Assembly: GCF_000182745.2 (NCBI RefSeq)
Contig: NC_016027.1
Location: forward strand, 2,889,001 to 2,953,000
Direction of reading: 5' to 3'
Origin: Komagataeibacter medellinensis NBRC 3288
GTDB taxonomy: Bacteria; Pseudomonadota; Alphaproteobacteria; Acetobacterales; Acetobacteraceae
DNA length: 64,000 nt
The translations under genes were made by a program, and so were the position numbers. Positions 1 to 64,000 of the stretch are shown piece by piece (positions within the stretch are counted from its first letter, which is position 1; each line of letters opens with the position of its first letter). Under the pieces are notes generated by a model. It searched no databases. It had not been told where the DNA came from and saw only the letters and a list, made by a program, of their open reading frames with translations.

Positions 1-2199
<2,199 letters not shown>

Positions 2200-2234
2200 A
2201 CCGTAACGGTTTTTTGCATACAGGAAACAGTGTG

Positions 2235-2264
2235 GGAGCCGGGCAGCGATGCCCGGCTCCTTTT
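2235..2264 (+). terminator. Intrinsic terminator after gltB
   Basis: An 11-bp perfect GC-rich stem (2235-2245 with 2250-2260) closes on a GCGA tetraloop and is followed directly by TTTT. It lies 36 bases past the gltB stop and separates it from the peptidase gene. Confidence 0.9.
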
Positions 2265-2395
2265 GTATGCGGGGCAGAATATTGGCCAGCGGGGTCGCAT
2301 AGGCTTGTCGGACGCATTAGGTTTGACCACATGGGAATCGCAGGACTGGCGCATGGGTGCCGGGTCTGCCTGATGTGATGGTTGGTGGTCGATCT

Positions 2396-4249
2396 ATGTC
2401 CAAAGCGTATTTTTCCGCTCCCGTGTCCGGCGCGCCCGGCCTTTCCCCCCTGCTGGAGGAATCCGGCCAGCCTTCTGGCGGCGCACCCGCTCTATCGGGG
2501 CCGCCGCGATGGGATCTGTCGGACCTGTATGCAAACCCGCAGGACCCGCAGCTTACTATCGACCTTGACCAGGCGGATGAGGATTCGCAGGCGTTTGCCC
2601 GCGTGTGGCAAGGCCGTCTGGCTGGCGTGTCCGGTGCCGAACTGGCGCAGGCCATTGCCGAATACCAGCGTATTGATGAGGTGCTTGGCCGGGCGGGGTC
2701 ATATGCCCAGCTCCTGTTTGCGGCCAATACGTCGGATTCGGATGTTGCGCGCTTTGCCCAGTCGATCAATGAGCGGCTGACCGCCATCTCCACCCACCTG
2801 CTGTTCTTCACGCTCGAGATCAACCGCATCCCTGATGAAGGGCTGGCAGCCCAGATGAGTGACCCGGCACTGGCGCACTGGGCCCCCTTCCTACGCGATC
2901 TGCGTGTTTTCCGCCCCTACCAGCTTTCTGATGAGGTTGAGGCGGTGCTGCACGAAAAATCGGTCACTGGTTCCGCCGCGTGGAACCGCCTGTTTGACGA
3001 GACGATGGCCGGCCTGCGTGTGCGTGTGGGGGGAGAAAATACCACGCTGGGCAATGCGCTTGATACCATGTCCAGCCCCGACCGCAGCGTGCGCGCCGGT
3101 GCCGCGCGCGCCATCGGGGATGAGCTGGGCCGCAACGTGAAGCTGTTCTCGCTGATTACCAACACGTTGGCCAAGGACAAGGCGATCATGGACGGGCTGC
3201 GCCATTACCCGCGCCCGACCTCGGCGCGCAACTGCGCCAACATGGTCGAGGATGAAGTGGTCGATGCGCTGGTGCAGGCCGTGACCGAAGCCTATCCCCG
3301 CCTGTCACACCGTTATTATGCGTTGAAGACAAAGTGGCTGGGGCTGGAAAAGCTGGAATACTGGGACCGCAATGCACCGCTGACCACGCAGGATGAACCG
3401 CTGATCCCGTGGGCGGATGCAACAAGACAGGTCATGGCCGCGTATGAAGGTTTTGATCCGCGCATGGGCAAGGTTGCGAAGCAGTTCTTTGACCATGCAT
3501 GGATTGATGCGCCCCCCGTGCCGGGCAAGGCGTCAGGCGCGTTTGCGCACCCGACCGTGCCGTCGGCGCACCCCTACCTGCTGCTGAATTACCGTGGCCG
3601 CACGCGCGATGTGATGACACTGGCGCATGAACTGGGCCATGGCGTGCATCAGGTTCTGGCGGGCAGGCAGGGCTACCTCATGTCCAGCACGCCGCTGACA
3701 CTGGCGGAAACCGCCAGCGTGTTTGGCGAGATGCTGACCTTCCGTGCATTGCTCGATGCTCAGACCGATCCTGTTCGTCGCAGGCTGATGCTGGCGGCCA
3801 AGGTGGAGGACATGCTCAACACCGTGGTGCGACAGGTCGCCTTCTACCGTTTCGAGACACTGGTGCATGAAGAACGCCGCAAGGGTGAATTGCTGCCTGC
3901 GCGCATTGGTGAAATCTGGCGCCAGACACAGGCTGAAAGTCTTGGCCCGGCCTTCAACTTCACGCCAGATTATGATGTGTACTGGACCTATGTCCCCCAT
4001 TTCATCCATTCACCGTTCTATGTGTATGCCTATGCTTTTGGCGATTGCCTGGTAAACGCGCTATATGGGGTGTTCCGCTCCGGGCATCCGGGGTTTCAGG
4101 ACAAGTACCTCGATATGCTTGAGGCTGGCGGGACAAAGCGGCATCGTGAACTGCTGGCCCCCTTCGGGCTGGATGCGGCAGATCCCGGTTTCTGGCAGAA
4201 GGGACTGGATGTGATCGCCGGATTTATTGATGAACTGGAGCGTGTCTGA
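2396..4249 (+). CDS. pepF: M3 family oligoendopeptidase F (zinc metallopeptidase)
   Basis: A cytoplasmic peptidase that cleaves short peptides. The zinc motif HELGH lies at about residues 411-415 of the 617-residue protein. The third ligand is expected in the downstream AETASVFGEM segment, as in the M3B branch. Length fits PepF (about 600). The frame extends 13 codons upstream to a GTG at 2357, but the ATG at 2396 (MSKAYF) gives the normal family N-terminus and I chose it. The stop overlaps the start region of the next gene by one base spacing (TGA then GTG), suggesting translational coupling with the ABC1 kinase gene. Confidence 0.9.
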   Translation: MSKAYFSAPVSGAPGLSPLLEESGQPSGGAPALSGPPRWDLSDLYANPQDPQLTIDLDQADEDSQAFARVWQGRLAGVSGAELAQAIAEYQRIDEVLGRAGSYAQLLFAANTSDSDVARFAQSINERLTAISTHLLFFTLEINRIPDEGLAAQMSDPALAHWAPFLRDLRVFRPYQLSDEVEAVLHEKSVTGSAAWNRLFDETMAGLRVRVGGENTTLGNALDTMSSPDRSVRAGAARAIGDELGRNVKLFSLITNTLAKDKAIMDGLRHYPRPTSARNCANMVEDEVVDALVQAVTEAYPRLSHRYYALKTKWLGLEKLEYWDRNAPLTTQDEPLIPWADATRQVMAAYEGFDPRMGKVAKQFFDHAWIDAPPVPGKASGAFAHPTVPSAHPYLLLNYRGRTRDVMTLAHELGHGVHQVLAGRQGYLMSSTPLTLAETASVFGEMLTFRALLDAQTDPVRRRLMLAAKVEDMLNTVVRQVAFYRFETLVHEERRKGELLPARIGEIWRQTQAESLGPAFNFTPDYDVYWTYVPHFIHSPFYVYAYAFGDCLVNALYGVFRSGHPGFQDKYLDMLEAGGTKRHRELLAPFGLDAADPGFWQKGLDVIAGFIDELERV

Positions 4250-4250
4250 C

Positions 4251-5621
4251 GTGGCGGATGAACGGAATATCGACAATACCGGCCTGTTTGGTGAATTCCG
4301 CCGCATGGTGCGCACGTCCGGCACGGTCGGCGGCATTGCCGCGCGCATTGCCGGGCATAAAATGGGCTTCCGCTCCAACCAGTCCATTCATGCCGAGGAT
4401 CTGAAAAGCGTGCTGGGCGGGCTGAAGGGCCCGCTCATGAAGGGCGCGCAGCTTCTCTCCACCATTCCCGGCGCGATCCCTGAGGAATATGCCAAGGAAC
4501 TGGCGCAGCTTCAGGCCAATGCGCCGCCCATGGGGTGGAACTTTGTCCGCCGCCGCATGTCTGCCGAACTGGGGCCGAACTGGGAGCGTAATTTTCGCTC
4601 CTTCAACCGCGAAGCCTCGGCTGCGGCCAGTCTGGGACAGGTGCATCGCGCGGTGCTGCCCGATGGGCGGGAGGTTGCGTGCAAGCTGCAGTACCCGGAC
4701 ATGAAATCCACGGTCGAATCTGACCTGCGCCAGTTCCGCATGGCGGTGGGCCTGTTCTATAAACTCGACAGCACGATCTGCCAGGATGACGTGCTGGATG
4801 AATTGCAGGACCGGCTGTACGAGGAGCTGGATTACCAGCGCGAGGCCGCGAATATGCGGCTCTACCACCTGATGCTGGCTGAATTCCCGGATGTAACCGT
4901 TCCCCAGCCGATTGATAGCCTGTGCACCCAGCGCCTGCTGACCATGGAATGGGTCAATGGGCGCGGCATCCAGAAAGTACTGGATACCAACCCCACGCAG
5001 GAAGAGCGCAACCGCATGGCGCGTGCCCTGTTCCGCGCGTGGTATGCGCCACTGTACCGCTATGGTGTCATTCATGGCGACCCGCATATGGGTAACTTCA
5101 CCGTGCGCGATGATTACGGCATCAACCTGCTGGATTTCGGCGCCATCCGGATTTTCCCCTCACGTTTCGTGCAGGGCATCATCGACCTGCACAAAGCGAT
5201 TGAGACGGATGATGAAGATCTGGCGATGCATGCCTACGCGGCATGGGGCTTTGTCAACCTGTCACGCGATACGGTGCGCGTGCTCAATGAATGGGCGCGC
5301 TTCATCTATGGTCCACTGCTGGATGACCGTGAGCGCTTCATTCAGGAAGACAATGACCCGCAATATGGTCGCGCCGTGGCGGAACGGGTCTATAACGGCC
5401 TCAAGCGCACCGGTGGCGTGCAGCCACCGCGTGAATTCGTGCTGGTGGACCGCTCCGCCGTGGGGCTTGGCAGCGTGTTCCTGCGGTTGAAGGCCAAGGT
5501 GAACTGGCACCAGTTGTTTCAGGAAGTGGCAGCGGACTTCAACGAAGCAGCACTGGCTCACCGGCAGGTCGATGCCCTGCGTGAAGCCCGCGTGCCGCAG
5601 CCACTGGGCGCACGGGTGTAA
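4251..5621 (+). CDS. ABC1/UbiB-like atypical protein kinase family protein
   Basis: A 456-residue member of the ABC1 (ADCK/UbiB) family. These atypical kinase-fold ATPases often support ubiquinone biosynthesis or lipid handling. Visible family motifs are the KxGQ-like KGAQ near residue 62, ASLGQVHRA (the family's A-rich nucleotide loop), the catalytic lysine in [16 protein letters not shown] and DFGAIR. The start is a GTG one base after the pepF stop; an in-frame ATG at 4227 lies inside pepF and is less likely. It has no C-terminal membrane helices like those of E. coli UbiB, so it may be a soluble ABC1 paralogue and not the main UbiB. The exact substrate cannot be told from sequence. Confidence 0.85.
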
Positions 5622-5628
5622 GTGCGGA

Positions 5629-5680
5629 TGGGGATGCGATCACGCTATGCAGCTCTTGCGCAGCGGCGACCGCATCCCCA
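5629..5680 (+). repeat. Inverted repeat between the ABC1 gene and uvrB
   Basis: A perfect 10-bp inverted repeat (TGGGGATGCG at 5629-5638, CGCATCCCCA at 5671-5680) encloses 32 bases and ends 12 bases before the uvrB start. It has no T-run, so it is a doubtful terminator. It could be a transcript structure that sequesters the uvrB leader. I saw no clear LexA box here. Confidence 0.5.
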
Positions 5681-5692
5681 CTGTGTCTAGTT

Positions 5693-7936
5693 ATGGCAAC
5701 AGCATCACGTAACAGGAAAAAGAAGACCACCGACATCGACCCGGCGGATATGCCTGTCCTGTTCCAGCCGGAGCGGCAGGCGGCCAAGCCCAAAGTCAAT
5801 AAATTCAAGGTCCATTCCCCGTATGCCCCTGCGGGTGATCAGCCCACGGCCATTGCTGAACTGGTCAGCGGCGTGGAAGGGGGGGAGCGCGACCAGGTGC
5901 TTCTGGGCGTAACCGGGTCGGGCAAGACCTTCACCATGGCCAAGATCATCGAGGCAACGCAGAAGCCAACCCTGGTCCTGGCCCCTAACAAAACACTCGC
6001 AGCCCAGCTTTACGCGGAAATGAAGCAGTTTTTTCCCGATAATGCGGTTGAGTATTTTGTCAGCTACTACGATTATTACCAGCCCGAGGCCTATGTGCCC
6101 CGGTCGGATACGTATATCGAAAAAGATAGCCAGATTAACGAACAGATTGACCGCATGCGCCATGCCGCGACACAGGCGCTGCTGGAACGTAACGATGTGA
6201 TTATCGTGGCCTCGGTCTCGTGCATCTACGGTATCGGCTCGGTCGAGACCTATTCGCGCATGGTGGTCAAGCTGGAGGTCGGTGGCGAAATCGACCGCGA
6301 CAAGCTGATCAAGGGACTGGTCGAATTGCAGTACCGCCGCAATGATACCGCTTTCCAGCGTGGTACCTTCCGCGTGCGGGGCGAGACGATTGATGTCTTT
6401 CCCGTGCAGAACGAGGACCGGGCCTGGCGCATCAGCCTGTTTGGCGACGAGATTGACGAGATTAGCGAATTCGACCCGCTGACGGGCGAAAAGACCGGCG
6501 ACCTCGAATCTGTCAGCATTTACGCCAACAGCCATTACGTAACCCCCAGGCCTACGCTGACGCAGGCCATGACGGGCATGAAACAGGAACTGCGCGAGAC
6601 GCTGGCCCGCTTCAATGCGGAAGGCAAGCTGCTGGAAGCCGAGCGCCTGCAACAGCGTACCACATTTGACCTCGAGATGATCGAGACCACGGGCGTGTGC
6701 AAGGGAATCGAGAACTATTCACGCTACCTGTCGGGCCGCGCGCCGGGCGAACCGCCACCGACCCTGTTTGAATACCTGCCCGAGGACGCACTGCTGATCG
6801 TGGATGAAAGCCACGTGACCGTGCCGCAGATTGGCGGCATGGAACGTGGGGACCATGCGCGTAAATCCGTGCTGGCGGAATTCGGTTTCCGCCTGCCGTC
6901 GTGCCTTGATAACCGGCCGCTCACCTTTGCCGAATGGGATGCGTATCGCCCCCAGACCGTGTTCGTCAGCGCCACTCCCGGCCCGTGGGAAATGCGCCGG
7001 ACGGCGGGCGTGTTTGCCGAACAGGTGATCCGCCCCACTGGCCTGATCGATCCCGTCACTATTGTCCGCCCCGTTGAGCATCAGGTGGATGACCTGCTGG
7101 CGGAATGCCGCCTTACCATCGCCGATGGCGGCCGCGTTCTGGTCACCACCCTGACCAAGCGCATGGCCGAGGACCTGACGGAATACATGAACGAGGCAGG
7201 CATCCGCGTGCGCTACCTGCATTCGGATGTGGACACGCTGGAGCGTATCGAGATCATCCGCGACCTGCGGCTTGGCGCGTTTGACGTGCTGATCGGCATC
7301 AACCTTCTGCGTGAGGGGCTGGATATTCCCGAATGCTCGCTGGTTGCCATCCTCGATGCCGACAAGGAAGGCTTCCTGCGCTCGCGCACCTCGCTTATCC
7401 AGACCATTGGCCGCGCGGCGCGTAACGTGGACGGGCGTGTGCTGCTCTATGCCGACAAGATGACCGACAGCCTTGCCTACGCCATAGAGGAAACCGCGCG
7501 TCGGCGCGAAAAGCAGAACCTGTGGAACGAGGAACACGGCGTAACACCCCAGTCCGTGCGCAAGCATATTGGCGATGCCCTGTCCTCGGTCTTCGAGCAG
7601 GATTACGTGACCGTGACCCCCACGGCCGATGGCAGCGTGCGCGAAATGGTGGGCAAGGACTACAAGGCCGCCATTGCCGAACTGGATAAGAAGATGCGCG
7701 CGGCATCGGCGGAACTGGAATTCGAGACCGCAGCCCGCCTGCGCGACGAGATCCGCAGGCTGGAAGCGCTGGAGCTGGGCATGGAACCACCCCCCTTACC
7801 CCAATCGAGCGCTGGCATGCCCGGTACCAGCCCCAAGGCCGTGGCCCGGCGTAACCGTGGCCCGGTTCCGCTAGAGCCTGCTGCCGGGCGGCCTGATCCG
7901 CAACAGGCAAAAGGCAGGGGCAGACGACGTGGATGA
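5693..7936 (+). CDS. uvrB: UvrABC system protein B (excinuclease helicase subunit)
   Basis: The damage-verification subunit of nucleotide excision repair; it loads from UvrA and recruits UvrC. Walker A is GVTGSGKT at about residues 72-79. The beta-hairpin region [18 protein letters not shown] and the DESH Walker B box follow, then helicase motifs VI (QTIGRAARN) and a C-terminal UVR coiled-coil motif (near residue 670). At 747 residues it is about 70 longer than E. coli UvrB. The extra length is a basic 35-residue N-terminal tail and a proline/arginine-rich C-terminal tail after the UVR motif. The last 8 bases overlap the next gene. Confidence 0.97.
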
Positions 7937-8876
7937 GGGAAGGGCAACACCCGCGCCCTGCGCGGGGCAGCGGGAACGAAGCCTCTCGCCCACGCTGGAA
8001 CTGCGGGCGGGCAATGCCATACTTGGCCTGCTGCCCGATGTGGGGGGCAGCATCGCATTCTGGCACAACAGTGAGATGGAATTCCTCCACCCCGTAACCG
8101 ATCCTCACCTTGTTGCACAGCATGGCAGGGCGGTGGCGGGCTATCCACTCATCCCGTTTTCCAACCGGGTGGCGGGGGACCGTTTCCGCTTTGAAGGGGT
8201 GGATTACCATCTGGCCCCCAGCTTTGCGGGGGAAGACTGCGCCATCCATGGCAACGGGTGGCAGCGCCGGTGGCGAATCGACATGCTGTCCGACAGCAGT
8301 GCTACGCTGGTACTGGAACATGTGGCCACGCGCGACCTTGCCCTGCAGTGGCCGTTCAGTTACCGCGCCCAGTTGCGCTACGACCTGCGTGAGGCCGGGC
8401 TTTCCATTGGCCTGCTGCTGGAAAATACCGATACCCGTAGCCAGCCCGTAGGCATGGGGTTCCACCCCTACTTTCCCCGCCATGACGGGCTGAAGCTCGG
8501 TTTTGCGGCCAGCAGTGTATGGACCAACGGGCCGGATCATGCGCCCGCCCTGCGGGTCCCGGCGGAAGGGGCATGGTCATTTGCCCATATGCGTGACGCG
8601 GGTGAGAGCGCCATTGACAACTGTTACGCCGGATGGTCCGGCAGCGCCTTCCTGCGCTGGCCGCGCAGGGAATATGCCCTGACGGTGGAAGCCGGTGCGG
8701 CGCTGCGTCATCTCGTGCTGTTTACGCCACCACAGCACCCCTATATCGGACTGGAACCGGTCAGCAACATGAATGACGGCTTCAACCACCCCGACATAGC
8801 CGATAACGGGGTGCGCGTGCTGGCCCCGGGCGAGAAGATGGAAGGCCATATCCGCATGACACTGTCACGATGCTGA
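7929..8876 (+). CDS. Aldose 1-epimerase (mutarotase) family protein
   Basis: A 315-residue galactose-mutarotase-like beta-sandwich protein expected to interconvert alpha and beta anomers of aldoses in the cytoplasm. Family features include SNRVAGDRF near the first substrate-contact arginine, HGNGWQRRW with the first catalytic-type histidine, GMGFHPYF with the second, and the acidic [12 protein letters not shown] with the general-base glutamate. It starts at a GTG overlapping the uvrB end by 8 bases and ends 7 bases into greB, so three genes are tightly packed and probably co-transcribed. The physiological sugar is not evident. Confidence 0.85.
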
Positions 8877-9406
8877 AGAATCCTGCGGCGTCCGGTCCCA
8901 AAGCTGGCGGTCCGGCTCCGGGCGGGCTGTCCTGTTACATCACGCCAGCAGGCATTGCGGCCATGCGGGGCGAACTCACGACGCTGCTGCGCGACGAGCG
9001 GCCCAAGATTGTCGAGATCGTTTCCTGGGCGGCAGGGAATGGCGACCGTTCCGAAAACGGGGATTACCAGTACGGCAAGCGGCGCCTGCGTGAGATTGAC
9101 CGCCGCATTCGTTTCCTGACCAAGCGCATCGACAACGCCATCATTGTTGATCCAGCGGCCCAGCCCCAGCGCAACCGGGTGTTTTTTGGCGCAACCGTGA
9201 CCTACGCCACGGAACACGATGAGGAACGGACGGTTACCATACTCGGCGTGGATGAGGCTGACATGGCGGCGGGGCAGGTGAGCCTTGTCTCGCCCGTGGC
9301 GCGTGCGCTCATGCGCGCAGGCATAGGCGATGAGGTCCGCCTGGCCACCCCACGTGGCGAGGAGATGATAGAGGTTCTGGCCATTTCCTATCCTGCTGCG
9401 CCGTAA
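8870..9406 (+). CDS. greB: Transcription elongation factor GreB
   Basis: A 178-residue Gre factor that stimulates RNA cleavage by backtracked RNA polymerase. The N-terminal coiled-coil contains the acidic tip region (GDRSENGDYQYGKRR, with the D and E that project into the active site). The RRIRFLTKRI segment is typical of GreB, as opposed to GreA. The C-terminal FKBP-like half carries FGATVTY and VSLVSPVARAL. It has about 15 extra residues at the N-terminus. The ATG overlaps the epimerase stop by 7 bases. Confidence 0.93.
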   Translation: MLKNPAASGPKAGGPAPGGLSCYITPAGIAAMRGELTTLLRDERPKIVEIVSWAAGNGDRSENGDYQYGKRRLREIDRRIRFLTKRIDNAIIVDPAAQPQRNRVFFGATVTYATEHDEERTVTILGVDEADMAAGQVSLVSPVARALMRAGIGDEVRLATPRGEEMIEVLAISYPAAP

Positions 9407-9452
9407 CAAGGGGGCTGGCAGTGCGGCCCAAGGCATATTATGACATTTGTCG

Positions 9453-9479
9453 CAGACAGTTTCAGTCCATGACTGTCTG
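9453..9479 (+). repeat. Hairpin in the greB-gshB gap
   Basis: A perfect 8-bp stem (CAGACAGT, ACTGTCTG) around an 11-base loop. No T-run follows, so it may be a weak or Rho-assisted end of the uvrB-epimerase-greB transcript or part of the gshB leader. Confidence 0.45.
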
Positions 9480-9516
9480 TTGAACCGGTTCTGTCCCGTG
9501 TGGAGAAAACAGTTAC

Positions 9517-10527
9517 ATGTCACGCCCGCTCAAGGTTGCCGTCCAGATGGACCCGCTTGGTGGTATCGACATCAATGGCGATTCAACCTTTGCCATGATG
9601 CTGGAGGCGCAGGCCCGGGGGTATGAACTGTTTGTCTATCAGGTCGAGGCGCTGAGCCTGAGCGAGGGACGCGCCACCCCGCACGGCACTGGCCGCATGG
9701 ACCGTGTGACCGCCTGTGCCCGCCCGGTTACGGTGCAGCGCAGGACAGGTGACCACGCGGCCTTCGGCCCCGAGCAGGTGATCGACCTTGCCAGCATGGA
9801 CGTGGTGCTGATGCGTCAGGACCCGCCATTCGACATGGCCTACATCACGGCTACCCATATTCTTGAACATATCCACGGCACGGGGCCCGGTCGGGCGCTG
9901 GTGGTCAACAACCCCGCCGCCGTGCGCAATGCACCTGAAAAGATACTGGTCACGCATTACCCCGACCTCATGCCGCCAACACTGGTGACGTGGGATGTGA
10001 AGGCAATACAGGAATTCCGTGCAAAGTGGCGTGACATCATCGTCAAGCCCCTGTTCGGCAACGGGGGGGCTGGCGTGTTCCGCATCCGTGAGGATGACCC
10101 CAACCTCAACGCCCTGCTGGAAATGCACTTCGCTCGCTCGCGCGAGCCGTTGATGATCCAGCGCTACGAACCTGCCGTGCGCAGGGGGGACAAGCGCATC
10201 ATCTTGGTGGATGGCGTGCCGGTGGGTGCGATTGACCGCATCCCGGCAGATGGTGAGACACGGTCGAACATGCATGTGGGCGGTCGGCCCGTGCGTGCGG
10301 AACTGACCGCGCGCGACCGCGAGATCTGTGACACCATCGGCCCTATGCTGCGCGACGAGGGGCTTATTTTTGTTGGAATCGATGTGATCGGTGAATGGTT
10401 GACCGAGATCAATGTCACCTCGCCGACCGGTCTGCAGGAAATTGATCGTTTTAACGGCATCAATACGGCCGGCCTGATATGGGACGCGATCGAGGCCCGC
10501 CTGTCAGCCGCGACTCCGGGCACTTAA
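9517..10527 (+). CDS. gshB: Glutathione synthase
   Basis: An ATP-grasp ligase (336 residues) that adds glycine to gamma-glutamylcysteine, the last step of glutathione synthesis. The N-terminus [19 protein letters not shown] matches the prokaryotic GshB fold. ATP-grasp signatures are [23 protein letters not shown] and the metal-binding [17 protein letters not shown] ribosome site precedes the ATG. A glutathione peroxidase gene lies about 21 kb downstream in this window, but there is no operon link. Confidence 0.95.
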
Positions 10528-10752
10528 GGATGTGAGGAACGATGTTCATGGCAGGCACGGTGGTCGTGGCTGCCGCGCCATGGGGCATGGCATCGGATAT
10601 GGATTACAGGCGGTTATGTGGGCCGGTTGGCGCGCAGGCATGTCAGGTGGAATTGCAATGCAGCAGAACGGGACGGATTTGATCATGGCGGGTGCAGCAC
10701 AGGAGCGGGCCGGGTGTGCCATCTTCCATGGCCAGGGCATGGGAGCAGCCTG

Positions 10753-11466
10753 ATGAGTGACGTCCTGCATGACGAGACCGCCGAGAAAGTAGTGGAAATT
10801 CCTTCTCCCAAATCCGCGATGGACGCGGCGGCGGTCAAGGCCGCCTACCGGCGCTGGGCCGGTGTGTATGATGCGCTGTTCGGCAGTGTTTCCGCCTTCG
10901 GGCGTAAGCGCGCGGTGGAGGCGGTCAATGCGCTGCCCGGCACGCGCGTGCTGGAAGTGGGTGTGGGCACCGGCCTTGCGCTGCCCTATTACCGCGCCGA
11001 CAAGCATATTACTGGTATCGACCTGTCTGGTGACATGCTGGAGCGCGCACGCCAGCGTGTGCGTCGTCTTAAACTGTCCAATGTGGACAACCTGCTGGAA
11101 ATGGACGCCGAGGCCACCCAGTTCGAGGACGGTGCCTTCGACATAGCAGTGGCCATGTTCGTAGCTTCTGTCGTGCCGCATCCGCGCGCCCTGTTGGCCG
11201 AACTCAAGCGCGTGGTCAGGCCGGGCGGCCATATCCTGTTCGTCAACCATTTCCTCGCGCAGGGCGGCGTGCGGCTGGCGGTTGAGCGTGGCATGGCGCG
11301 CGCCTCGCATTCGCTGGGATGGCACCCGGATTTTGCCATCGAATCTCTTCTGCCGCCGGCCGACCTGCGGCGCGCGACGTTACAGTCCGTGCCGCCAGCC
11401 GGGCTGTTCACGCTCGTGACGCTTGAGCGTGAAGCCGACATCACCGCCAATCCCATGGTGGCCTGA
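10753..11466 (+). CDS. pmtA: Phosphatidylethanolamine N-methyltransferase (PmtA type)
   Basis: A 237-residue class I SAM methyltransferase. Motif I is VLEVGVGTG at residues 66-74, followed by the acidic GIDLSGDM loop. The pattern VKAAYRRWAGVYDALFG at the N-terminus and FVNHFLAQGGVR later is that of the Rhodobacter/Acetobacter PmtA group, which methylates phosphatidylethanolamine to phosphatidylcholine, a major lipid of acetic acid bacteria. The frame is open upstream to 10618, but the ATG at 10753 fits the family. Bases 10528-10752 before it hold no gene that I can support. Substrate is inferred from family resemblance. Confidence 0.85.
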   Translation: MSDVLHDETAEKVVEIPSPKSAMDAAAVKAAYRRWAGVYDALFGSVSAFGRKRAVEAVNALPGTRVLEVGVGTGLALPYYRADKHITGIDLSGDMLERARQRVRRLKLSNVDNLLEMDAEATQFEDGAFDIAVAMFVASVVPHPRALLAELKRVVRPGGHILFVNHFLAQGGVRLAVERGMARASHSLGWHPDFAIESLLPPADLRRATLQSVPPAGLFTLVTLEREADITANPMVA

Positions 11467-11643
11467 TTTCAGGACTGACCATCCCGCCAGCCCTGTCCCT
11501 GCGGCAGGGCTGAAATGACATTTGCGCGACTGCTGGGACGGCCTGCAGGGTCGTTTTTGCGTACCGGTCGCTGTATATAGATGAAAACATGGTAACGATT
11601 GGCCATGCCGGGAACCGGTGCATGGCAGCAGGGAGTACACCGA

Positions 11644-13008
11644 ATGCCCACAGGCACACAGTTCGGGGCAGAGGCCGTGCGGGGAACAGCCCCGTCCTGT
11701 AACTACAGGACGGTAGGCATGCTGTATCTTGTCTTGGCGATCGTGTCGGGCATGACCGGGGGCCTGCTGGCCGTGGGCCTGCAGGCTGGCCTGCTGCCAC
11801 ATGGACTGCTGGAGGCCTGGGCAGGTGGCGATGCGGCTGGCGCGGCGGAGCGTATCGCCCGGCGCCATGGCATGATGATGGTATTTTTCTGCGCCCTGCC
11901 TGCCCTGTGTGGCGGGTTTGGCAACTGGTTTGTGCCGTTACTGCTGCGCGCCCGCGCCCTGGCCTTCCCGCGCATGGCGCTGGCGGGGTGGGCGCTGGTG
12001 GCCATGGGGTTTGTGGGGGTTCTGGCCGGGCTGTCGCCCGCCGTGGCACCGCAGGTCTCGGTTTTTGCCCTGCTTGCCTGGTGTCTTGGCATGCTGCTGC
12101 AGGCCATTAACATGGTGGCTACCATCCTTAACATGGGCCCGGTGGAACAGCGCCTGCGTGACCTGCCGATGTTTGTCTGGGCGCAGGGGCTTACGGCCAT
12201 GATGGCTGTTATGGTCATGCCGGTTCTGGCGGGGGGGCTTACGCGGATCGTGCTGTCGGGGGCCGATATGGCACCACGGATTGATGCGCTGTTGCATGTC
12301 TTTGCCGGCCCCGAGATCGCGCTGCTGCTGCTGCCCTCGATCGGGATCGTATCGCAGGTTATCGAGACATTCTCCAACGCACCCCTGCAGATGCCGCGCG
12401 TGGTGCTGGGGGCGCTGACTGTCATGTCGATTGGTGGGGCATCGGTCTGGGTGCATGACCTGCTGCACGGCGGGCTGGAACACATGGTGGCTCCTGCCGC
12501 CGTGCTGCAACTCGCACTGATCGTGCTACCGGTGCTGGCCGTGCTGGCCGCGTGGGGGCAGACGGTGCGTGTGGGGCGGGTTCGCGCTTCGGTCCCGATG
12601 GAATGGGCGGCGGGTTTTGTGGCCCTTGTGCTGGCGGGTTCGGTTATGTCGCTGCGGGCCGGCGGGATGGCTGACGTGCATGCCGCCACGCTTTATGCGG
12701 CGGTTTTCGCGCTGTTCACCGGTTTCTATTACTGGATTGGCAAGATGGTGGGCCATGTCGCCCCGGCTGGTGCCAGCCGTTTGCATTTTGGCCTGACGGT
12801 TGGTGGCACCGTGCTGTCACTGCTGGCGTTCCATGGCATGGCGGGCATGCTGGGGGCGGTTCTGATGGGGCTGTCGATCCTCGTCTTTGCGGGTATCGTC
12901 GTGCAGGCGGGGCTACGCCCGGCTGAAACGCTGCCGACCAATTACTGGGGGCCCGGTGCCCGTACGCCGGAATGGCAGACCCCCGTATCCACTCATGGGG
13001 ATGCATGA
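11644..13008 (+). CDS. Degenerate cytochrome c oxidase subunit I-like protein without a binuclear centre
   Basis: About 455 residues and roughly a dozen hydrophobic helices, clearly related to heme-copper oxidase subunit I: HGMMMVFF and GGFGNWFVP near helix 2, LLLPSIGIVSQVIETFS, FYYWIGKM, and the aa3-type tail NYWGPGARTPEW. Low-spin heme ligands seem kept: His75 in helix 2 and His346, which aligns with the second His of HFHYV. High-spin heme and CuB ligands are replaced. The first His of HFH is Asp344, GHPEVY reads AGPEIA (His to Gly222, Tyr to Ala226) and the paired VWAHH reads VWVHD (second His to Asp272). The K-channel lysine region is also changed. The start at 11644 has a strong AGGGAG site; an upstream TTG frame was rejected. 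It cannot reduce oxygen as a normal oxidase. It overlaps ctaB by 4 bases. Confidence 0.85.
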   Translation: MPTGTQFGAEAVRGTAPSCNYRTVGMLYLVLAIVSGMTGGLLAVGLQAGLLPHGLLEAWAGGDAAGAAERIARRHGMMMVFFCALPALCGGFGNWFVPLLLRARALAFPRMALAGWALVAMGFVGVLAGLSPAVAPQVSVFALLAWCLGMLLQAINMVATILNMGPVEQRLRDLPMFVWAQGLTAMMAVMVMPVLAGGLTRIVLSGADMAPRIDALLHVFAGPEIALLLLPSIGIVSQVIETFSNAPLQMPRVVLGALTVMSIGGASVWVHDLLHGGLEHMVAPAAVLQLALIVLPVLAVLAAWGQTVRVGRVRASVPMEWAAGFVALVLAGSVMSLRAGGMADVHAATLYAAVFALFTGFYYWIGKMVGHVAPAGASRLHFGLTVGGTVLSLLAFHGMAGMLGAVLMGLSILVFAGIVVQAGLRPAETLPTNYWGPGARTPEWQTPVSTHGDA

Positions 13009-13970
13009 GCATGAGCGGTTCCGCAACACTGCCGGATGCTGCACAGGGCACGGTCCTGACTTTTGATGCCAGCCGCGTCGGTACCGATGCACGCGACTGG
13101 CTGGCACTACTCAAGCCGCGCGTCATTTCGCTGGTTGTGTTCACGGGCGCTGCGGGGCTGTACATGGCACCGGGGCCGATCAACCCGCTGGTGGCGGTTG
13201 TCAGTATCCTGTGCATATGCATGGCATCAGGTGCAGCGGGCGCCATCAACATGTGGTATGATCGTGATATTGATGCGGTCATGAAGCGTACCGTAACCCG
13301 TCCTATCCCCGATGGGCGGATCAGGCCGGCAGCAGCGCTGGGTTACGGGATTGGTCTGTCGGTTGCCTCCGTCATCCTGATGTGGCTGGCCACCAATGCG
13401 CTGGCGGCGGGCATACTCGCATTTTCCATTTTCTTTTACGCCGTAATCTACACGATGTGGCTCAAGCGCTCCACGCCGCAGAACATCGTGATTGGTGGGG
13501 CAGCGGGTGCCTTTCCGCCCATGATCGGCTGGGCAGCGGCCACGGGGTCCATGGCCGTGATGCCGGTTGTGATGTTTGGCATCATCTTTTTATGGACACC
13601 GCCGCATTTCTGGTCGCTGTCGCTCTATGCGTGCAAGGATTACGGACGGGCGGGCATTCCCATGCTGCCGGTTGTCCGGGGCGCACGGCATACACGCTGG
13701 CAGATCCTGTGGTACACCATCATCCTGACTGTCGTATCGCTGGTGCCGTCCTTCCTGCATCTGGCGGGCTGGCTCTACACGGGTGTTGCCGGTGTGCTGG
13801 GGGCAGGGTTCATCTACTGTGCCATCAAGGTGCTGCGTGACAGGCAGGACGCCAATGGTGTCAGCCTGACGGGGGATGGCGCGGCGCGGCGGTCCTTCCG
13901 CTACTCACTGGCCTACCTGTTTCTCCTATTCTGCGGTCTGCTGGCCGATCACGCCTTCATTGCCCACTGA
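13005..13970 (+). CDS. ctaB: Protoheme IX farnesyltransferase (heme O synthase)
   Basis: A membrane UbiA-family prenyltransferase (321 residues) that attaches farnesyl to heme B to make heme O, used directly by bo3 oxidases and as precursor of heme A. Both aspartate-rich sites are present (NMWYDRDIDAVMKRT and YACKDYGRAGIPMLP), with about nine hydrophobic helices. The ATG at 13005 overlaps the stop of the oxidase-like gene in an ATGA arrangement; an ATG at 12972 is also in frame. It appears fully intact, unlike its neighbour, which fits a continued need for heme O in a quinol oxidase. No ctaC, ctaE or ctaG is present. Confidence 0.94.
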   Translation: MSMSGSATLPDAAQGTVLTFDASRVGTDARDWLALLKPRVISLVVFTGAAGLYMAPGPINPLVAVVSILCICMASGAAGAINMWYDRDIDAVMKRTVTRPIPDGRIRPAAALGYGIGLSVASVILMWLATNALAAGILAFSIFFYAVIYTMWLKRSTPQNIVIGGAAGAFPPMIGWAAATGSMAVMPVVMFGIIFLWTPPHFWSLSLYACKDYGRAGIPMLPVVRGARHTRWQILWYTIILTVVSLVPSFLHLAGWLYTGVAGVLGAGFIYCAIKVLRDRQDANGVSLTGDGAARRSFRYSLAYLFLLFCGLLADHAFIAH

Positions 13971-14009
13971 CGGACGGGTATTTTCTGACTCAATAGGGAG
14001 ATCGGGCTG

Positions 14010-14156
14010 ATGGACCAGGCAACAGCGGTTGAAGTAACACCAGAGATGGAAGCGCAGGAGGCAGCGCGTCGGCACAGGGGGCGTATCCGGGGGGTAGCGA
14101 TCACGCTCTCGGCGCTGGCGGTTATCCTGTATGCGCTTAGTCTGGCGCATATCTGA
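14010..14156 (+). CDS. Small CoxF-like single-helix membrane protein
   Basis: A 48-residue peptide starting MDQATAVEVTPEMEAQEAAR, with an arginine-rich stretch and one C-terminal hydrophobic helix (GVAITLSALAVILYALSLA). An AGGGAG site lies upstream. In many Alphaproteobacteria a similar basic, single-helix peptide (CoxF) sits directly after ctaB and before ctaG/ctaE. Here the position and architecture match but ctaG and ctaE are absent. Its function is not known to me; the name rests on context and shape, not on a search. Confidence 0.7.
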   Translation: MDQATAVEVTPEMEAQEAARRHRGRIRGVAITLSALAVILYALSLAHI

Positions 14157-14189
14157 AAAAACTGTTCCTGAAGTATAAATTGACAAAAA

Positions 14190-14278
14190 ACAAAAATTTT
14201 TTGAGTGTCGCCTTCTTTTAAAATGTGACACTTCATGCAGTTTTTTGGGAAAACACATCACCAAAAACTTTTATGATT
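14190..14278 (+). repeat. 3'-UTR dispersed double-hairpin repeat, copy A
   Basis: An AT-rich element with the same order of blocks as the other three copies: GAGTGTCGCC, a first imperfect hairpin (TGTC with GACA), a second around GTTTT/AAAAC, then the conserved end CACCAAAAACTTTTATG at 14259-14275. It begins 34 bases after the stop of the CoxF-like gene, in that gene's direction, and runs into a bidirectional terminator. Confidence 0.7.
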
Positions 14279-14287
14279 GTGCATGAA

Positions 14288-14319
14288 AAAAGGCCCGCAT
14301 CATGTGATGCGGGCCTTTT
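14288..14319. terminator. Bidirectional intrinsic terminator
   Basis: A 15-bp perfect inverted repeat (14288-14302 with 14305-14319) has an A-run on its left and a T-run on its right. It ends transcription from the ctaB side and from the convergent Tim44-like gene. Confidence 0.9.
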
Positions 14320-14347
14320 GTCGTCTAGTTTCAGGTTATCGTGCCGG

Positions 14348-15325
14348 TCAGCGGCGCGTCTGCTGGATGGCGGAGAGCAGCCACGTGCCCGTCCCGGCTG
14401 AGCGCACGAAGGTCCACAGTTCGCTTACGGTGGTGCGGTTGGACGGATCACCATCAATCACGCGGCCCGTCATGTCCGTGGTGATGTCGATCAGGGAATA
14501 CTGCATGGCTACCGTTGCGTAATCCATGCCGTTTTCACGCCAGCTTTCCACCAGGTCACCACGCTCGAAGCGCACGTCGGATACCACATTGCGTGCACCA
14601 CGGCTGGCAAGATCGCTCAACTGGTTGTTGAAGTAGGAGACCATCTCCGGCGTGGCCATATGCTGCATGGCGGCCACGTTCTGCTGGCTCCATGCGGTCT
14701 GGATATTGATCAGCGCTTGCTGGAAGGCCTGATAGTCGGCCGCCGTAATGGCTACACCCACCGGCTGCGTGCTCCCCTGCGGGACCGGGCCACCCGTCGG
14801 GCCTGCGCCACCGGATGCAAACGGGTTGAGCGTGCCGCCGCCCGTGCCGCTACCGCTGAAGCGGCGGATTGCCCAGCGCACGAGAAAGAAGACCAGCGCC
14901 AACTGGATCAGCAGTCCCAGAAAGCCGCTGCCTCCCATGCCCGAACCGAACATGCCATGGCCGAACACCATGCCGAACAACCCGGCACCGATCAGCCCAC
15001 CCATGAACCCGCTCATGAACGGGTGGCGGGGCCGGGCCATTGCCATGCTGCCTGCACCAGCACCAAAGGGCGCACGCGCGCCATAGCCCGCGTCGGGCTG
15101 GCGGGGTGTCATGGTACGCTGGAAGGGCATGGCCCCCATCGGCGCGGTCGCAGATGGCGCAGGCGCACTGTAGGTGCGCGAGCCACGGCTGCCCATGGAC
15201 ATGCCACCGCCTGCACGGGCATCGGCATCATGCGGATGGGCCAGCAGTGGCAGCATGGTCAGGGCCGCGCTGGCGGCGAGGACGATGCTTTTACGCGGCA
15301 TCAGGCGCGAAGGATCTTTTTTCAT
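14348..15325 (-). CDS. Tim44-like domain membrane protein
   Basis: A 325-residue protein with a signal-like N-terminus (VLAASAALTMLPLLAHPHDA), a long Gly/Met/Ala-rich linker, a glycine-rich hydrophobic region and helix (GLLIQLALVFFLVRWAIRRF, about residues 135-155) and a C-terminal Tim44-like alpha/beta domain (about 190-320, including NIQTAWSQQNV and YSLIDITTDMTGR). Bacterial proteins of this type are membrane anchored with the domain exposed; their role is poorly defined. A second Tim44-domain protein lies near 37.3 kb. The start at 15325 is uncertain: MPRKS at 15301 is also possible. Confidence 0.8.
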   Translation of the reverse strand: MKKDPSRLMPRKSIVLAASAALTMLPLLAHPHDADARAGGGMSMGSRGSRTYSAPAPSATAPMGAMPFQRTMTPRQPDAGYGARAPFGAGAGSMAMARPRHPFMSGFMGGLIGAGLFGMVFGHGMFGSGMGGSGFLGLLIQLALVFFLVRWAIRRFSGSGTGGGTLNPFASGGAGPTGGPVPQGSTQPVGVAITAADYQAFQQALINIQTAWSQQNVAAMQHMATPEMVSYFNNQLSDLASRGARNVVSDVRFERGDLVESWRENGMDYATVAMQYSLIDITTDMTGRVIDGDPSNRTTVSELWTFVRSAGTGTWLLSAIQQTRR

Positions 15326-15372
15326 CTGGGTCAGGCTATCTGCAATCCTGTGTCGGAACCATCTTTATCCAT

Positions 15373-15394
15373 GCGGCCAGCATCATCTGGCCGC
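15373..15394. repeat. Perfect hairpin upstream of the Tim44-like gene
   Basis: An 8-bp perfect stem (GCGGCCAG, CTGGCCGC) with a 6-base loop in the 152-base gap after pmbA. It lies about 48 bases before the Tim44-like start on the minus strand, so it may be in that gene's leader. Confidence 0.5.
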
Positions 15395-15410
15395 CTGTCA
15401 TGCATATAAG

Positions 15411-15446
15411 CAGGCCCGCACCCCGAAAACAGGGGCAACGGGCCTG
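15411..15446 (-). terminator. Putative terminator hairpin after pmbA
   Basis: A two-part stem (CAGGCCCG with CGGGCCTG, then CCCC with GGGG) lies 32 bases past the pmbA stop on the minus strand. There is no proper T-run, so Rho-independent action is doubtful. Confidence 0.5.
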
Positions 15447-15477
15447 TAGAAACATGAAATCACGGAAAGGGTAACGA

Positions 15478-16818
15478 TCAGGCGCCCGCGATCACCATGT
15501 CATCAATACGGATGGTGGGGGCATTGGTGGCCATGCGGAAGGTCAGGTCACTGGCCGGAACCAGGCGGGCGAACATGTCATTGAGGTTACCCGCCACGGT
15601 CAGTTCCGCCACGGGTTCGGCCAGCACGCCACCGCGGATCATGAAACCTGACGCTCCCCGGCTGTAGTCACCGGTAATGCCGTTGATGGCGGACCCCATC
15701 AGTTCGGTCACGTAGATGCCCTCGTCAATATCGGCCATCAGTTCCGCAGGGGTCAGGTGGCCGGGCTGCATGTGCATGTTGCCAAGCGACGGCGCGGGCG
15801 GCCCGGATGTGCCCCTACTGGCGCAACCCGTAGGTTCAAGCCCAAGTTGGCGGGCGGAGCGGGAGTCCAGCGCCCATGTCTTCAGCACGCCATCTTCCAC
15901 CAGCGTGCGGGTATGGGTCAGCATGCCTTCGCCATCAAACGGGCGGGCACCGGGGCCACGCACGCGGCGCGGGTCGTCGATGATGGTGATACCGGCCGGC
16001 ATGATGCGTGCCCCCATCTTCTCCTTGAGGAAGGAGGTGCCGCGCGCAATGGCAATGCCGTTGATTGCCCCTGAAAGATGGCTGAGCATGCTGGTTGAGA
16101 TACGCGGGTCCAGCACAATGGGCAGCCTGCCGGTGCGTGGGCGCACGGGGTTGAGGCGGGCGATCGTGCGCTCACCCGCGCGCAGGCCGATCCTTGCCGC
16201 ATCTTCCAGGTCAGACAGGTGGACGGCGGAATGGTAATCGTAGTCCCGCTCCATCTTCGTACCACTGCCCGCTACCGCGCTGGCCGAGACGGAATGGCTG
16301 GTGCGCGCATAGCGGCCCGAAAAGCCCGCCGATGTCATGAGGATGATGTCAGACAGGCCAAAACTGGCCGAAGCCCCGTTGCTGTTGGAAATGCCAGCGA
16401 CCGACAGCGCCGCATCTTCCGCCGTACGGGCACGCGCCACCAGATCGGCGGTACTGGGGGTTGCAGGGTCAAACAGATCCAGGCCCGTTGCGTCCACAAA
16501 GCCTTTTTCCGCAGCATCGCACAGACCGGCAAAACGGTCCTCGGGCACTACGCGTGCCATGGCTACGGCGCGTTCAGCCAGCGTGTCGAAGCGCGTAGGG
16601 TCAAGGGCTGTAGCCGAGACGATGGCCGCGCGCTGCCCCACGAATACCCGCAAGCCAAGGTCGCAGGTCTCCGAGCGTTCAAGGTCCTCGGTGCGGCCAT
16701 TGCGCACCTGCGCGCCATGGGCCGTGCGATTGACATATATGGCGTCCGCCGCATCGGCACCGGCGGCGCGGGCGCGGGAAATCAGGGTCGCAATCAGGTC
16801 GAGCGGTTCGGAACTCAT
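15478..16818 (-). CDS. pmbA: TldD/PmbA family protein (PmbA/TldE)
   Basis: A 446-residue member of the TldD/TldE family. The TldD-TldE complex is a metalloprotease that trims peptides such as microcin precursors; TldE/PmbA is the partner usually lacking zinc ligands. Recognisable parts are the N-terminal DLGLRVFVGQRAAIVS, the central PVVLDP-like PIVLDPRISTSMLSHL, and the C-terminal GDYSRGASGFMIRGG with VAELTVAGNLNDMF. The ATG overlaps the stop of the M16 peptidase gene by 4 bases, so the two are translationally coupled. Confidence 0.92.
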   Translation of the reverse strand: MSSEPLDLIATLISRARAAGADAADAIYVNRTAHGAQVRNGRTEDLERSETCDLGLRVFVGQRAAIVSATALDPTRFDTLAERAVAMARVVPEDRFAGLCDAAEKGFVDATGLDLFDPATPSTADLVARARTAEDAALSVAGISNSNGASASFGLSDIILMTSAGFSGRYARTSHSVSASAVAGSGTKMERDYDYHSAVHLSDLEDAARIGLRAGERTIARLNPVRPRTGRLPIVLDPRISTSMLSHLSGAINGIAIARGTSFLKEKMGARIMPAGITIIDDPRRVRGPGARPFDGEGMLTHTRTLVEDGVLKTWALDSRSARQLGLEPTGCASRGTSGPPAPSLGNMHMQPGHLTPAELMADIDEGIYVTELMGSAINGITGDYSRGASGFMIRGGVLAEPVAELTVAGNLNDMFARLVPASDLTFRMATNAPTIRIDDMVIAGA

Positions 16819-18080
16819 GCCGCCAGCGCCCCGGCAATGCTGTCGAGCGAGGGAACATGGCTGATCGGCCCTAGCGATGCCAGCGTCGGCCTGCCGCTGA
16901 AGATGCGGGTAGCGACGCGCTGCACGTCTTCAATCGTGACGGCGTCGATCCTGCGCACGGTCTCGGCGGTGGGGATCAGGCGGTCAAAGATCTGGAGCTG
17001 GCGGGCAAGCTGTTCGCATCGGCTGCCTGTGCTTTCCAGCGACATGAGCAGCGAGGATTTGAGCTGTGCCCGTGCGCGCCCCAGTTCGGCCGCATTGACC
17101 GTATGGCGCACCTTGCGCAGTTCTTCCAGCGTTACGGGCACCAGATCGGCTACCTGTGCCTCGCCCGTGCCAGCATAGATGCCGAACAGCCCGCCCTGAC
17201 GGAAGGGGGCGTTGAAGGAATAGACCGAATAGACCAGCCCGCGCTTTTCACGGATTTCCTGGAACAGGCGCGACGACATGCCCCCCCCCAGCAGCGTGGA
17301 CAGCAGCAGGGCCGGGTAATAGTCCGCATCGCCATAGGGCATGGAGGGAAAGCCGAGCACGATATGGGCCTGATCCAGATCCCGCTCGCGTGTGAACGCA
17401 CCACCCACGTAGTTCACGGCAGGCTGCGGCGGCACGGTTGCGGTGGGTAGGTCGGCAAAGTGTCGCTGCACAAGGTCCACCACGCGGGCATGCTCAAGGT
17501 TGCCGGCGGCGGCGATGATGGTGTTGCCGGCCGTATAGTGGGTGCCCATGTAGTTGACCAGCGTTGCGCGCGACATGGTCTGGATACCCGCTTCGGTGCC
17601 CAGCGTGGGGCGGCCCATCGCCTGGTCGGGGAAGGCGGTTTCCTGGAAATGGTCGAACACGATGTCGTCCGGCGTGTCGTTGGCCTGCCCGATTTCCTGC
17701 AGGATCACGCCGCGTTCGCGCTCAAGCTCCTCGGGGGCCAGGCTGCTGTGGGTCAGGATATCGCCAATGATGTCAGCGCCCAGGTCAAGGTTTTCCTTGA
17801 GCAGCTTGACATAATAGGCCGTGTGCTCGCGCGCGGTGTAGGCGTTGATGTGGCCGCCCACATTCTCGATTTCCTCCGCAATGCCGACGGCGGTGCGGGT
17901 GCCCGTGCCTTTGAATGCCATATGTTCCAGAAAATGGGAGACCCCGTTTTCGGGCGTGGTTTCATTGCAGGTGCCCGCGGCGACATACGCCCCAAGCGAG
18001 ACGGTCTCCACCCTGTCCATCCGTTCGGTCACGATGGTCAGGCCGGAGTCCAGTCGGGTCACATTGATCAGGTCGGTCAT
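16815..18080 (-). CDS. M16 family zinc peptidase (processing-peptidase-like)
   Basis: A 421-residue pitrilysin-family protein resembling the beta subunit of mitochondrial processing peptidase and the alphaproteobacterial MPP-like peptidases. The inverted zinc motif HFLEH is at about residues 48-52, with the downstream ENVGGHINAYTAREHTAYY and the distal glutamate in LERERGVILQEI. The glycine-rich GGGMSSRLFQEIREKRGL is the typical substrate loop. It sits between thrC and pmbA, a common alphaproteobacterial order. Natural substrates are unknown. Confidence 0.92.
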   Translation of the reverse strand: MTDLINVTRLDSGLTIVTERMDRVETVSLGAYVAAGTCNETTPENGVSHFLEHMAFKGTGTRTAVGIAEEIENVGGHINAYTAREHTAYYVKLLKENLDLGADIIGDILTHSSLAPEELERERGVILQEIGQANDTPDDIVFDHFQETAFPDQAMGRPTLGTEAGIQTMSRATLVNYMGTHYTAGNTIIAAAGNLEHARVVDLVQRHFADLPTATVPPQPAVNYVGGAFTRERDLDQAHIVLGFPSMPYGDADYYPALLLSTLLGGGMSSRLFQEIREKRGLVYSVYSFNAPFRQGGLFGIYAGTGEAQVADLVPVTLEELRKVRHTVNAAELGRARAQLKSSLLMSLESTGSRCEQLARQLQIFDRLIPTAETVRRIDAVTIEDVQRVATRIFSGRPTLASLGPISHVPSLDSIAGALAA

Positions 18081-18160
18081 GCTGGTCCTGCGGGCGGTAC
18101 GGGTGCTCTATGCACCCATGCCGCCCCTTGTTTGCTTGAAAGGATGGTAGAAGGACTGGT

Positions 18161-19567
18161 TCAGTCGGCAGGCGTGTTGGACAGGACGGCAGCGCGTACC
18201 CTGTCCTCGATCACGCCCAGATTGGCGGGTACCACGCTGTAACGCTCGGGACGGTCATACAGGTCAGCCAAGGCGGCAGGCAGGGCAGGGCGGATGCCGG
18301 TTGCCTGTGCCATGGCATCGGGGAACTTGGCGGGGTGGGCCGTGGACATGGCGACCATGGGAATCCCGGCCTCACGGAAAGCGCGCCCCGCCGCTATGCC
18401 GATGGCCGTGTGCGGGTCAGCCAGGTAGTGGCTGCGGGTGTTGAGCATGCGGATTTCCGCCTCTGTTGCTCCATCATCCAGCGACAGGCCGTGGAACAGC
18501 GCATTGGCCCGGTCCCATACCGGGGTGGAGACCTTCATCACGCCGGTCTTGCGGAAATCGGTCATGATGCGCGCGCATTCGCCCGCATTGCGGTCCAGCA
18601 GTTCGAACAGCAGGCGCTCGAAGTTGGATGAGACCTGAATATCCATCGAAGGCGACAGGCTGGGCACCACGCCGTGGATGCTCATGTCGTTTTCATTGAG
18701 GAAGCGCGAGAGGATGTCGTTCCGGTTGGAGCCGACGCACAGCGCGCGGATGGGCAGACCCATGCGGCGCGCCACCCATGCGGCCAGCACGTTGCCGAAA
18801 TTGCCGGTGGGCACGGCAAACGAGACTTCGCGATCCGGTGCGCCCAGTGCAAGTGCGGCATAGACATAGTAAGGCACCTGCGCTGCAATGCGCGCCCAGT
18901 TGATGGAATTGACCGCCGAGAGATGCATGTCGGTGCGGAAGGGCAGGTCGGCAAACATGGCCTTGACCAGATCCTGGCAGTCATCGAATGTGCCCTGCAC
19001 GGCCAGGTTGGTTACGTTGGGTTCCAGCACGGTGGTCATCTGTCGGCGCTGCACTTCTGACGTGCGGCCTTCGGGGTGCAGGATCACCACGTTCAGCCGC
19101 GCGCGGCCCCGGCATGCCTCAATCGCGGCCGATCCGGTATCACCCGATGTGGCACCCACGATCGTGACCTTCTCGTCACGCTCGGTCAGCACATGGTCAA
19201 ACAGGCGGCCAAGCAACTGCATGGCCATGTCCTTGAAGGCCAGCGTGGGGCCGTGGAACAGTTCCTGCACGAAAAGCCCGTCTTCCACCTGTGTCAGCGG
19301 CACGATCGCGGGGTGGTCGAATCGGCTGTAGGCTTCACGGCACAGCTTGAGCAGCACATCATGTGTGATCGACCCTTCGGCAAAGGGCGCGATGATGCGG
19401 GCGGCAAGCTCCGGGTAGGGCAGGCCGCGCAGGTCACGCCACTGGGGGAGCGTGAGTTCGGGCCAGCTTTCGGGCAGGTACAGGCCACCGTCCTCTGCCA
19501 GCCCCGCCAGCAGAACGGACGAAAAGTCGCGGACGGGGGCATTCCCCCGGGTAGAAATATAGCGCAT
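18161..19567 (-). CDS. thrC: Threonine synthase
   Basis: A PLP enzyme (468 residues) that converts O-phosphohomoserine to threonine. The start at 19567 (MRYISTRGNAP) is the normal family N-terminus; the frame stays open 45 codons further upstream without family similarity. The PLP lysine is in GPTLAFKDMAMQ, and phosphate contacts are in ATSGDTGSAA and PTGNFGN. It is transcribed first in the thrC / M16 / pmbA group, 80 bases before the peptidase gene. Confidence 0.95.
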   Translation of the reverse strand: MRYISTRGNAPVRDFSSVLLAGLAEDGGLYLPESWPELTLPQWRDLRGLPYPELAARIIAPFAEGSITHDVLLKLCREAYSRFDHPAIVPLTQVEDGLFVQELFHGPTLAFKDMAMQLLGRLFDHVLTERDEKVTIVGATSGDTGSAAIEACRGRARLNVVILHPEGRTSEVQRRQMTTVLEPNVTNLAVQGTFDDCQDLVKAMFADLPFRTDMHLSAVNSINWARIAAQVPYYVYAALALGAPDREVSFAVPTGNFGNVLAAWVARRMGLPIRALCVGSNRNDILSRFLNENDMSIHGVVPSLSPSMDIQVSSNFERLLFELLDRNAGECARIMTDFRKTGVMKVSTPVWDRANALFHGLSLDDGATEAEIRMLNTRSHYLADPHTAIGIAAGRAFREAGIPMVAMSTAHPAKFPDAMAQATGIRPALPAALADLYDRPERYSVVPANLGVIEDRVRAAVLSNTPAD

Positions 19568-19644
19568 TGCACCACCATAATCCCAACCGTCCCGCGCGCG
19601 AAGGGGGCGCATGCGCCGGCATGCGCAATTCCGCGCGTGGCGTG

Positions 19645-20796
19645 TCAGAATTTGGGGGGAGGCAGCACACCTACATTGATGCGGTAGATATGTACCGGCC
19701 ACTGTATGGCGTTGATACCGCCATTGAGCGGGGCCGTGCGGTCAAGCTGGGCAGCGGGGACGTATAGCTGCCCATCCTTTGTGGCGAACGAACCGCCGGG
19801 CCAGTGCAGGCGCGGGTCGGTCACGATTTTCTGGTACACACGGTCAGGCATCAGGCGGAAGATGCTGCCGGTAGAGACATCATTGAAATACAGCGTGCCG
19901 TCCAGCCCTGCGGTAATACCGCCCAGCGGGGGCGTTTTATACCACAGGGTCGGGCCTTCCTCCAGTTCGATGGGGGTGACCTTGGGGTCTACCAGCAGGT
20001 CGGTATCGAGCTTGTAGACCGGGCCACAGAGCGGCTCGAAATACAGCCACTGCCCATCGGCGCTGATGTCCATCTGGCTGATGTTGACAATGGCGGTGTG
20101 CCCTGCGGGATTGGTGGCAATTTTGCCATCTACCGTAATGGGCTGGTGGGCGGTCAGTGCTGGCGTGTGTTCCATCAGGCGGCGCTGGGTGTTGGTGTCC
20201 AGTTTCACCACGATCATGGCCGGAATGCCGGCATCACCCACAAAGGCATGGCCACGTGCCACCCGCATGGTGGCGGCGTAACTGCCCACGCGTAGCATGT
20301 CGGGATTGAGCGGCCAGGTCTGCAATACCCGCTGGCCATGCGTATCCAGCTTCACGATCTTGGGCCCCCCTTCAACCGGCTTGCCGGCAGGGTCGGGCTG
20401 GCCGCTATCAAGCACCCACAGCGTACCATCGGGCTGGAGCTGCATGTCGGCCGGTGCCACGAAGCGCGAGGATGGCGGGGCGGACGGGTCGTTCCATGTG
20501 GCATCAGGGTAAGGTTGGGGGGTGCCATTTGCGTCCAGCACCGCAATAGCTGGCCCTTTATTGCCCGCCCAGCGCGGCAGTTCGACCAGCAGCCGACCAT
20601 CGGGCAGCACGACTACCCGGTCCCATGCGCTGGTGGATGAGGCGGCGATTTCCTCAAGTGCTGCGGGTGGGTTGAGCGGCGGGGCGGGCTTGGCGGCATG
20701 TGCGGCAGGCAGCATGCCCAGCAGGCCGGTGCCGCAGGCAAGGAGAAAGCCCGCATGGCGCAGGCAGCGGAGGGCGGGAAGGGATTTTGCGTACAT
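19645..20796 (-). CDS. Secreted beta-propeller protein of the Yellow/major royal jelly type
   Basis: A 383-residue protein with a signal peptide (hydrophobic GFLLACGTGLLGMLPAAHA ending in AHA) and a repeated blade pattern (WDRVVVLPDGRLLVELPRW, PDGTLWVLDSGQ, MDISADGQWLYFEP, GLDGTLYFNDVSTGSIFRL). The late region DGQLYVPAAQLDR resembles the last blade of the Yellow/MRJP family. These bacterial homologues are thought to be periplasmic; their activity is not established. SMP-30/gluconolactonase-like proteins are a possible alternative. The ATG at 20796 was chosen over a GTG six codons upstream. Confidence 0.7.
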   Translation of the reverse strand: MYAKSLPALRCLRHAGFLLACGTGLLGMLPAAHAAKPAPPLNPPAALEEIAASSTSAWDRVVVLPDGRLLVELPRWAGNKGPAIAVLDANGTPQPYPDATWNDPSAPPSSRFVAPADMQLQPDGTLWVLDSGQPDPAGKPVEGGPKIVKLDTHGQRVLQTWPLNPDMLRVGSYAATMRVARGHAFVGDAGIPAMIVVKLDTNTQRRLMEHTPALTAHQPITVDGKIATNPAGHTAIVNISQMDISADGQWLYFEPLCGPVYKLDTDLLVDPKVTPIELEEGPTLWYKTPPLGGITAGLDGTLYFNDVSTGSIFRLMPDRVYQKIVTDPRLHWPGGSFATKDGQLYVPAAQLDRTAPLNGGINAIQWPVHIYRINVGVLPPPKF

Positions 20797-20963
20797 CGCG
20801 CGATATCTCGTCACGAACCGGCGCGAATGGCAAGGGGATGATATGGCATGCCCGCCCTGCCAGTTCGCCCCCGATCATGAAGGGGGAGCGTGATTGTCTG
20901 GTTACGCCATGACTCACGGTTGCGATGTGGCGGCATGTGCAGGGAATATCCGGCAATCATAAG

Positions 20964-21046
20964 GAAGTTTTTGGTGAATATTTTAAAAAACTCAGAAGAA
21001 AACAGAATTTTTTAAAAATGGTGGCACCCAGAAACTTCCATGATTT
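20964..21046 (-). repeat. 3'-UTR dispersed double-hairpin repeat, copy B
   Basis: Read on the minus strand it begins AAGTTTCTGGGTGCCACC and ends TTCACCAAAAACTTC, matching the order of blocks in the other copies. It lies 18 bases past the stop of the M32 carboxypeptidase gene and in that gene's direction. The inner stems are largely degraded. Confidence 0.75.
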
Positions 21047-21063
21047 TTTATCAGGGATTTATT

Positions 21064-22584
21064 CTACACCTGCGCACAGTAACGCTGGCGCAGATGGCGC
21101 AGGTATGGTCCCGTATTGGGCACCGCCCCCGTGGCGTCGCGTACGATTTCTACCGTTGTGGCCCCGCTGCCGCGCGCATGGATGCGCGGGCGCAGCCAGT
21201 CCAGCAGTGGTGTGAAATCGCCATTGCCAATGGCGGGCATGATGGCCGGGTTGTCCCGCTCGGCTGCTGCGCGCAACTGGGCGGCGATGATCGCGCCCAG
21301 CGTATAGGTGGGGAAATACCCCCATGATCCCGATGGCCAGTGAATGTCCTGCAGGCAGCCCAACCGGTCCTCGGGCACTTTCAGGCCCAGCAGGTCATGG
21401 ATGCGGGTGTTGAAGGCTTCGGGCAGGTCAGCCAGCTTCATCTTTCCCGCAATCAGCGCGGTCTCCATCTCGTAACGCACCAGGATATGGGCAGGATAGG
21501 TGACTTCATCCGCATCCACCCGGATGAAGCCAGGGCGCACGCGGGTTACAAGTCTGTGCAGGTTATCAGGCGTCCATGCGCTGTCGGTTGCACTGCCGCC
21601 AAAGGTTGCGCGCAGGCGCGGTGCCATCCAGTTCATGAAGGGGCGCGAGCGGCACACCTGCATTTCCATCAGCAGGGACTGGCTTTCATGCAGGCTCATG
21701 CCGCGTGCCTCGCCTGCCGGCTGGGCGCGCCATGCCCTGGGCAATCCCTGTTCGTACAGCGCATGCCCGGTTTCATGCACCACGCCCATCAGGGCGTTAA
21801 GGCAATCATCACGTTCATAACGGGTGGTGATGCGCACATCATCCTCCGCCCCGCCACAGAAGGGGTGCAGGCTGACATCAAGCCGCCCGCGCTGCATGTC
21901 GAATCCAAGGGCGCGCATGGTGTCACGCCCCAGCCTTTCCTGCGCGGGCACTTCAAACGGGCCGGGCAGGGGCAGGGGGGTGGCCTGGTCTTTCTGGTGC
22001 GCCAGCGCGGTGGCAATCAGGTCAGGCAGTTCGCTGGACAGTTCGGCAAAGACAGGGTCGATATCGGCCTGTCTTGTGCCCGGATCATATTGGTCCAGCA
22101 GCGCGTCATAAGGAGAAAGGCCAAGAGCCTCGGCCTTGGCTGCGGCAATTTCGCGCGTGTAGGAAAGCACGCTCTGCAATTCTGGCAGCAGGGAGGCAAA
22201 GTCGTTGTTCTGGCGCGCGGTGCGCCATGCCATCTCGCAGCGCGAGGCGGCGCGCGATGACGCTTCCACCAGATCGGAGGGGATAGCCGCGGCGTGGGCG
22301 TGCTTGCGGCGCATTTCGTGCAGGTTGGCGCGCGCCATGGCATCATCGGGGGCCTGCGCGCGCTCCAGCAGGGCGGGCATGTCGGGTGCGGTCATAAGTT
22401 CGTGCGAGAGCACGGCAAGGGCCGCAATGCTTTCGGCGCGGCTGTCGGCAGCCCCGACGGGCATCATGGTGTCCTTGTCCCAGCCCAGGATGCCCAGCGC
22501 GTTGCGGATCTGGCCCATGCGGGCAAAGCGCTGCCGCAGCGTTTCATAAGCCTGCTGGCTGGTGGTGCCGGACTGGATGTTCAT
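21064..22584 (-). CDS. Carboxypeptidase Taq (M32 family)
   Basis: A 506-residue zinc carboxypeptidase. The active-site HETGH lies in MGVVHETGHALYEQG at about residues 266-270, with the downstream glutamate in SLHESQSLLMEM and the family signature near the C-terminus (DIHWPSGSWGYFPTYTLG). Length matches the family (about 500). It is cytoplasmic, removing C-terminal residues with broad specificity. It is divergent from the TPR gene with only 38 bases between the starts, so their promoters overlap. Confidence 0.94.
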   Translation of the reverse strand: MNIQSGTTSQQAYETLRQRFARMGQIRNALGILGWDKDTMMPVGAADSRAESIAALAVLSHELMTAPDMPALLERAQAPDDAMARANLHEMRRKHAHAAAIPSDLVEASSRAASRCEMAWRTARQNNDFASLLPELQSVLSYTREIAAAKAEALGLSPYDALLDQYDPGTRQADIDPVFAELSSELPDLIATALAHQKDQATPLPLPGPFEVPAQERLGRDTMRALGFDMQRGRLDVSLHPFCGGAEDDVRITTRYERDDCLNALMGVVHETGHALYEQGLPRAWRAQPAGEARGMSLHESQSLLMEMQVCRSRPFMNWMAPRLRATFGGSATDSAWTPDNLHRLVTRVRPGFIRVDADEVTYPAHILVRYEMETALIAGKMKLADLPEAFNTRIHDLLGLKVPEDRLGCLQDIHWPSGSWGYFPTYTLGAIIAAQLRAAAERDNPAIMPAIGNGDFTPLLDWLRPRIHARGSGATTVEIVRDATGAVPNTGPYLRHLRQRYCAQV

Positions 22585-22622
22585 GCGGGCTCCTGACTGA
22601 AAATCTTAATATTTCGTCGCGT

Positions 22623-24620
22623 ATGAATGACACGGCGAGTGTGCGGGAGCACGCCACGCCATGCAAGGGAGTCCACGCGATGATGAAGGCCCGACAGGAC
22701 AGGTCGCACCTGCTGGCATGCGGCCAGGCGGCACTGCACGCAGGCGATGTGGCCGGGGCACGTACCCATTTTGCCGCCCTGCGTACCATATGTCCTGATG
22801 ACCCCGATGCCCTGCACGGCCTGGCCTGCGTGGCGCTGGCGGCCGGCCGGGCGGATATCGCCATAGCTCTTGCCGGTCGCGCGTTGCAGGTTGCGCCGGA
22901 AGGTGCGTTTCATGAAGTACTGGCCCGTGCCCTGCTGGCGCAGGGGCATGGACAGGCTGCGTGTGCCGCCATTCGCCTTGCCTGTCTGCGTCGGCCCGGT
23001 CATGCGCCCACATGGCTGGTCCGTGCCGAGATAATGGAAGCTACGGGAGCCGTGCGAGATGCCGCGCGGGCATTTGGCCATGCGGCCCGCCTGCCGGGCA
23101 GGGAGAACGGACACGCCCGCAGGCTTTATGCCCGTTTTTTGTGGCGGCGTGGACAGCGGGCGGCGGCCATAACCCAAATGCGCCATATCGTGCGACACGC
23201 AACATTGGCATCGGGTTGCGCGCATGAACTGGCCGACATGCTTCTGGCCCATCACGACCGGGATGGGGCGGAGGGTGTGCTGCGGGCCTGCCTTGTCACT
23301 GATCCATCCGATGTTCGTGCCCTGTCGGGGCTGGGCGCACTTGTCCTTGCGCGCGGGCAGATGGACGAGGCTGCCCGCCTGCTGCGCCGTGCCGTGGCGC
23401 AAAGGCCGGAGGCGGAAAGCTGCAATAACCTCGGTCTTGCCCTAATGGCGCTGGGAGATATGGCCGGTGCCGATACTGCCTTGCATCAGGCCATGGATCT
23501 TGCACCCGATGATGCGCGCATCGCCCTAAACCACGCAACCGGCCTGTTTGAAGGCGGGGCGGTCCGTGCGGCCTGCGCTTGTTACGTGGCCTTACTGGCC
23601 CGTAACCCCGCGCTGGATGAGGCAACCCGTGCCCGGACCCGCTTCAACATGGGCGTCGGCCTGCTGGCGCAGGGTGATCTGGCGCAAGGCTGGGCGTTGT
23701 GGGAATCCCGCCTGGCCTTCACGCCGCCTCACCCAGCTACACACCGGTTGCCCCAATGGAACGGGCAGGGGCTGCCTACGGGGCGCAGGTTGCTGGTGCA
23801 TATGGCGCAAGGGCTGGGTGATGGGGTGCATTTCCTGCGCTATGTGCAGCTTGCCGCGTGCAGGGTACCGGTTGTGCTGCGCGTGCCTGCCGCGATGGCC
23901 CGACTGGCGGCCACGCTGGATGATGCGCGTGGGCATGCCATAGAAATTATCACACATGATATATATGATAAAATGCACGTCGCAGCCCAGTGCGACCTGT
24001 TCAGTCTGCCGTACCTGCTGGGTGCACATGATGTACCCGCCTTTACCCCTTATTTGGGTGAAATGCCGTGGCGACCGCACGCAGGGCGCACGACGCCCTT
24101 GCGTGTTGGCCTGTGCCATGCGGGGAATGCGGCCTATCGCTTTGATGCGCGGCGCTCGGTTGCGGTGGCCGATCTGGCGCCGCTTGCCTGTATTGGTGGG
24201 GTAGAATTTATATCCCTGCGGCCGGGTGATGCGGATGCGGGAGGATTACCCTTCATCAGGCATGAACTGCCGGCTGGTGCGGATATGCTGGATACGGCAC
24301 GGCTTATGGCTACGCTGGATCTGGTGATTAGCGTGGATACGCTTGTGGCGCATCTGGCGGGTGCCATGGGGTGCCCGGTGTGGCTGCTCAGCCGTTTTGG
24401 GGGGGATTGGCGCTGGGCGGCGGCGTTTGACGCGCCGCCGGAGCGTGCCGGGACAGGTGTGCTGCCCGAAGGTGCGCCTGCCAGCCAGTGGTACCCCACG
24501 CTGCGGCAGTTCCGGCAGCAGGAACTGCTGCCGCCTGCGCAGGCATGGGATCAGGTCGTGGCGCAGTTGTGCGCCGCCCTGCAGGATATGGTGCGGGTGA
24601 CCTTTGCGGTCAGATCGTGA
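22623..24620 (+). CDS. TPR-repeat protein with a C-terminal glycosyltransferase-like domain
   Basis: 665 residues. The first 380 or so are tandem tetratricopeptide-like helices rich in alanine (for example ALHGLACVALAAGRADIAIALAGRAL and CNNLGLALMALGDMAGADTALHQAM). The last 270 resemble the second half of a GT-B fold of the heptosyltransferase or TPR-GT41 kind: LLVHMAQGLGDGVHFLRYV, VGLCHAGN and the donor-site-like DLVISVDTLVAHLAGAMGCPVWLL. Such fusions modify proteins or build surface glycans; the target here is unknown. No partner glycan genes lie next to it. Its 3' end overlaps glnD by 11 bases, tail to tail. An in-frame ATG at 22680 is another possible start. Confidence 0.75.
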   Translation: MNDTASVREHATPCKGVHAMMKARQDRSHLLACGQAALHAGDVAGARTHFAALRTICPDDPDALHGLACVALAAGRADIAIALAGRALQVAPEGAFHEVLARALLAQGHGQAACAAIRLACLRRPGHAPTWLVRAEIMEATGAVRDAARAFGHAARLPGRENGHARRLYARFLWRRGQRAAAITQMRHIVRHATLASGCAHELADMLLAHHDRDGAEGVLRACLVTDPSDVRALSGLGALVLARGQMDEAARLLRRAVAQRPEAESCNNLGLALMALGDMAGADTALHQAMDLAPDDARIALNHATGLFEGGAVRAACACYVALLARNPALDEATRARTRFNMGVGLLAQGDLAQGWALWESRLAFTPPHPATHRLPQWNGQGLPTGRRLLVHMAQGLGDGVHFLRYVQLAACRVPVVLRVPAAMARLAATLDDARGHAIEIITHDIYDKMHVAAQCDLFSLPYLLGAHDVPAFTPYLGEMPWRPHAGRTTPLRVGLCHAGNAAYRFDARRSVAVADLAPLACIGGVEFISLRPGDADAGGLPFIRHELPAGADMLDTARLMATLDLVISVDTLVAHLAGAMGCPVWLLSRFGGDWRWAAAFDAPPERAGTGVLPEGAPASQWYPTLRQFRQQELLPPAQAWDQVVAQLCAALQDMVRVTFAVRS

Positions 24621-27507
24621 TTGATTCCAGTTCGGACGAGCGGCGCTGGGCTGCCGCTTCCGCTTCCTGCAGTCCGGCAAGCAGGGTGGTGCGCACGCGG
24701 TCAAGACGTTCCTTGTCCGTGATTTTCAGTCCGAACAGGTCCTTTACATAAAAAACATCGACCGCGCGCACGCCATAGGTGGTGATGTGGGCGGAGGCAA
24801 TCTGCAGTTTCTGCTCGCTCAGCGCTGCCGTGACATCATGCAGCAGGCCGGGGCGGTCGCGGCCGTTGATCTCCACCACCGTGCAGGTGTTGGACGCGCG
24901 GTTGTCGATCACCACGCGCGGTGGCACATGGATCGCGCGCATGCGCCGCCCACTCAGCCTGCGGCCGCACTGGGCAATCTCGCGGTTGATGTTGAGGTGG
25001 CCGGTCAGCGCCTGCTCGATCAGTAGTGACAGGCGGCCAAGCTGCTGCGGTTCCTCAAAGGCAGCGCCGCCCGCATCCTGGATCCACAGCGTATCAAGCG
25101 CCATGCCGTTGGTCATGGTATGGATGCGCGCATCCACGATCGAGGCCCCGGCAATGGCCACAGCGCCAGCAATCTTGGAAAACAGCCCCGGATGGTCGGC
25201 GGCATAGATCGTGACTTCCGTCACTCCGCGCGCGGGCAGGGGCTGGGTCTCGACCGTAAGGGGGGAATGCTGGCGTTCGGATTCGCCAATCAGCAGGGCA
25301 TGACGGGCATGGGTGTCGTGATCGAACGACAGCCAGTAACTGCCATAGCCCAATCCCATGAAGTGCCGGACATCGGCCTCGTTCATCCCGTCTTCCACCA
25401 GCCACTGTGCGGTGGCGGTCTTAGCGCGCTCCACGCGCACGTCGCGTTCAGTGGTGGCAAGGCTGCCTTCCAGCACTTCGGCCACGCGCATGTAAAGTTC
25501 GTTCAGCAGCGTCGCCTTCCATGCATTCCACACGCGTGGTCCCACCGCCCGCATGTCCACGATGGTCAGCAAAAGCAGCAGGCGCAGGCGTTCGGGCGAC
25601 TGGATGATGTCGGCCAGGTCAAGGATGGTCTTGGGGTCGTCAATATCGCGCTGGAACGCGGTGTGGCTGAGTAGCAGGTGATGCAGCACCAGCCACGAAA
25701 CCGTTTCCGTCTCCTCGCTGTCCATACCCAGTTCGGGGCAGACATAGAGTGCGATCTGCGAGCCGATTTCCGAATGGTCGCCACCACGCCCCTTGGCAAT
25801 GTCATGCAGCATGACCGCCACATACAGCGCCCGGCGCGAATGCAGGTTGCGCGCAAGGTCGTAGGCGACGGGGATCTCATCGGCCATCTGGCCATGTTCC
25901 ACCCGGCCCAGTATGCGCAGCGCGTCGATGATGTGCTCGTCAACCGTGAACACATGGTAGGTGTCGAACTGCATCTGCCCCACAACGCGCGACCAGTCGG
26001 GCAGCAGGCGGCCCATCAGTCCGGTCTCGTTAAGGATATGCAGCCAGTAGGCATTGCCCTTGCGCCGCCCCTCATCCATCAGGTGGAAGCTGGGTGAGGC
26101 ATCCGGTGCATCCGCAGCTTCCCCCGTGCGGGAAGCACGGGTCGTGCGTTCTGGCGGATCACCGCACATGAGGTCCAGGAAGATGCGTGCGGTTTCCGGG
26201 TCACCGCGCAGGCTGGCGGCCTTGCGCTCCCAGCGGATCAACTGGTGCATGGCCATGGGGTGGATGGGTAGCTTGCGCTTCTTGGCCCAGTCCAGCAGGC
26301 GCATCATCTGGATCGGTTCATCCGCGAACGACGTGCCGCGCTGGGGCAGGATGCGGCCATCGAGCACGGTAAAGCCCGCGTCACGCATCTGGCTGTCGGC
26401 TTCGGGCGCATTGGCCACGGGGCCAAGCGCCTGGCGCAGCACGGCGGGTTCCAGCACCAGTGTGAGGCGCATGACCTCGCGCACGGTCAGGAAGTAGTGG
26501 CGCATGAAGCGCTCCACGCCTACCTGGCGCCCATGGCGCGTATAGCCCATGCGGCCACCCACTACGGGCTGCACGTCGAATGTCAGGCGTTCTTCCGCCC
26601 GACCTGACACGTAATGCAGGTGGAAACGCACCCGCCACAGGAAGTCCCATGCCCGGCGCGCGCGCTTGGCTTCGGGTTCGGTCAGCAGGCCGAGTTCGCT
26701 AAAGCCGGGGGCCAGCAGGTCGGACACATGGCGGGTGCCGAAGGTGTAGCGGCACATCCAGTACAGCGTCTGCAGGTCACGCAGGCCACCGCGACCTTCC
26801 TTCACGTTTGGTTCGACCAGGTACGGGCTGTCACCAAAGCGCTGGTGCCGCGCCGCGCGTTCCTTGCGTTTATCGCTGATGAAGCGGTCCGCGCCCGCGC
26901 GCACGCAGGCCACGATGTAGCGGGCCTGGAACATCTCGAAAAGCGACTCGCTGCCCGTCAGGATGCGGGCATCGAGCAGCGTGGTGCGCACCGTGGTGTC
27001 GGCCTCGGCCTCGGCAATGCATTCATTGATAGTGCGGGTCGCGTGCCCGACCTTCAGCCCCAGATCCCATAGGAAATACAGGATGTATTCCACGCAGGTG
27101 CGTATGTTTTCCACCTTCGTCTCGGGGGTGAGGAACAAAAGGTCGATGTCACTGAAAGGGGCCAGCAACCCGCGCCCGTACCCGCCGGTAGCGGCGATGG
27201 TGAAGGGGGCTTCGGGATGCGAGTCGATTCCTGTCTGCCGCATGGCGAAGGCGGCGAGCACGCGGATCATTCCGTCCGTATAGGCTGCCAGCAGCTTGCC
27301 CGCTTCAGCCCCACCCAGCCTGTGATGCTCGAATTCCTCACGCACATGGGCCTGGTAGCGCGACAGGTGGCGGCGGACCAGGCCGATGGCTTCCTCACGC
27401 GGCAGGGCGGGTTCGTCTCCACTGCTGCCGGGAGGGAACAGGGCCGCATGCAGGGCGTCTGTCATCACATCGACTGGGGAGGCGGAAGGGGGGGCTGCGT
27501 TGGGCAT
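24610..27507 (-). CDS. glnD: [Protein-PII] uridylyltransferase / uridylyl-removing enzyme
   Basis: The nitrogen sensor that uridylylates and deuridylylates PII according to glutamine level. The nucleotidyltransferase motif GGYGRGLLAPFSDIDLL is near residue 115. The HD hydrolase motif LHDIAKGRGGDHSEIG is near 565. Two ACT domains follow at the C-terminus (AADHPGLFSKIAGAVA near 750 and GRDRPGLLHDVTAAL near 875). 965 residues is normal for Alphaproteobacteria. It is the last gene of the minus-strand run that begins at tsaD. Confidence 0.96.
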   Translation of the reverse strand: MPNAAPPSASPVDVMTDALHAALFPPGSSGDEPALPREEAIGLVRRHLSRYQAHVREEFEHHRLGGAEAGKLLAAYTDGMIRVLAAFAMRQTGIDSHPEAPFTIAATGGYGRGLLAPFSDIDLLFLTPETKVENIRTCVEYILYFLWDLGLKVGHATRTINECIAEAEADTTVRTTLLDARILTGSESLFEMFQARYIVACVRAGADRFISDKRKERAARHQRFGDSPYLVEPNVKEGRGGLRDLQTLYWMCRYTFGTRHVSDLLAPGFSELGLLTEPEAKRARRAWDFLWRVRFHLHYVSGRAEERLTFDVQPVVGGRMGYTRHGRQVGVERFMRHYFLTVREVMRLTLVLEPAVLRQALGPVANAPEADSQMRDAGFTVLDGRILPQRGTSFADEPIQMMRLLDWAKKRKLPIHPMAMHQLIRWERKAASLRGDPETARIFLDLMCGDPPERTTRASRTGEAADAPDASPSFHLMDEGRRKGNAYWLHILNETGLMGRLLPDWSRVVGQMQFDTYHVFTVDEHIIDALRILGRVEHGQMADEIPVAYDLARNLHSRRALYVAVMLHDIAKGRGGDHSEIGSQIALYVCPELGMDSEETETVSWLVLHHLLLSHTAFQRDIDDPKTILDLADIIQSPERLRLLLLLTIVDMRAVGPRVWNAWKATLLNELYMRVAEVLEGSLATTERDVRVERAKTATAQWLVEDGMNEADVRHFMGLGYGSYWLSFDHDTHARHALLIGESERQHSPLTVETQPLPARGVTEVTIYAADHPGLFSKIAGAVAIAGASIVDARIHTMTNGMALDTLWIQDAGGAAFEEPQQLGRLSLLIEQALTGHLNINREIAQCGRRLSGRRMRAIHVPPRVVIDNRASNTCTVVEINGRDRPGLLHDVTAALSEQKLQIASAHITTYGVRAVDVFYVKDLFGLKITDKERLDRVRTTLLAGLQEAEAAAQRRSSELESITI

Positions 27508-27586
27508 TGTGGCCAGATGGCGTCCTGATAGGTGGCGACGAAAAAAACACTGTGCAGCCCTTGGTGGGTTCAGGTCCAGAGCCGTA

Positions 27587-30196
27587 TCAGGGTTTCAGCA
27601 GTTTTTTGAGTTTATAGAGCATTTCCAGTGCCGTGCGTGGACTGAGTGCATCAGGGTCCAGTTCTTCCAGCAGGGCCTGCGCCGCGGGGGGCACGGCAGG
27701 GGCGGGCGGTTCCGCTTCCGGTGCGGGCGCGTGCTGTTCGAACAGCGGCAGGGGAGGCGCCTGCCGGCCACGTTCCTTTTCCAGCATGGACAAAAGCCGG
27801 CCCGCGCGCCGTACCACCGGTTCGGGCACGCCCGCCAGGCGGGCAACATGCACGCCCCAACTGCGTCGGGCAGAGCCGGGTACGACCTCGTGCTGGAAAA
27901 TGACCTGTCCCTTCCATTCCCGCACGCTCATGGTGTGGGGGGTCAGGCGGGGCATGCTGTCCGACAGTTCGGCCAGTTCGTGGAAATGTGTGGCAAAGAT
28001 GGCTCGGCAGCGCAGGGTGGAATGCAGCGTCTCCAGCACCGCCCAGGCAATGGCCAGTCCGTCGAGCGTGGAGGTGCCGCGCCCGATCTCGTCCACCACC
28101 ACCAGCGAACGTGGCCCGGCCTGGTTAAGGATGGCTGCCGTCTCGGTCATTTCCACCATGAAGGTTGAGCGCCCGCGCGCCAGGTCATCCGCCGCCCCGA
28201 CGCGTGAGAAAAGCCGGTCCACCACCCCGATACGCATGGATGCAGCCGCCACCGGCAGCCCGGCCTGCGCCAGAATGACGGCCAGCGCCGTCTGACGCAG
28301 GAAGGTGGACTTGCCCGCCATGTTCGGCCCCGTCAGCAGCATGATGCGGTGGTCGGGCTCAAGGTCGCAGTCATTGGGGGTAAAGCGGGCGTTGCGCGGC
28401 AGGGCCGCCTCGACCACCGGGTGGCGGCCCGCACGGATGGTGAAGGACGTGTCATCCACTACGGTGGGGCAGCACCATGTGCCGCCCCCCGCCAGCAGCG
28501 CGCAGGACTGCAAGATGTCGATGCACGCCAGTGCCGAGGCGATTTCAGGCAGCGCTGTTTCGTCCAGTATCTGACAGACAACCTGCGTGAACAGGTGCCG
28601 CTCACGCAGGGCCGCGTTCTCGGCCGCCTGGGCAATCTGCTGGTCCAGTGCAATCAGCCGTTCGGTAGAAAAGCGACTGGCGCTGGCGGTGCCCTGGCGC
28701 ATGATCAGGTCATCACGCCCGCGCAGGCGGCTGGCGGCGACGGCTGGCACCTCGATCACGTAGCCAAGCTGGGCATGGTGGCGGATCTTGAGGTTGGGGA
28801 TACCGAGGCTTTCGGCATATTCCTGCTGCAAGCCCGCAATTACCCGCCGGCTGCCATCGCGCAGTTCGCGCTGGGCATCAAGTTCGCTGTCAAAACCGCT
28901 GGCGATGGTGCCGCCATCATCCATGCGGGCAGGCGGGTTTTCGCTCAGTGCGCGGCCCAGCAGGGCTTCGAGTTCATGCGCACGATCCAGATGGCCCATG
29001 ACCCCGGCCATGATGGGGGGCAGTTCCGGCTGTGCGCCCAGTATGCGCCGGATCGCGCGCGCTACTTCCAGCGCCAGCCTTATGGCCACGGCATCACGTG
29101 GCTGCCCGCGCCCCAGCGAGAGGCGGCCCAGCGCGCGCGCCATGTCCGGGGCGGCGCGTAGTGCCGTACGCACGTCGTCGCGTATGCCGGGTTTGTCCAG
29201 CAGCCACGTCCAGCCTGCCTGCCGGTGCGCGATGCGGGCGGGGTCGGTCAGCGGCGCAGCAATCCAGTCCGCAAGCATGCGGCTGCCTGCTGCGGTCACG
29301 GTCCGGCTTACGGCAGTGAACAGGGTGTGTTCCGTCGTGCCATCACGCGTGCGCAGCAGGTCCAGGCTGGCGCGGGTTGCGGGGTCAAGGCCCAGCACGT
29401 CCTGGCTGTCGCTGGGGCGGGGGTGCGACAGGCGGGGCAACTGGCCCGCCTGGCTGCGGCGGATGTAGTCGATGGCGGTTGCCGCGGCCAGCGCCTCCGT
29501 ATCGCTGAAGGTGCCAAAGGCATCAAGGCTGGCCACCCCGAAAGCCTCCGCCATGCGCGCGCGTGCCGCATCCGCGCTGGCGGGGTGAACGACAGGGGTG
29601 CGGCGTGGGGCGAAATCCCCCAGTTCAACATTGTCCGCGCACAGGATTTCCGCCGGGTCAAGCCGACCAAGCTGGTCGTGCAGGCTGCCTGTCGGCACGG
29701 TTGTGGTCTCGAATAGTCCGGTTGAGATGTCGATCCAGGCCAGCCCCGGCGCGCCGCCGTCACGTCCGCCCGGGTAGATGATGGCGGCCAGCAGGTTCTG
29801 CCGCCCGGCTTCGAGCAGTTCGTCCTCGGTCAGGGTGCCCGGCGTGATCAGGCGCACGACCGCGCGCCGCAGTGGCCCCTTGGAGGCAGGGCGTCCCTTG
29901 CGCGGCTGCTCGGTCTGTTCGGCCACCGCCACCCGGAAGCCGCGCCGGATCAGTCGCGCCAGATAGGCCTGCGCCGCATGTACCGGTACGCCGCACATGG
30001 CAATGGGTTCCCCCCCATGGGTGCCGCGTGCGGTCAGCGATATGTCGAGTGCTGCGGCCGCAGCCTCGGCATCATTGAAGAAGAGCTCGTAGAAATCCCC
30101 CATCCTGAAGAACAGCAGGGCATCGGGATGTTCGGCTTTGAGCGCAAACCACTGCGCCATGGCGGGGGTGGCGCCTTCGGGGGATGGGAATGTCAT
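27587..30196 (-). CDS. mutS: DNA mismatch repair protein MutS
   Basis: The 869-residue mismatch-recognition ATPase. The N-terminal mismatch-binding motif is RMGDFYELF with the conserved Phe-x-Glu. Walker A GPNMAGKST lies near residue 620, the Walker B/signature part is LVVVDEIGRGTSTLDG, and the D-loop histidine is in FATHFHEL. It sits 55 bases after murJ and 79 before glnD on the same strand. In Rhizobiales and relatives mutS is also next to glnD, so this is an old arrangement. Confidence 0.97.
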   Translation of the reverse strand: MTFPSPEGATPAMAQWFALKAEHPDALLFFRMGDFYELFFNDAEAAAAALDISLTARGTHGGEPIAMCGVPVHAAQAYLARLIRRGFRVAVAEQTEQPRKGRPASKGPLRRAVVRLITPGTLTEDELLEAGRQNLLAAIIYPGGRDGGAPGLAWIDISTGLFETTTVPTGSLHDQLGRLDPAEILCADNVELGDFAPRRTPVVHPASADAARARMAEAFGVASLDAFGTFSDTEALAAATAIDYIRRSQAGQLPRLSHPRPSDSQDVLGLDPATRASLDLLRTRDGTTEHTLFTAVSRTVTAAGSRMLADWIAAPLTDPARIAHRQAGWTWLLDKPGIRDDVRTALRAAPDMARALGRLSLGRGQPRDAVAIRLALEVARAIRRILGAQPELPPIMAGVMGHLDRAHELEALLGRALSENPPARMDDGGTIASGFDSELDAQRELRDGSRRVIAGLQQEYAESLGIPNLKIRHHAQLGYVIEVPAVAASRLRGRDDLIMRQGTASASRFSTERLIALDQQIAQAAENAALRERHLFTQVVCQILDETALPEIASALACIDILQSCALLAGGGTWCCPTVVDDTSFTIRAGRHPVVEAALPRNARFTPNDCDLEPDHRIMLLTGPNMAGKSTFLRQTALAVILAQAGLPVAAASMRIGVVDRLFSRVGAADDLARGRSTFMVEMTETAAILNQAGPRSLVVVDEIGRGTSTLDGLAIAWAVLETLHSTLRCRAIFATHFHELAELSDSMPRLTPHTMSVREWKGQVIFQHEVVPGSARRSWGVHVARLAGVPEPVVRRAGRLLSMLEKERGRQAPPLPLFEQHAPAPEAEPPAPAVPPAAQALLEELDPDALSPRTALEMLYKLKKLLKP

Positions 30197-30251
30197 CCCC
30201 GTTGTCTAGCGATGGGGTGGAGGATTCGCCAGTCTGGATTTGGCACGGGGC

Positions 30252-31814
30252 CTAGCCGGAGCGGCCCCGGCCCAGCCGCCGCCTGACCGCACCCACGGCC
30301 TGCCCCACATCGGCAACGCCCAGCAGGTGCAGCGCACCTAGGTAAAGCCCGATGCCCAGCGTGATAAGCGCGCCCACATCCACTACCCGCATGATCGCAC
30401 TGGCCTGCATGGCGTCTCCCAGCGCGGTATAGCCCAGCAGCCACAGCCCGGCGGCCATCAGGCCCGCGCAGGCTGCCATGCCCGCAAGCTGGCGGATCAG
30501 GCGCGGGTCGGGCAACAAGGCGCCGCGCCGTATGAGTAGCCACGCCAGCACGCCCGCATTGACCATGGCGGCAAGGCTGCTGGCCAGTGGCGGCCCGATA
30601 TGCGCAAGCCAGTGCATAAAGCTGATGTTGAGCACGAAATTGAGCACGAGCGTGCCCATGCCCACCAGCACCGGCGTGCGGGTATCGCCGCGTGCGAAGA
30701 AGCCGGGCGAGAGCACCTTGACCAGCACGAAAGCGGGCAGTCCCACCGCATAAGCCCGTAGCGACTGGGCCGCCAGAACGGCGTCATGCGCCGTGAATTG
30801 CCCATGCCCGAACAGCGCCATCATAACCGGGGCCGCCACCACCAAAAGTCCCGCCGCTGCCGGCAGTGTCAGGATCAGGGCATAGGATATGGCCCTGTTC
30901 TGCGTGGTGTGGGCACTGGTGGTGTCGCCTGCCGCCAGGTGGCGGGTCAGTACGGGCAGCAGCGTCGTGCCTGCCGCCGCCCCCAGTACGCCCAGTGGCA
31001 ACTGGTTTACCCGGTCGGCAAAATACATGAGCGACACGCTGCCTTCGGGCAACAGGGTGGCGATGATGGTATCGACCAGAAAGTTGATCTGGGTAATGCC
31101 GCTGCCCACCAGTCCCACGCCCATGCGTGCCAGCAGGGTGCGGATCTGTGGCGTGATCCATGGTACGACCAGCCGCAGGCGCATGCCGGCTCGCCGGGCG
31201 GCGTAAAGCAGGATGCCGAACTGGATCACGCCCGAGGCACTGACCCCCCACGCGGCCGCGTGCGCCACATCGCCGGTAAGGGGTGGCAGGAAGAGAATGG
31301 CCGCGATCCCCACCACGTTGAAGCTGACATAAGCCGCCGCCGCCACGCCAAAATGGTGCATCCCGTTCAGCACGCCCGAAACCAGCGCCGCCCCGCAGAT
31401 CATGAGCAGGTAGGGGAATGTGACGCGGCTGAGCGATATGGCCAGCGAATCGCGTACATCCCCGTGGGTGAAGCCCGGTGCGATCAGGCGCAGCACGCCG
31501 GGCATGAAGATCTCGCCCAGAACGGTCAGCAGCAGCAGCCATGACAGCAGCACGCTCATCGTCTCACTGGCGAAGCGCTGGGCGGTATCGCGGCCCTCGC
31601 GTTCCAGCAGGGAGGAAAACAGCGGCACGAAGGCGGCATTGAGCGCGCCCTCGCCAAACAGGCGGCGGAACATGTTGGGCAGGCGGAAGGCGATCTGGTA
31701 CGCATCCTGCGCCACACCCGTGCCCAGAAGGGCTGCCAGAAGCTGGTCGCGTACCAGACCCAGCAGGCGGCTGATCATGGTCCAGCCGCTTACGGTCAGG
31801 AAGCCTTTCAGCAT
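30252..31814 (-). CDS. murJ: Lipid II flippase MurJ (MviN)
   Basis: A 520-residue inner-membrane protein with about 14 hydrophobic helices. It flips the peptidoglycan precursor lipid II to the periplasmic side. Family signatures are TMISRLLGLVRDQLLAALLG at the N-terminus, FRLPNMFRRLFGEGALNAAF and ALFGHGQFTAHDA. It lies 22 bases downstream of the glutathione peroxidase gene and before mutS on the same strand. Confidence 0.95.
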   Translation of the reverse strand: MLKGFLTVSGWTMISRLLGLVRDQLLAALLGTGVAQDAYQIAFRLPNMFRRLFGEGALNAAFVPLFSSLLEREGRDTAQRFASETMSVLLSWLLLLTVLGEIFMPGVLRLIAPGFTHGDVRDSLAISLSRVTFPYLLMICGAALVSGVLNGMHHFGVAAAAYVSFNVVGIAAILFLPPLTGDVAHAAAWGVSASGVIQFGILLYAARRAGMRLRLVVPWITPQIRTLLARMGVGLVGSGITQINFLVDTIIATLLPEGSVSLMYFADRVNQLPLGVLGAAAGTTLLPVLTRHLAAGDTTSAHTTQNRAISYALILTLPAAAGLLVVAAPVMMALFGHGQFTAHDAVLAAQSLRAYAVGLPAFVLVKVLSPGFFARGDTRTPVLVGMGTLVLNFVLNISFMHWLAHIGPPLASSLAAMVNAGVLAWLLIRRGALLPDPRLIRQLAGMAACAGLMAAGLWLLGYTALGDAMQASAIMRVVDVGALITLGIGLYLGALHLLGVADVGQAVGAVRRRLGRGRSG

Positions 31815-31836
31815 GGCGCGCGGGGGCGGCTTGGCA

Positions 31837-32322
31837 TCAGTGGTCCATCACCGCGCGTTCGACCGCCATGCGCACCCGCCGTGATTCGGGCGAGGTGATG
31901 GAGGTAAACCAGTTGGCCAGTTGCCCGTCGCGCCCGATCAGGTATTTGTAGAAGTTCCAGCGCGGCAGTGACAGGAACCCGCCTTCCCGCGCCAGCCAGC
32001 GGAACAGCGGGATCGCCTGCGGGCCTTTGACGTGGCTCCTGGCGGTCAGCGGGAAGGTCACGTTGTAATTGCGCTGGCAGAACGTGCCGATCTGCTCGGC
32101 TGTGCCCGGTTCCTGCGCGCCAAAATCATTCGATGGCACGCCAATGACCATCAGGTCATGGCCGCGCCATGTGGTCCACAGGCTCTGTAGTCCCTCGTAT
32201 TGCGGCGTGAACCCGCATTTGGAGGCTGTGTTGACAATAAGGATCGGCTTGCCCCGCAGTCTGGACATGTCAATGTCGGGACCATTGAGGGCAGGCAGAA
32301 TGAAATCATAGATTGTGGTCAT
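31837..32322 (-). CDS. Glutathione peroxidase family protein (thiol peroxidase type)
   Basis: 161 residues with a GPx fold. The active-site cysteine lies in VNTASKCGFTPQYEGLQ (about residue 36). The conserved glutamine/asparagine region is GVPSNDFGAQEPG and the tryptophan is in WNFYKYLIG. It is a cysteine enzyme, not a selenoprotein. Bacterial homologues usually reduce peroxides with thioredoxin or glutathione. It lies between gpsA and murJ on the same strand. Confidence 0.93.
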   Translation of the reverse strand: MTTIYDFILPALNGPDIDMSRLRGKPILIVNTASKCGFTPQYEGLQSLWTTWRGHDLMVIGVPSNDFGAQEPGTAEQIGTFCQRNYNVTFPLTARSHVKGPQAIPLFRWLAREGGFLSLPRWNFYKYLIGRDGQLANWFTSITSPESRRVRMAVERAVMDH

Positions 32323-32426
32323 CGGAATGCTCGGTCTCGTATACGCGCCGGAAAGACCGGATTGCAGGCTGCGGTGCCGGGGGTCAAGCCGCCTGTTTGC
32401 AGATGTGGGATGTAAGGACGGTGTAA

Positions 32427-33398
32427 TCAGGCAAATTCATGCCCCACCGGGCGGGCCTGCAACTGCCTGCTGGCATCGGTCATGGTGATCGTGCCCGCCA
32501 GAAGGTGCGATACAGTGGCGATGACCGGCGCGTTGACCCCATGGCGCAGCGCCAGTTGGTGCAGGGCGGGGGCGGTGGCCATGCCTTCGGCCACACCTTC
32601 CAGCGTGTTGGCGGCTTCCTGCGCCGGGCTGCCTTTGCCAATGGCCAGCCCCAGTCGGTAATTGCGTGAGGCAAGGCCGGTGCAGGTCAGCAGCAGATCC
32701 CCGATTCCCGCAAGGCCGGACAGCGTTTCCGGCCGGCCACCCACGGCATGGGACAGGCGGCCCAGTTCGGCAATGCTGCGGGTGATCAGGGCCGCGCGCG
32801 CGTTCTCCCCCAGCTTGGCGCCCATGGCGGCACCCGCGGCTATGGCCACCACGTTCTTGGCAGCCCCCCCGATCTGTACGCCAGTCGGGTCATCGCTGGC
32901 ATAAAGGCGGAAGGCGGGTGTGGTCAGCAGGTCCGCCAGCCTGCGGGCCTGCGTACGCTCCGTGCTGGCCAGGACGGCGGCGGCGGGCAGGCCAGCAGCG
33001 ACTTCATGCGCGAAATTGGGGCCGGACAGCACGCCCAGAACACTGTGGGGGAATAGTTCGGCCAGCACCTGCAGCGGCATGAGGCCGGTTGCCTGCTCAA
33101 TGCCCTTGCAGCACGCGATCAGGGGCGCACAGGGTGGAACGGTGCGTGCGGTTTCGCGCAGATGCTGGGTGGGGCAGGCTAGTAGGATCAGGTCGGCCTG
33201 GTGTGGCAGCGTGCTGGTAACCGTAATGGCTTGTGGCAGTGCGTAGCCCGGCAGGCGCGGCATGACCCGGCCGGCGGACATGGTGGTGGGATCACGCGCC
33301 CACAGGCTCACCTCCGCCCCCGCGCGCGCAGCCTGCAGGGCAAGTGCGGTGCCCCATGCGCCTGCGCCAATTACGGCAATGCGTGCAGTATGGGCCAT
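32427..33398 (-). CDS. gpsA: Glycerol-3-phosphate dehydrogenase [NAD(P)+]
   Basis: A cytoplasmic enzyme (323 residues) that reduces dihydroxyacetone phosphate to sn-glycerol-3-phosphate for phospholipid synthesis. The nucleotide-binding GAGAWGTALA is at the N-terminus, then LSGPNFAHEVAAGLPAAAV, and the catalytic lysine lies in GAAKNVVAIAAG. The start at 33398 has an AGGGGAA site; a longer frame from 33470 has no family similarity. A 127-base gap separates it from tsaD. Confidence 0.95.
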   Translation of the reverse strand: MAHTARIAVIGAGAWGTALALQAARAGAEVSLWARDPTTMSAGRVMPRLPGYALPQAITVTSTLPHQADLILLACPTQHLRETARTVPPCAPLIACCKGIEQATGLMPLQVLAELFPHSVLGVLSGPNFAHEVAAGLPAAAVLASTERTQARRLADLLTTPAFRLYASDDPTGVQIGGAAKNVVAIAAGAAMGAKLGENARAALITRSIAELGRLSHAVGGRPETLSGLAGIGDLLLTCTGLASRNYRLGLAIGKGSPAQEAANTLEGVAEGMATAPALHQLALRHGVNAPVIATVSHLLAGTITMTDASRQLQARPVGHEFA

Positions 33399-33525
33399 CC
33401 GTTCGTTCCCCTGACGGTCATGTGCCATATCTGGCAATCGTTGTTCCCTTAATCGCAATGCGCCTGTCAAGGTTGCCGTGCAAGGGTCAGAGTCGCTTTT
33501 GGCGCCCTGTGCCGGCTACGTGGTG

Positions 33526-34638
33526 TCAGGCGGAAATATCAGCGTCCGCTGTCATGCGGTGCGCCATTTCCGCCAGTGGCCAGCGCGGGCGGGGACGCAT
33601 GGCAATGTCATCGGGTATGGGCAGGCCCGCTTCACGGCGCGCGCGCATGGTTTCGATCGCGGCCCATGCCACCATGACCGCATTATCCGTGCACAGGCGT
33701 AGCGGCGGAGCGGCAAAGGGCAGGCCATGCGTCTGTGCGAATTCCTGCAACCGGGCGCGCAGCATGCCATTGGCGGCCACACCGCCCGCCACCACCAGCG
33801 TGGTGGGGCGTTCCATCATGCCCAGCGCGTGGCCAAGGCGGTCGATCACGATGTCACTGACCGCCTGCTGGAAGCTTGCAGCAATATCGGCGGCAAGCGG
33901 GTGGGACAGGGCGGTACGGACTTCAGCAGGCAGTTTCTGTGCCACGGCGGTTTTAAGCCCGGAGAAGGAAAAATCGCATCCGGCCCGCCCCATGAGCGGA
34001 CGGGGCAGGGCAATGGCATGCGGGTTGCCTTCAAGCGCCAGATGTTCCACCGCCGGGCCGCCCGGCCAGCCCAGGCCCAGCATCTTGGCCACCTTGTCGA
34101 ATGCCTCGCCCGCCGCATCATCAATCGTGCCGCCCAGCTTGCGGTAATGGCCCACGCCTTCCACCGCAATGCACTGGCAGTGCCCGCCCGAGACCAGCAG
34201 CAGCAGGTAGGGAAACGGCGCACCATTGCTGGCAACGCCGGGCAGGCGGGGGCTCAGGGCATGGGCTTCGATGTGGTTGACGGCAATGAAAGGCCGGTTC
34301 AGCGCAATGGCCATGCCCTTGCCCATGTCGGCGCCTACGATCAGGCCACCGATCAGCCCCGGCCCGCAGCTTGCTGCAATGGCGCCGAGGTCACGCGGTT
34401 GCATGCCCGCCCGGTCCAATGTGTCACGCACAAGGTCGGGCAGGGCGGCAAGGTGGGCGCGGGCCGCGATTTCGGGCACGACCCCGCCAAATGGCACATG
34501 GCCGGATTGCGATAATGTCGTTTCTGCCATGATCTGGCCATCCGCATGCACGATGGCGCAGGCGGTGTCATCGCACGAAGATTCAATGGCCATAACGGGA
34601 GTTGGCAGATCGGGGCCTGTCGGTTCGGTATCGGGCAT
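33526..34638 (-). CDS. tsaD: tRNA N6-adenosine threonylcarbamoyltransferase
   Basis: A 370-residue Kae1/Gcp-family protein that makes t6A37 in ANN-decoding tRNAs with TsaB, TsaC and TsaE. The metal-binding HIEAHALSP carries both histidines, preceded by AIESSCDDTACA and followed by GGHCQCIAVEG and the GGVAANGMLR phosphate loop. It is divergent from hemC with 71 bases between the starts, a conserved alphaproteobacterial arrangement, and is the first gene of the minus-strand run. Confidence 0.96.
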   Translation of the reverse strand: MPDTEPTGPDLPTPVMAIESSCDDTACAIVHADGQIMAETTLSQSGHVPFGGVVPEIAARAHLAALPDLVRDTLDRAGMQPRDLGAIAASCGPGLIGGLIVGADMGKGMAIALNRPFIAVNHIEAHALSPRLPGVASNGAPFPYLLLLVSGGHCQCIAVEGVGHYRKLGGTIDDAAGEAFDKVAKMLGLGWPGGPAVEHLALEGNPHAIALPRPLMGRAGCDFSFSGLKTAVAQKLPAEVRTALSHPLAADIAASFQQAVSDIVIDRLGHALGMMERPTTLVVAGGVAANGMLRARLQEFAQTHGLPFAAPPLRLCTDNAVMVAWAAIETMRARREAGLPIPDDIAMRPRPRWPLAEMAHRMTADADISA

Positions 34639-34709
34639 GGCGTAATTTACAATGCGGGTGTGGCGAATGTCATCTTTCCTTTATCGCGGTGCGGTAATAG
34701 ACACGCGAT

Positions 34710-35792
34710 ATGGAGTCCGCAAAGCCATCCGCCCCGTTTCCGTCGTCCGCGCTACAGAAAGTCGCGGCCGAGGCTGCTGCCCGCCAGCGAAAGGAAGCCA
34801 CACATCCCGAACCCCACCGTCGGCAGTTGCCGCTTAAGGTCGGAACGCGTGCCTCTCCGCTGGCGCTGGTACAGACACGGGCATTCCTTACCGTGCTGAC
34901 CCGTTTCTGCCCCGTCCTGCGTGACATGGGGGCGTTCCAGGAACACCAGATCAGCACCACGGGCGACCAGGTGCTCAACCGCAAGCTGGCGGAAATCGGT
35001 GGCAAGGGTCTGTTTGCCAAGGAAATCCATGAAGCGCTGCTCGATGGGCGGATCGACTTCGCGGTGCACAGCCTGAAGGATCTGGAAACCACGCTGCCAC
35101 CGGGGCTAGTGCTGGCCTGCACGCTCAAGCGCGAGGATGCGCGCGATGTGCTCATTCTTGGCCCCGGTTGCGGGGAGCCCGACCCGATGGACCCGTACGC
35201 GGTACTGCCGCAGGGCGCGCTGGTCGGGTGTGCGTCCGTTCGCCGCCAGGCGCAGATGCTGCATGTGCGTCCAGACCTGAAATTCGGCCTGCTGCGCGGC
35301 AATGTGCAGACCCGACTGGACAAGCTGGCCGCGCGCCAGTGCGATGCGACGCTGCTGGCCTATGCCGGTCTGCGCCGTCTGGGCATGGAAGACCGCGCCG
35401 ACGTGATCCTTGATCCCACAATCATGGTGCCGGCCGCCGGCCAGGGCATTGTGGGCGTGACCGTGCGTGAGAGCGATGTAGAACTGCGCGAACTGCTTTC
35501 CGCCATCGAGGATTACGAGGCCCGCGCCGTCGCTACGGCCGAACGCGCGCTGCTGGCGGAACTGGACGGATCGTGTCGCACCCCCATTGGTGGCTATGCG
35601 CGCCTGATCCCGGTGGTGGCCGGTGGCGCGCCGGAACTGCACCTGACTGGCCTTGTCGCGCGTGAGGACGGGTCGTTCCTGCTCAAGCGCTCCATCAGCG
35701 GTTCACCTGCGGATGCGGCGCGCCTCGGGCGTGACCTTGGCCGCAGCCTGCGTGCCGACAGCCCGGCCGATATTTTTGTTGAAGAAAAATAG
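34710..35792 (+). CDS. hemC: Porphobilinogen deaminase (hydroxymethylbilane synthase)
   Basis: It polymerises four porphobilinogens in heme synthesis. The cofactor-bearing cysteine is in LDGSCRTPIGGYA and the conserved N-terminal segment is LKVGTRASPLALVQT. At 360 residues it is about 45 longer than usual. The extra part is an N-terminal Ser/Ala/Arg-rich stretch before the conserved LPLKVGT, so the true start could be further in. It is followed after 17 bases by hemD. Confidence 0.95.
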   Translation: MESAKPSAPFPSSALQKVAAEAAARQRKEATHPEPHRRQLPLKVGTRASPLALVQTRAFLTVLTRFCPVLRDMGAFQEHQISTTGDQVLNRKLAEIGGKGLFAKEIHEALLDGRIDFAVHSLKDLETTLPPGLVLACTLKREDARDVLILGPGCGEPDPMDPYAVLPQGALVGCASVRRQAQMLHVRPDLKFGLLRGNVQTRLDKLAARQCDATLLAYAGLRRLGMEDRADVILDPTIMVPAAGQGIVGVTVRESDVELRELLSAIEDYEARAVATAERALLAELDGSCRTPIGGYARLIPVVAGGAPELHLTGLVAREDGSFLLKRSISGSPADAARLGRDLGRSLRADSPADIFVEEK

Positions 35793-35809
35793 TCACCTCC
35801 GTTGCGCCC

Positions 35810-36520
35810 ATGCGTGACGGGGTGATCGTGACCCGCCCCCCGCCCGGCCTGGCCCCCACCATGGCGGCAGTGGCGGGGGCAGGGTGGCGACCCATTGCCG
35901 CCCCCATGCTGCATGTCAGCCAGCGCGCCCTTTCCATCGGGACAGTTCGTCCTGACGCCATCATGATGACCAGCGGCCAGGCCATTGCCAGCCTCAAGGT
36001 GTCCCGGTTGCATGATGTCCCTTGCTATGTAGTGGGGTCTGCTACCGCACGGCGTGCCCGTGCGGCAGGATTTATCAATGTCTTTGCCGCATCCGGCACG
36101 GCGGATGACCTGACCGCGCTGGTGCGGGCGGTCCTGCCACCCCCGGCCCGGTTGTTGCTGGCGGTGGGGCAGGGATACGGGCAGGAGATGGCGGTGGCAT
36201 TGCGCGGGTATGGCTACCGGGTGTGGCGGCGGTGCGTTTATGGTGTGCGCGCGGCGCCAGTCCTGCCATCTGATGCGCTTGCAGCCCTGCTGGCGGGGCG
36301 GGTGGCGGCGGCCATGTTCTATTCCACCCGCACGGCGTCAGCCTTCATGGCGGCCATGCCGCCTGCGGTTGTACCCCTGCTGGCGGAGGTGGCGGCCATT
36401 GCCATGTCCGGTGGGGTGGCCGACGCCCTTGGTGCGGGGCCGTGCTGGCGGCGCATCCATATTGCCGCCCGGGCCGATCAGGAAGCCATGCTGGCCTGCC
36501 TGCCTGCCATCATGGACTGA
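35810..36520 (+). CDS. hemD: Uroporphyrinogen-III synthase
   Basis: 236 residues. The sequence is weakly conserved, as is usual for HemD, but it has the expected pieces (VIVTRPPPGLAPTMAAV at the N-terminus, MMTSGQAIASL, YVVGSATARRARAAGF, FYSTRTASAFMAAM). Position directly after hemC makes the call firm. It closes and inverts ring D of hydroxymethylbilane. Confidence 0.88.
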   Translation: MRDGVIVTRPPPGLAPTMAAVAGAGWRPIAAPMLHVSQRALSIGTVRPDAIMMTSGQAIASLKVSRLHDVPCYVVGSATARRARAAGFINVFAASGTADDLTALVRAVLPPPARLLLAVGQGYGQEMAVALRGYGYRVWRRCVYGVRAAPVLPSDALAALLAGRVAAAMFYSTRTASAFMAAMPPAVVPLLAEVAAIAMSGGVADALGAGPCWRRIHIAARADQEAMLACLPAIMD

Positions 36521-36540
36521 AACATCCTGCTCCAGCCATG

Positions 36541-36570
36541 AAAAAAGGCCGGGAGCATGTGCCCCCGGCC
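36541..36570 (-). terminator. Terminator for secB (and possibly hemD)
   Basis: A GGCCGGG/CCCGGCC stem with a 10-base loop and an A-run on its left, which on the minus strand is a stem followed by six T's. It ends secB transcription; no T-run serves the hemD side. Confidence 0.85.
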
Positions 36571-36601
36571 CTGTTGCGTCTGGCCTTTGTATCCAGGTGG
36601 A

Positions 36602-37123
36602 TCAGGCGTGGCCTGGCGTCTGGTCGAACGAGTTGCGCTTGGCCTGCCACAGTGCCACGAAGTCGATCGGCTGCAACACCACGGGCGGGAAGCCGCCATC
36701 GCGTGTGACTTCGCTCAGGATGTTGCGCACATAGGGGAAGATCAGGCGCGGCACCTCAACCAGCAGGATCGGCTCGATCAGCTCGGCGGGCGGGTTGGTC
36801 AGGGTTGCGATCGCGGCATAGGACAGTTCGGCAATGAAGACCGGTCGGCCCGCGGGGCTGCCTTCGCCCTGCGGGACTTCAGTGGCTTCAGCCTTCACGG
36901 TCAGCATGACCTCGAACACCGGCTGTTCCTGCTCGATGCGGTTGGCTTGCACGTCAATGTTGACCGAAATGTTCGGGTTGGTGCGCAAGGTGGCAAAAAT
37001 TTCTGCCCCGGCAGGCACCTCGAACGACAGGTCCTTGATATATTGCAGGTTGATTGCCAGCGGGAGAGGAGGGGGCGCGCTCTGACCGTTTTCGGGGGAG
37101 GTCGGCTGAGTCGTGTCTGACAT
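36602..37123 (-). CDS. secB: Protein-export chaperone SecB
   Basis: A 173-residue tetrameric cytoplasmic chaperone that holds preproteins unfolded and passes them to SecA. Matches include INLQYIKDLSFEVP, VFEVMLTVKAEA and the SecA-contact/C-terminal LPPVVLQPIDFVALW-like region (here FPPVVLQPIDFVALWQ). The start at 37123 (MSDTTQPTS) was chosen over an upstream frame. It is divergent from timA, a layout conserved in Alphaproteobacteria. Confidence 0.96.
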   Translation of the reverse strand: MSDTTQPTSPENGQSAPPPLPLAINLQYIKDLSFEVPAGAEIFATLRTNPNISVNIDVQANRIEQEQPVFEVMLTVKAEATEVPQGEGSPAGRPVFIAELSYAAIATLTNPPAELIEPILLVEVPRLIFPYVRNILSEVTRDGGFPPVVLQPIDFVALWQAKRNSFDQTPGHA

Positions 37124-37324
37124 GCTTGTCTGTATTTCCCGGAGGTATGTGAAATAAGGAGAGAATACCGTATTATCTGGCCCTAGCATGGCTCCGCGGG
37201 CGATGCCATACCGCGTGGCGGAATTTTAACCGCGCTTGTGCATTGTGCTGTCATGGGCCGTTGCTTATGTTGTGCTTAGGGTAATTTCTGGCAGGGCGCC
37301 CACCTGCCGTTATGGACGCGCGGC

Positions 37325-38011
37325 ATGAATTTTATCTCTGGTCATTTCCCGCTGGATCTTGTTGTTCTGGGGCTGGTGGCTGTATTCCTTGTTCTGCGCT
37401 TGCGCAGCGTCCTTGGCCGCAGGGTCGGGGCTGAACCGGTCGTGCGGCCCATGGCGCCCCCAGTCGTGGCCCAGCCTGTGGCGGACAAGCCTGCCGAACC
37501 CCTGCCGCCCACCATTACCTACGAAATTCCTACCCCCGATACCCGTGTGGGCGGTGTGCTGGCCCGGATCGCGGCACTGCAGCCCGGCTTCACGCCACAG
37601 GAATTCGCCAAGGGGACCGAGACGGCTTTCCGCCAGATCGTGGGGGCCTATGCGGCGGGTGATCTGGACGTATTGCGTGAGCGACTGACCGCCGCCACCT
37701 TCGAGGCGTTCCAGGCCGCGATCCAGTCCCGTCAGCAGGCGGGCGAGGTGCTGCGCAGCGAAATCCGTGACATTACCGACATCGCCCTGATCGGTGCGGA
37801 AGTGGACGAGACGACCGGCCCCAGCCCCCTGGCCCGCATCGAGGTGCGGATCGTATCGGATCAGGTCAGCCTGACGGTGGACAGCAGCGGCCAGCCTGTG
37901 TCCGGGGTGGATGCGATGACCGAATTTTCTGATCTGTGGACTTTCGAGCGCCTGCTGGGCGTCAATGCGCCCGGTACGGTCTGGCGTCTGGGCGCCAGCC
38001 GCAGCGCATAG
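37325..38011 (+). CDS. Tim44/TimA family membrane-anchored protein
   Basis: A 228-residue protein with one N-terminal helix (LDLVVLGLVAVFLVLRLRSVLG), a proline-rich linker and a C-terminal Tim44-like domain (EFAKGTETAFRQIVGAYAAGDL, RIEVRIVSDQVSLTVDSSG). Alphaproteobacterial TimA proteins occupy this exact place between secB and mltA. They are thought to be relatives of the mitochondrial import subunit Tim44; their bacterial role is unclear. Confidence 0.88.
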   Translation: MNFISGHFPLDLVVLGLVAVFLVLRLRSVLGRRVGAEPVVRPMAPPVVAQPVADKPAEPLPPTITYEIPTPDTRVGGVLARIAALQPGFTPQEFAKGTETAFRQIVGAYAAGDLDVLRERLTAATFEAFQAAIQSRQQAGEVLRSEIRDITDIALIGAEVDETTGPSPLARIEVRIVSDQVSLTVDSSGQPVSGVDAMTEFSDLWTFERLLGVNAPGTVWRLGASRSA

Positions 38012-38058
38012 GCCATCGTGCCATAATTTCCTGATAAATTGATGATCTGTCTGCGTGC

Positions 38059-39294
38059 ATGAAAGTACTCAAGCCTATTGCGCCCCTGTGCGCCGTTATT
38101 GCCCTGTGTGGCTGCCATATGGAATTTCCTGATACCGGGGCAGCCCAGCAACATTCCCCTCACCCGGCTGTGCGCCATGTTCCGTTCCACACCCTGCCGG
38201 GCTGGAAGGATGACGCACAGGAGAAGGCCCTGTCCGTATTCCTGGCGGATTGCCACAAGATCACGAGCCTGCCTGCCGATAGCAGCCTGGGGGGGGCGGC
38301 CACATCCCACCCCGGTCGCGTGGTAGGCGACTGGCAGGCGGCATGCCAGGCTGCGCGTGACGTACCTATGGGCAATCGTGCGGCCGCGCGGGAATTCTTT
38401 GAACAGTGGTTCCGCCCCTATACCCTGCCTGCGGGCACGCGTGCGGGGGGCATGCTCTTTACTGGTTATTACGAACCCGAGATCAGAGGGTCCCTGCGCC
38501 GTGGCGGCATATACCAGACCCCGGTCTACCGCCGACCGCCCGACTTGGTGCGTGAACGTGACGCGCAGGGCAATATCGTGACAGGCCGCAGGCAGGACGG
38601 GCGGATCGTGCCCTACTGGACCCGGGCCGAGATCGACCAGGGCAGACTTGCACACCAGAAGCTTGAGATGTTGTGGCTGGCCGACCCGGTTGACCTGTTC
38701 TTTCTGCAGATCCAGGGGTCGGGGCGTGTGCGTCTGCCCGATGACAAGGTTATCCGGGTGGGTTTCGATGGCCTGAATGGCCAGCCTTATGTGCCGCTTG
38801 GCCGTGTCATGGTTGCACAGGGGCTGCTGACGGCTGACAATGTGAACATGGCCTCCATTCGGGGTTGGCTGGAAGCCAATCCCGACCGGGCGCGGGAGAT
38901 GATGGAGCAGAATCCCAATTACGTCTTCTTCCGTGAACTGAAGGGAGGGGATGCGCAGGCCGGGGCCCCCGGCGCGCTGGGCGTGCCATTGGTGCCGGGG
39001 CGCTCGCTTGCGGTGGACCGGGCATACATTCCGCTGGGCAGCCCGGTCTGGGTGCATGCGCAGGTGCAGGTGGACGGTCACCCCACAACATGGGACCGGC
39101 TTGATTTTGCACAGGACCTGGGTACCGACATCAAGGGGCCAGATCGGGCCGACCTGTACATGGGATGGGGACCAGAAGCAGCACAGGCAGCCGGCAACCT
39201 GCATTCAGGCGGGCAGATGGTTGTACTGGTGCCCCGTAACAGGCCGAAGCAAAAACCCGCCCAGGTCACATCAGATCCGCCCGCAGCGGAATGA
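38059..39294 (+). CDS. mltA: Membrane-bound lytic murein transglycosylase A
   Basis: A 411-residue lipoprotein with signal peptide and lipobox ALCGC (Cys at about residue 19). It cleaves peptidoglycan glycan strands to 1,6-anhydro ends. Family blocks are FTGYYEPEIRGS, the QIQGSGRVRLPD motif and the C-terminal 3D-type domain with DRAYIPLGSPVWV and DLGTDIKGPDRADLYMG holding the catalytic aspartate. It starts 47 bases after timA and is followed after 16 bases by the DNA methyltransferase gene. Confidence 0.95.
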   Translation: MKVLKPIAPLCAVIALCGCHMEFPDTGAAQQHSPHPAVRHVPFHTLPGWKDDAQEKALSVFLADCHKITSLPADSSLGGAATSHPGRVVGDWQAACQAARDVPMGNRAAAREFFEQWFRPYTLPAGTRAGGMLFTGYYEPEIRGSLRRGGIYQTPVYRRPPDLVRERDAQGNIVTGRRQDGRIVPYWTRAEIDQGRLAHQKLEMLWLADPVDLFFLQIQGSGRVRLPDDKVIRVGFDGLNGQPYVPLGRVMVAQGLLTADNVNMASIRGWLEANPDRAREMMEQNPNYVFFRELKGGDAQAGAPGALGVPLVPGRSLAVDRAYIPLGSPVWVHAQVQVDGHPTTWDRLDFAQDLGTDIKGPDRADLYMGWGPEAAQAAGNLHSGGQMVVLVPRNRPKQKPAQVTSDPPAAE

Positions 39295-39310
39295 AGGGCA
39301 CAGGCATAAT

Positions 39311-40201
39311 ATGACAGGGCGACCCCGCGCGGCGCAGGCTTCCGTACCGATACCCCGCCCGCCGCGGACGGTCCGCTACACCGAAGGCCCTCACCTGCTG
39401 GTCCGTGGCGACTGCGTACGCGCCATGCGCCGTATGGAGGCGGGCAGTGTTGATGTGGTCGTGACCTCGCCTCCATACAATATCGGGCTGAAATACCGCA
39501 CCTACCGCGACCGGCTGGCGGAAGAGGGCTATCTGGACTGGATGGTGCAGGTGGCGGCCGAGGTCCGTCGTGTCATGCGGCCCGACGGGTCGTTCTTCCT
39601 CAATGTTGCGGGGTCTTCCGCCCAACCCTGGCTGCCGTTTGAACTTATGGTCCGGCTGCGCGAACTGTTCGTGCTGCAGAACCATATCTCATGGGTCAAG
39701 TCGATCTCGGTGGGGATGGATACGCATGGGCATTTCAAACCGGTTAACAGCTCGCGTTACCTCAATCGCAACCATGAACACCTGTTCCACCTGACGCTGA
39801 AGGGCGATGTCGGGCTACAGCGACTTGATATTGGCGTGCCCTACAAGGACAAGTCCAACATCGTGCGCCGTGGGCACCGTCAGGACCGCCGCTGCCGGGG
39901 GGATACATGGTTCATCCCCTACGAGACCGTGCAGGGCAGGGCGCAGAAATTCCACCATCCCGGTACGTTTCCCGTGCGGCTGCCACAGATGTGCATCCGC
40001 CTGCATGGCAAGGTGGCCCCCGTGGTGCTGGACCCCTTCATGGGCACCGGCACCACGCTGGTCGCCGCCGTGCGTGAAGGTGGCCAGGGGATCGGGATCG
40101 ATCTTGATACCATATACGTCAATGTGGCGCGTGAGCGGGTCCGGCAGGCCATGGCGGCGCAGGTCGAGGCTGGCGCCGGAATAGATGATCGAAATATCTG
40201 A
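39311..40201 (+). CDS. Orphan site-specific DNA methyltransferase (beta-class, N4/N6 amino type)
   Basis: 296 residues. The catalytic motif IV TSPPYNIG (about residue 55) precedes a variable target-recognition stretch. The SAM-binding motif I DPFMGTGTTLVAA comes near residue 240, the order of beta-class enzymes such as CcrM. It lacks the roughly 80-residue C-terminal extension of CcrM. SPPY fits either cytosine-N4 or adenine-N6 activity. No restriction gene lies nearby: the neighbours are mltA and a cytochrome peroxidase, so it looks solitary and possibly regulatory. The frame is open upstream through mltA, but the ATG at 39311 gives the sensible start. Confidence 0.85.
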   Translation: MTGRPRAAQASVPIPRPPRTVRYTEGPHLLVRGDCVRAMRRMEAGSVDVVVTSPPYNIGLKYRTYRDRLAEEGYLDWMVQVAAEVRRVMRPDGSFFLNVAGSSAQPWLPFELMVRLRELFVLQNHISWVKSISVGMDTHGHFKPVNSSRYLNRNHEHLFHLTLKGDVGLQRLDIGVPYKDKSNIVRRGHRQDRRCRGDTWFIPYETVQGRAQKFHHPGTFPVRLPQMCIRLHGKVAPVVLDPFMGTGTTLVAAVREGGQGIGIDLDTIYVNVARERVRQAMAAQVEAGAGIDDRNI

Positions 40202-40220
40202 TCGTTTTCATTTAAACGAT
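40201..40220. repeat. Short inverted repeat before the peroxidase gene
   Basis: ATCGTTT and AAACGAT surround a 6-base loop, starting at the last base of the methyltransferase stop and 64 bases before the peroxidase start. A T-rich stretch follows. It may be a weak terminator or an operator for the peroxidase gene. Confidence 0.45.
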
Positions 40221-40283
40221 TATTTTGACAAATAATCTCCAAATCGGCCAAAACCACTTCCAGTCAAGGGGAGGGGATTTTTC

Positions 40284-41696
40284 ATGTCGGTCAGGAAGGC
40301 AGTTCTGGGGATAATAGCCGCAGGCGGCGTGGCGTATGGAGGCACGGTTGCCTATCTCACGCATTTCGATCATGCCACGGCGCCAGCCCCCGCGGGGGCT
40401 GGGGTGGATGCGGTCTCCGCCAATGCGCTGAACGTGGTGCGGGAGGCGCGCTGCGATTACTGCCATGCGGCCAATGTCAGCCTGCCCTTCTATTTCAGCC
40501 TGCCGGTGGCTAATACGCTCATGAACCGCGACCGGGCGGAAGGGCTGAAGCACTTCCGTGTGGAACCGGTCATTACCGCGTTACAGAACGGTAGCGTGCC
40601 CGATGAGGAGCCACTGGCCCGCATCGAGGAAGTGATCAACCAGAATCGTATGCCGCCCACGCTGTACCTGCTCATGCACTGGCACGCCCACCTGTCGGCT
40701 GCCCAGCGTGGGAGCATGCTGGCGTGGATTGCCCAGGTGCGTCGCCAGCATTACGCAACATCGGGCGTTGCCGACCGCTTTGCGGCCGAACCGGTACAGC
40801 CCATACCCGAATCCGTGCCGGTCGATGCAGCCAAGGTTGCGCTGGGTCAGCGCCTGTTCTTTGACCGGCACCTTTCGGGCGATGGGCAGTCCAACTGCGC
40901 AAGCTGCCACAGCCTGCAGCACGGTGGTGTGGATGGTCTTGTCACGGCAACAGGCATTTATGGCCAGAAGGGCCCGATCAATGTGCCGACCGTGTTTGAT
41001 GCGGTATTCAACAAGAGCCAGTTCTGGAACGGACGCGCCGCAACACTGGCTGATCAGGCGGCAGGCCCGGTCATGAATCCGGTGGAAATGGGGTCGCATG
41101 ACTGGTCGGATGTGGCAGCTCACCTGCGTGAAGATCCGTCCTATGTCACGGATTTCCAGGCAGCCTTTGGCAGCGACACGATCGACCAGGCCACCATTAC
41201 CGAGGCGATCGCGGAATATGAAAAGACCCTGATCACGCCTGACAGCCGCTTTGACCAGTACCTCAAGGGTGACGATGCCGCCCTGAACACACAGGAAAAG
41301 CAGGGCTACAGACTGTTCAAGGAGATTGGTTGCTCCGGCTGCCACACAGGCGTCTCCATGGGTGGGCAGGCCTTCGAGCCGATGGGGCTGGAAGCCAATT
41401 ACTTCGCCGCCCGCGGCGGTGCCCTGACCGATGCGGACAAGGGACGCTTTACGGTTACGCATAACGCGGCGGACATGGAACGCTTCAAGGTGCCCAACCT
41501 GCGCAACATTGCGCTGACCGCGCCGTATTTCCATGATGGTAGCGTGAAGACGCTGGAGGATGCCGTGCGCAAAATGGCGCGCTACCAGACGCCAGACCAC
41601 AGCATTTCCGATCAGGACGTGGCTGATATCGTGGCATTCCTCAACACCCTGACCGGGCGCTATCAGGGCGAGATACTGCATAACACCGCACCCTGA
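40284..41696 (+). CDS. Tri-heme cytochrome c peroxidase (YhjA-like)
   Basis: 470 residues with one N-terminal membrane helix and three CxxCH heme sites: CDYCH at 57-61, CASCH at 205-209 and CSGCH at 350-354. The last two belong to the di-heme peroxidase (CcpA/MauG) core. The extra N-terminal heme domain matches E. coli YhjA-type peroxidases, which take electrons from the quinol pool and reduce hydrogen peroxide in the periplasm. The family's FWNGRAATLADQA and peroxidase-side KVPNLRNIALTAPYFHDG are present. It has its own leader and a good terminator behind it. Confidence 0.92.
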   Translation: MSVRKAVLGIIAAGGVAYGGTVAYLTHFDHATAPAPAGAGVDAVSANALNVVREARCDYCHAANVSLPFYFSLPVANTLMNRDRAEGLKHFRVEPVITALQNGSVPDEEPLARIEEVINQNRMPPTLYLLMHWHAHLSAAQRGSMLAWIAQVRRQHYATSGVADRFAAEPVQPIPESVPVDAAKVALGQRLFFDRHLSGDGQSNCASCHSLQHGGVDGLVTATGIYGQKGPINVPTVFDAVFNKSQFWNGRAATLADQAAGPVMNPVEMGSHDWSDVAAHLREDPSYVTDFQAAFGSDTIDQATITEAIAEYEKTLITPDSRFDQYLKGDDAALNTQEKQGYRLFKEIGCSGCHTGVSMGGQAFEPMGLEANYFAARGGALTDADKGRFTVTHNAADMERFKVPNLRNIALTAPYFHDGSVKTLEDAVRKMARYQTPDHSISDQDVADIVAFLNTLTGRYQGEILHNTAP

Positions 41697-41722
41697 TCGC
41701 CTGATCAGGCCCGCAGGCAAGG

Positions 41723-41750
41723 CCCTGTCGCATAGGCGGCAGGGTTTTTT
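41723..41750 (+). terminator. Intrinsic terminator after the peroxidase gene
   Basis: A 9-bp stem (41723-41731 with 41736-41744, one G-U pair) followed by six T's, 27 bases after the stop. Confidence 0.88.
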
Positions 41751-41804
41751 GCGTTATGGTCCATGCCTGAAAACATGGACCTGCCACGGCGGGTATGAGA
41801 GTCT

Positions 41805-42488
41805 ATGGCCCGCACGCCATCACGCTGGGAAACGGAGCAGGGCATGTGCCGGGAAAAGGGGAAGCATACCGTGAGGCAGCGCAGACTGAATGAGGAGGAA
41901 CAGGCCCTGTGGTCAGCCTTCGCCCAGGGTATCGCGCCACTGCGGACAACCCGCCCAGTCCAGCCCGCCGTTCCTGCCCCTTCCACCGCCCGGACCCTGC
42001 CGCCGGAACCCTTACCCGCCCCCGGCATGAGCCGGGCCGATATCATGGCGCGGATAACAGCAGGGGCAATGCATACGGTGCACGCAACTGCCACCCATGC
42101 CGTAGCGGTGCAGAAGGGGAAGGGCGGGGCGTTCGAGATTGGCGTGCGCAGGCCGGGGCTGGATGACACGAGTTGGCGCGGGCTGGTCAGTGGCAAGCTG
42201 CGACCCGCGCGCAGGCTGGACCTGCACGGGCAGGTGGTCCAGACGGCGTTCCACCGCCTGCATGCCTTCGTACTCCAGGCGCATGCGGACAATGTGCGGT
42301 GTATCGAGATCATTACCGGGCTGGGTAGCGGCCATAATGGCGGTATCCTGCGTCGTGAACTGCCGTTCTGGCTGGGGCGTGGCGATCTGGGGCGGCTGAT
42401 CCTGGCGGTCGTGCATCCCCATTCCGCCAATCAGGGCGCAGTGCGGGTGCTGCTGCGCAGGCCGGGCCGACTATCGCGCCAGGGTTGA
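41805..42488 (+). CDS. Smr domain protein
   Basis: 227 residues; a basic, low-complexity N-terminal half and a C-terminal Smr (MutS2-type) domain with LDLHGQVVQTAFHRL and the TGLGSG loop. Smr domains bind nucleic acid and some cut DNA or RNA. Short stand-alone Smr proteins follow mltA in many Alphaproteobacteria; here the methyltransferase and peroxidase are interposed. The start is uncertain: ATG at 41805, ATG at 41844 and GTG at 41871 are all possible. Confidence 0.85.
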   Translation: MARTPSRWETEQGMCREKGKHTVRQRRLNEEEQALWSAFAQGIAPLRTTRPVQPAVPAPSTARTLPPEPLPAPGMSRADIMARITAGAMHTVHATATHAVAVQKGKGGAFEIGVRRPGLDDTSWRGLVSGKLRPARRLDLHGQVVQTAFHRLHAFVLQAHADNVRCIEIITGLGSGHNGGILRRELPFWLGRGDLGRLILAVVHPHSANQGAVRVLLRRPGRLSRQG

Positions 42489-42502
42489 ATCGACTACTTC
42501 AG

Positions 42503-42522
42503 AGACTGTCTGAAAACAGTCT
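42503..42522 (+). terminator. Weak hairpin after the Smr gene
   Basis: AGACTGT and ACAGTCT around a 6-base loop, 14 bases past the stop; no T-run. It lies directly before repeat copy C. Confidence 0.45.
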
Positions 42523-42533
42523 GCTGATAAAAA

Positions 42534-42592
42534 ACGAAAGTTTCTGGGTGCTGCCTTTTTGGAAAGAGCTTTTCCAAGAAATTTTATGTTTC
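42534..42592 (+). repeat. 3'-UTR dispersed double-hairpin repeat, copy C (shortened)
   Basis: It starts CGAAAGTTTCTGGGTGCTGC, continues into a reduced stem region (CTTTTTGG, AGAGCTTTTCC) and ends near AAATTTTATG. About 30 bases are missing from the middle compared with copy D. It lies 46 bases after the Smr stop, in its direction, between convergent genes. Confidence 0.7.
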
Positions 42593-42610
42593 AGTCTGTT
42601 AAGTGGCCGC

Positions 42611-43693
42611 TTAGTTCAGACGCCATGTAGGCAGCTTACCCGCCAGCCAGCGGCGTAGCGCCATGATGGTCGAGGTATCGCCCGAGATCTGGCGCAGTGC
42701 CTCGGTTGCATCCGTGCCTGTCAGTAATGTGCGGCCCGCATCGTGGTCCATGGCCTGTATGGCGCTATCGTGCACCGCCGTGTTCGTGGCCGCGCGCCAT
42801 CGTGCCAGGGTTGCGGCCTGGGTGAGCATGGGCAGGACAAGGGCAAGATCAACAGATGCGGCACCTGCCAGTGGTTTCCATGCGGCATAAAGCAGGCTGC
42901 CCAGCGCGGAACGGGCATCCTGACGCAGGCGCGCTTCCATGCCCATTACCGCCTGTCCCTGTATGCTGAAGGGTATGTCGCGGGTGGACAGTGTGAACAG
43001 GGGCGCAAAACCCGCCTGGGTCAGGGACTGGACGTGCGCCATCGTCTCTGGCGTGCCCATCGGGTCGGTGATCTGTATGGCATCGACCTGATTGTCATGC
43101 AGGGCGGCGGCGGCGGCCTGCGGTGTGGCCAGGCCGGTTACAGGGATGGGACGTAAGCCGAACAGGCTCATGGCCAGTACGGTGGGCAGTTCTATGCCGG
43201 TCAGGGTCGATACCGCAATGCGCACCGGTCGGTCGCGCATGAAGTTGCCAAGACTGCGGTGCAGTTGCGCCCGACCGATTACGACCGGCACCGTCAGACT
43301 CAGAAGCAGGGGTAGCCAGCGGCTGTAGTCAAAATGGATGCGCAGATCACCGCATAGCGAGGAGACAAGAGCCGAACCAGGGGCTGCCAGCGCCATCATG
43401 CCATCGGATGCAAACTGGGAATCGAACAGGTTGGCGCCGGTTACCCCGTCCTGCCCCACGGTATTGCGCACCGGCAGCGGGGCGGGCAGGCCAAACCCCT
43501 GCGCCAGGGCCGCAGGTAGGACAGGGATCCATCGGTCAGCCATGGGGCTGTGGTCTCCCGCAATGAGCAGGCCGGGGCTACCTGCCGAATTCGTCGGCAT
43601 GGACAGTCGTTCCCGTGGCAGTTCGGATGCCCGGACCCGCCCCACGGCTGCCCCCGCCATTAGCATGCCCAGCAGAGTCCGGCGTGCAATCAT
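42611..43693 (-). CDS. Putative periplasmic substrate-binding protein (Bug/TctC-like)
   Basis: 360 residues with an N-terminal twin-arginine-like signal (MIARRTLLGMLMAGAAVG). The body has the outline of tricarboxylate-binding Bug/TctC proteins: an N-terminal NTVGQDGVTGANLF where the family has its glycine-rich ligand loop, then an internal helix region (LSLTVPVVIGRA) and a second lobe (AALHDNQVDAIQI). Conservation is modest and no TctA/TctB membrane genes are near, so function and ligand are open. It could be an orphan receptor or an unrelated secreted protein. Confidence 0.5.
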   Translation of the reverse strand: MIARRTLLGMLMAGAAVGRVRASELPRERLSMPTNSAGSPGLLIAGDHSPMADRWIPVLPAALAQGFGLPAPLPVRNTVGQDGVTGANLFDSQFASDGMMALAAPGSALVSSLCGDLRIHFDYSRWLPLLLSLTVPVVIGRAQLHRSLGNFMRDRPVRIAVSTLTGIELPTVLAMSLFGLRPIPVTGLATPQAAAAALHDNQVDAIQITDPMGTPETMAHVQSLTQAGFAPLFTLSTRDIPFSIQGQAVMGMEARLRQDARSALGSLLYAAWKPLAGAASVDLALVLPMLTQAATLARWRAATNTAVHDSAIQAMDHDAGRTLLTGTDATEALRQISGDTSTIMALRRWLAGKLPTWRLN

Positions 43694-43803
43694 GGTCGTG
43701 GCGCGCGCAGGCGCGGGCGGGGTGCCACACGGCCCCGGCGGGGCAGGCAGGACGCGGCAGGGTGCGGGTTGGGCCGGGAGGGTAAGGCGGGCATGGGCTA
43801 TTC

Positions 43804-44712
43804 TTATGGCCAGTGGACTTCCGGGGGAAGGCTCATGAGGATGGCTTCGGTATTTCCACCCGTTTTAAGGCCAAAAATTGTTCCCCGGTCGTGCAGCAGG
43901 TTGAACTCCACATACCGCCCGCGCCGGACCAGCTGCGCTTTGCGCTGGGCCTCTGTCCACGGTTCCATCATCCGCGAGCGCACGATGTCGGGGTAGGTCT
44001 CCAGAAAACCCAGCCCCACGTCGCGGGTGAAGGCGAAGTCGGCATCAAGATCACCGGTATTGAGCCGGTCATAGAAAATGCCGCCAAGCCCGCGTGCCTC
44101 GTTACGGTGAGGGAGGTAGAAATACCGGTCGCACCATTCCTTGAAGCGGGGATAGTACTGCGGGTCATGCTTTTCGCAGGCGGCACGGAAGCCGTCATGA
44201 AAACGGGCGGCATCACGGATTGCCTCCGCGCTTTCGGGGAACATGGGGGTAATGTCACCCCCGCCGCCGAACCAGCCCTGCGTGGTGATGATCATGCGGG
44301 TGTTGAAATGGGCCGCGGGCACCAGCGGGCTGCACATATGGGCCACAAGGCTGATGCCGGTGGCAAAGAAGCGTGGGTCCTGTGCGGCACCCGGTATCGA
44401 ATCGCGAAAACCGGGACTGAACTCCCCGCTTACGGTGGAGACATTCACTCCCACCTTTTCAAATACGCGCCCACGCATAAGGCTGATCACGCCGCCACCG
44501 CCCGGCGTGCCGTCATCATTAGTGCGCTGCCACGGCGTGCGCTCAAAGCGGCCGGGGACTTCCTTGCCCGGCAGGGTAGGGCTGCCCGCCGTGGCAGCTT
44601 CGTCCTCTATCTGTTCAAAGGCGCTGCAGATCCGGTCGCGCAGGCTTTCAAACCAGGCGCGGGCCGTCTCCTTGAGTGCATCGTGGGCGACAGGAGTGCG
44701 GGATGTTGTCAT
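43804..44712 (-). CDS. hemF: Oxygen-dependent coproporphyrinogen III oxidase
   Basis: A 302-residue enzyme that oxidatively decarboxylates coproporphyrinogen III in heme synthesis. The signature [11 protein letters not shown] and substrate-site [13 protein letters not shown] are present, as is the C-terminal [20 protein letters not shown]. It is the oxygen-requiring form, fitting a strict aerobe. It is divergent from the cytochrome c1 gene. Confidence 0.96.
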
Positions 44713-44828
44713 GGCTGTATCATTCTGCCCGTTCTGGTCGTTCGCAATGGCTATTACGGGTGCCCGTTTGCTTCGCCCATTGCAAGACGGACGATTGCAA
44801 GAGCACGCTTCCAGCCGCTAGGAAGGAG

Positions 44829-44859
44829 CCTGCCTTTGGCGGCTGGCGCAAAAGGCAGG
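44829..44859. repeat. Hairpin upstream of the cytochrome c1 gene
   Basis: CCTGCCTTT and AAAGGCAGG form a 9-bp perfect stem 31 bases before the start. No T-run follows. The 177-base gap around it shows no recognisable cytochrome b or Rieske remnant in any plus-strand frame. Confidence 0.5.
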
Positions 44860-44889
44860 AACGGACAACCGGGGTAGAACGGAGCGGAC

Positions 44890-45685
44890 ATGCGTGAACA
44901 GGGTCATCGGCACGGCCATGCCGCGCGTGCATGGAGCAGGCTGAGCCGCAGCCTGATGCTGGCTGCCCTTGGCATGCCGCTTGCGGCGGCAGCGGCATCG
45001 CCGTCTTATCGCACGCCCCCGCCGCAGACATGGAGCTTCAAAGGCCCGCTGGGGCATTTCGACATGGCTGCCGTCCAGCGTGGCTATGCGGTGTACGCAC
45101 AGGTCTGTTCCGCCTGCCATGGCATGAAATCCGTGACCTATGGCGACCTGGCCGGGATGGGGCTGAAGGCGGCGGATGTCCAGGCCCTCGCCGCAGCCCA
45201 CCATGTGCCTGCCGGGGTGGATGGTGGCGGGCACCCGGTCATGCGCCCGGCCAACATGGATGACCATCTGCTCTCCCCTTATCCCGATGCGCGCGCGGCG
45301 GCGGCGGCCAACCATGGTGTGATGCCGCCCGACCAGTCGCGGCTGGCGGTGGTCCATCCCGGCGGGGTGGACCGTATCTATGCCTATCTTGCAGGCTATG
45401 GCGAAACACCGCCACCGGGTACCACCGTGCCACCCGGCCTGTTCTACAACCCCTATGCGGCTGATCGGCAGACCGCCATGCCGCCGCCGCTGCATGATGG
45501 CGGTGTCACCTATCCCGATGGCACACCTGCAACCGTTGCGCAGCAGGCGCGCGATGTCACGACTTTCCTGGCGTGGGTGGCCAGTCCCCACCTGACCGCG
45601 CGGCACCGCGCGGGGGTGGGGGCGGTCGTGTTCCTGCTGGTCCTGCTTATTCTTTCCATCTGTCTGAAACGGAGAACGTGGTCCA

Positions 45686-45696
<11 letters not shown>
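44890..45696 (+). CDS. petC: Cytochrome c1 (orphan, no bc1 partner genes beside it)
   Basis: 268 residues: signal peptide (MLAALGMPLAAAAA), heme site CSACH after YAVYAQV (about residue 75), the axial-methionine region YNPYAADRQTAMPPPL and a C-terminal membrane anchor (VGAVVFLLVLLILSICLKRR). These features are intact for a bc1-complex cytochrome c1. Normally petA (Rieske) and petB (cytochrome b) precede it; here the upstream gene is hemF on the other strand. It overlaps mtnP by 11 bases. It may be a leftover of a lost complex, or petAB may lie elsewhere. Confidence 0.9.
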
Positions 45697-46591
<895 letters not shown>

Positions 46592-46597
46592 AACAAT

Positions 46598-46686
46598 CAA
46601 GGTTTCTGGGTGCCGTCTTTATTTCAAAAGGCGGCATTCCCTGAAGCTGTCTGGAAAAAGCTTCACCAAAACTCTTGTTCGTTTCA
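46598..46686 (+). repeat. 3'-UTR dispersed double-hairpin repeat, copy D (best preserved)
   Basis: It opens AAGGTTTCTGGGTGCC. Hairpin 1 pairs TGCCGTCTTT with AAAAGGCGGCA, hairpin 2 pairs GAAGCT plus T's with AAAAAGCTTC, and it closes with CACCAAAACTCTTG. It lies 7 bases past the mtnP stop in the same direction. Confidence 0.8.
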
Positions 46687-46800
46687 GGGAGGGCATGCCG
46701 CAAGGGCACGGGGGTTTTTTATGCGGTCCGCGATTACAGCCAGTGCTCGAAAAAGCTCAGCGTACGCTGCATGGCCAGAGTTGCGGCAGCTTCGTTGTAG

Positions 46801-48211
46801 CACTACAGTTGCATTTTGTGTCGTGAGTGAGCGCGGATAGCACTGGCCTGATGCGTTCGTCGAAAGACGGACCATCTGAGGATGTGAGAGACGGGTAGTC
46901 TGCGTTGTGCAAGTTTTACGACGAGGCGCCTGATCTCCTGAATGGACCAGCGGACAAGGACTGTCGTGTTCTGAGTTGTGTTTTTTTCGGTTTCAGTGAG
47001 TTTGCCTGGTAACGGACACTGGCCATGACGGCATAGGCCAGCATGACCAGAGAGACGTGCCGATGCCAACCATGCCAGGAGCGGGTCTCGTTATGATCAA
47101 GACCAAATTCGTTTTTGGCCGTCTCGAACCCTTCTTCGATCCTCCAGCGCGTCCCTTCAACGTTCACCAGTTCCTGCGTGGTTGTCCCTTTCGGGCTCCA
47201 GGTCGTAAAATAGGCAAGGTCCCCGTCAGCGATGTTTCGGCGGATCAACAGGCCACGTGTCCATGGTCCGGCTATAGGGCAGTCAAATTCTTCAGCATCC
47301 AGATCAGCAAGCGGAAGATACGCCCAGTCATAAAGTCGCTCACCTTTTGTGCCGTGCCCCGCTGACAGACGACGCCAGGCCTGGTCTGGCAGTCCTGCTG
47401 CAATATCTTTCGCCTCTCCGGCAATCAGCGGTTCCGTTGCCCATGATCCGAACCAGTGATTGCCCTTGACCCCAAGCACATATCCAATTCCTGCCCGGCG
47501 AAGCGTGCGTTCTACGTCGCCCACGCCATACACGCTGTCTGCTGCAACCCAGCGGAACGGCACACCGGCCTCAATACTTCGCTCAATCATCATCGAGGCT
47601 AACGCCGGTTTGGTTGCAAACACCACGTCATCGGGAACGTGGGCCCGCTTCAGACGCTCAGGCTTTGATGTCCAGTCTTTCGGGAGATACAGGGCGCGGT
47701 CAATAAAGGCATGCCCCCGTTCCGAAACATAAGCGCCAAACACACCAATCTGGCAGTTCGTGATCTTGCCGGCAGATCCCGTATACTGCCGCCCCACACC
47801 GCAGGACGCCTGACCCTTCTTCAGAAAACCGGTCTCATCAATGACCAGCACGCCCTCTTCAGTGCCCAGATGCTCAATCACATAATCCCTGACGACGTCA
47901 CGAAGGGCATCGGCATCCCAGTGCCCGCGTCCCAGAAGCGCCTGCTGCCGCCATGGACCAGGATCTCCTGCGGCTTCCGCTCGCATCCATCCCGTCTTGC
48001 GTGGTTCATTGCCAATCAAAACATCAAGAAAAGCACAGGCCGAATCTACGACACGTTTTTGCGTGAACAGCGGCGCCATCCGATCCTTGGCGGACCGAAG
48101 CGAGCGCGCCCATAATTCCAGCGTCTCTTCAACAGACGTACCGCCACTCATCATATCCTGAATCATGGTTACCCATAGATTCAGAACTCAACACAAAATG
48201 CAACTGTAGTG
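46801..48211 (-). mobile_element. IS701-family insertion sequence (1411 bp) with target duplication
   Basis: The terminal inverted repeats begin CACTACAGTTGCATTTTGTG at both ends (46801 and, on the other strand, 48211). The 4-base direct repeat GTAG flanks it (46797-46800 and 48212-48215), the target size of the IS701 family. It carries one transposase gene. The element looks complete and recently inserted. Confidence 0.93.
46916..48166 (-). CDS. IS701-family DDE transposase
   Basis: 416 residues with an RNase H-like fold. Likely catalytic residues are Asp110 in VLVIDETGFLKKG, Asp210 in RWVAADSVYG and Glu345 in WRIEEGFETAKNEFG. The GVGRQYTGSAGKITNCQIG block is typical of the IS701 group. It starts 45 bases inside the right end and is unbroken, so the element may still move. 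Confidence 0.93.
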   Translation of the reverse strand: MIQDMMSGGTSVEETLELWARSLRSAKDRMAPLFTQKRVVDSACAFLDVLIGNEPRKTGWMRAEAAGDPGPWRQQALLGRGHWDADALRDVVRDYVIEHLGTEEGVLVIDETGFLKKGQASCGVGRQYTGSAGKITNCQIGVFGAYVSERGHAFIDRALYLPKDWTSKPERLKRAHVPDDVVFATKPALASMMIERSIEAGVPFRWVAADSVYGVGDVERTLRRAGIGYVLGVKGNHWFGSWATEPLIAGEAKDIAAGLPDQAWRRLSAGHGTKGERLYDWAYLPLADLDAEEFDCPIAGPWTRGLLIRRNIADGDLAYFTTWSPKGTTTQELVNVEGTRWRIEEGFETAKNEFGLDHNETRSWHGWHRHVSLVMLAYAVMASVRYQANSLKPKKTQLRTRQSLSAGPFRRSGASS

Positions 48212-48847
48212 GTAGGAAGGGCGGTCGGTGCAGCCAAAGCCATGATCCGCATCTTCATACGTGAAGATCTCGATATCCTCATGCGCGGCACGGATGGCGT
48301 CCACCTCATCGGCGGGGATATGCGCGTCTTCCGCGCCAAAATGCAGTTGCACGGGGCAGTTGGGTAACTGGTTGCGGGTCTGGGCAATGCCCCCCCCATA
48401 CCAGGCCACCGCTGCCGCGAACGCCTTGGTGTGGCAGGCAGTCTCCCATGCCAGTTTGCCGCCCCAGCAGAAGCCGACAATGCCCTTCTTTTCCCCCGAT
48501 AGGGTCCCTGCCGCAGCTACCAGGTCCTTCAGTGTGTCGGCCTGGGCAATCTGGCTGCGCAGTTTCAGCCCTTCGTTTATGCCGGTGCTGTCATAGGGCA
48601 GGATGGCGTCGCGTTGCGCGCGGTCGAACAGGGCGGGGGCGATTGCCTGATAACCCTGTGCTGCGAAGGAATCGCACACCGCGCGGATATAGGGCGTGAC
48701 GCCAAAGATTTCCTGCACCACCACAACGCAGCGCGCGGCGTCCGGCCGCCCGGCCCGATAGGCGGAAAACGTATGCCCGTCCGCTGCGGTTACGGTCATG
48801 ATTGCGCCCATGGCTTTCGCTCCATTCTTTCCTTCGTAATCAGGCAC

Positions 48848-49100
48848 ACAATGATGCCGGGCACGCCTGCGTCAATATGAAACCCGCGTGATCGTGGATT
48901 TCAGCATTTTCCGCCCATGCCGGGTGAGCAGCGCGGAATCGGCGGCCACGGCGTGCCATGCGCTGGGGCCAGCGCTGTCCCGCCCTTTTGGAGTGGAAGA
49001 AGGTTTTTGTTTAATTCATTGATTTTAATATAAAAAATAATGAATGGACAGGTTTTAACCAAGACATCACGAATTATACGTCCCTGACCCGGCTAGTATT
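48848..49100. other. Gene-free region upstream of groES with an AT-rich inverted repeat
   Basis: About 400 bases separate the hydrolase gene from groES. The first 250 hold no gene that I can support. An AT-rich inverted repeat at 49015-49044 (TTCATT/AATGAA plus ATTTT/AAAAT around a 7-base loop) lies 57 bases before the -35 box; it may be an activator or operator site, or a bent upstream element. Confidence 0.55.
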
Positions 49101-49132
49101 CTTGACACCCGTGGGGGGGCTACCTATCTGGG
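49101..49132 (+). promoter_or_regulatory. RpoH (sigma-32)-type promoter of groESL
   Basis: CTTG at 49101-49104, an 18-base spacer and CCTATCTGGG at 49123-49132 match the alphaproteobacterial heat-shock consensus CTTG-N17/18-CYTATNTNNG at every defined position. TTGACA within the same -35 could also serve the housekeeping sigma factor. Confidence 0.8.
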
Positions 49133-49134
49133 TA

Positions 49135-49161
49135 TTAGCACTCTCACGAGGGGAGTGCTAA
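49135..49161 (+). promoter_or_regulatory. CIRCE operator (HrcA binding site)
   Basis: TTAGCACTC, nine bases, GAGTGCTAA: a perfect CIRCE inverted repeat two bases after the -10 box, placed to cover the transcription start. HrcA repressor would hold groESL down until heat shock. hrcA itself is not in the window. Confidence 0.97.
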
Positions 49162-49247
49162 CGCGATGCGGCCTGGCGCGCGCGCCAACCGGTGGCGTTG
49201 CTTGATTCAAGGGCGTTACCTTTAGACATTATGGAGCGATCCATCTC

Positions 49248-49538
49248 ATGACGAAATTTCGTCCCCTGCATGACCGTGTGGTCGTCCGTCGCCTCAAGAG
49301 CGAGGAAAAAACCGCAGGTGGTATCATCATTCCTGAGACCGCCAAGGAAAAGCCGATGGAAGGCGAGGTAATCTCGGTGGGTGCCGGTGCCCGTAACGAG
49401 CAGGGCCAGCTTGTTGCCCTGGACGTGAAGGCGGGTGACCGCGTCCTGTTCGGCAAGTGGTCGGGCACGGAAGTGACGATCAACGGTGAAGAACTGCTGA
49501 TCATGAAGGAAAGCGACATCATGGGCGTGGTCGGCTGA
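49248..49538 (+). CDS. groES: Co-chaperonin GroES
   Basis: The 96-residue lid of the GroEL chamber. It starts [22 protein letters not shown], has the mobile loop ([17 protein letters not shown]) and ends [15 protein letters not shown]. It is first in the operon with groEL, 62 bases upstream of it, behind an RpoH-type promoter and CIRCE. Confidence 0.98.
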
Positions 49539-49573
49539 CCCACCCGCGCTTTCCGCACCGAGTAACCTTTTAA

Positions 49574-51250
<1,677 letters not shown>

Positions 51251-51326
51251 GCATAGCCTCAGGCCATGCCGGGTGTCCGGGGATGGCGGGTTCGCCCGCT
51301 TTCTCCACCCCTTGCAGACTTTTCGG

Positions 51327-51362
51327 AAAAACGGGTGTGACTTTGGTCACACCCGTTTTTTT
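51327..51362 (+). terminator. Intrinsic terminator of groESL
   Basis: A perfect 15-bp stem (51327-51341 with 51346-51360) with loop TTTG and a run of T's. Its right edge touches the 3' end of the broken methyltransferase gene on the other strand. Confidence 0.95.
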
Positions 51363-52093
51363 ATGGGGCGGGCATAGCCTGCCTGCGGGCAGCGCCCAGT
51401 CAGGATGGGCTGCAAGGCCCTGGTCGCGCGGACTCCATTCCGCTACATGCGTGATGGCAAAGCCCGTGCCGATCAGCAGGTTTGGCAGGTTGCCTAGCGT
51501 GCGGTGCTGCTTGATTACGCCGAACGCCGGCCAGTCTGTGGTGCGGGGGTCTTCCAGCTGGTAGTCATTGAGTGGCCAGACACGGGTGCCTTTCCTGCCC
51601 TGTATCCAGTCGGGGTGCGAAGGGGCGGTGTAGATTGGGTGTCCGGTGGAGAATACGAAATAACCTCCCGGCACCAGACTGGCATGAAGGATTGCGAGCC
51701 GCGTGCCAAGATCGCGGGTATAGTGCAACACCAGCGAACTGTAGGTCAGGTCGAACGCACCTGCGGGCAGGTCCAGTGTTTCCATATCCTGCCGGGCATA
51801 GGTGATGATGGGGTCGTGACCGAGTTCGCATGCACGGGCCAGCACGTTTTCCGACAGGTCTAAGCCCGGAACGGAAAGGGCATGATGTGTGGTGGTCCAG
51901 TGGCAGAACCAGCCAAACCCGCAGTCAAGGCCCACGATGCACGTACTGGCCAATAATGGCGGTAGCCGGGCCTGCATGGCGGGGCGAACCATTCCGCGGC
52001 GGTATCCAGCCCTTCGCGTGAGCGGGGGAGATGGCAGTAGCCATGGAAGAAGTCCTGCAGGTCATAAATGGGGCGGGCGGTCCTGTGGGAACA
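51361..52093 (-). pseudogene. SAM-dependent methyltransferase gene broken by frameshift
   Basis: The N-terminal piece (PIYDLQDFFHGYCHLPRSRE, then AAEW, 52070-51989) is in one frame and the rest (PAMQARLPPLLAS, motif I GLDCGFGWFCHW, LDLSENVLARA, FVFSTGHPIY, VWPLNDYQLEDPRTTDW) is in another; the shift falls near 51984-51992. No proper start codon is visible in the first frame. At the 3' end the frame runs on through the groEL terminator, while a shift near 51393 would reach a TAA at 51361-51363. Motif I itself begins unusually (CIVGLDCG). The ancestor was a small-molecule class I methyltransferase of about 240 residues. A sequencing error at the frameshift is possible. Confidence 0.8.
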
Positions 52094-52406
52094 TTTGATT
52101 ACGGAATCAATATTAATGCATGACCCGCCTGCCGGGAAGGCAGGCCGTGCGGGTAGGGCCTGCTTTGCCGGCAGAGGTAGCGGGCGGGCAGTCACATTTT
52201 TTTGATTGATTATCTTCCAATCTGGGCCGCCAGCGTGTCTCATGATTTGACAGGGTAGCCCTTTTCATGCTGCCCCTATGGTGCACGAACGACGTGAAAG
52301 CTGCAGGGTGTTTTCCGGATGCCCCGTTTTTTTCATGGCCGTAAGGCACGCGCCCGGATTGCCGGTATTAGGACCGGCAAGGATGGCGCTGGAGAAGAGA
52401 CTGGCT
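52094..52406. other. Gene-free leader region before the cold-shock gene
   Basis: About 310 bases. It contains a perfect 6-bp palindrome TTGATTACGGAATCAA (52095-52110) at the 5' edge of the broken methyltransferase, a GC hairpin (CCTGCC/GGCAGG, 52128-52144), a T-run at 52198-52203 and, nearer the cold-shock start, a long plausible 5' leader. No convincing promoter pair was found. Confidence 0.5.
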
Positions 52407-52610
52407 ATGGCTACCGGAAAAGTAAAATGGTTCAACGCAACCAAGGGTTTTGGCTTCATCATGCCCGATGATGGCGGCAAGGACGTGTTTGTGCATATCA
52501 CCGCCGTACAGGCAGCAGGCCTGCGTGGCCTGAACGAGGATCAGGCTGTCAGCTACGACATCGCCATGGAACGCGGTAAGGCTGCCGCGACCAACCTCAA
52601 GGCGCTCTGA
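52407..52610 (+). CDS. Cold-shock domain protein (CspA family)
   Basis: 67 residues. RNP1-like KGFGFIMP and RNP2-like DVFVHITAV are present in the five-strand nucleic-acid-binding barrel. The ATG at 52407 (MATGKVKWFN) is the family start and has a GGAG site; the frame is open 43 codons upstream without meaning. It probably acts as an RNA chaperone. Whether it is cold-induced cannot be seen. Confidence 0.95.
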   Translation: MATGKVKWFNATKGFGFIMPDDGGKDVFVHITAVQAAGLRGLNEDQAVSYDIAMERGKAAATNLKAL

Positions 52611-52647
52611 CGCTTCTCCCGCAAAGGGGGGCGGTGTAGCAGAACGG

Positions 52648-55587
52648 TCAGTGAAGCTGGTCGGCGGTGCTGTCCTGTGCATGCAGGAACGCCTTGATCT
52701 CCGCCGCTGCGGCACTCAGGCCCAGGCGGCGCACCGTTACCCCGGCGGGAAAGGCCGATAGCAGGCGCGAAGGGGTGCGCCTGTCCAGCAGGACAAACAC
52801 GCCCCTGTCCTGGCGGCTGCGGATCAGCCGCCCGAAGGCCTGCCGCAGGCGCAGGCGGGCAATCCTGTCATCATACCGGCCCGGCTCTCCACCAGAGAGG
52901 TGGATGCGCCGCTCGCGGTGCAGGATATCAGGCCGAGGCCACGGTACGCGCTCGAATGCAACCAGACGCAGCGCTTCGCCCGGCACGTCCACCCCATCAC
53001 GCATGGCGTCCGTACCCAGCAGGCTGGCATTGCGCTCGCTGCGCAGTATGTCCACCAGCGTTGCATTATCCATCGGGTCCACATGCTGGGCATAGAGCGG
53101 CAGGCCTGCGGCCTCCAGCGGGGTCACGATGCGGCGGTAGACTTCCTTCAGCCGTGATATGGCGGTGAACAGTCCCAGCGCACCGCCGTTCGATGCCATG
53201 AATAGCGTGCGGTAGGCGCCTGCCAGCGCCGCAGGGTCATCATGCGCCACGTCGGTAATGATGAAGGCCCGGCTCTGGTGGGCGTAATCAAACGGGCTGG
53301 GAAAGGAGGCCCGGATGGCGGGGGAGGGTAGATGGATCGCGCCCGCGCGGGCTTCGGCCGCATCCCACGCGCGGTCAGCGCTGTCATCATGCACGTCGCC
53401 CCCCGTTTCGTCGCGCAGGGTGGCGGAGGTGACCAGCACACCATGGGCAGGAGCCGCCAGCACGCTGGCAAAGGGGATGGTCGGGTCCAGCCAGTGGCGG
53501 TACAGTCCGACATCCCGCTCACCGGGGTTCTGGCCTTCGCGCCGGTCCATGCGGATATAGTCGATATATTGTGGGGTTTCGCCATCCTGCTGCGGTTTTT
53601 CCGCCTGCATGCTGCCCAGCATGGCGCACCACCCATCTACGCGTGCAAGGGCGCGGCGACGGATGGAGCGGATGGCGGCGGCAATGCGTTCACGCATCGG
53701 GGTGTCCAGCCAGTCGGCTTCGGTTTCCAGTGCTTCATCCAGCCGGGCGACAAGCGTGCGCAGCGGTTCCGCCAGTCGCCGCAGCGCGCGTTCCATGGCC
53801 TGTGCCGCCATGTGCAGCGTATCGGGCATGGGGTAGAGATCGCATTCGCTGTCGCTGCGCCGGGGGCCACCTTCGGGGCTGCCCTGCGTGCGTGCCAGCA
53901 CCTGCTGGCGTAACGCGTGCAGCAGCATCTCGGTGGGGTTGGACAGTGTCGGCTCTTCTCCCGTCCCGGTCTCGACGGGAACAGCGGCGGCGCGGTGCAC
54001 GGGATCCAGTGCCGCAAGGCGTGCCGACCATCCCGGTGCGGGCAGCGCGCGGGCGGCCAGCAGGACGGTATCGAGCGGGGTTTCCAGGCGTGGGATATGC
54101 ACCAGCAGGTCTTCCAGCCTGCGCCGCAGGCCGCGTGCGCGTGATCGTGTCCCTTCGGCTCCCAGCAGCCACCGCCGCAGTTCGGCTGCCTCCAGCCCGG
54201 ACAGTTCAAGGGCGAAGGCACTGTCGGCTGCATCGGCAACATGATGCCCTTCATCCATGATGTAGCGGGTGGGGGTATGGTCCTCGTTACTGGTGTCCGA
54301 GCCGTCCAGCGCGTGCCAGGCGGCCTGCGACATGACCAGCGCATGGTTGGCGATGACAAGGTCCGCCGTGCGGGCGCGACGGATGGAATGTTCTACCATG
54401 CAGCTCTGGTAATGCGGGCAGGCACCGTGGATGCACTCGCCGCGGCGATCGGCAATGCCGACTAGCAGCCCGCGGCCGAACAGGTCGGCAAACCAGCCGG
54501 GCAGGTCGCCGCCAAACAGGTCACCATCGAGCGTGTGGGCAGCCCACAGCGCTACCAGTGCCAGCCCGATCACCGCCCCATCGCCCGCCTGCCCGCGCGA
54601 AAGCGCGATGTTTACGCTTTCCTCCATGTTGAGCAGGCACAGGTAGTTCTCTCGTCCCTTGCGCACCACCACATGGGTCATGCGTTCGGCCGGGTCGGGG
54701 TACAGGCGGATCAGTTCCGATTCGATCTGGCGCTGCAGATGGCGAGTATAGGTACTGACCCACACGGTGCCGCCATTGCGCTGTGCCCAGATACTGGCGG
54801 GGGCGACATAGCCCAGCGTCTTGCCGGTGCCGGTCCCTGCTTCGGCCAGCACCATGTGCGGGTCGCCCTGTGTCGTGCGTGGGGCGAAGGCGCTGGCGGC
54901 AATGTGGGTAAAGGCGTCCTGTGCCGGTCGCTGCTCCGCTCCTTCGCCCAGTATGGCGCGCAGACGGGCACGCGCTTCTTCCCCCGTGACCGGGTACGCG
55001 CCAGGGGCGGGCAGCGGGGCCGTTTCCTCCCATTTGGGCAGGCGGGTCCAGACTTTCAGCGCGTCATTGGGCTGGATGGCGCCAGCGGGCGGCCTGTCAC
55101 GCGGGCCAAGCCCCAGCGCCGCGCATGCGGCTGCCCCCCATGGCCAGCCAGCCTGGCGCATGCGCCAGGCCAGCGCGGTCCTGACCGGGGCTTCTGGCGT
55201 ATTGCGGCTTTGCGCCAGGCGGTGCAGCAGGGCAAAGGCGAGGTCGGGCAGCAGGTCGGCCTCGGGCGTGTCCAGCCTACGTTCATCAATGCCCAGCGCC
55301 AGTCCCAGACCGCGTGCCGTGGGCGGTACGCTGCGGGCGGGCAGGGTAAAGGCGAACAGTTCCAGCAGGTCCAGCCAAGGGCTGGGGCGGGGCGGGGGCG
55401 GCAGGTCCAGCCTGCGGGCCATGGCGGGTGCGTGTATGACAATGGGGGCGGACCAGTGCGGCAGTTCGCGTTTTATGTCTGCTGCCGTCATGACCAGCAG
55501 TTCCCCATCCGGGGTCAGGACCGACCAGGCGCCATTGCGTGGCAGGAGTGCCGGTGCGCTGTCCGGCAGGGGCGGGGTGTCTGGCAT
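52648..55587 (-). CDS. DinG/XPD-type ATP-dependent DNA helicase with FeS cluster
   Basis: A 979-residue superfamily 2 helicase. Walker A is GTGTGKTLGY in EAGTGTGKTLGYVAP. A four-cysteine FeS set is visible (ENYLCLLN, then CIHGACPHYQSC). The Walker B box reads DEGHH, and motif VI lies in RLRQAFGRLIRSRQDRG. A roughly 200-residue N-terminal part before the helicase core is specific to the alphaproteobacterial form. It probably unwinds DNA or R-loops in repair. It is divergent from lysS. Confidence 0.9.
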   Translation of the reverse strand: MPDTPPLPDSAPALLPRNGAWSVLTPDGELLVMTAADIKRELPHWSAPIVIHAPAMARRLDLPPPPRPSPWLDLLELFAFTLPARSVPPTARGLGLALGIDERRLDTPEADLLPDLAFALLHRLAQSRNTPEAPVRTALAWRMRQAGWPWGAAACAALGLGPRDRPPAGAIQPNDALKVWTRLPKWEETAPLPAPGAYPVTGEEARARLRAILGEGAEQRPAQDAFTHIAASAFAPRTTQGDPHMVLAEAGTGTGKTLGYVAPASIWAQRNGGTVWVSTYTRHLQRQIESELIRLYPDPAERMTHVVVRKGRENYLCLLNMEESVNIALSRGQAGDGAVIGLALVALWAAHTLDGDLFGGDLPGWFADLFGRGLLVGIADRRGECIHGACPHYQSCMVEHSIRRARTADLVIANHALVMSQAAWHALDGSDTSNEDHTPTRYIMDEGHHVADAADSAFALELSGLEAAELRRWLLGAEGTRSRARGLRRRLEDLLVHIPRLETPLDTVLLAARALPAPGWSARLAALDPVHRAAAVPVETGTGEEPTLSNPTEMLLHALRQQVLARTQGSPEGGPRRSDSECDLYPMPDTLHMAAQAMERALRRLAEPLRTLVARLDEALETEADWLDTPMRERIAAAIRSIRRRALARVDGWCAMLGSMQAEKPQQDGETPQYIDYIRMDRREGQNPGERDVGLYRHWLDPTIPFASVLAAPAHGVLVTSATLRDETGGDVHDDSADRAWDAAEARAGAIHLPSPAIRASFPSPFDYAHQSRAFIITDVAHDDPAALAGAYRTLFMASNGGALGLFTAISRLKEVYRRIVTPLEAAGLPLYAQHVDPMDNATLVDILRSERNASLLGTDAMRDGVDVPGEALRLVAFERVPWPRPDILHRERRIHLSGGEPGRYDDRIARLRLRQAFGRLIRSRQDRGVFVLLDRRTPSRLLSAFPAGVTVRRLGLSAAAAEIKAFLHAQDSTADQLH

Positions 55588-55718
55588 GCTGCTCCATGAT
55601 ATAGGGCACGCGCGGGCGTCTGTCGCCCGTCGTGTGTCATGTCATTCTCATTGCTGTACCTGAGGGTGTGGAATAGGATAATTGACCCGCGCCCTTCCTG
55701 CCCATAGCTTGCCGGTCC

Positions 55719-57326
55719 ATGTCAGAACAGCATCCTTCCCTTATCACGCCCCTTCCCAAGTCCTGGCCGTTCGAGGAGGCCGCGAAACTCGCGGCCCACA
55801 TGGGCGGGCGCGAGGTGAGTGCGGCACGCCCCGCCCTGCTGGAGACCGGCTACGGCCCGTCTGGCCTGCCCCATATCGGCACGTTTGGGGAGGTGGCGCG
55901 TACGTCATGGGTGCGCCAGGCCTTCACCAGGCTGACCGGCCTGCCCACGCGCCTGCTGGCGTTCTCCGATGATATGGACGCCCTGCGCAAGGTGCCCGAG
56001 AACGTGCCCAATCAGGACATGCTGCGCCAGTTCATCGGCAAGCCACTCTCACGCGTGCCCGATCCATTCGGTACGCACGATTCCTTTGCCGCCCACAACA
56101 ATGCCCGACTGCGTGCCTTCCTTGACGGGTTCGGGTTCGAGTATGAATTCGCATCCTCCACCCAGTATTATGAAGGTGGCCGGTTTGATGCCGCCCTGAA
56201 GCGCGTGTTGGAAGTGCATGACCAGATCGTGGCGGTGATTGCGCCCACACTGGGCGAGGAACGGCGTGCAACCTACTCCCCTGTCCTGCCCATCCACCCG
56301 CGCACCGGTCAGGTGATGCAGGTGAAGATGGATGCCATCGATCCCGTGGCGGGCACTGTGCGCTGGACCGATGAGGACGGCGAGACGTTCGAGACCCCCG
56401 TTACCGGTGGCCATGCCAAGATGCAGTGGAAGGCCGACTGGGCCATGCGCTGGTATGCGCTGGGCGTTGATTATGAGATGTCGGGCAAGGACCTGATCGA
56501 TAGCGTGCGTCTGTCGGGCAAGATCTGCCGTATCCTTGGCGGTCAGCCGCCCGCGGGCCTGACATACGAGCTGTTCCTGGATCAGAACGGGCAGAAGATT
56601 TCCAAGTCCAAGGGTAACGGCATTTCGGTCGAGGAGTGGCTGCGCTACGCCCCGGCGGAAAGTCTTGGCCAGTACATGTTCAATGCCCCGCAGCGCGCCA
56701 AGCGCCTGTTTTTTGACGTGATTCCCAAGGCGACGGACGAATATCTGGCCCATGTGGGCAAGGCGAAGGCACTGGCGGCGGACGATGCGACACTTCTGAC
56801 CAACCCGGCGTGGTTCATCCATAAGGGCACGATCCCGGCGGATGCGGGCAGCCCCGTCACGTTTGGCATGCTGCTCAACCTTGCCAGCGTGGCCAATGCC
56901 GAGACGCCGGACGTACTATGGAAGTTCATTCAGCGCTACGATGGGCAGGCCACGCCTGAGAGTTGCCCCATGCTGGCGCGACTGGTCGAACATGCCATTG
57001 TCTATTACGCTGATTTCGTGCGCCCCACGAAGCACTACCGCGCGCCCGACGCGCATGAGCGCCGCGCGCTGGCCGATCTGGCCGAAGCCCTGCGCGGGCT
57101 GGAAGGCACGGAGGTAACGCCCGATGCCTGCCAGAACCTTGTGTTCGAGATTGGCAAGACCCACGGCTTCGAGCCGCTGCGGGCATGGTTTGGCTGCCTG
57201 TATGAAGTGCTGCTGGGCCAGAAGGAAGGCCCGCGTTTCGGGATTTTTGTCGCACTTTACGGGATTGCGGAGACCGTAGCCCTGATCGAGGCCGCCCTGA
57301 CCCGTAACGAAGGAACGGTGGCCTGA
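55719..57326 (+). CDS. lysS: Lysyl-tRNA synthetase, class I
   Basis: A 535-residue class I (archaeal-type) LysRS, as found in Alphaproteobacteria, unlike the class II enzyme of E. coli. It has the HIGH-type PHIGTFGE near residue 50 and KISKSKGN near 290. The C-terminal helical part is the usual anticodon-binding cage. It charges tRNA-Lys. The next gene, nine bases on, is an MprF-like protein that in other bacteria uses Lys-tRNA, so the pair may be functionally linked. Confidence 0.95.
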   Translation: MSEQHPSLITPLPKSWPFEEAAKLAAHMGGREVSAARPALLETGYGPSGLPHIGTFGEVARTSWVRQAFTRLTGLPTRLLAFSDDMDALRKVPENVPNQDMLRQFIGKPLSRVPDPFGTHDSFAAHNNARLRAFLDGFGFEYEFASSTQYYEGGRFDAALKRVLEVHDQIVAVIAPTLGEERRATYSPVLPIHPRTGQVMQVKMDAIDPVAGTVRWTDEDGETFETPVTGGHAKMQWKADWAMRWYALGVDYEMSGKDLIDSVRLSGKICRILGGQPPAGLTYELFLDQNGQKISKSKGNGISVEEWLRYAPAESLGQYMFNAPQRAKRLFFDVIPKATDEYLAHVGKAKALAADDATLLTNPAWFIHKGTIPADAGSPVTFGMLLNLASVANAETPDVLWKFIQRYDGQATPESCPMLARLVEHAIVYYADFVRPTKHYRAPDAHERRALADLAEALRGLEGTEVTPDACQNLVFEIGKTHGFEPLRAWFGCLYEVLLGQKEGPRFGIFVALYGIAETVALIEAALTRNEGTVA

Positions 57327-57335
57327 GGGCCAGCC

Positions 57336-59435
57336 ATGGCTGAACGTCCACCGCAGACGGGCGGCACCCTGCCCGATGATGCAGGGCAGGCCGCTCCCGG
57401 CCCGTCATCCGCGCGACGCAGAAGCGCGCTGATCCGCCATCTGCCCCATGGCATCGGGCTGCTGCTGCTGGTGGGTGCGGTGGTTGTGGTCCAGCGTGAG
57501 GTGCGCAGTCTGCACTGGCATGACATAAGCCTTGCGCTGGCGGCCATTCCCGTGGGCACGCTGTGGGCGGGGGCCGGCTTTACGCTGCTGTCATACCTTG
57601 TCCTGTCCTTCTATGACTGGCTGGCCGTGCGACAGGTGGGCTGCAGGCTGGCCTTTCGGCGCACGGCCTTTGCAGCTTTCTGTTCGTATGTCCTGTCGCA
57701 CAACCTTGGTTTTTCGGCTATTTCCGGTGCGGCGGTGCGTTTCAGGCTTTATGGTAACTGGGGGCTCAGGCCGTTCCAGGTTGCCCAGATCATAGCTTTC
57801 TGTTCGGCCACCTATCTGCTGGGAGCCGCCGTACTGATTGGCGCCGTACTGCTGCTGGAGCCGGGTACGGTGCCCTTTGTCGGCAATACGCTGCCCGCCA
57901 TGGTCATGCGCCTGGTGGGCATGGTGTTGTGGGGCGGGGTCGTGGCTTATGTGATCACGGGCCATTATGTGAACGAGGTAAAGGTCTGGCGCTGGCAGAT
58001 CACCTTCCCCTCATCCGCCATGGCAATCATGCAGACGGTGGTGGCAACACTGGAAGTGGCCGCCACCGCCGCCATTGCCTATACTTTCCTCCCCGCAGCG
58101 CCGGGGCTGGACTATGGCACGTTCCTGGCCATCTACATCGCCGCCTATACGGCGGGACTTGTGGCAAGTGTGCCCGGTGGGCTTGGGGTGTTTGATGGCG
58201 CGATGATGCTGGCGCTGGGGCCTTACGTGCCCGCGACCCGCATCGTGACCGCCATCCTGATCTTCAGGCTGTTTTACTATATTGTGCCGCTGTTCGTGGC
58301 GGGGATCATGTTCGCTTCCCACGAACTGTTCCTGCGCGGGGATGCAGCCCTTGCGCGTAAGGCCGATGCCCGCAGTCCGCTGCGCGGTCCCCGCACGGGC
58401 CGGGCCAGTCAGGTTATCCGGGAAAGTGAGGCCGATTTTTCCGTGGCAGTGGCCACGGGTGCTGTCTCGCTATGTGGCGGACTGCTGCTGGCGCTGACCT
58501 TGCTTGATCCTGAGAACTGGCTCAATGCCGGGCGCCTTCAGCCGGTTTTCGCCATGGTGGGGGATTATCTGCTCTCACTGGCCGGTGTGGCATTGATCGG
58601 GTTGGGGATCGGGCTGTCGCAACGCGTTACGCTGGCATGGAAGGCTACGCTGGTTCTGTTGTCTGGTGCTTGTGCGCTGACCCTGCTGCGGGGCTCGCCC
58701 ATGTCGGTACCGGGCTTACTGCTGCTGGTCTGCATGCTGATCGCACCCTTCCGCAGTTCCTATTACCGTCATGCCCGGATCATGAGCGAGCCGCTTTCGT
58801 CCCACACCATCGTCTCGCTTGTGCTGCTGATCAGTTCCATCGTGGTGCTGGTGCTGGCGGGGCCGCATGATTCGGCGGGGGGAAGCTGGTGGGAGATCAT
58901 GCTGTTCGCCACCCGTCCCGGCATCGCGCAATGGACACTGGGGCTGGCGGTCATGTTGGGGCTGGCCATGATTGTGCGGCTGGTGCGGCCAGGGCGGATT
59001 CATGTACTGCCATGGGATGAGGCCATGCGCGCGCGCTATGGTGCGCTGGATCATGCGCTGGAAGGGATCGGGCAGGTCACGCCGCCGCCTGCGGGACTGA
59101 TACCGGGGGCGCGCAGGCAGGCCATGCTGCCTTTCGTGCGGCTGGGGCCGTATCTGATCGGGCTGGGTGATCCGGCGGGCAGCATGGATGACTGTATTTC
59201 CGCCATATGGTGGCTGCGCGACCTTGCGGTGCAGGAAGGTTGCCAGCCAGTATTCTGGCGTGCGGGGGTATGCCTGCTGCCGGTCTATAACGAACTGGGG
59301 CTGGTGCCCTGGCCGCTGACGGAGGAAGGGGATTTGAGTCATCCCTGTTTTTTGTGCGCTGCGGCTGATGACCTGAACATGGTCAGGGCTCTCATGCGCA
59401 GGTCTTTCGTGCCTACGGAGCAGGATGGATGCTAG
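57336..59435 (+). CDS. MprF-like lysylphosphatidylglycerol flippase/synthase, C-terminally shortened
   Basis: 699 residues. The N-terminal part has about eight helices of the flippase type (SHNLGFSAISGAAVRFRLY, VPGGLGVFDGAMML), followed by further helices to about residue 560. The C-terminal catalytic domain starts (ALDHALEGIGQ, LIGLGDPAGSMDDC, PVFWRAGVCLLPVYNELGL) but ends in an unrelated 25-residue tail. Family members are usually 850 or more, so the second GNAT subdomain that carries the Lys-tRNA transferase site is missing. It may still flip lipid but should not make lysyl-PG, or it is decaying. No remainder of the domain is seen downstream. Confidence 0.8.
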   Translation: MAERPPQTGGTLPDDAGQAAPGPSSARRRSALIRHLPHGIGLLLLVGAVVVVQREVRSLHWHDISLALAAIPVGTLWAGAGFTLLSYLVLSFYDWLAVRQVGCRLAFRRTAFAAFCSYVLSHNLGFSAISGAAVRFRLYGNWGLRPFQVAQIIAFCSATYLLGAAVLIGAVLLLEPGTVPFVGNTLPAMVMRLVGMVLWGGVVAYVITGHYVNEVKVWRWQITFPSSAMAIMQTVVATLEVAATAAIAYTFLPAAPGLDYGTFLAIYIAAYTAGLVASVPGGLGVFDGAMMLALGPYVPATRIVTAILIFRLFYYIVPLFVAGIMFASHELFLRGDAALARKADARSPLRGPRTGRASQVIRESEADFSVAVATGAVSLCGGLLLALTLLDPENWLNAGRLQPVFAMVGDYLLSLAGVALIGLGIGLSQRVTLAWKATLVLLSGACALTLLRGSPMSVPGLLLLVCMLIAPFRSSYYRHARIMSEPLSSHTIVSLVLLISSIVVLVLAGPHDSAGGSWWEIMLFATRPGIAQWTLGLAVMLGLAMIVRLVRPGRIHVLPWDEAMRARYGALDHALEGIGQVTPPPAGLIPGARRQAMLPFVRLGPYLIGLGDPAGSMDDCISAIWWLRDLAVQEGCQPVFWRAGVCLLPVYNELGLVPWPLTEEGDLSHPCFLCAAADDLNMVRALMRRSFVPTEQDGC

Positions 59436-59475
59436 GGAGCATGCGTCATGATCATCACAACAGCAGCGGGCGGCC

Positions 59476-60204
59476 ATGATGGTCCATGAAGGATTGCTAA
59501 CCCATTTTTCTACCGTGGTGGGACTGCCCAGCCTGCCGGTTGCGTTCCTGATGGCGTTTCCGGCATTATTCTCCATCGTCAATCCGCTGGGGGCCGCACT
59601 GATCTTTGCACAGGTCACGGCAGGGCAGTCGCGGCGTGACTGCATGGCGCTGGCGCGGCAGGTTGCGTTCTATTCCGCCGTACTTATGCTGGCGTCGATC
59701 TGGATGGGGGGGCTGGTCCTCTCGTTTTTCGGCATCACCATTGATGCGCTGCGTATCGCTGGCGGCCTGGTCGTGGCCGTGCGGGCATGGTCCCTGCTAC
59801 AGGCACCCGAAACGGAGGAGGCCCGCAAGCAGGCTCAGGGTAGTACGGTGCAGGCCAGCCCCAACATAATGGGGCAGGCGTTCTTTCCCCTGACCATGCC
59901 CTTTACCGTTGGCCCCGGCACGATCGCGGTGGCTATTGCTCTGGGGTCCGAAGGGCCGCCAGGGGGCAATCACTTCGTATTCTATGGCGTGCTGTCGCTT
60001 GCGGGCCTGCTGGTGGCGGCTATTGTGTGGGCCGCTTATACCTATGCTGACCAGTTGCTGTGCCTGCTGGGCACGACCGGCACGCGCATTGTCTCTCGCC
60101 TGGCGGCGCTGATCCTGCTCTCGATTGGGGTACAGATCCTGATTACCGGCGTGCAGGGCGTAATCCTATCCAGCGCGCATGCCGTGTTGCTGATGGTCGG
60201 TTAG
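59476..60204 (+). CDS. MarC family (UPF0056) membrane protein
   Basis: 242 residues with six hydrophobic helices. It has the family blocks FPALFSIVNPLGAALIF and FFPLTMPFTVGPGTIAVAIALG, and C-terminal LLCLLGTTGTRIVSRLAALIL. Inner-membrane proteins of unknown transport function; the old link to multiple-antibiotic resistance was not upheld. Its TAG stop is shared with the TA target and first base of an IS630 relic, but the uninterrupted sequence would also give TAG, so the protein is unaffected. Confidence 0.92.
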   Translation: MMVHEGLLTHFSTVVGLPSLPVAFLMAFPALFSIVNPLGAALIFAQVTAGQSRRDCMALARQVAFYSAVLMLASIWMGGLVLSFFGITIDALRIAGGLVVAVRAWSLLQAPETEEARKQAQGSTVQASPNIMGQAFFPLTMPFTVGPGTIAVAIALGSEGPPGGNHFVFYGVLSLAGLLVAAIVWAAYTYADQLLCLLGTTGTRIVSRLAALILLSIGVQILITGVQGVILSSAHAVLLMVG

Positions 60205-60578
60205 TGTCCTGATCGAGAATTTCATACGATTATCCTGATGGTGGGGGTAATCGAATGGGACGTAAGGCAATTGCGATCGAACTGACGACACCGGAGCATC
60301 AGGAACTGGAATCGCTGGCACGTTCATTTCACGCTGACTGGGGCCTTATGGATCAATCAGGTTGAGCGATTTTTAGCTCTCGTCACTGAAAAGCAGATCA
60401 GGCGCGCATCCACTATTCGACCGAAGCTCTGGCGGTCGACATCAGCGCATTCATCGCTGTCCATAACGAACAGCCCAGGCTCTTCAAATGGGCAAAATCC
60501 GCCAATGAGATGCTGCAAGGCGTCAGGCGCTTCTGCCTCCATACTACTAAAATCAATAAAGCTTCAGAATCAGGATAC
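60204..60578 (+). mobile_element. IS630-family relic, internally deleted
   Basis: Ends GTGTCCTGAT and, inverted, GTATCCTGAT are flanked by TA dinucleotides (60202-60203 and 60579-60580), the target duplication typical of this family. Inside are the start of a transposase (MGRKAIAIELTTPEHQELES) joined directly to its end (WINQVERFLALVTEKQIRR, then in a shifted frame VDISAFIAVHNEQP and FKWAKSANEML). About two thirds, including the catalytic core, are gone. It is non-functional, a MITE-sized remnant of 375 bp. Confidence 0.85.
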
Positions 60579-60588
60579 TAGGCAGGCA

Positions 60589-61215
60589 TTACGTTTCAGC
60601 CTGTGCAGGGGCAGGCGCTATCACGGGGAGTGGCTGGTCCGCCAGAACGGCCTGCACGCAGGCACGCAGGGCAGGGAGTACATCGTTGCCAAAACAGGGC
60701 GTACGCCGCTCCCATGCGCCTGTGCGCCACGAAGGATGCGGTAGCGGGAAATAGCGTGGCAGATAGCGACGGAAGTCAAGGCAGCGCTCACTCACCCGTC
60801 CCTTGCCCAAAATATGCTGCTGGGCATATGAACCCACGACAAGGGTCAGCCTAATATCAGGCATCTGCGCCATGATGCGCTCACGCCATTGCGGCGCGCA
60901 TTCCGGTCGCGGTGGGCAGTCACCGCCCTGTGGCAGGCGGCCGGGATAGCATAGCCCCATGGGCACCAGCGCAATGCGGCTTGAATCGTAGAATGTAGCC
61001 CGATCTATCCCCATCCAGTTGCGCAACCGGTCGCCCGAGGCATCATTGAAGGACTGCCCGGTTTCATGCACCCGCGTACCGGGGGCCTGACTTGCAATCA
61101 GCAGTCGTGCCGTGCGCGACACATGCAGAACCGGGCGCGGTCCCAATGGCAGGTGAGCGGCACAAATCTGGCAGGCGCGGATGGCATCAAGCAGTTCCTG
61201 TAGGGTTTCAGCCAT
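60589..61215 (-). CDS. Uracil-DNA glycosylase superfamily protein
   Basis: 208 residues. Family pieces: N-terminal cysteine pair CQIC, LLIASQAPGTRVHETGQSFND (where classical enzymes have the GEAPG-type water-activating loop) and the C-terminal PHPSWR that corresponds to the HPS loop. It belongs to the broad UDG fold, but the subfamily and substrate base are uncertain. Only two N-terminal cysteines are clear, so an FeS cluster like that of family 4 is not assured. It lies nine bases after cobB, likely co-transcribed. Confidence 0.75.
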   Translation of the reverse strand: MAETLQELLDAIRACQICAAHLPLGPRPVLHVSRTARLLIASQAPGTRVHETGQSFNDASGDRLRNWMGIDRATFYDSSRIALVPMGLCYPGRLPQGGDCPPRPECAPQWRERIMAQMPDIRLTLVVGSYAQQHILGKGRVSERCLDFRRYLPRYFPLPHPSWRTGAWERRTPCFGNDVLPALRACVQAVLADQPLPVIAPAPAQAET

Positions 61216-61224
61216 GACCCAGCC

Positions 61225-61929
61225 TTACGCCGCCAGCACCGCGCGTGTCCAGTTCGGTATGGTGCGGGTGGCTGGACCCAGAATGATCTGCTCGAATGCA
61301 GAAGGCTCCTGTGGCACTTCCAGGTTGAATAGCATCGTATCCGCGTGGTCGGTCACACTCTCTACAAACCCCGCTGCCGGATACACGATCCCGGAGGTGC
61401 CAATGGCGACAAACAGGTCGCATGCCGCCAGATGCCGGGCAATGGTGTCCATATGATAGGGCATTTCTCCAAACCAGACGATATCGGGTCGCAGCGCGGG
61501 CTGGCCGCAATGGGGGCAGGGCGTGTCAGGATAGCAGTCGGTGTGCCAGTGCGGGGTTGCCCGGCAATGGGTACATAGCAGGCGCAGCAGTTCGCCATGC
61601 ATGTGGATGACATTGTGGCTGCCCGCGCGTTCATGCAGGTCATCTATGTTCTGGGTGATGATGGTGATCTCACCCAGCCACTGGCCCTGGCGTGCCGCCT
61701 GCTCCAGTCTGGCCAGGGCATGGTGGGCGGCATTGGGCTGCACACCGGGCAGTTGCGCGCGTAGGCCGTTATAGAAACAGTCCACCCTTAACGGGTCACG
61801 CCGGAAGCCTTCGGGGGTACAGATATCCTCGATCCGTTCGTGGTTCCATAATCCGTCCGCACCGCGGAAAGTCTGTAGCCCGGATTCCTGACTTATCCCT
61901 GCGCCAGTTAGTACCACGATGTGCTGCAT
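61225..61929 (-). CDS. cobB: NAD-dependent protein deacylase (sirtuin)
   Basis: 234 residues. NAD-binding GAGISQESGLQTFRG, the catalytic His in VIHMHGELL, TQNIDDLHERAG, and a four-cysteine zinc site (CTHC and, after TPHWHTDCYPDTP, CPHC) identify a class III-like bacterial sirtuin. It removes acetyl or succinyl groups from lysines, for example on acetyl-CoA synthetase. It is followed by the uracil-DNA glycosylase-family gene. Confidence 0.94.
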   Translation of the reverse strand: MQHIVVLTGAGISQESGLQTFRGADGLWNHERIEDICTPEGFRRDPLRVDCFYNGLRAQLPGVQPNAAHHALARLEQAARQGQWLGEITIITQNIDDLHERAGSHNVIHMHGELLRLLCTHCRATPHWHTDCYPDTPCPHCGQPALRPDIVWFGEMPYHMDTIARHLAACDLFVAIGTSGIVYPAAGFVESVTDHADTMLFNLEVPQEPSAFEQIILGPATRTIPNWTRAVLAA

Positions 61930-61986
61930 GCTGGAGTCTCCCTGTGCTGGTCGTGCAGCCTAGTGTGGAAGCATGTCGTACATAAG

Positions 61987-62019
61987 AAAACCGCCATGGG
62001 TGGAACCCATGACGGTTTT
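61987..62019 (-). terminator. Second terminator hairpin after adhB
   Basis: A 15-bp stem with one mismatch (AAAACCGCCATGGGT against ACCCATGACGGTTTT) flanked by A and T runs, in tandem with the one closer to adhB. Confidence 0.8.
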
Positions 62020-62036
62020 ACATAGTCAGCGTTCAG

Positions 62037-62062
62037 GAAAAGGTGGCTCCAGGGGAGCCACC
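62037..62062 (-). terminator. First terminator hairpin after adhB
   Basis: On the minus strand GGTGGCTCC and GGAGCCACC form a 9-bp stem followed by TTTT, eight bases past the adhB stop. With the second hairpin it makes a tandem stop for a heavily transcribed operon. Confidence 0.88.
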
Positions 62063-62070
62063 ATGCCGCA

Positions 62071-63477
62071 TTACTGCGCGGCGTCCTGACCGGTGTGGGT
62101 CTGCGGTGCAAACGTCCAGCCCGAGCCATAAGGCTGCGGCAGGAAGACCGACCAGCCGCTGCTCGTGCTGTTCCAGCCGGAGCTGGAGACCGGTGCGCCC
62201 GTGTCACGCAGCTTGGTCACATCCGCCGCCGTAACGGTGCCGGGTGCCTTGTTGCCCCAGCTGGTGCGGATGAAGTTGACCACATCGGCAATCTGCTGGG
62301 CCGACAGCGACTTGCTGTAACCCGGCATAGCCACTGCGGACGGTGCCCAGTTGCTCGGCGGCAGCACGCCACCATGGGCAACCACGTTCACCAGCGAGGT
62401 CGGGTTCTCGGTCACGACAACCGGGTTGCCAGCCAGCGGCGGGAACATGCGGGCCACGCCACCACCGTCATTACGGTGACAGATAGCGCATTCCTTCACA
62501 TACGTATCAGCACCCGGGACGCTGGCGGTGTTACCCGATGCCAGCATGGTCGCGGTGGATGCATCGTAGGTGTAGTTGCCCTGTGAAGGCGGCACCGGCG
62601 GCAGGCTCTTCAGGTACTTCGCCACGGCATGCAGATCTGCATCGGTGAAGTACTGGGTGCTCCATGCCACCACATCGCCCATGCCACCGAACACGGCGGA
62701 GTGGTCGATACGGCCGGATTTGAGGAAGGTGTAGATGTCATCCTCGGACCAGCGACCCAGACCCACGACCGGGTCGTTGCGCAGGCTCGGTGCAACCCAG
62801 TTATCGATCGGTGCGCCACCGGACAGGAAGTCAGGCCCGCCCTTGGCGTCCAGTGCCTTTTCCTGCATGGCGAAGCCACGCGGGGTATGACAGGCACCGC
62901 AATGGCCAGGACCCGTTACCAGGTATTCGCCACGTGCCACATCGGCATCCGTGCCTGGAGCAGGCGTATAGTCTGCCGGAGCCGGCGAGAACATCATGCG
63001 CCAGATACCCAGCGGCCAGCGCATGGACAGCGGCCAGGAAATTTCCGGCTGCTTGTCAGGCTGCGCGACCGGATTCACCCCATGCATGAAGTACGCATAC
63101 AGCGCCTGCATGTCTTCCTTCGTCATACGCGAGAAGGAGGGATACGGCATGGCCGGATATAGGGTGGAGCCGTCCTTGCGGATGCCGTGGCGGACGGCTT
63201 CGTCAAATTCCTCGAACGTATAGCGACCGATACCATAGGTGGGGTCCGGTGTGATGTTCGTGGAATAGATTATGCCGATGGGACTCTTGATTTCAAGCCC
63301 ACCCGCATAAGCCTGACCGTGGAGGGCGGTATGACACGCTACGCAGTCACCCAACCGCGCGACATACGCCCCCTTTTCGACTAGCGCGGAGTCGGCACTG
63401 GGCGTCTGAGCCAATGCCGTCCCTGCCAGCAGACTAAACGCTGCCGCGCTGAAAGTCACCTTAAGCCTGTTGATCAT
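62071..63477 (-). CDS. adhB: PQQ-alcohol dehydrogenase cytochrome c subunit (subunit II)
   Basis: A 468-residue tri-heme cytochrome with signal peptide (VTFSAAAFSLLAGTALAQ). Heme sites are CVACH (45-49), CGACH (193-197) and CAICH (330-334). It takes electrons from the PQQ/heme c subunit on the periplasmic face and passes them to ubiquinone in ethanol oxidation by acetic acid bacteria. The sequence is very close to the AdhB of Komagataeibacter that I remember. Start MINRLK (63477) has a GGTGAA site; an earlier ATG at 63492 is also in frame. It lies 53 bases after adhA. Confidence 0.97.
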   Translation of the reverse strand: MINRLKVTFSAAAFSLLAGTALAQTPSADSALVEKGAYVARLGDCVACHTALHGQAYAGGLEIKSPIGIIYSTNITPDPTYGIGRYTFEEFDEAVRHGIRKDGSTLYPAMPYPSFSRMTKEDMQALYAYFMHGVNPVAQPDKQPEISWPLSMRWPLGIWRMMFSPAPADYTPAPGTDADVARGEYLVTGPGHCGACHTPRGFAMQEKALDAKGGPDFLSGGAPIDNWVAPSLRNDPVVGLGRWSEDDIYTFLKSGRIDHSAVFGGMGDVVAWSTQYFTDADLHAVAKYLKSLPPVPPSQGNYTYDASTATMLASGNTASVPGADTYVKECAICHRNDGGGVARMFPPLAGNPVVVTENPTSLVNVVAHGGVLPPSNWAPSAVAMPGYSKSLSAQQIADVVNFIRTSWGNKAPGTVTAADVTKLRDTGAPVSSSGWNSTSSGWSVFLPQPYGSGWTFAPQTHTGQDAAQ

Positions 63478-63530
63478 TATGTTCACCATCATGCGTCGCG
63501 TCGATGCGAAAAATTGTCAAAACCGGGAGA

Positions 63531-64000
63531 TTACGGCAGCTGCTCGGGGACACCAGCAGTGTTCTTCCGGGCATCAACTTCCCTCTGATAGGTCTCGTTC
63601 GCACGCTTGATCAGGAACTGACGAATGTCCTCAATCTCGGTGGGGTTCATGTTGCTGTCAAAACGGTCCATACCGTAGGCGGTAAGCGCGCCGCGGCCGA
63701 CAACATTGTAGAACGCATCCTCATGACGGATGGACCCGGACCAGCGCAGGTCAGGCAGCACACCACCACCTTCGGCATTGTCACCATGACAGGCGGCGCA
63801 ATAGGTCTGGAACTGGAAGTAACCGTTATCCGTGCGCTTGCTGTCGAATTCAGCCGGAGGCTTGACGGGCAGGAAGCCCTGGTTGTTCTGCTTGGGCAGC
63901 GGATTGGACTTGCCATCGAGCGAGAAAGCAATGATGCGCGAGTGGTTGACGGTCCAGCCACTGGTACGGGCCAAGCCACCAAGGAAGAACGGATAGATGC
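63531..64000 (-). CDS. adhA: PQQ-dependent alcohol dehydrogenase large subunit, C-terminal part (5' end outside window)
   Basis: About 155 C-terminal residues, running off the right edge. They include the cytochrome domain with a single heme site CAACH in FQTYCAACHGDNAEGGG and the axial-methionine region TAYGMDRFDSNMNP. The PQQ-binding propeller lies outside the window. It oxidises ethanol to acetaldehyde in the periplasm and works with AdhB, encoded next. Confidence 0.95.
   Translation of the reverse strand, partial: IYPFFLGGLARTSGWTVNHSRIIAFSLDGKSNPLPKQNNQGFLPVKPPAEFDSKRTDNGYFQFQTYCAACHGDNAEGGGVLPDLRWSGSIRHEDAFYNVVGRGALTAYGMDRFDSNMNPTEIEDIRQFLIKRANETYQREVDARKNTAGVPEQLP

Follow-up and report, generated by a model that had tools for sequence, protein, structure and literature searches.

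What does an acetic acid bacterium keep a COX1-like gene for, when the encoded protein has lost the oxygen-reducing centre of cytochrome c oxidase subunit I? The gene studied here lies next to ctaB in a stretch of 64,000 nucleotides of Komagataeibacter medellinensis NBRC 3288 (contig NC_016027.1, positions 2,889,001 to 2,953,000), hereafter the window. A related gene pair is known: the part of PMC10715153 consulted, citing Matsutani 2014, describes a "deranged" COX1-like protein of Acetobacter adjoining ctaB, lacking all metal-binding residues and suggested to have a structural role, and in the consulted part of PMC5158111 ctaD and ctaB carry consecutive locus numbers and are conserved in A. 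pasteurianus.

A COX1-like frame without a binuclear centre

The frame was open throughout its 454 codons, as the original prediction had it, and an AGGGAG at 11630-11635 ends 8 bases 5' of the ATG at 11644 (Table 1). The protein matches Pfam COX1 with E = 4.3e-39 and the Rhodobacter and Paracoccus subunit I entries of the PDB at 1e-36 to 1e-37, and by fold and sequence it is a homologue of haem-copper oxygen reductase subunit I. Its score of 147.7 bits against the CtaD equivalog TIGR02891 places it outside that group (curated cut-off 670.75). The window protein has the aa3 tail motif claimed earlier, NYWG.GA.T.EW, which some distant family members lack. Apart from the gene itself, the genome yielded one COX1-family member, CyoB, a frame of 687 aa just beyond the window (G000:C3:2958334-2960280), about 55 kb from the COX1-like gene.

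Table 1 Features of the COX1-like locus, in window positions.
Feature	Position	Strand	Remarks
COX1-like (ctaD-derived) gene	11644..13008	+	454 aa; 12 predicted long helices; without binuclear centre
ctaB, haem O synthase	13005..13970	+	likely start overlaps COX1-like stop (ATGA); NCBIfam TIGR01473 328.6 bits, cut-off 210.3
Methyltransferase, upstream syntenic neighbour	10753..11466	+	best NCBIfam match PmtA, below cut-off
Tim44-domain protein, downstream syntenic neighbour	14348..15325	-	convergent
His75 codon	11866..11868	+	low-spin haem ligand position, helix II (R. sphaeroides H102 equivalent)
His346 codon	12679..12681	+	low-spin haem ligand position, helix X (H421 equivalent)
G222-A226	12307..12321	+	lost GHPEVY motif (CuB His and Tyr positions)
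H271-D272	12454..12459	+	remnant of CuB HH pair
D344	12673..12675	+	lost haem a3 ligand (H419 equivalent)
W179 codon	12178..12180	+	never-changing column; 97/97, 0 changes on tree
W269 codon	12448..12450	+	never-changing column; 97/97, 0 changes on tree

A predicted structure of the protein (mean pLDDT 86.6, pTM 0.90) contains twelve long helices, with residue 75 in the second and residue 346 in the tenth. Foldseek returned R. sphaeroides subunit I as the best fold, with a TM score of 0.79-0.83 by query length, although 42 of the 52 rows in the alignment fed to the predictor were true COX1s, so that the fold is partly imposed by these relatives.

Residue equivalences, given in R. sphaeroides subunit I numbers, were read from an alignment of the protein to true COX1. 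Both ligand positions of the low-spin haem are occupied by histidine. The set of three CuB histidines and the high-spin haem histidine is reduced to a single member, with H284 replaced by G222, H334 by D272 and H419 by D344, and only H333 retained, as H271. The cross-linked tyrosine of the GHPEVY motif (Y288) is A226, the K-channel lysine is gone, and the E286 equivalent is kept as E224. The replacement of every key residue of the binuclear centre save one histidine, first noticed by eye, is thereby confirmed.

Constraint on the low-spin ligand positions

The family was analysed as 97 aligned proteins from 97 genomes, covering 16 genus codes and taken from a search of 397 same-family genomes (matches listed) and from further searches of 33 and 36 among these. 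The rows are not a random draw and include some near copies, such as L025 and L026. Before counting, the window protein itself (L004) and the repeats of L022 and L018 (L052 and L053) were left out, and L033 was cut to its last 460 residues. Family members in G362, G375, G272 and G387 were seen outside the 97 rows, and the named loci L099-L107 were kept outside the counts, eight of these nine repeating genomes already in the set.

The column of His75 is histidine in all 96 rows that have it, and that of His346 in 97 of 97. The remaining row, from G327, has no readable His75 column; its frame is split, and the upstream frame contains an SHGLLL stretch. In this 85%-complete genome the COX1-like frame (L212, 1157-2472) consists of two adjoining frames, possibly through a frameshift or a sequencing error.

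The catalytic positions behave differently from this pair. Equivalents of H284, Y288 and K362 are found in none of the 97 rows, the last count agreeing with the altered K-channel noted from the window sequence; the haem a3 column (H419) is histidine in 2/97, the H334 equivalent is kept in 10/97 and that of E286 in 61/97. The H333 equivalent is present in just 46/97, so the retained H271 is no family feature. Changes extend to the haem surroundings, since the column of R481/R482, which we take to be the propionate arginines of subunit I, is empty in 66 of 67 rows and holds a residue other than arginine in the last. The helix I arginine that contacts the formyl group of haem a persists in only 11/67.

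The spacing between H75 and P86 and between H346 and Y362 is identical in 67 of 67 rows, which speaks against an aligner artefact. With this fixed spacing and H284 at 0/97, no histidine elsewhere was found to restore the binuclear centre; the by-eye assignment of the two low-spin ligands was upheld in the 97-row alignment, and the CuB and haem a3 histidines had not moved to other positions. A Pfam COX1 scan of eight members left two without a match at E 0.1 and one below the cut-off, and members barely or not matched by this model still carry both low-spin histidines.

A tree of 49 family members and 34 true COX1s placed the family in one group (SH-aLRT 100) with the Lichenicoccus roseus COX1 as its neighbour (89); since this was a quick tree with long branches, which gave warnings, a single origin is likely rather than proven. 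Descent from COX1 as such is shown by the sequences. Summed over the branches within the family group, the tree length is 47 changes per column. When 353 well-filled columns of the 49 members were scored by parsimony, the median column changed 15 times, and all but four changed at least once; the four are those of H75, W179, W269 and H346. The naive chance that two named columns fall among four of 353 is 6 in 62,128, for columns that are not in fact independent. Seven of the nine histidines invariant in the 34 true COX1s do change within the family. Because W179 and W269 match the two histidines in invariance, the pattern may in part have a structural cause.

Rates were compared between helices, whose limits were set by the predicted structure described above. 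In the family, helices I, II and X are slower than helices VI-VIII (11.9 versus 16.6 changes per column, Mann-Whitney p 8e-6), and the contrast persists without the four invariant columns. In true COX1 the order is reversed (3.4 versus 1.5 changes per column, p 0.003), and the best conserved part is helices VI-VIII, which surround the binuclear centre. Constraint has thus moved from helices VI-VIII to helices I, II and X.

Within Komagataeibacter, the median dN/dS of the COX1-like gene is 0.195 (range 0.06-0.29, 91 pairs); in these 14 genomes ctaB gave 0.100 and pmtA 0.135. Values elsewhere are 0.33 in Gluconacetobacter (66 pairs), 0.26 in g41 (31 of 36 pairs usable), 0.18 in Novacetimonas (6 pairs) and 0.49 in g31 (3 of 6 pairs, near saturation). 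The gene evolves faster than its neighbours yet is constrained, and is thus under purifying selection. The 13 other copies from the genus of the window are open over the matched region, 96 of the 97 family frames are unbroken over the protein, and the one stop in each of three matches (G251, G323 and G302) is the gene's own stop at the match end. Stop codons scattered through orthologues, which together with dN/dS near 1 would have spoken against a selected protein, were not seen in the rows examined. Ligand invariance and dN/dS give good support to the proposal of a selected, non-catalytic protein that would keep its low-spin haem site. Chance and pseudogene readings were rejected on the evidence of dN/dS, the changes on the tree and the helix-rate shift.

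In the older view, reportedly that of Matsutani 2014, mutations built up in the COX1-like gene after the bo3 oxidase replaced aa3. A decaying relic of that history could explain the fast evolution (on a 36-row topology shared by both genes, tree length 27.7 for the COX1-like gene and 8.6 for ctaB), the lost catalytic residues and one clean loss of the gene, in G001. It is nevertheless very improbable in view of a within-genus dN/dS of about 0.2, frames that stay open despite so many changes per column, and two ligand positions that never change.

Linkage to ctaB and to the quinol oxidase

The TGA stop of the COX1-like gene (13006-13008) overlaps the ATG at 13005 as ATGA, making it very likely that ctaB starts there and not at 12972. 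In 97 of 97 rows (67 + 30), ctaB lies directly downstream on the same strand, and ATGA forms the last four bases of the COX1-like frame in 42/67. If the sole use of the frame were as a leader translated ahead of ctaB, this overlap would be expected; however, a leader needs no amino-acid conservation, whereas residues and helices here are selectively conserved, and several rows have 3-13 bases between the COX1-like stop and the ctaB start. We give this explanation hardly any weight.

The gene order uvrB-epimerase-greB-gshB-pmtA-X-ctaB-Tim44-tldD is common, in whole or in part, to members with enough flanking sequence. Lichenicoccus has the same order from uvrB to Tim44, with a true COX1 as X, COX2 before it and COX3 after ctaB. 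In the window, 178 bases separate pmtA from the COX1-like gene, leaving no room for COX2, and neither COX2 nor COX3 of the ancestral cluster was found at the locus. The shared order and the missing COX2 and COX3 indicate an old cox operon reduced to a ctaD-like gene and ctaB. The order ctaD-ctaB is already that of true cox operons and thus ancestral, so adjacency by itself is weak evidence. Nor did branch rates set ctaB apart: the COX1-like gene covaried no more strongly with it (rho 0.38) than with the neighbouring tim44 (0.40).

The constant position beside ctaB in the examined rows would suit a structural partner that stabilises CtaB and has no haem of its own, a role suggested in the consulted part of PMC10715153. 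Such a partner leaves unexplained why the two haem ligand positions are among the four of 353 that never change and why the helices of the low-spin haem have become the slowest, and we regard it as quite unlikely.

Occurrence of haem and oxidase genes was compared in 48 hand-picked genomes, comprising 33 carriers of the COX1-like gene, 5 with a true COX1 at the ctaB locus and 10 without the COX1-like gene. All 33 carriers have ctaB above the cut-off and all have CyoB, 31 above its cut-off of 1020 bits and two just under it (G032 at 1019 and G118 at 1017). The CuB chaperone CtaG was found in none of the 33 carrier genomes tested. CtaA is present in 17 carriers and missing in 16, so the role of the COX1-like protein cannot need haem A; haem A was accordingly rejected as the common cofactor, a decision that also took in the sparse retention of the helix I arginine. 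Four carriers (G123, G142, G251 and G132) have a second cox set with CoxB above the cut-off and a further COX1 match, at 404-440 bits to the CyoB model.

In seven of the 48 genomes (G002, G029, G066, G070, G076, G116 and G210) no ctaB above the cut-off and no CyoB match were found, and no COX1-like protein was among the matches listed, in a search with the window protein as sole query, which a very diverged copy could escape. Some of the seven may have lost all haem-copper oxidases. Five of these genomes measure 1.7-2.1 Mb, and those of G002 and G076 4.5-4.6 Mb. The clear exception to joint occurrence is G001, which has ctaB (L180, frame 5637-6956, - strand), the same neighbours from uvrB to Tim44 and, elsewhere, two CyoB genes, with no COX1-like gene; CtaB can therefore do without the COX1-like protein. 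In G077 ctaB stands beside a different oxidase cluster, and in G031 the contig ends at ctaB, which CtaG follows, so that the upstream gene is out of view. Judged from these sequences, the fixed place before ctaB and the shared absence with ctaB and CyoB are features of the family.

In 23 carriers CyoB and ctaB share a contig, and in 20 of these they are about 46-63 kb apart, the exceptions being G025, G251 and G169; in the other 10 carriers the two are on different contigs. The CyoB-ctaB linkage is conserved but loose.

A stand-alone low-spin b-type cytochrome, or a haem or redox sensor, unrelated to haem O supply would fit the preserved bis-His site and the dispensability of CtaA. It would not account for the ctaB linkage in 97/97, the joint absence with ctaB and CyoB in seven genomes, or the disappearance from the window locus of the ancestral COX2 and COX3 seen in Lichenicoccus, and is in our view unlikely.

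Proposed role and known systems

The reading we prefer, at a probability of roughly 0.5, is that the COX1-like protein is a former aa3 subunit I, non-catalytic and with one haem, that partners CtaB in supplying the quinol oxidase. CtaD would have been turned into a non-catalytic membrane protein holding one haem between His75 in helix II and His346 in helix X. It would partner CtaB, the product of the overlapping next gene, as a holder or acceptor taking haem, either O or B, in a site like that of subunit I, and would in this way help the bo3/ba3 quinol oxidase to mature. According to the part of PMC9145763 consulted, assembly of subunit I starts with the low-spin haem, and CtaB is found in complexes with CtaA; a subunit I stopped after its first haem fits that order. 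The COX1-like protein may accordingly represent a subunit I that stays at this first, low-spin haem stage.

We regard the route of haem O from synthase to oxidase as poorly known, in line with the hedged wording in that part of PMC9145763. If the COX1-like protein holds haem at CtaB, it would offer a natural, separable single-haem subunit I for studies of haem insertion. What has been published as a "deranged" relic in bacteria of industrial use would then be a functional gene, and an example of a catalytic subunit put to a new purpose with one of its two haem sites retained. We advance more tentatively, as somewhat less than an even chance, that the family is a new functional class of COX1-fold proteins: a non-catalytic subunit I with a single haem, derived by dismantling a cytochrome c oxidase and conserved across acetic acid bacteria, which accepts or carries haem on its way from haem O synthase to the quinol oxidase. 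Among the literature matches listed, none reported a COX1 with a single haem.

Compared with CtaD/COX1, the A-type haem-copper oxidase subunit, the COX1-like protein has the same fold with 12 helices, low-spin ligand positions and tail motif and the same place before ctaB, in a locus orthologous to that of Lichenicoccus roseus; it differs in lacking the CuB site, the haem a3 ligand, the tyrosine, the K-channel lysine and the propionate loop, and in a locus without COX2 and COX3, with no CtaG in the genomes tested. CyoB, subunit I of the bo3/ba3 quinol oxidase, belongs to the same superfamily and occurs in the same genomes, but is the catalytic paralogue. The "deranged COX1-like" protein of Acetobacter is, by its description in the consulted part of PMC10715153, encoded in the same gene pair with ctaB, and the window locus agrees with that class in having a COX1-like gene beside ctaB and a bo3 oxidase in the genome. 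The gene is therefore already known, and we claim no novelty for the ligand pair. The loss of all metal-binding residues, as worded in that part of PMC10715153, is contradicted by the invariance of the low-spin pair, which is here among the best conserved features rather than lost, and which changes the likely meaning of the gene.
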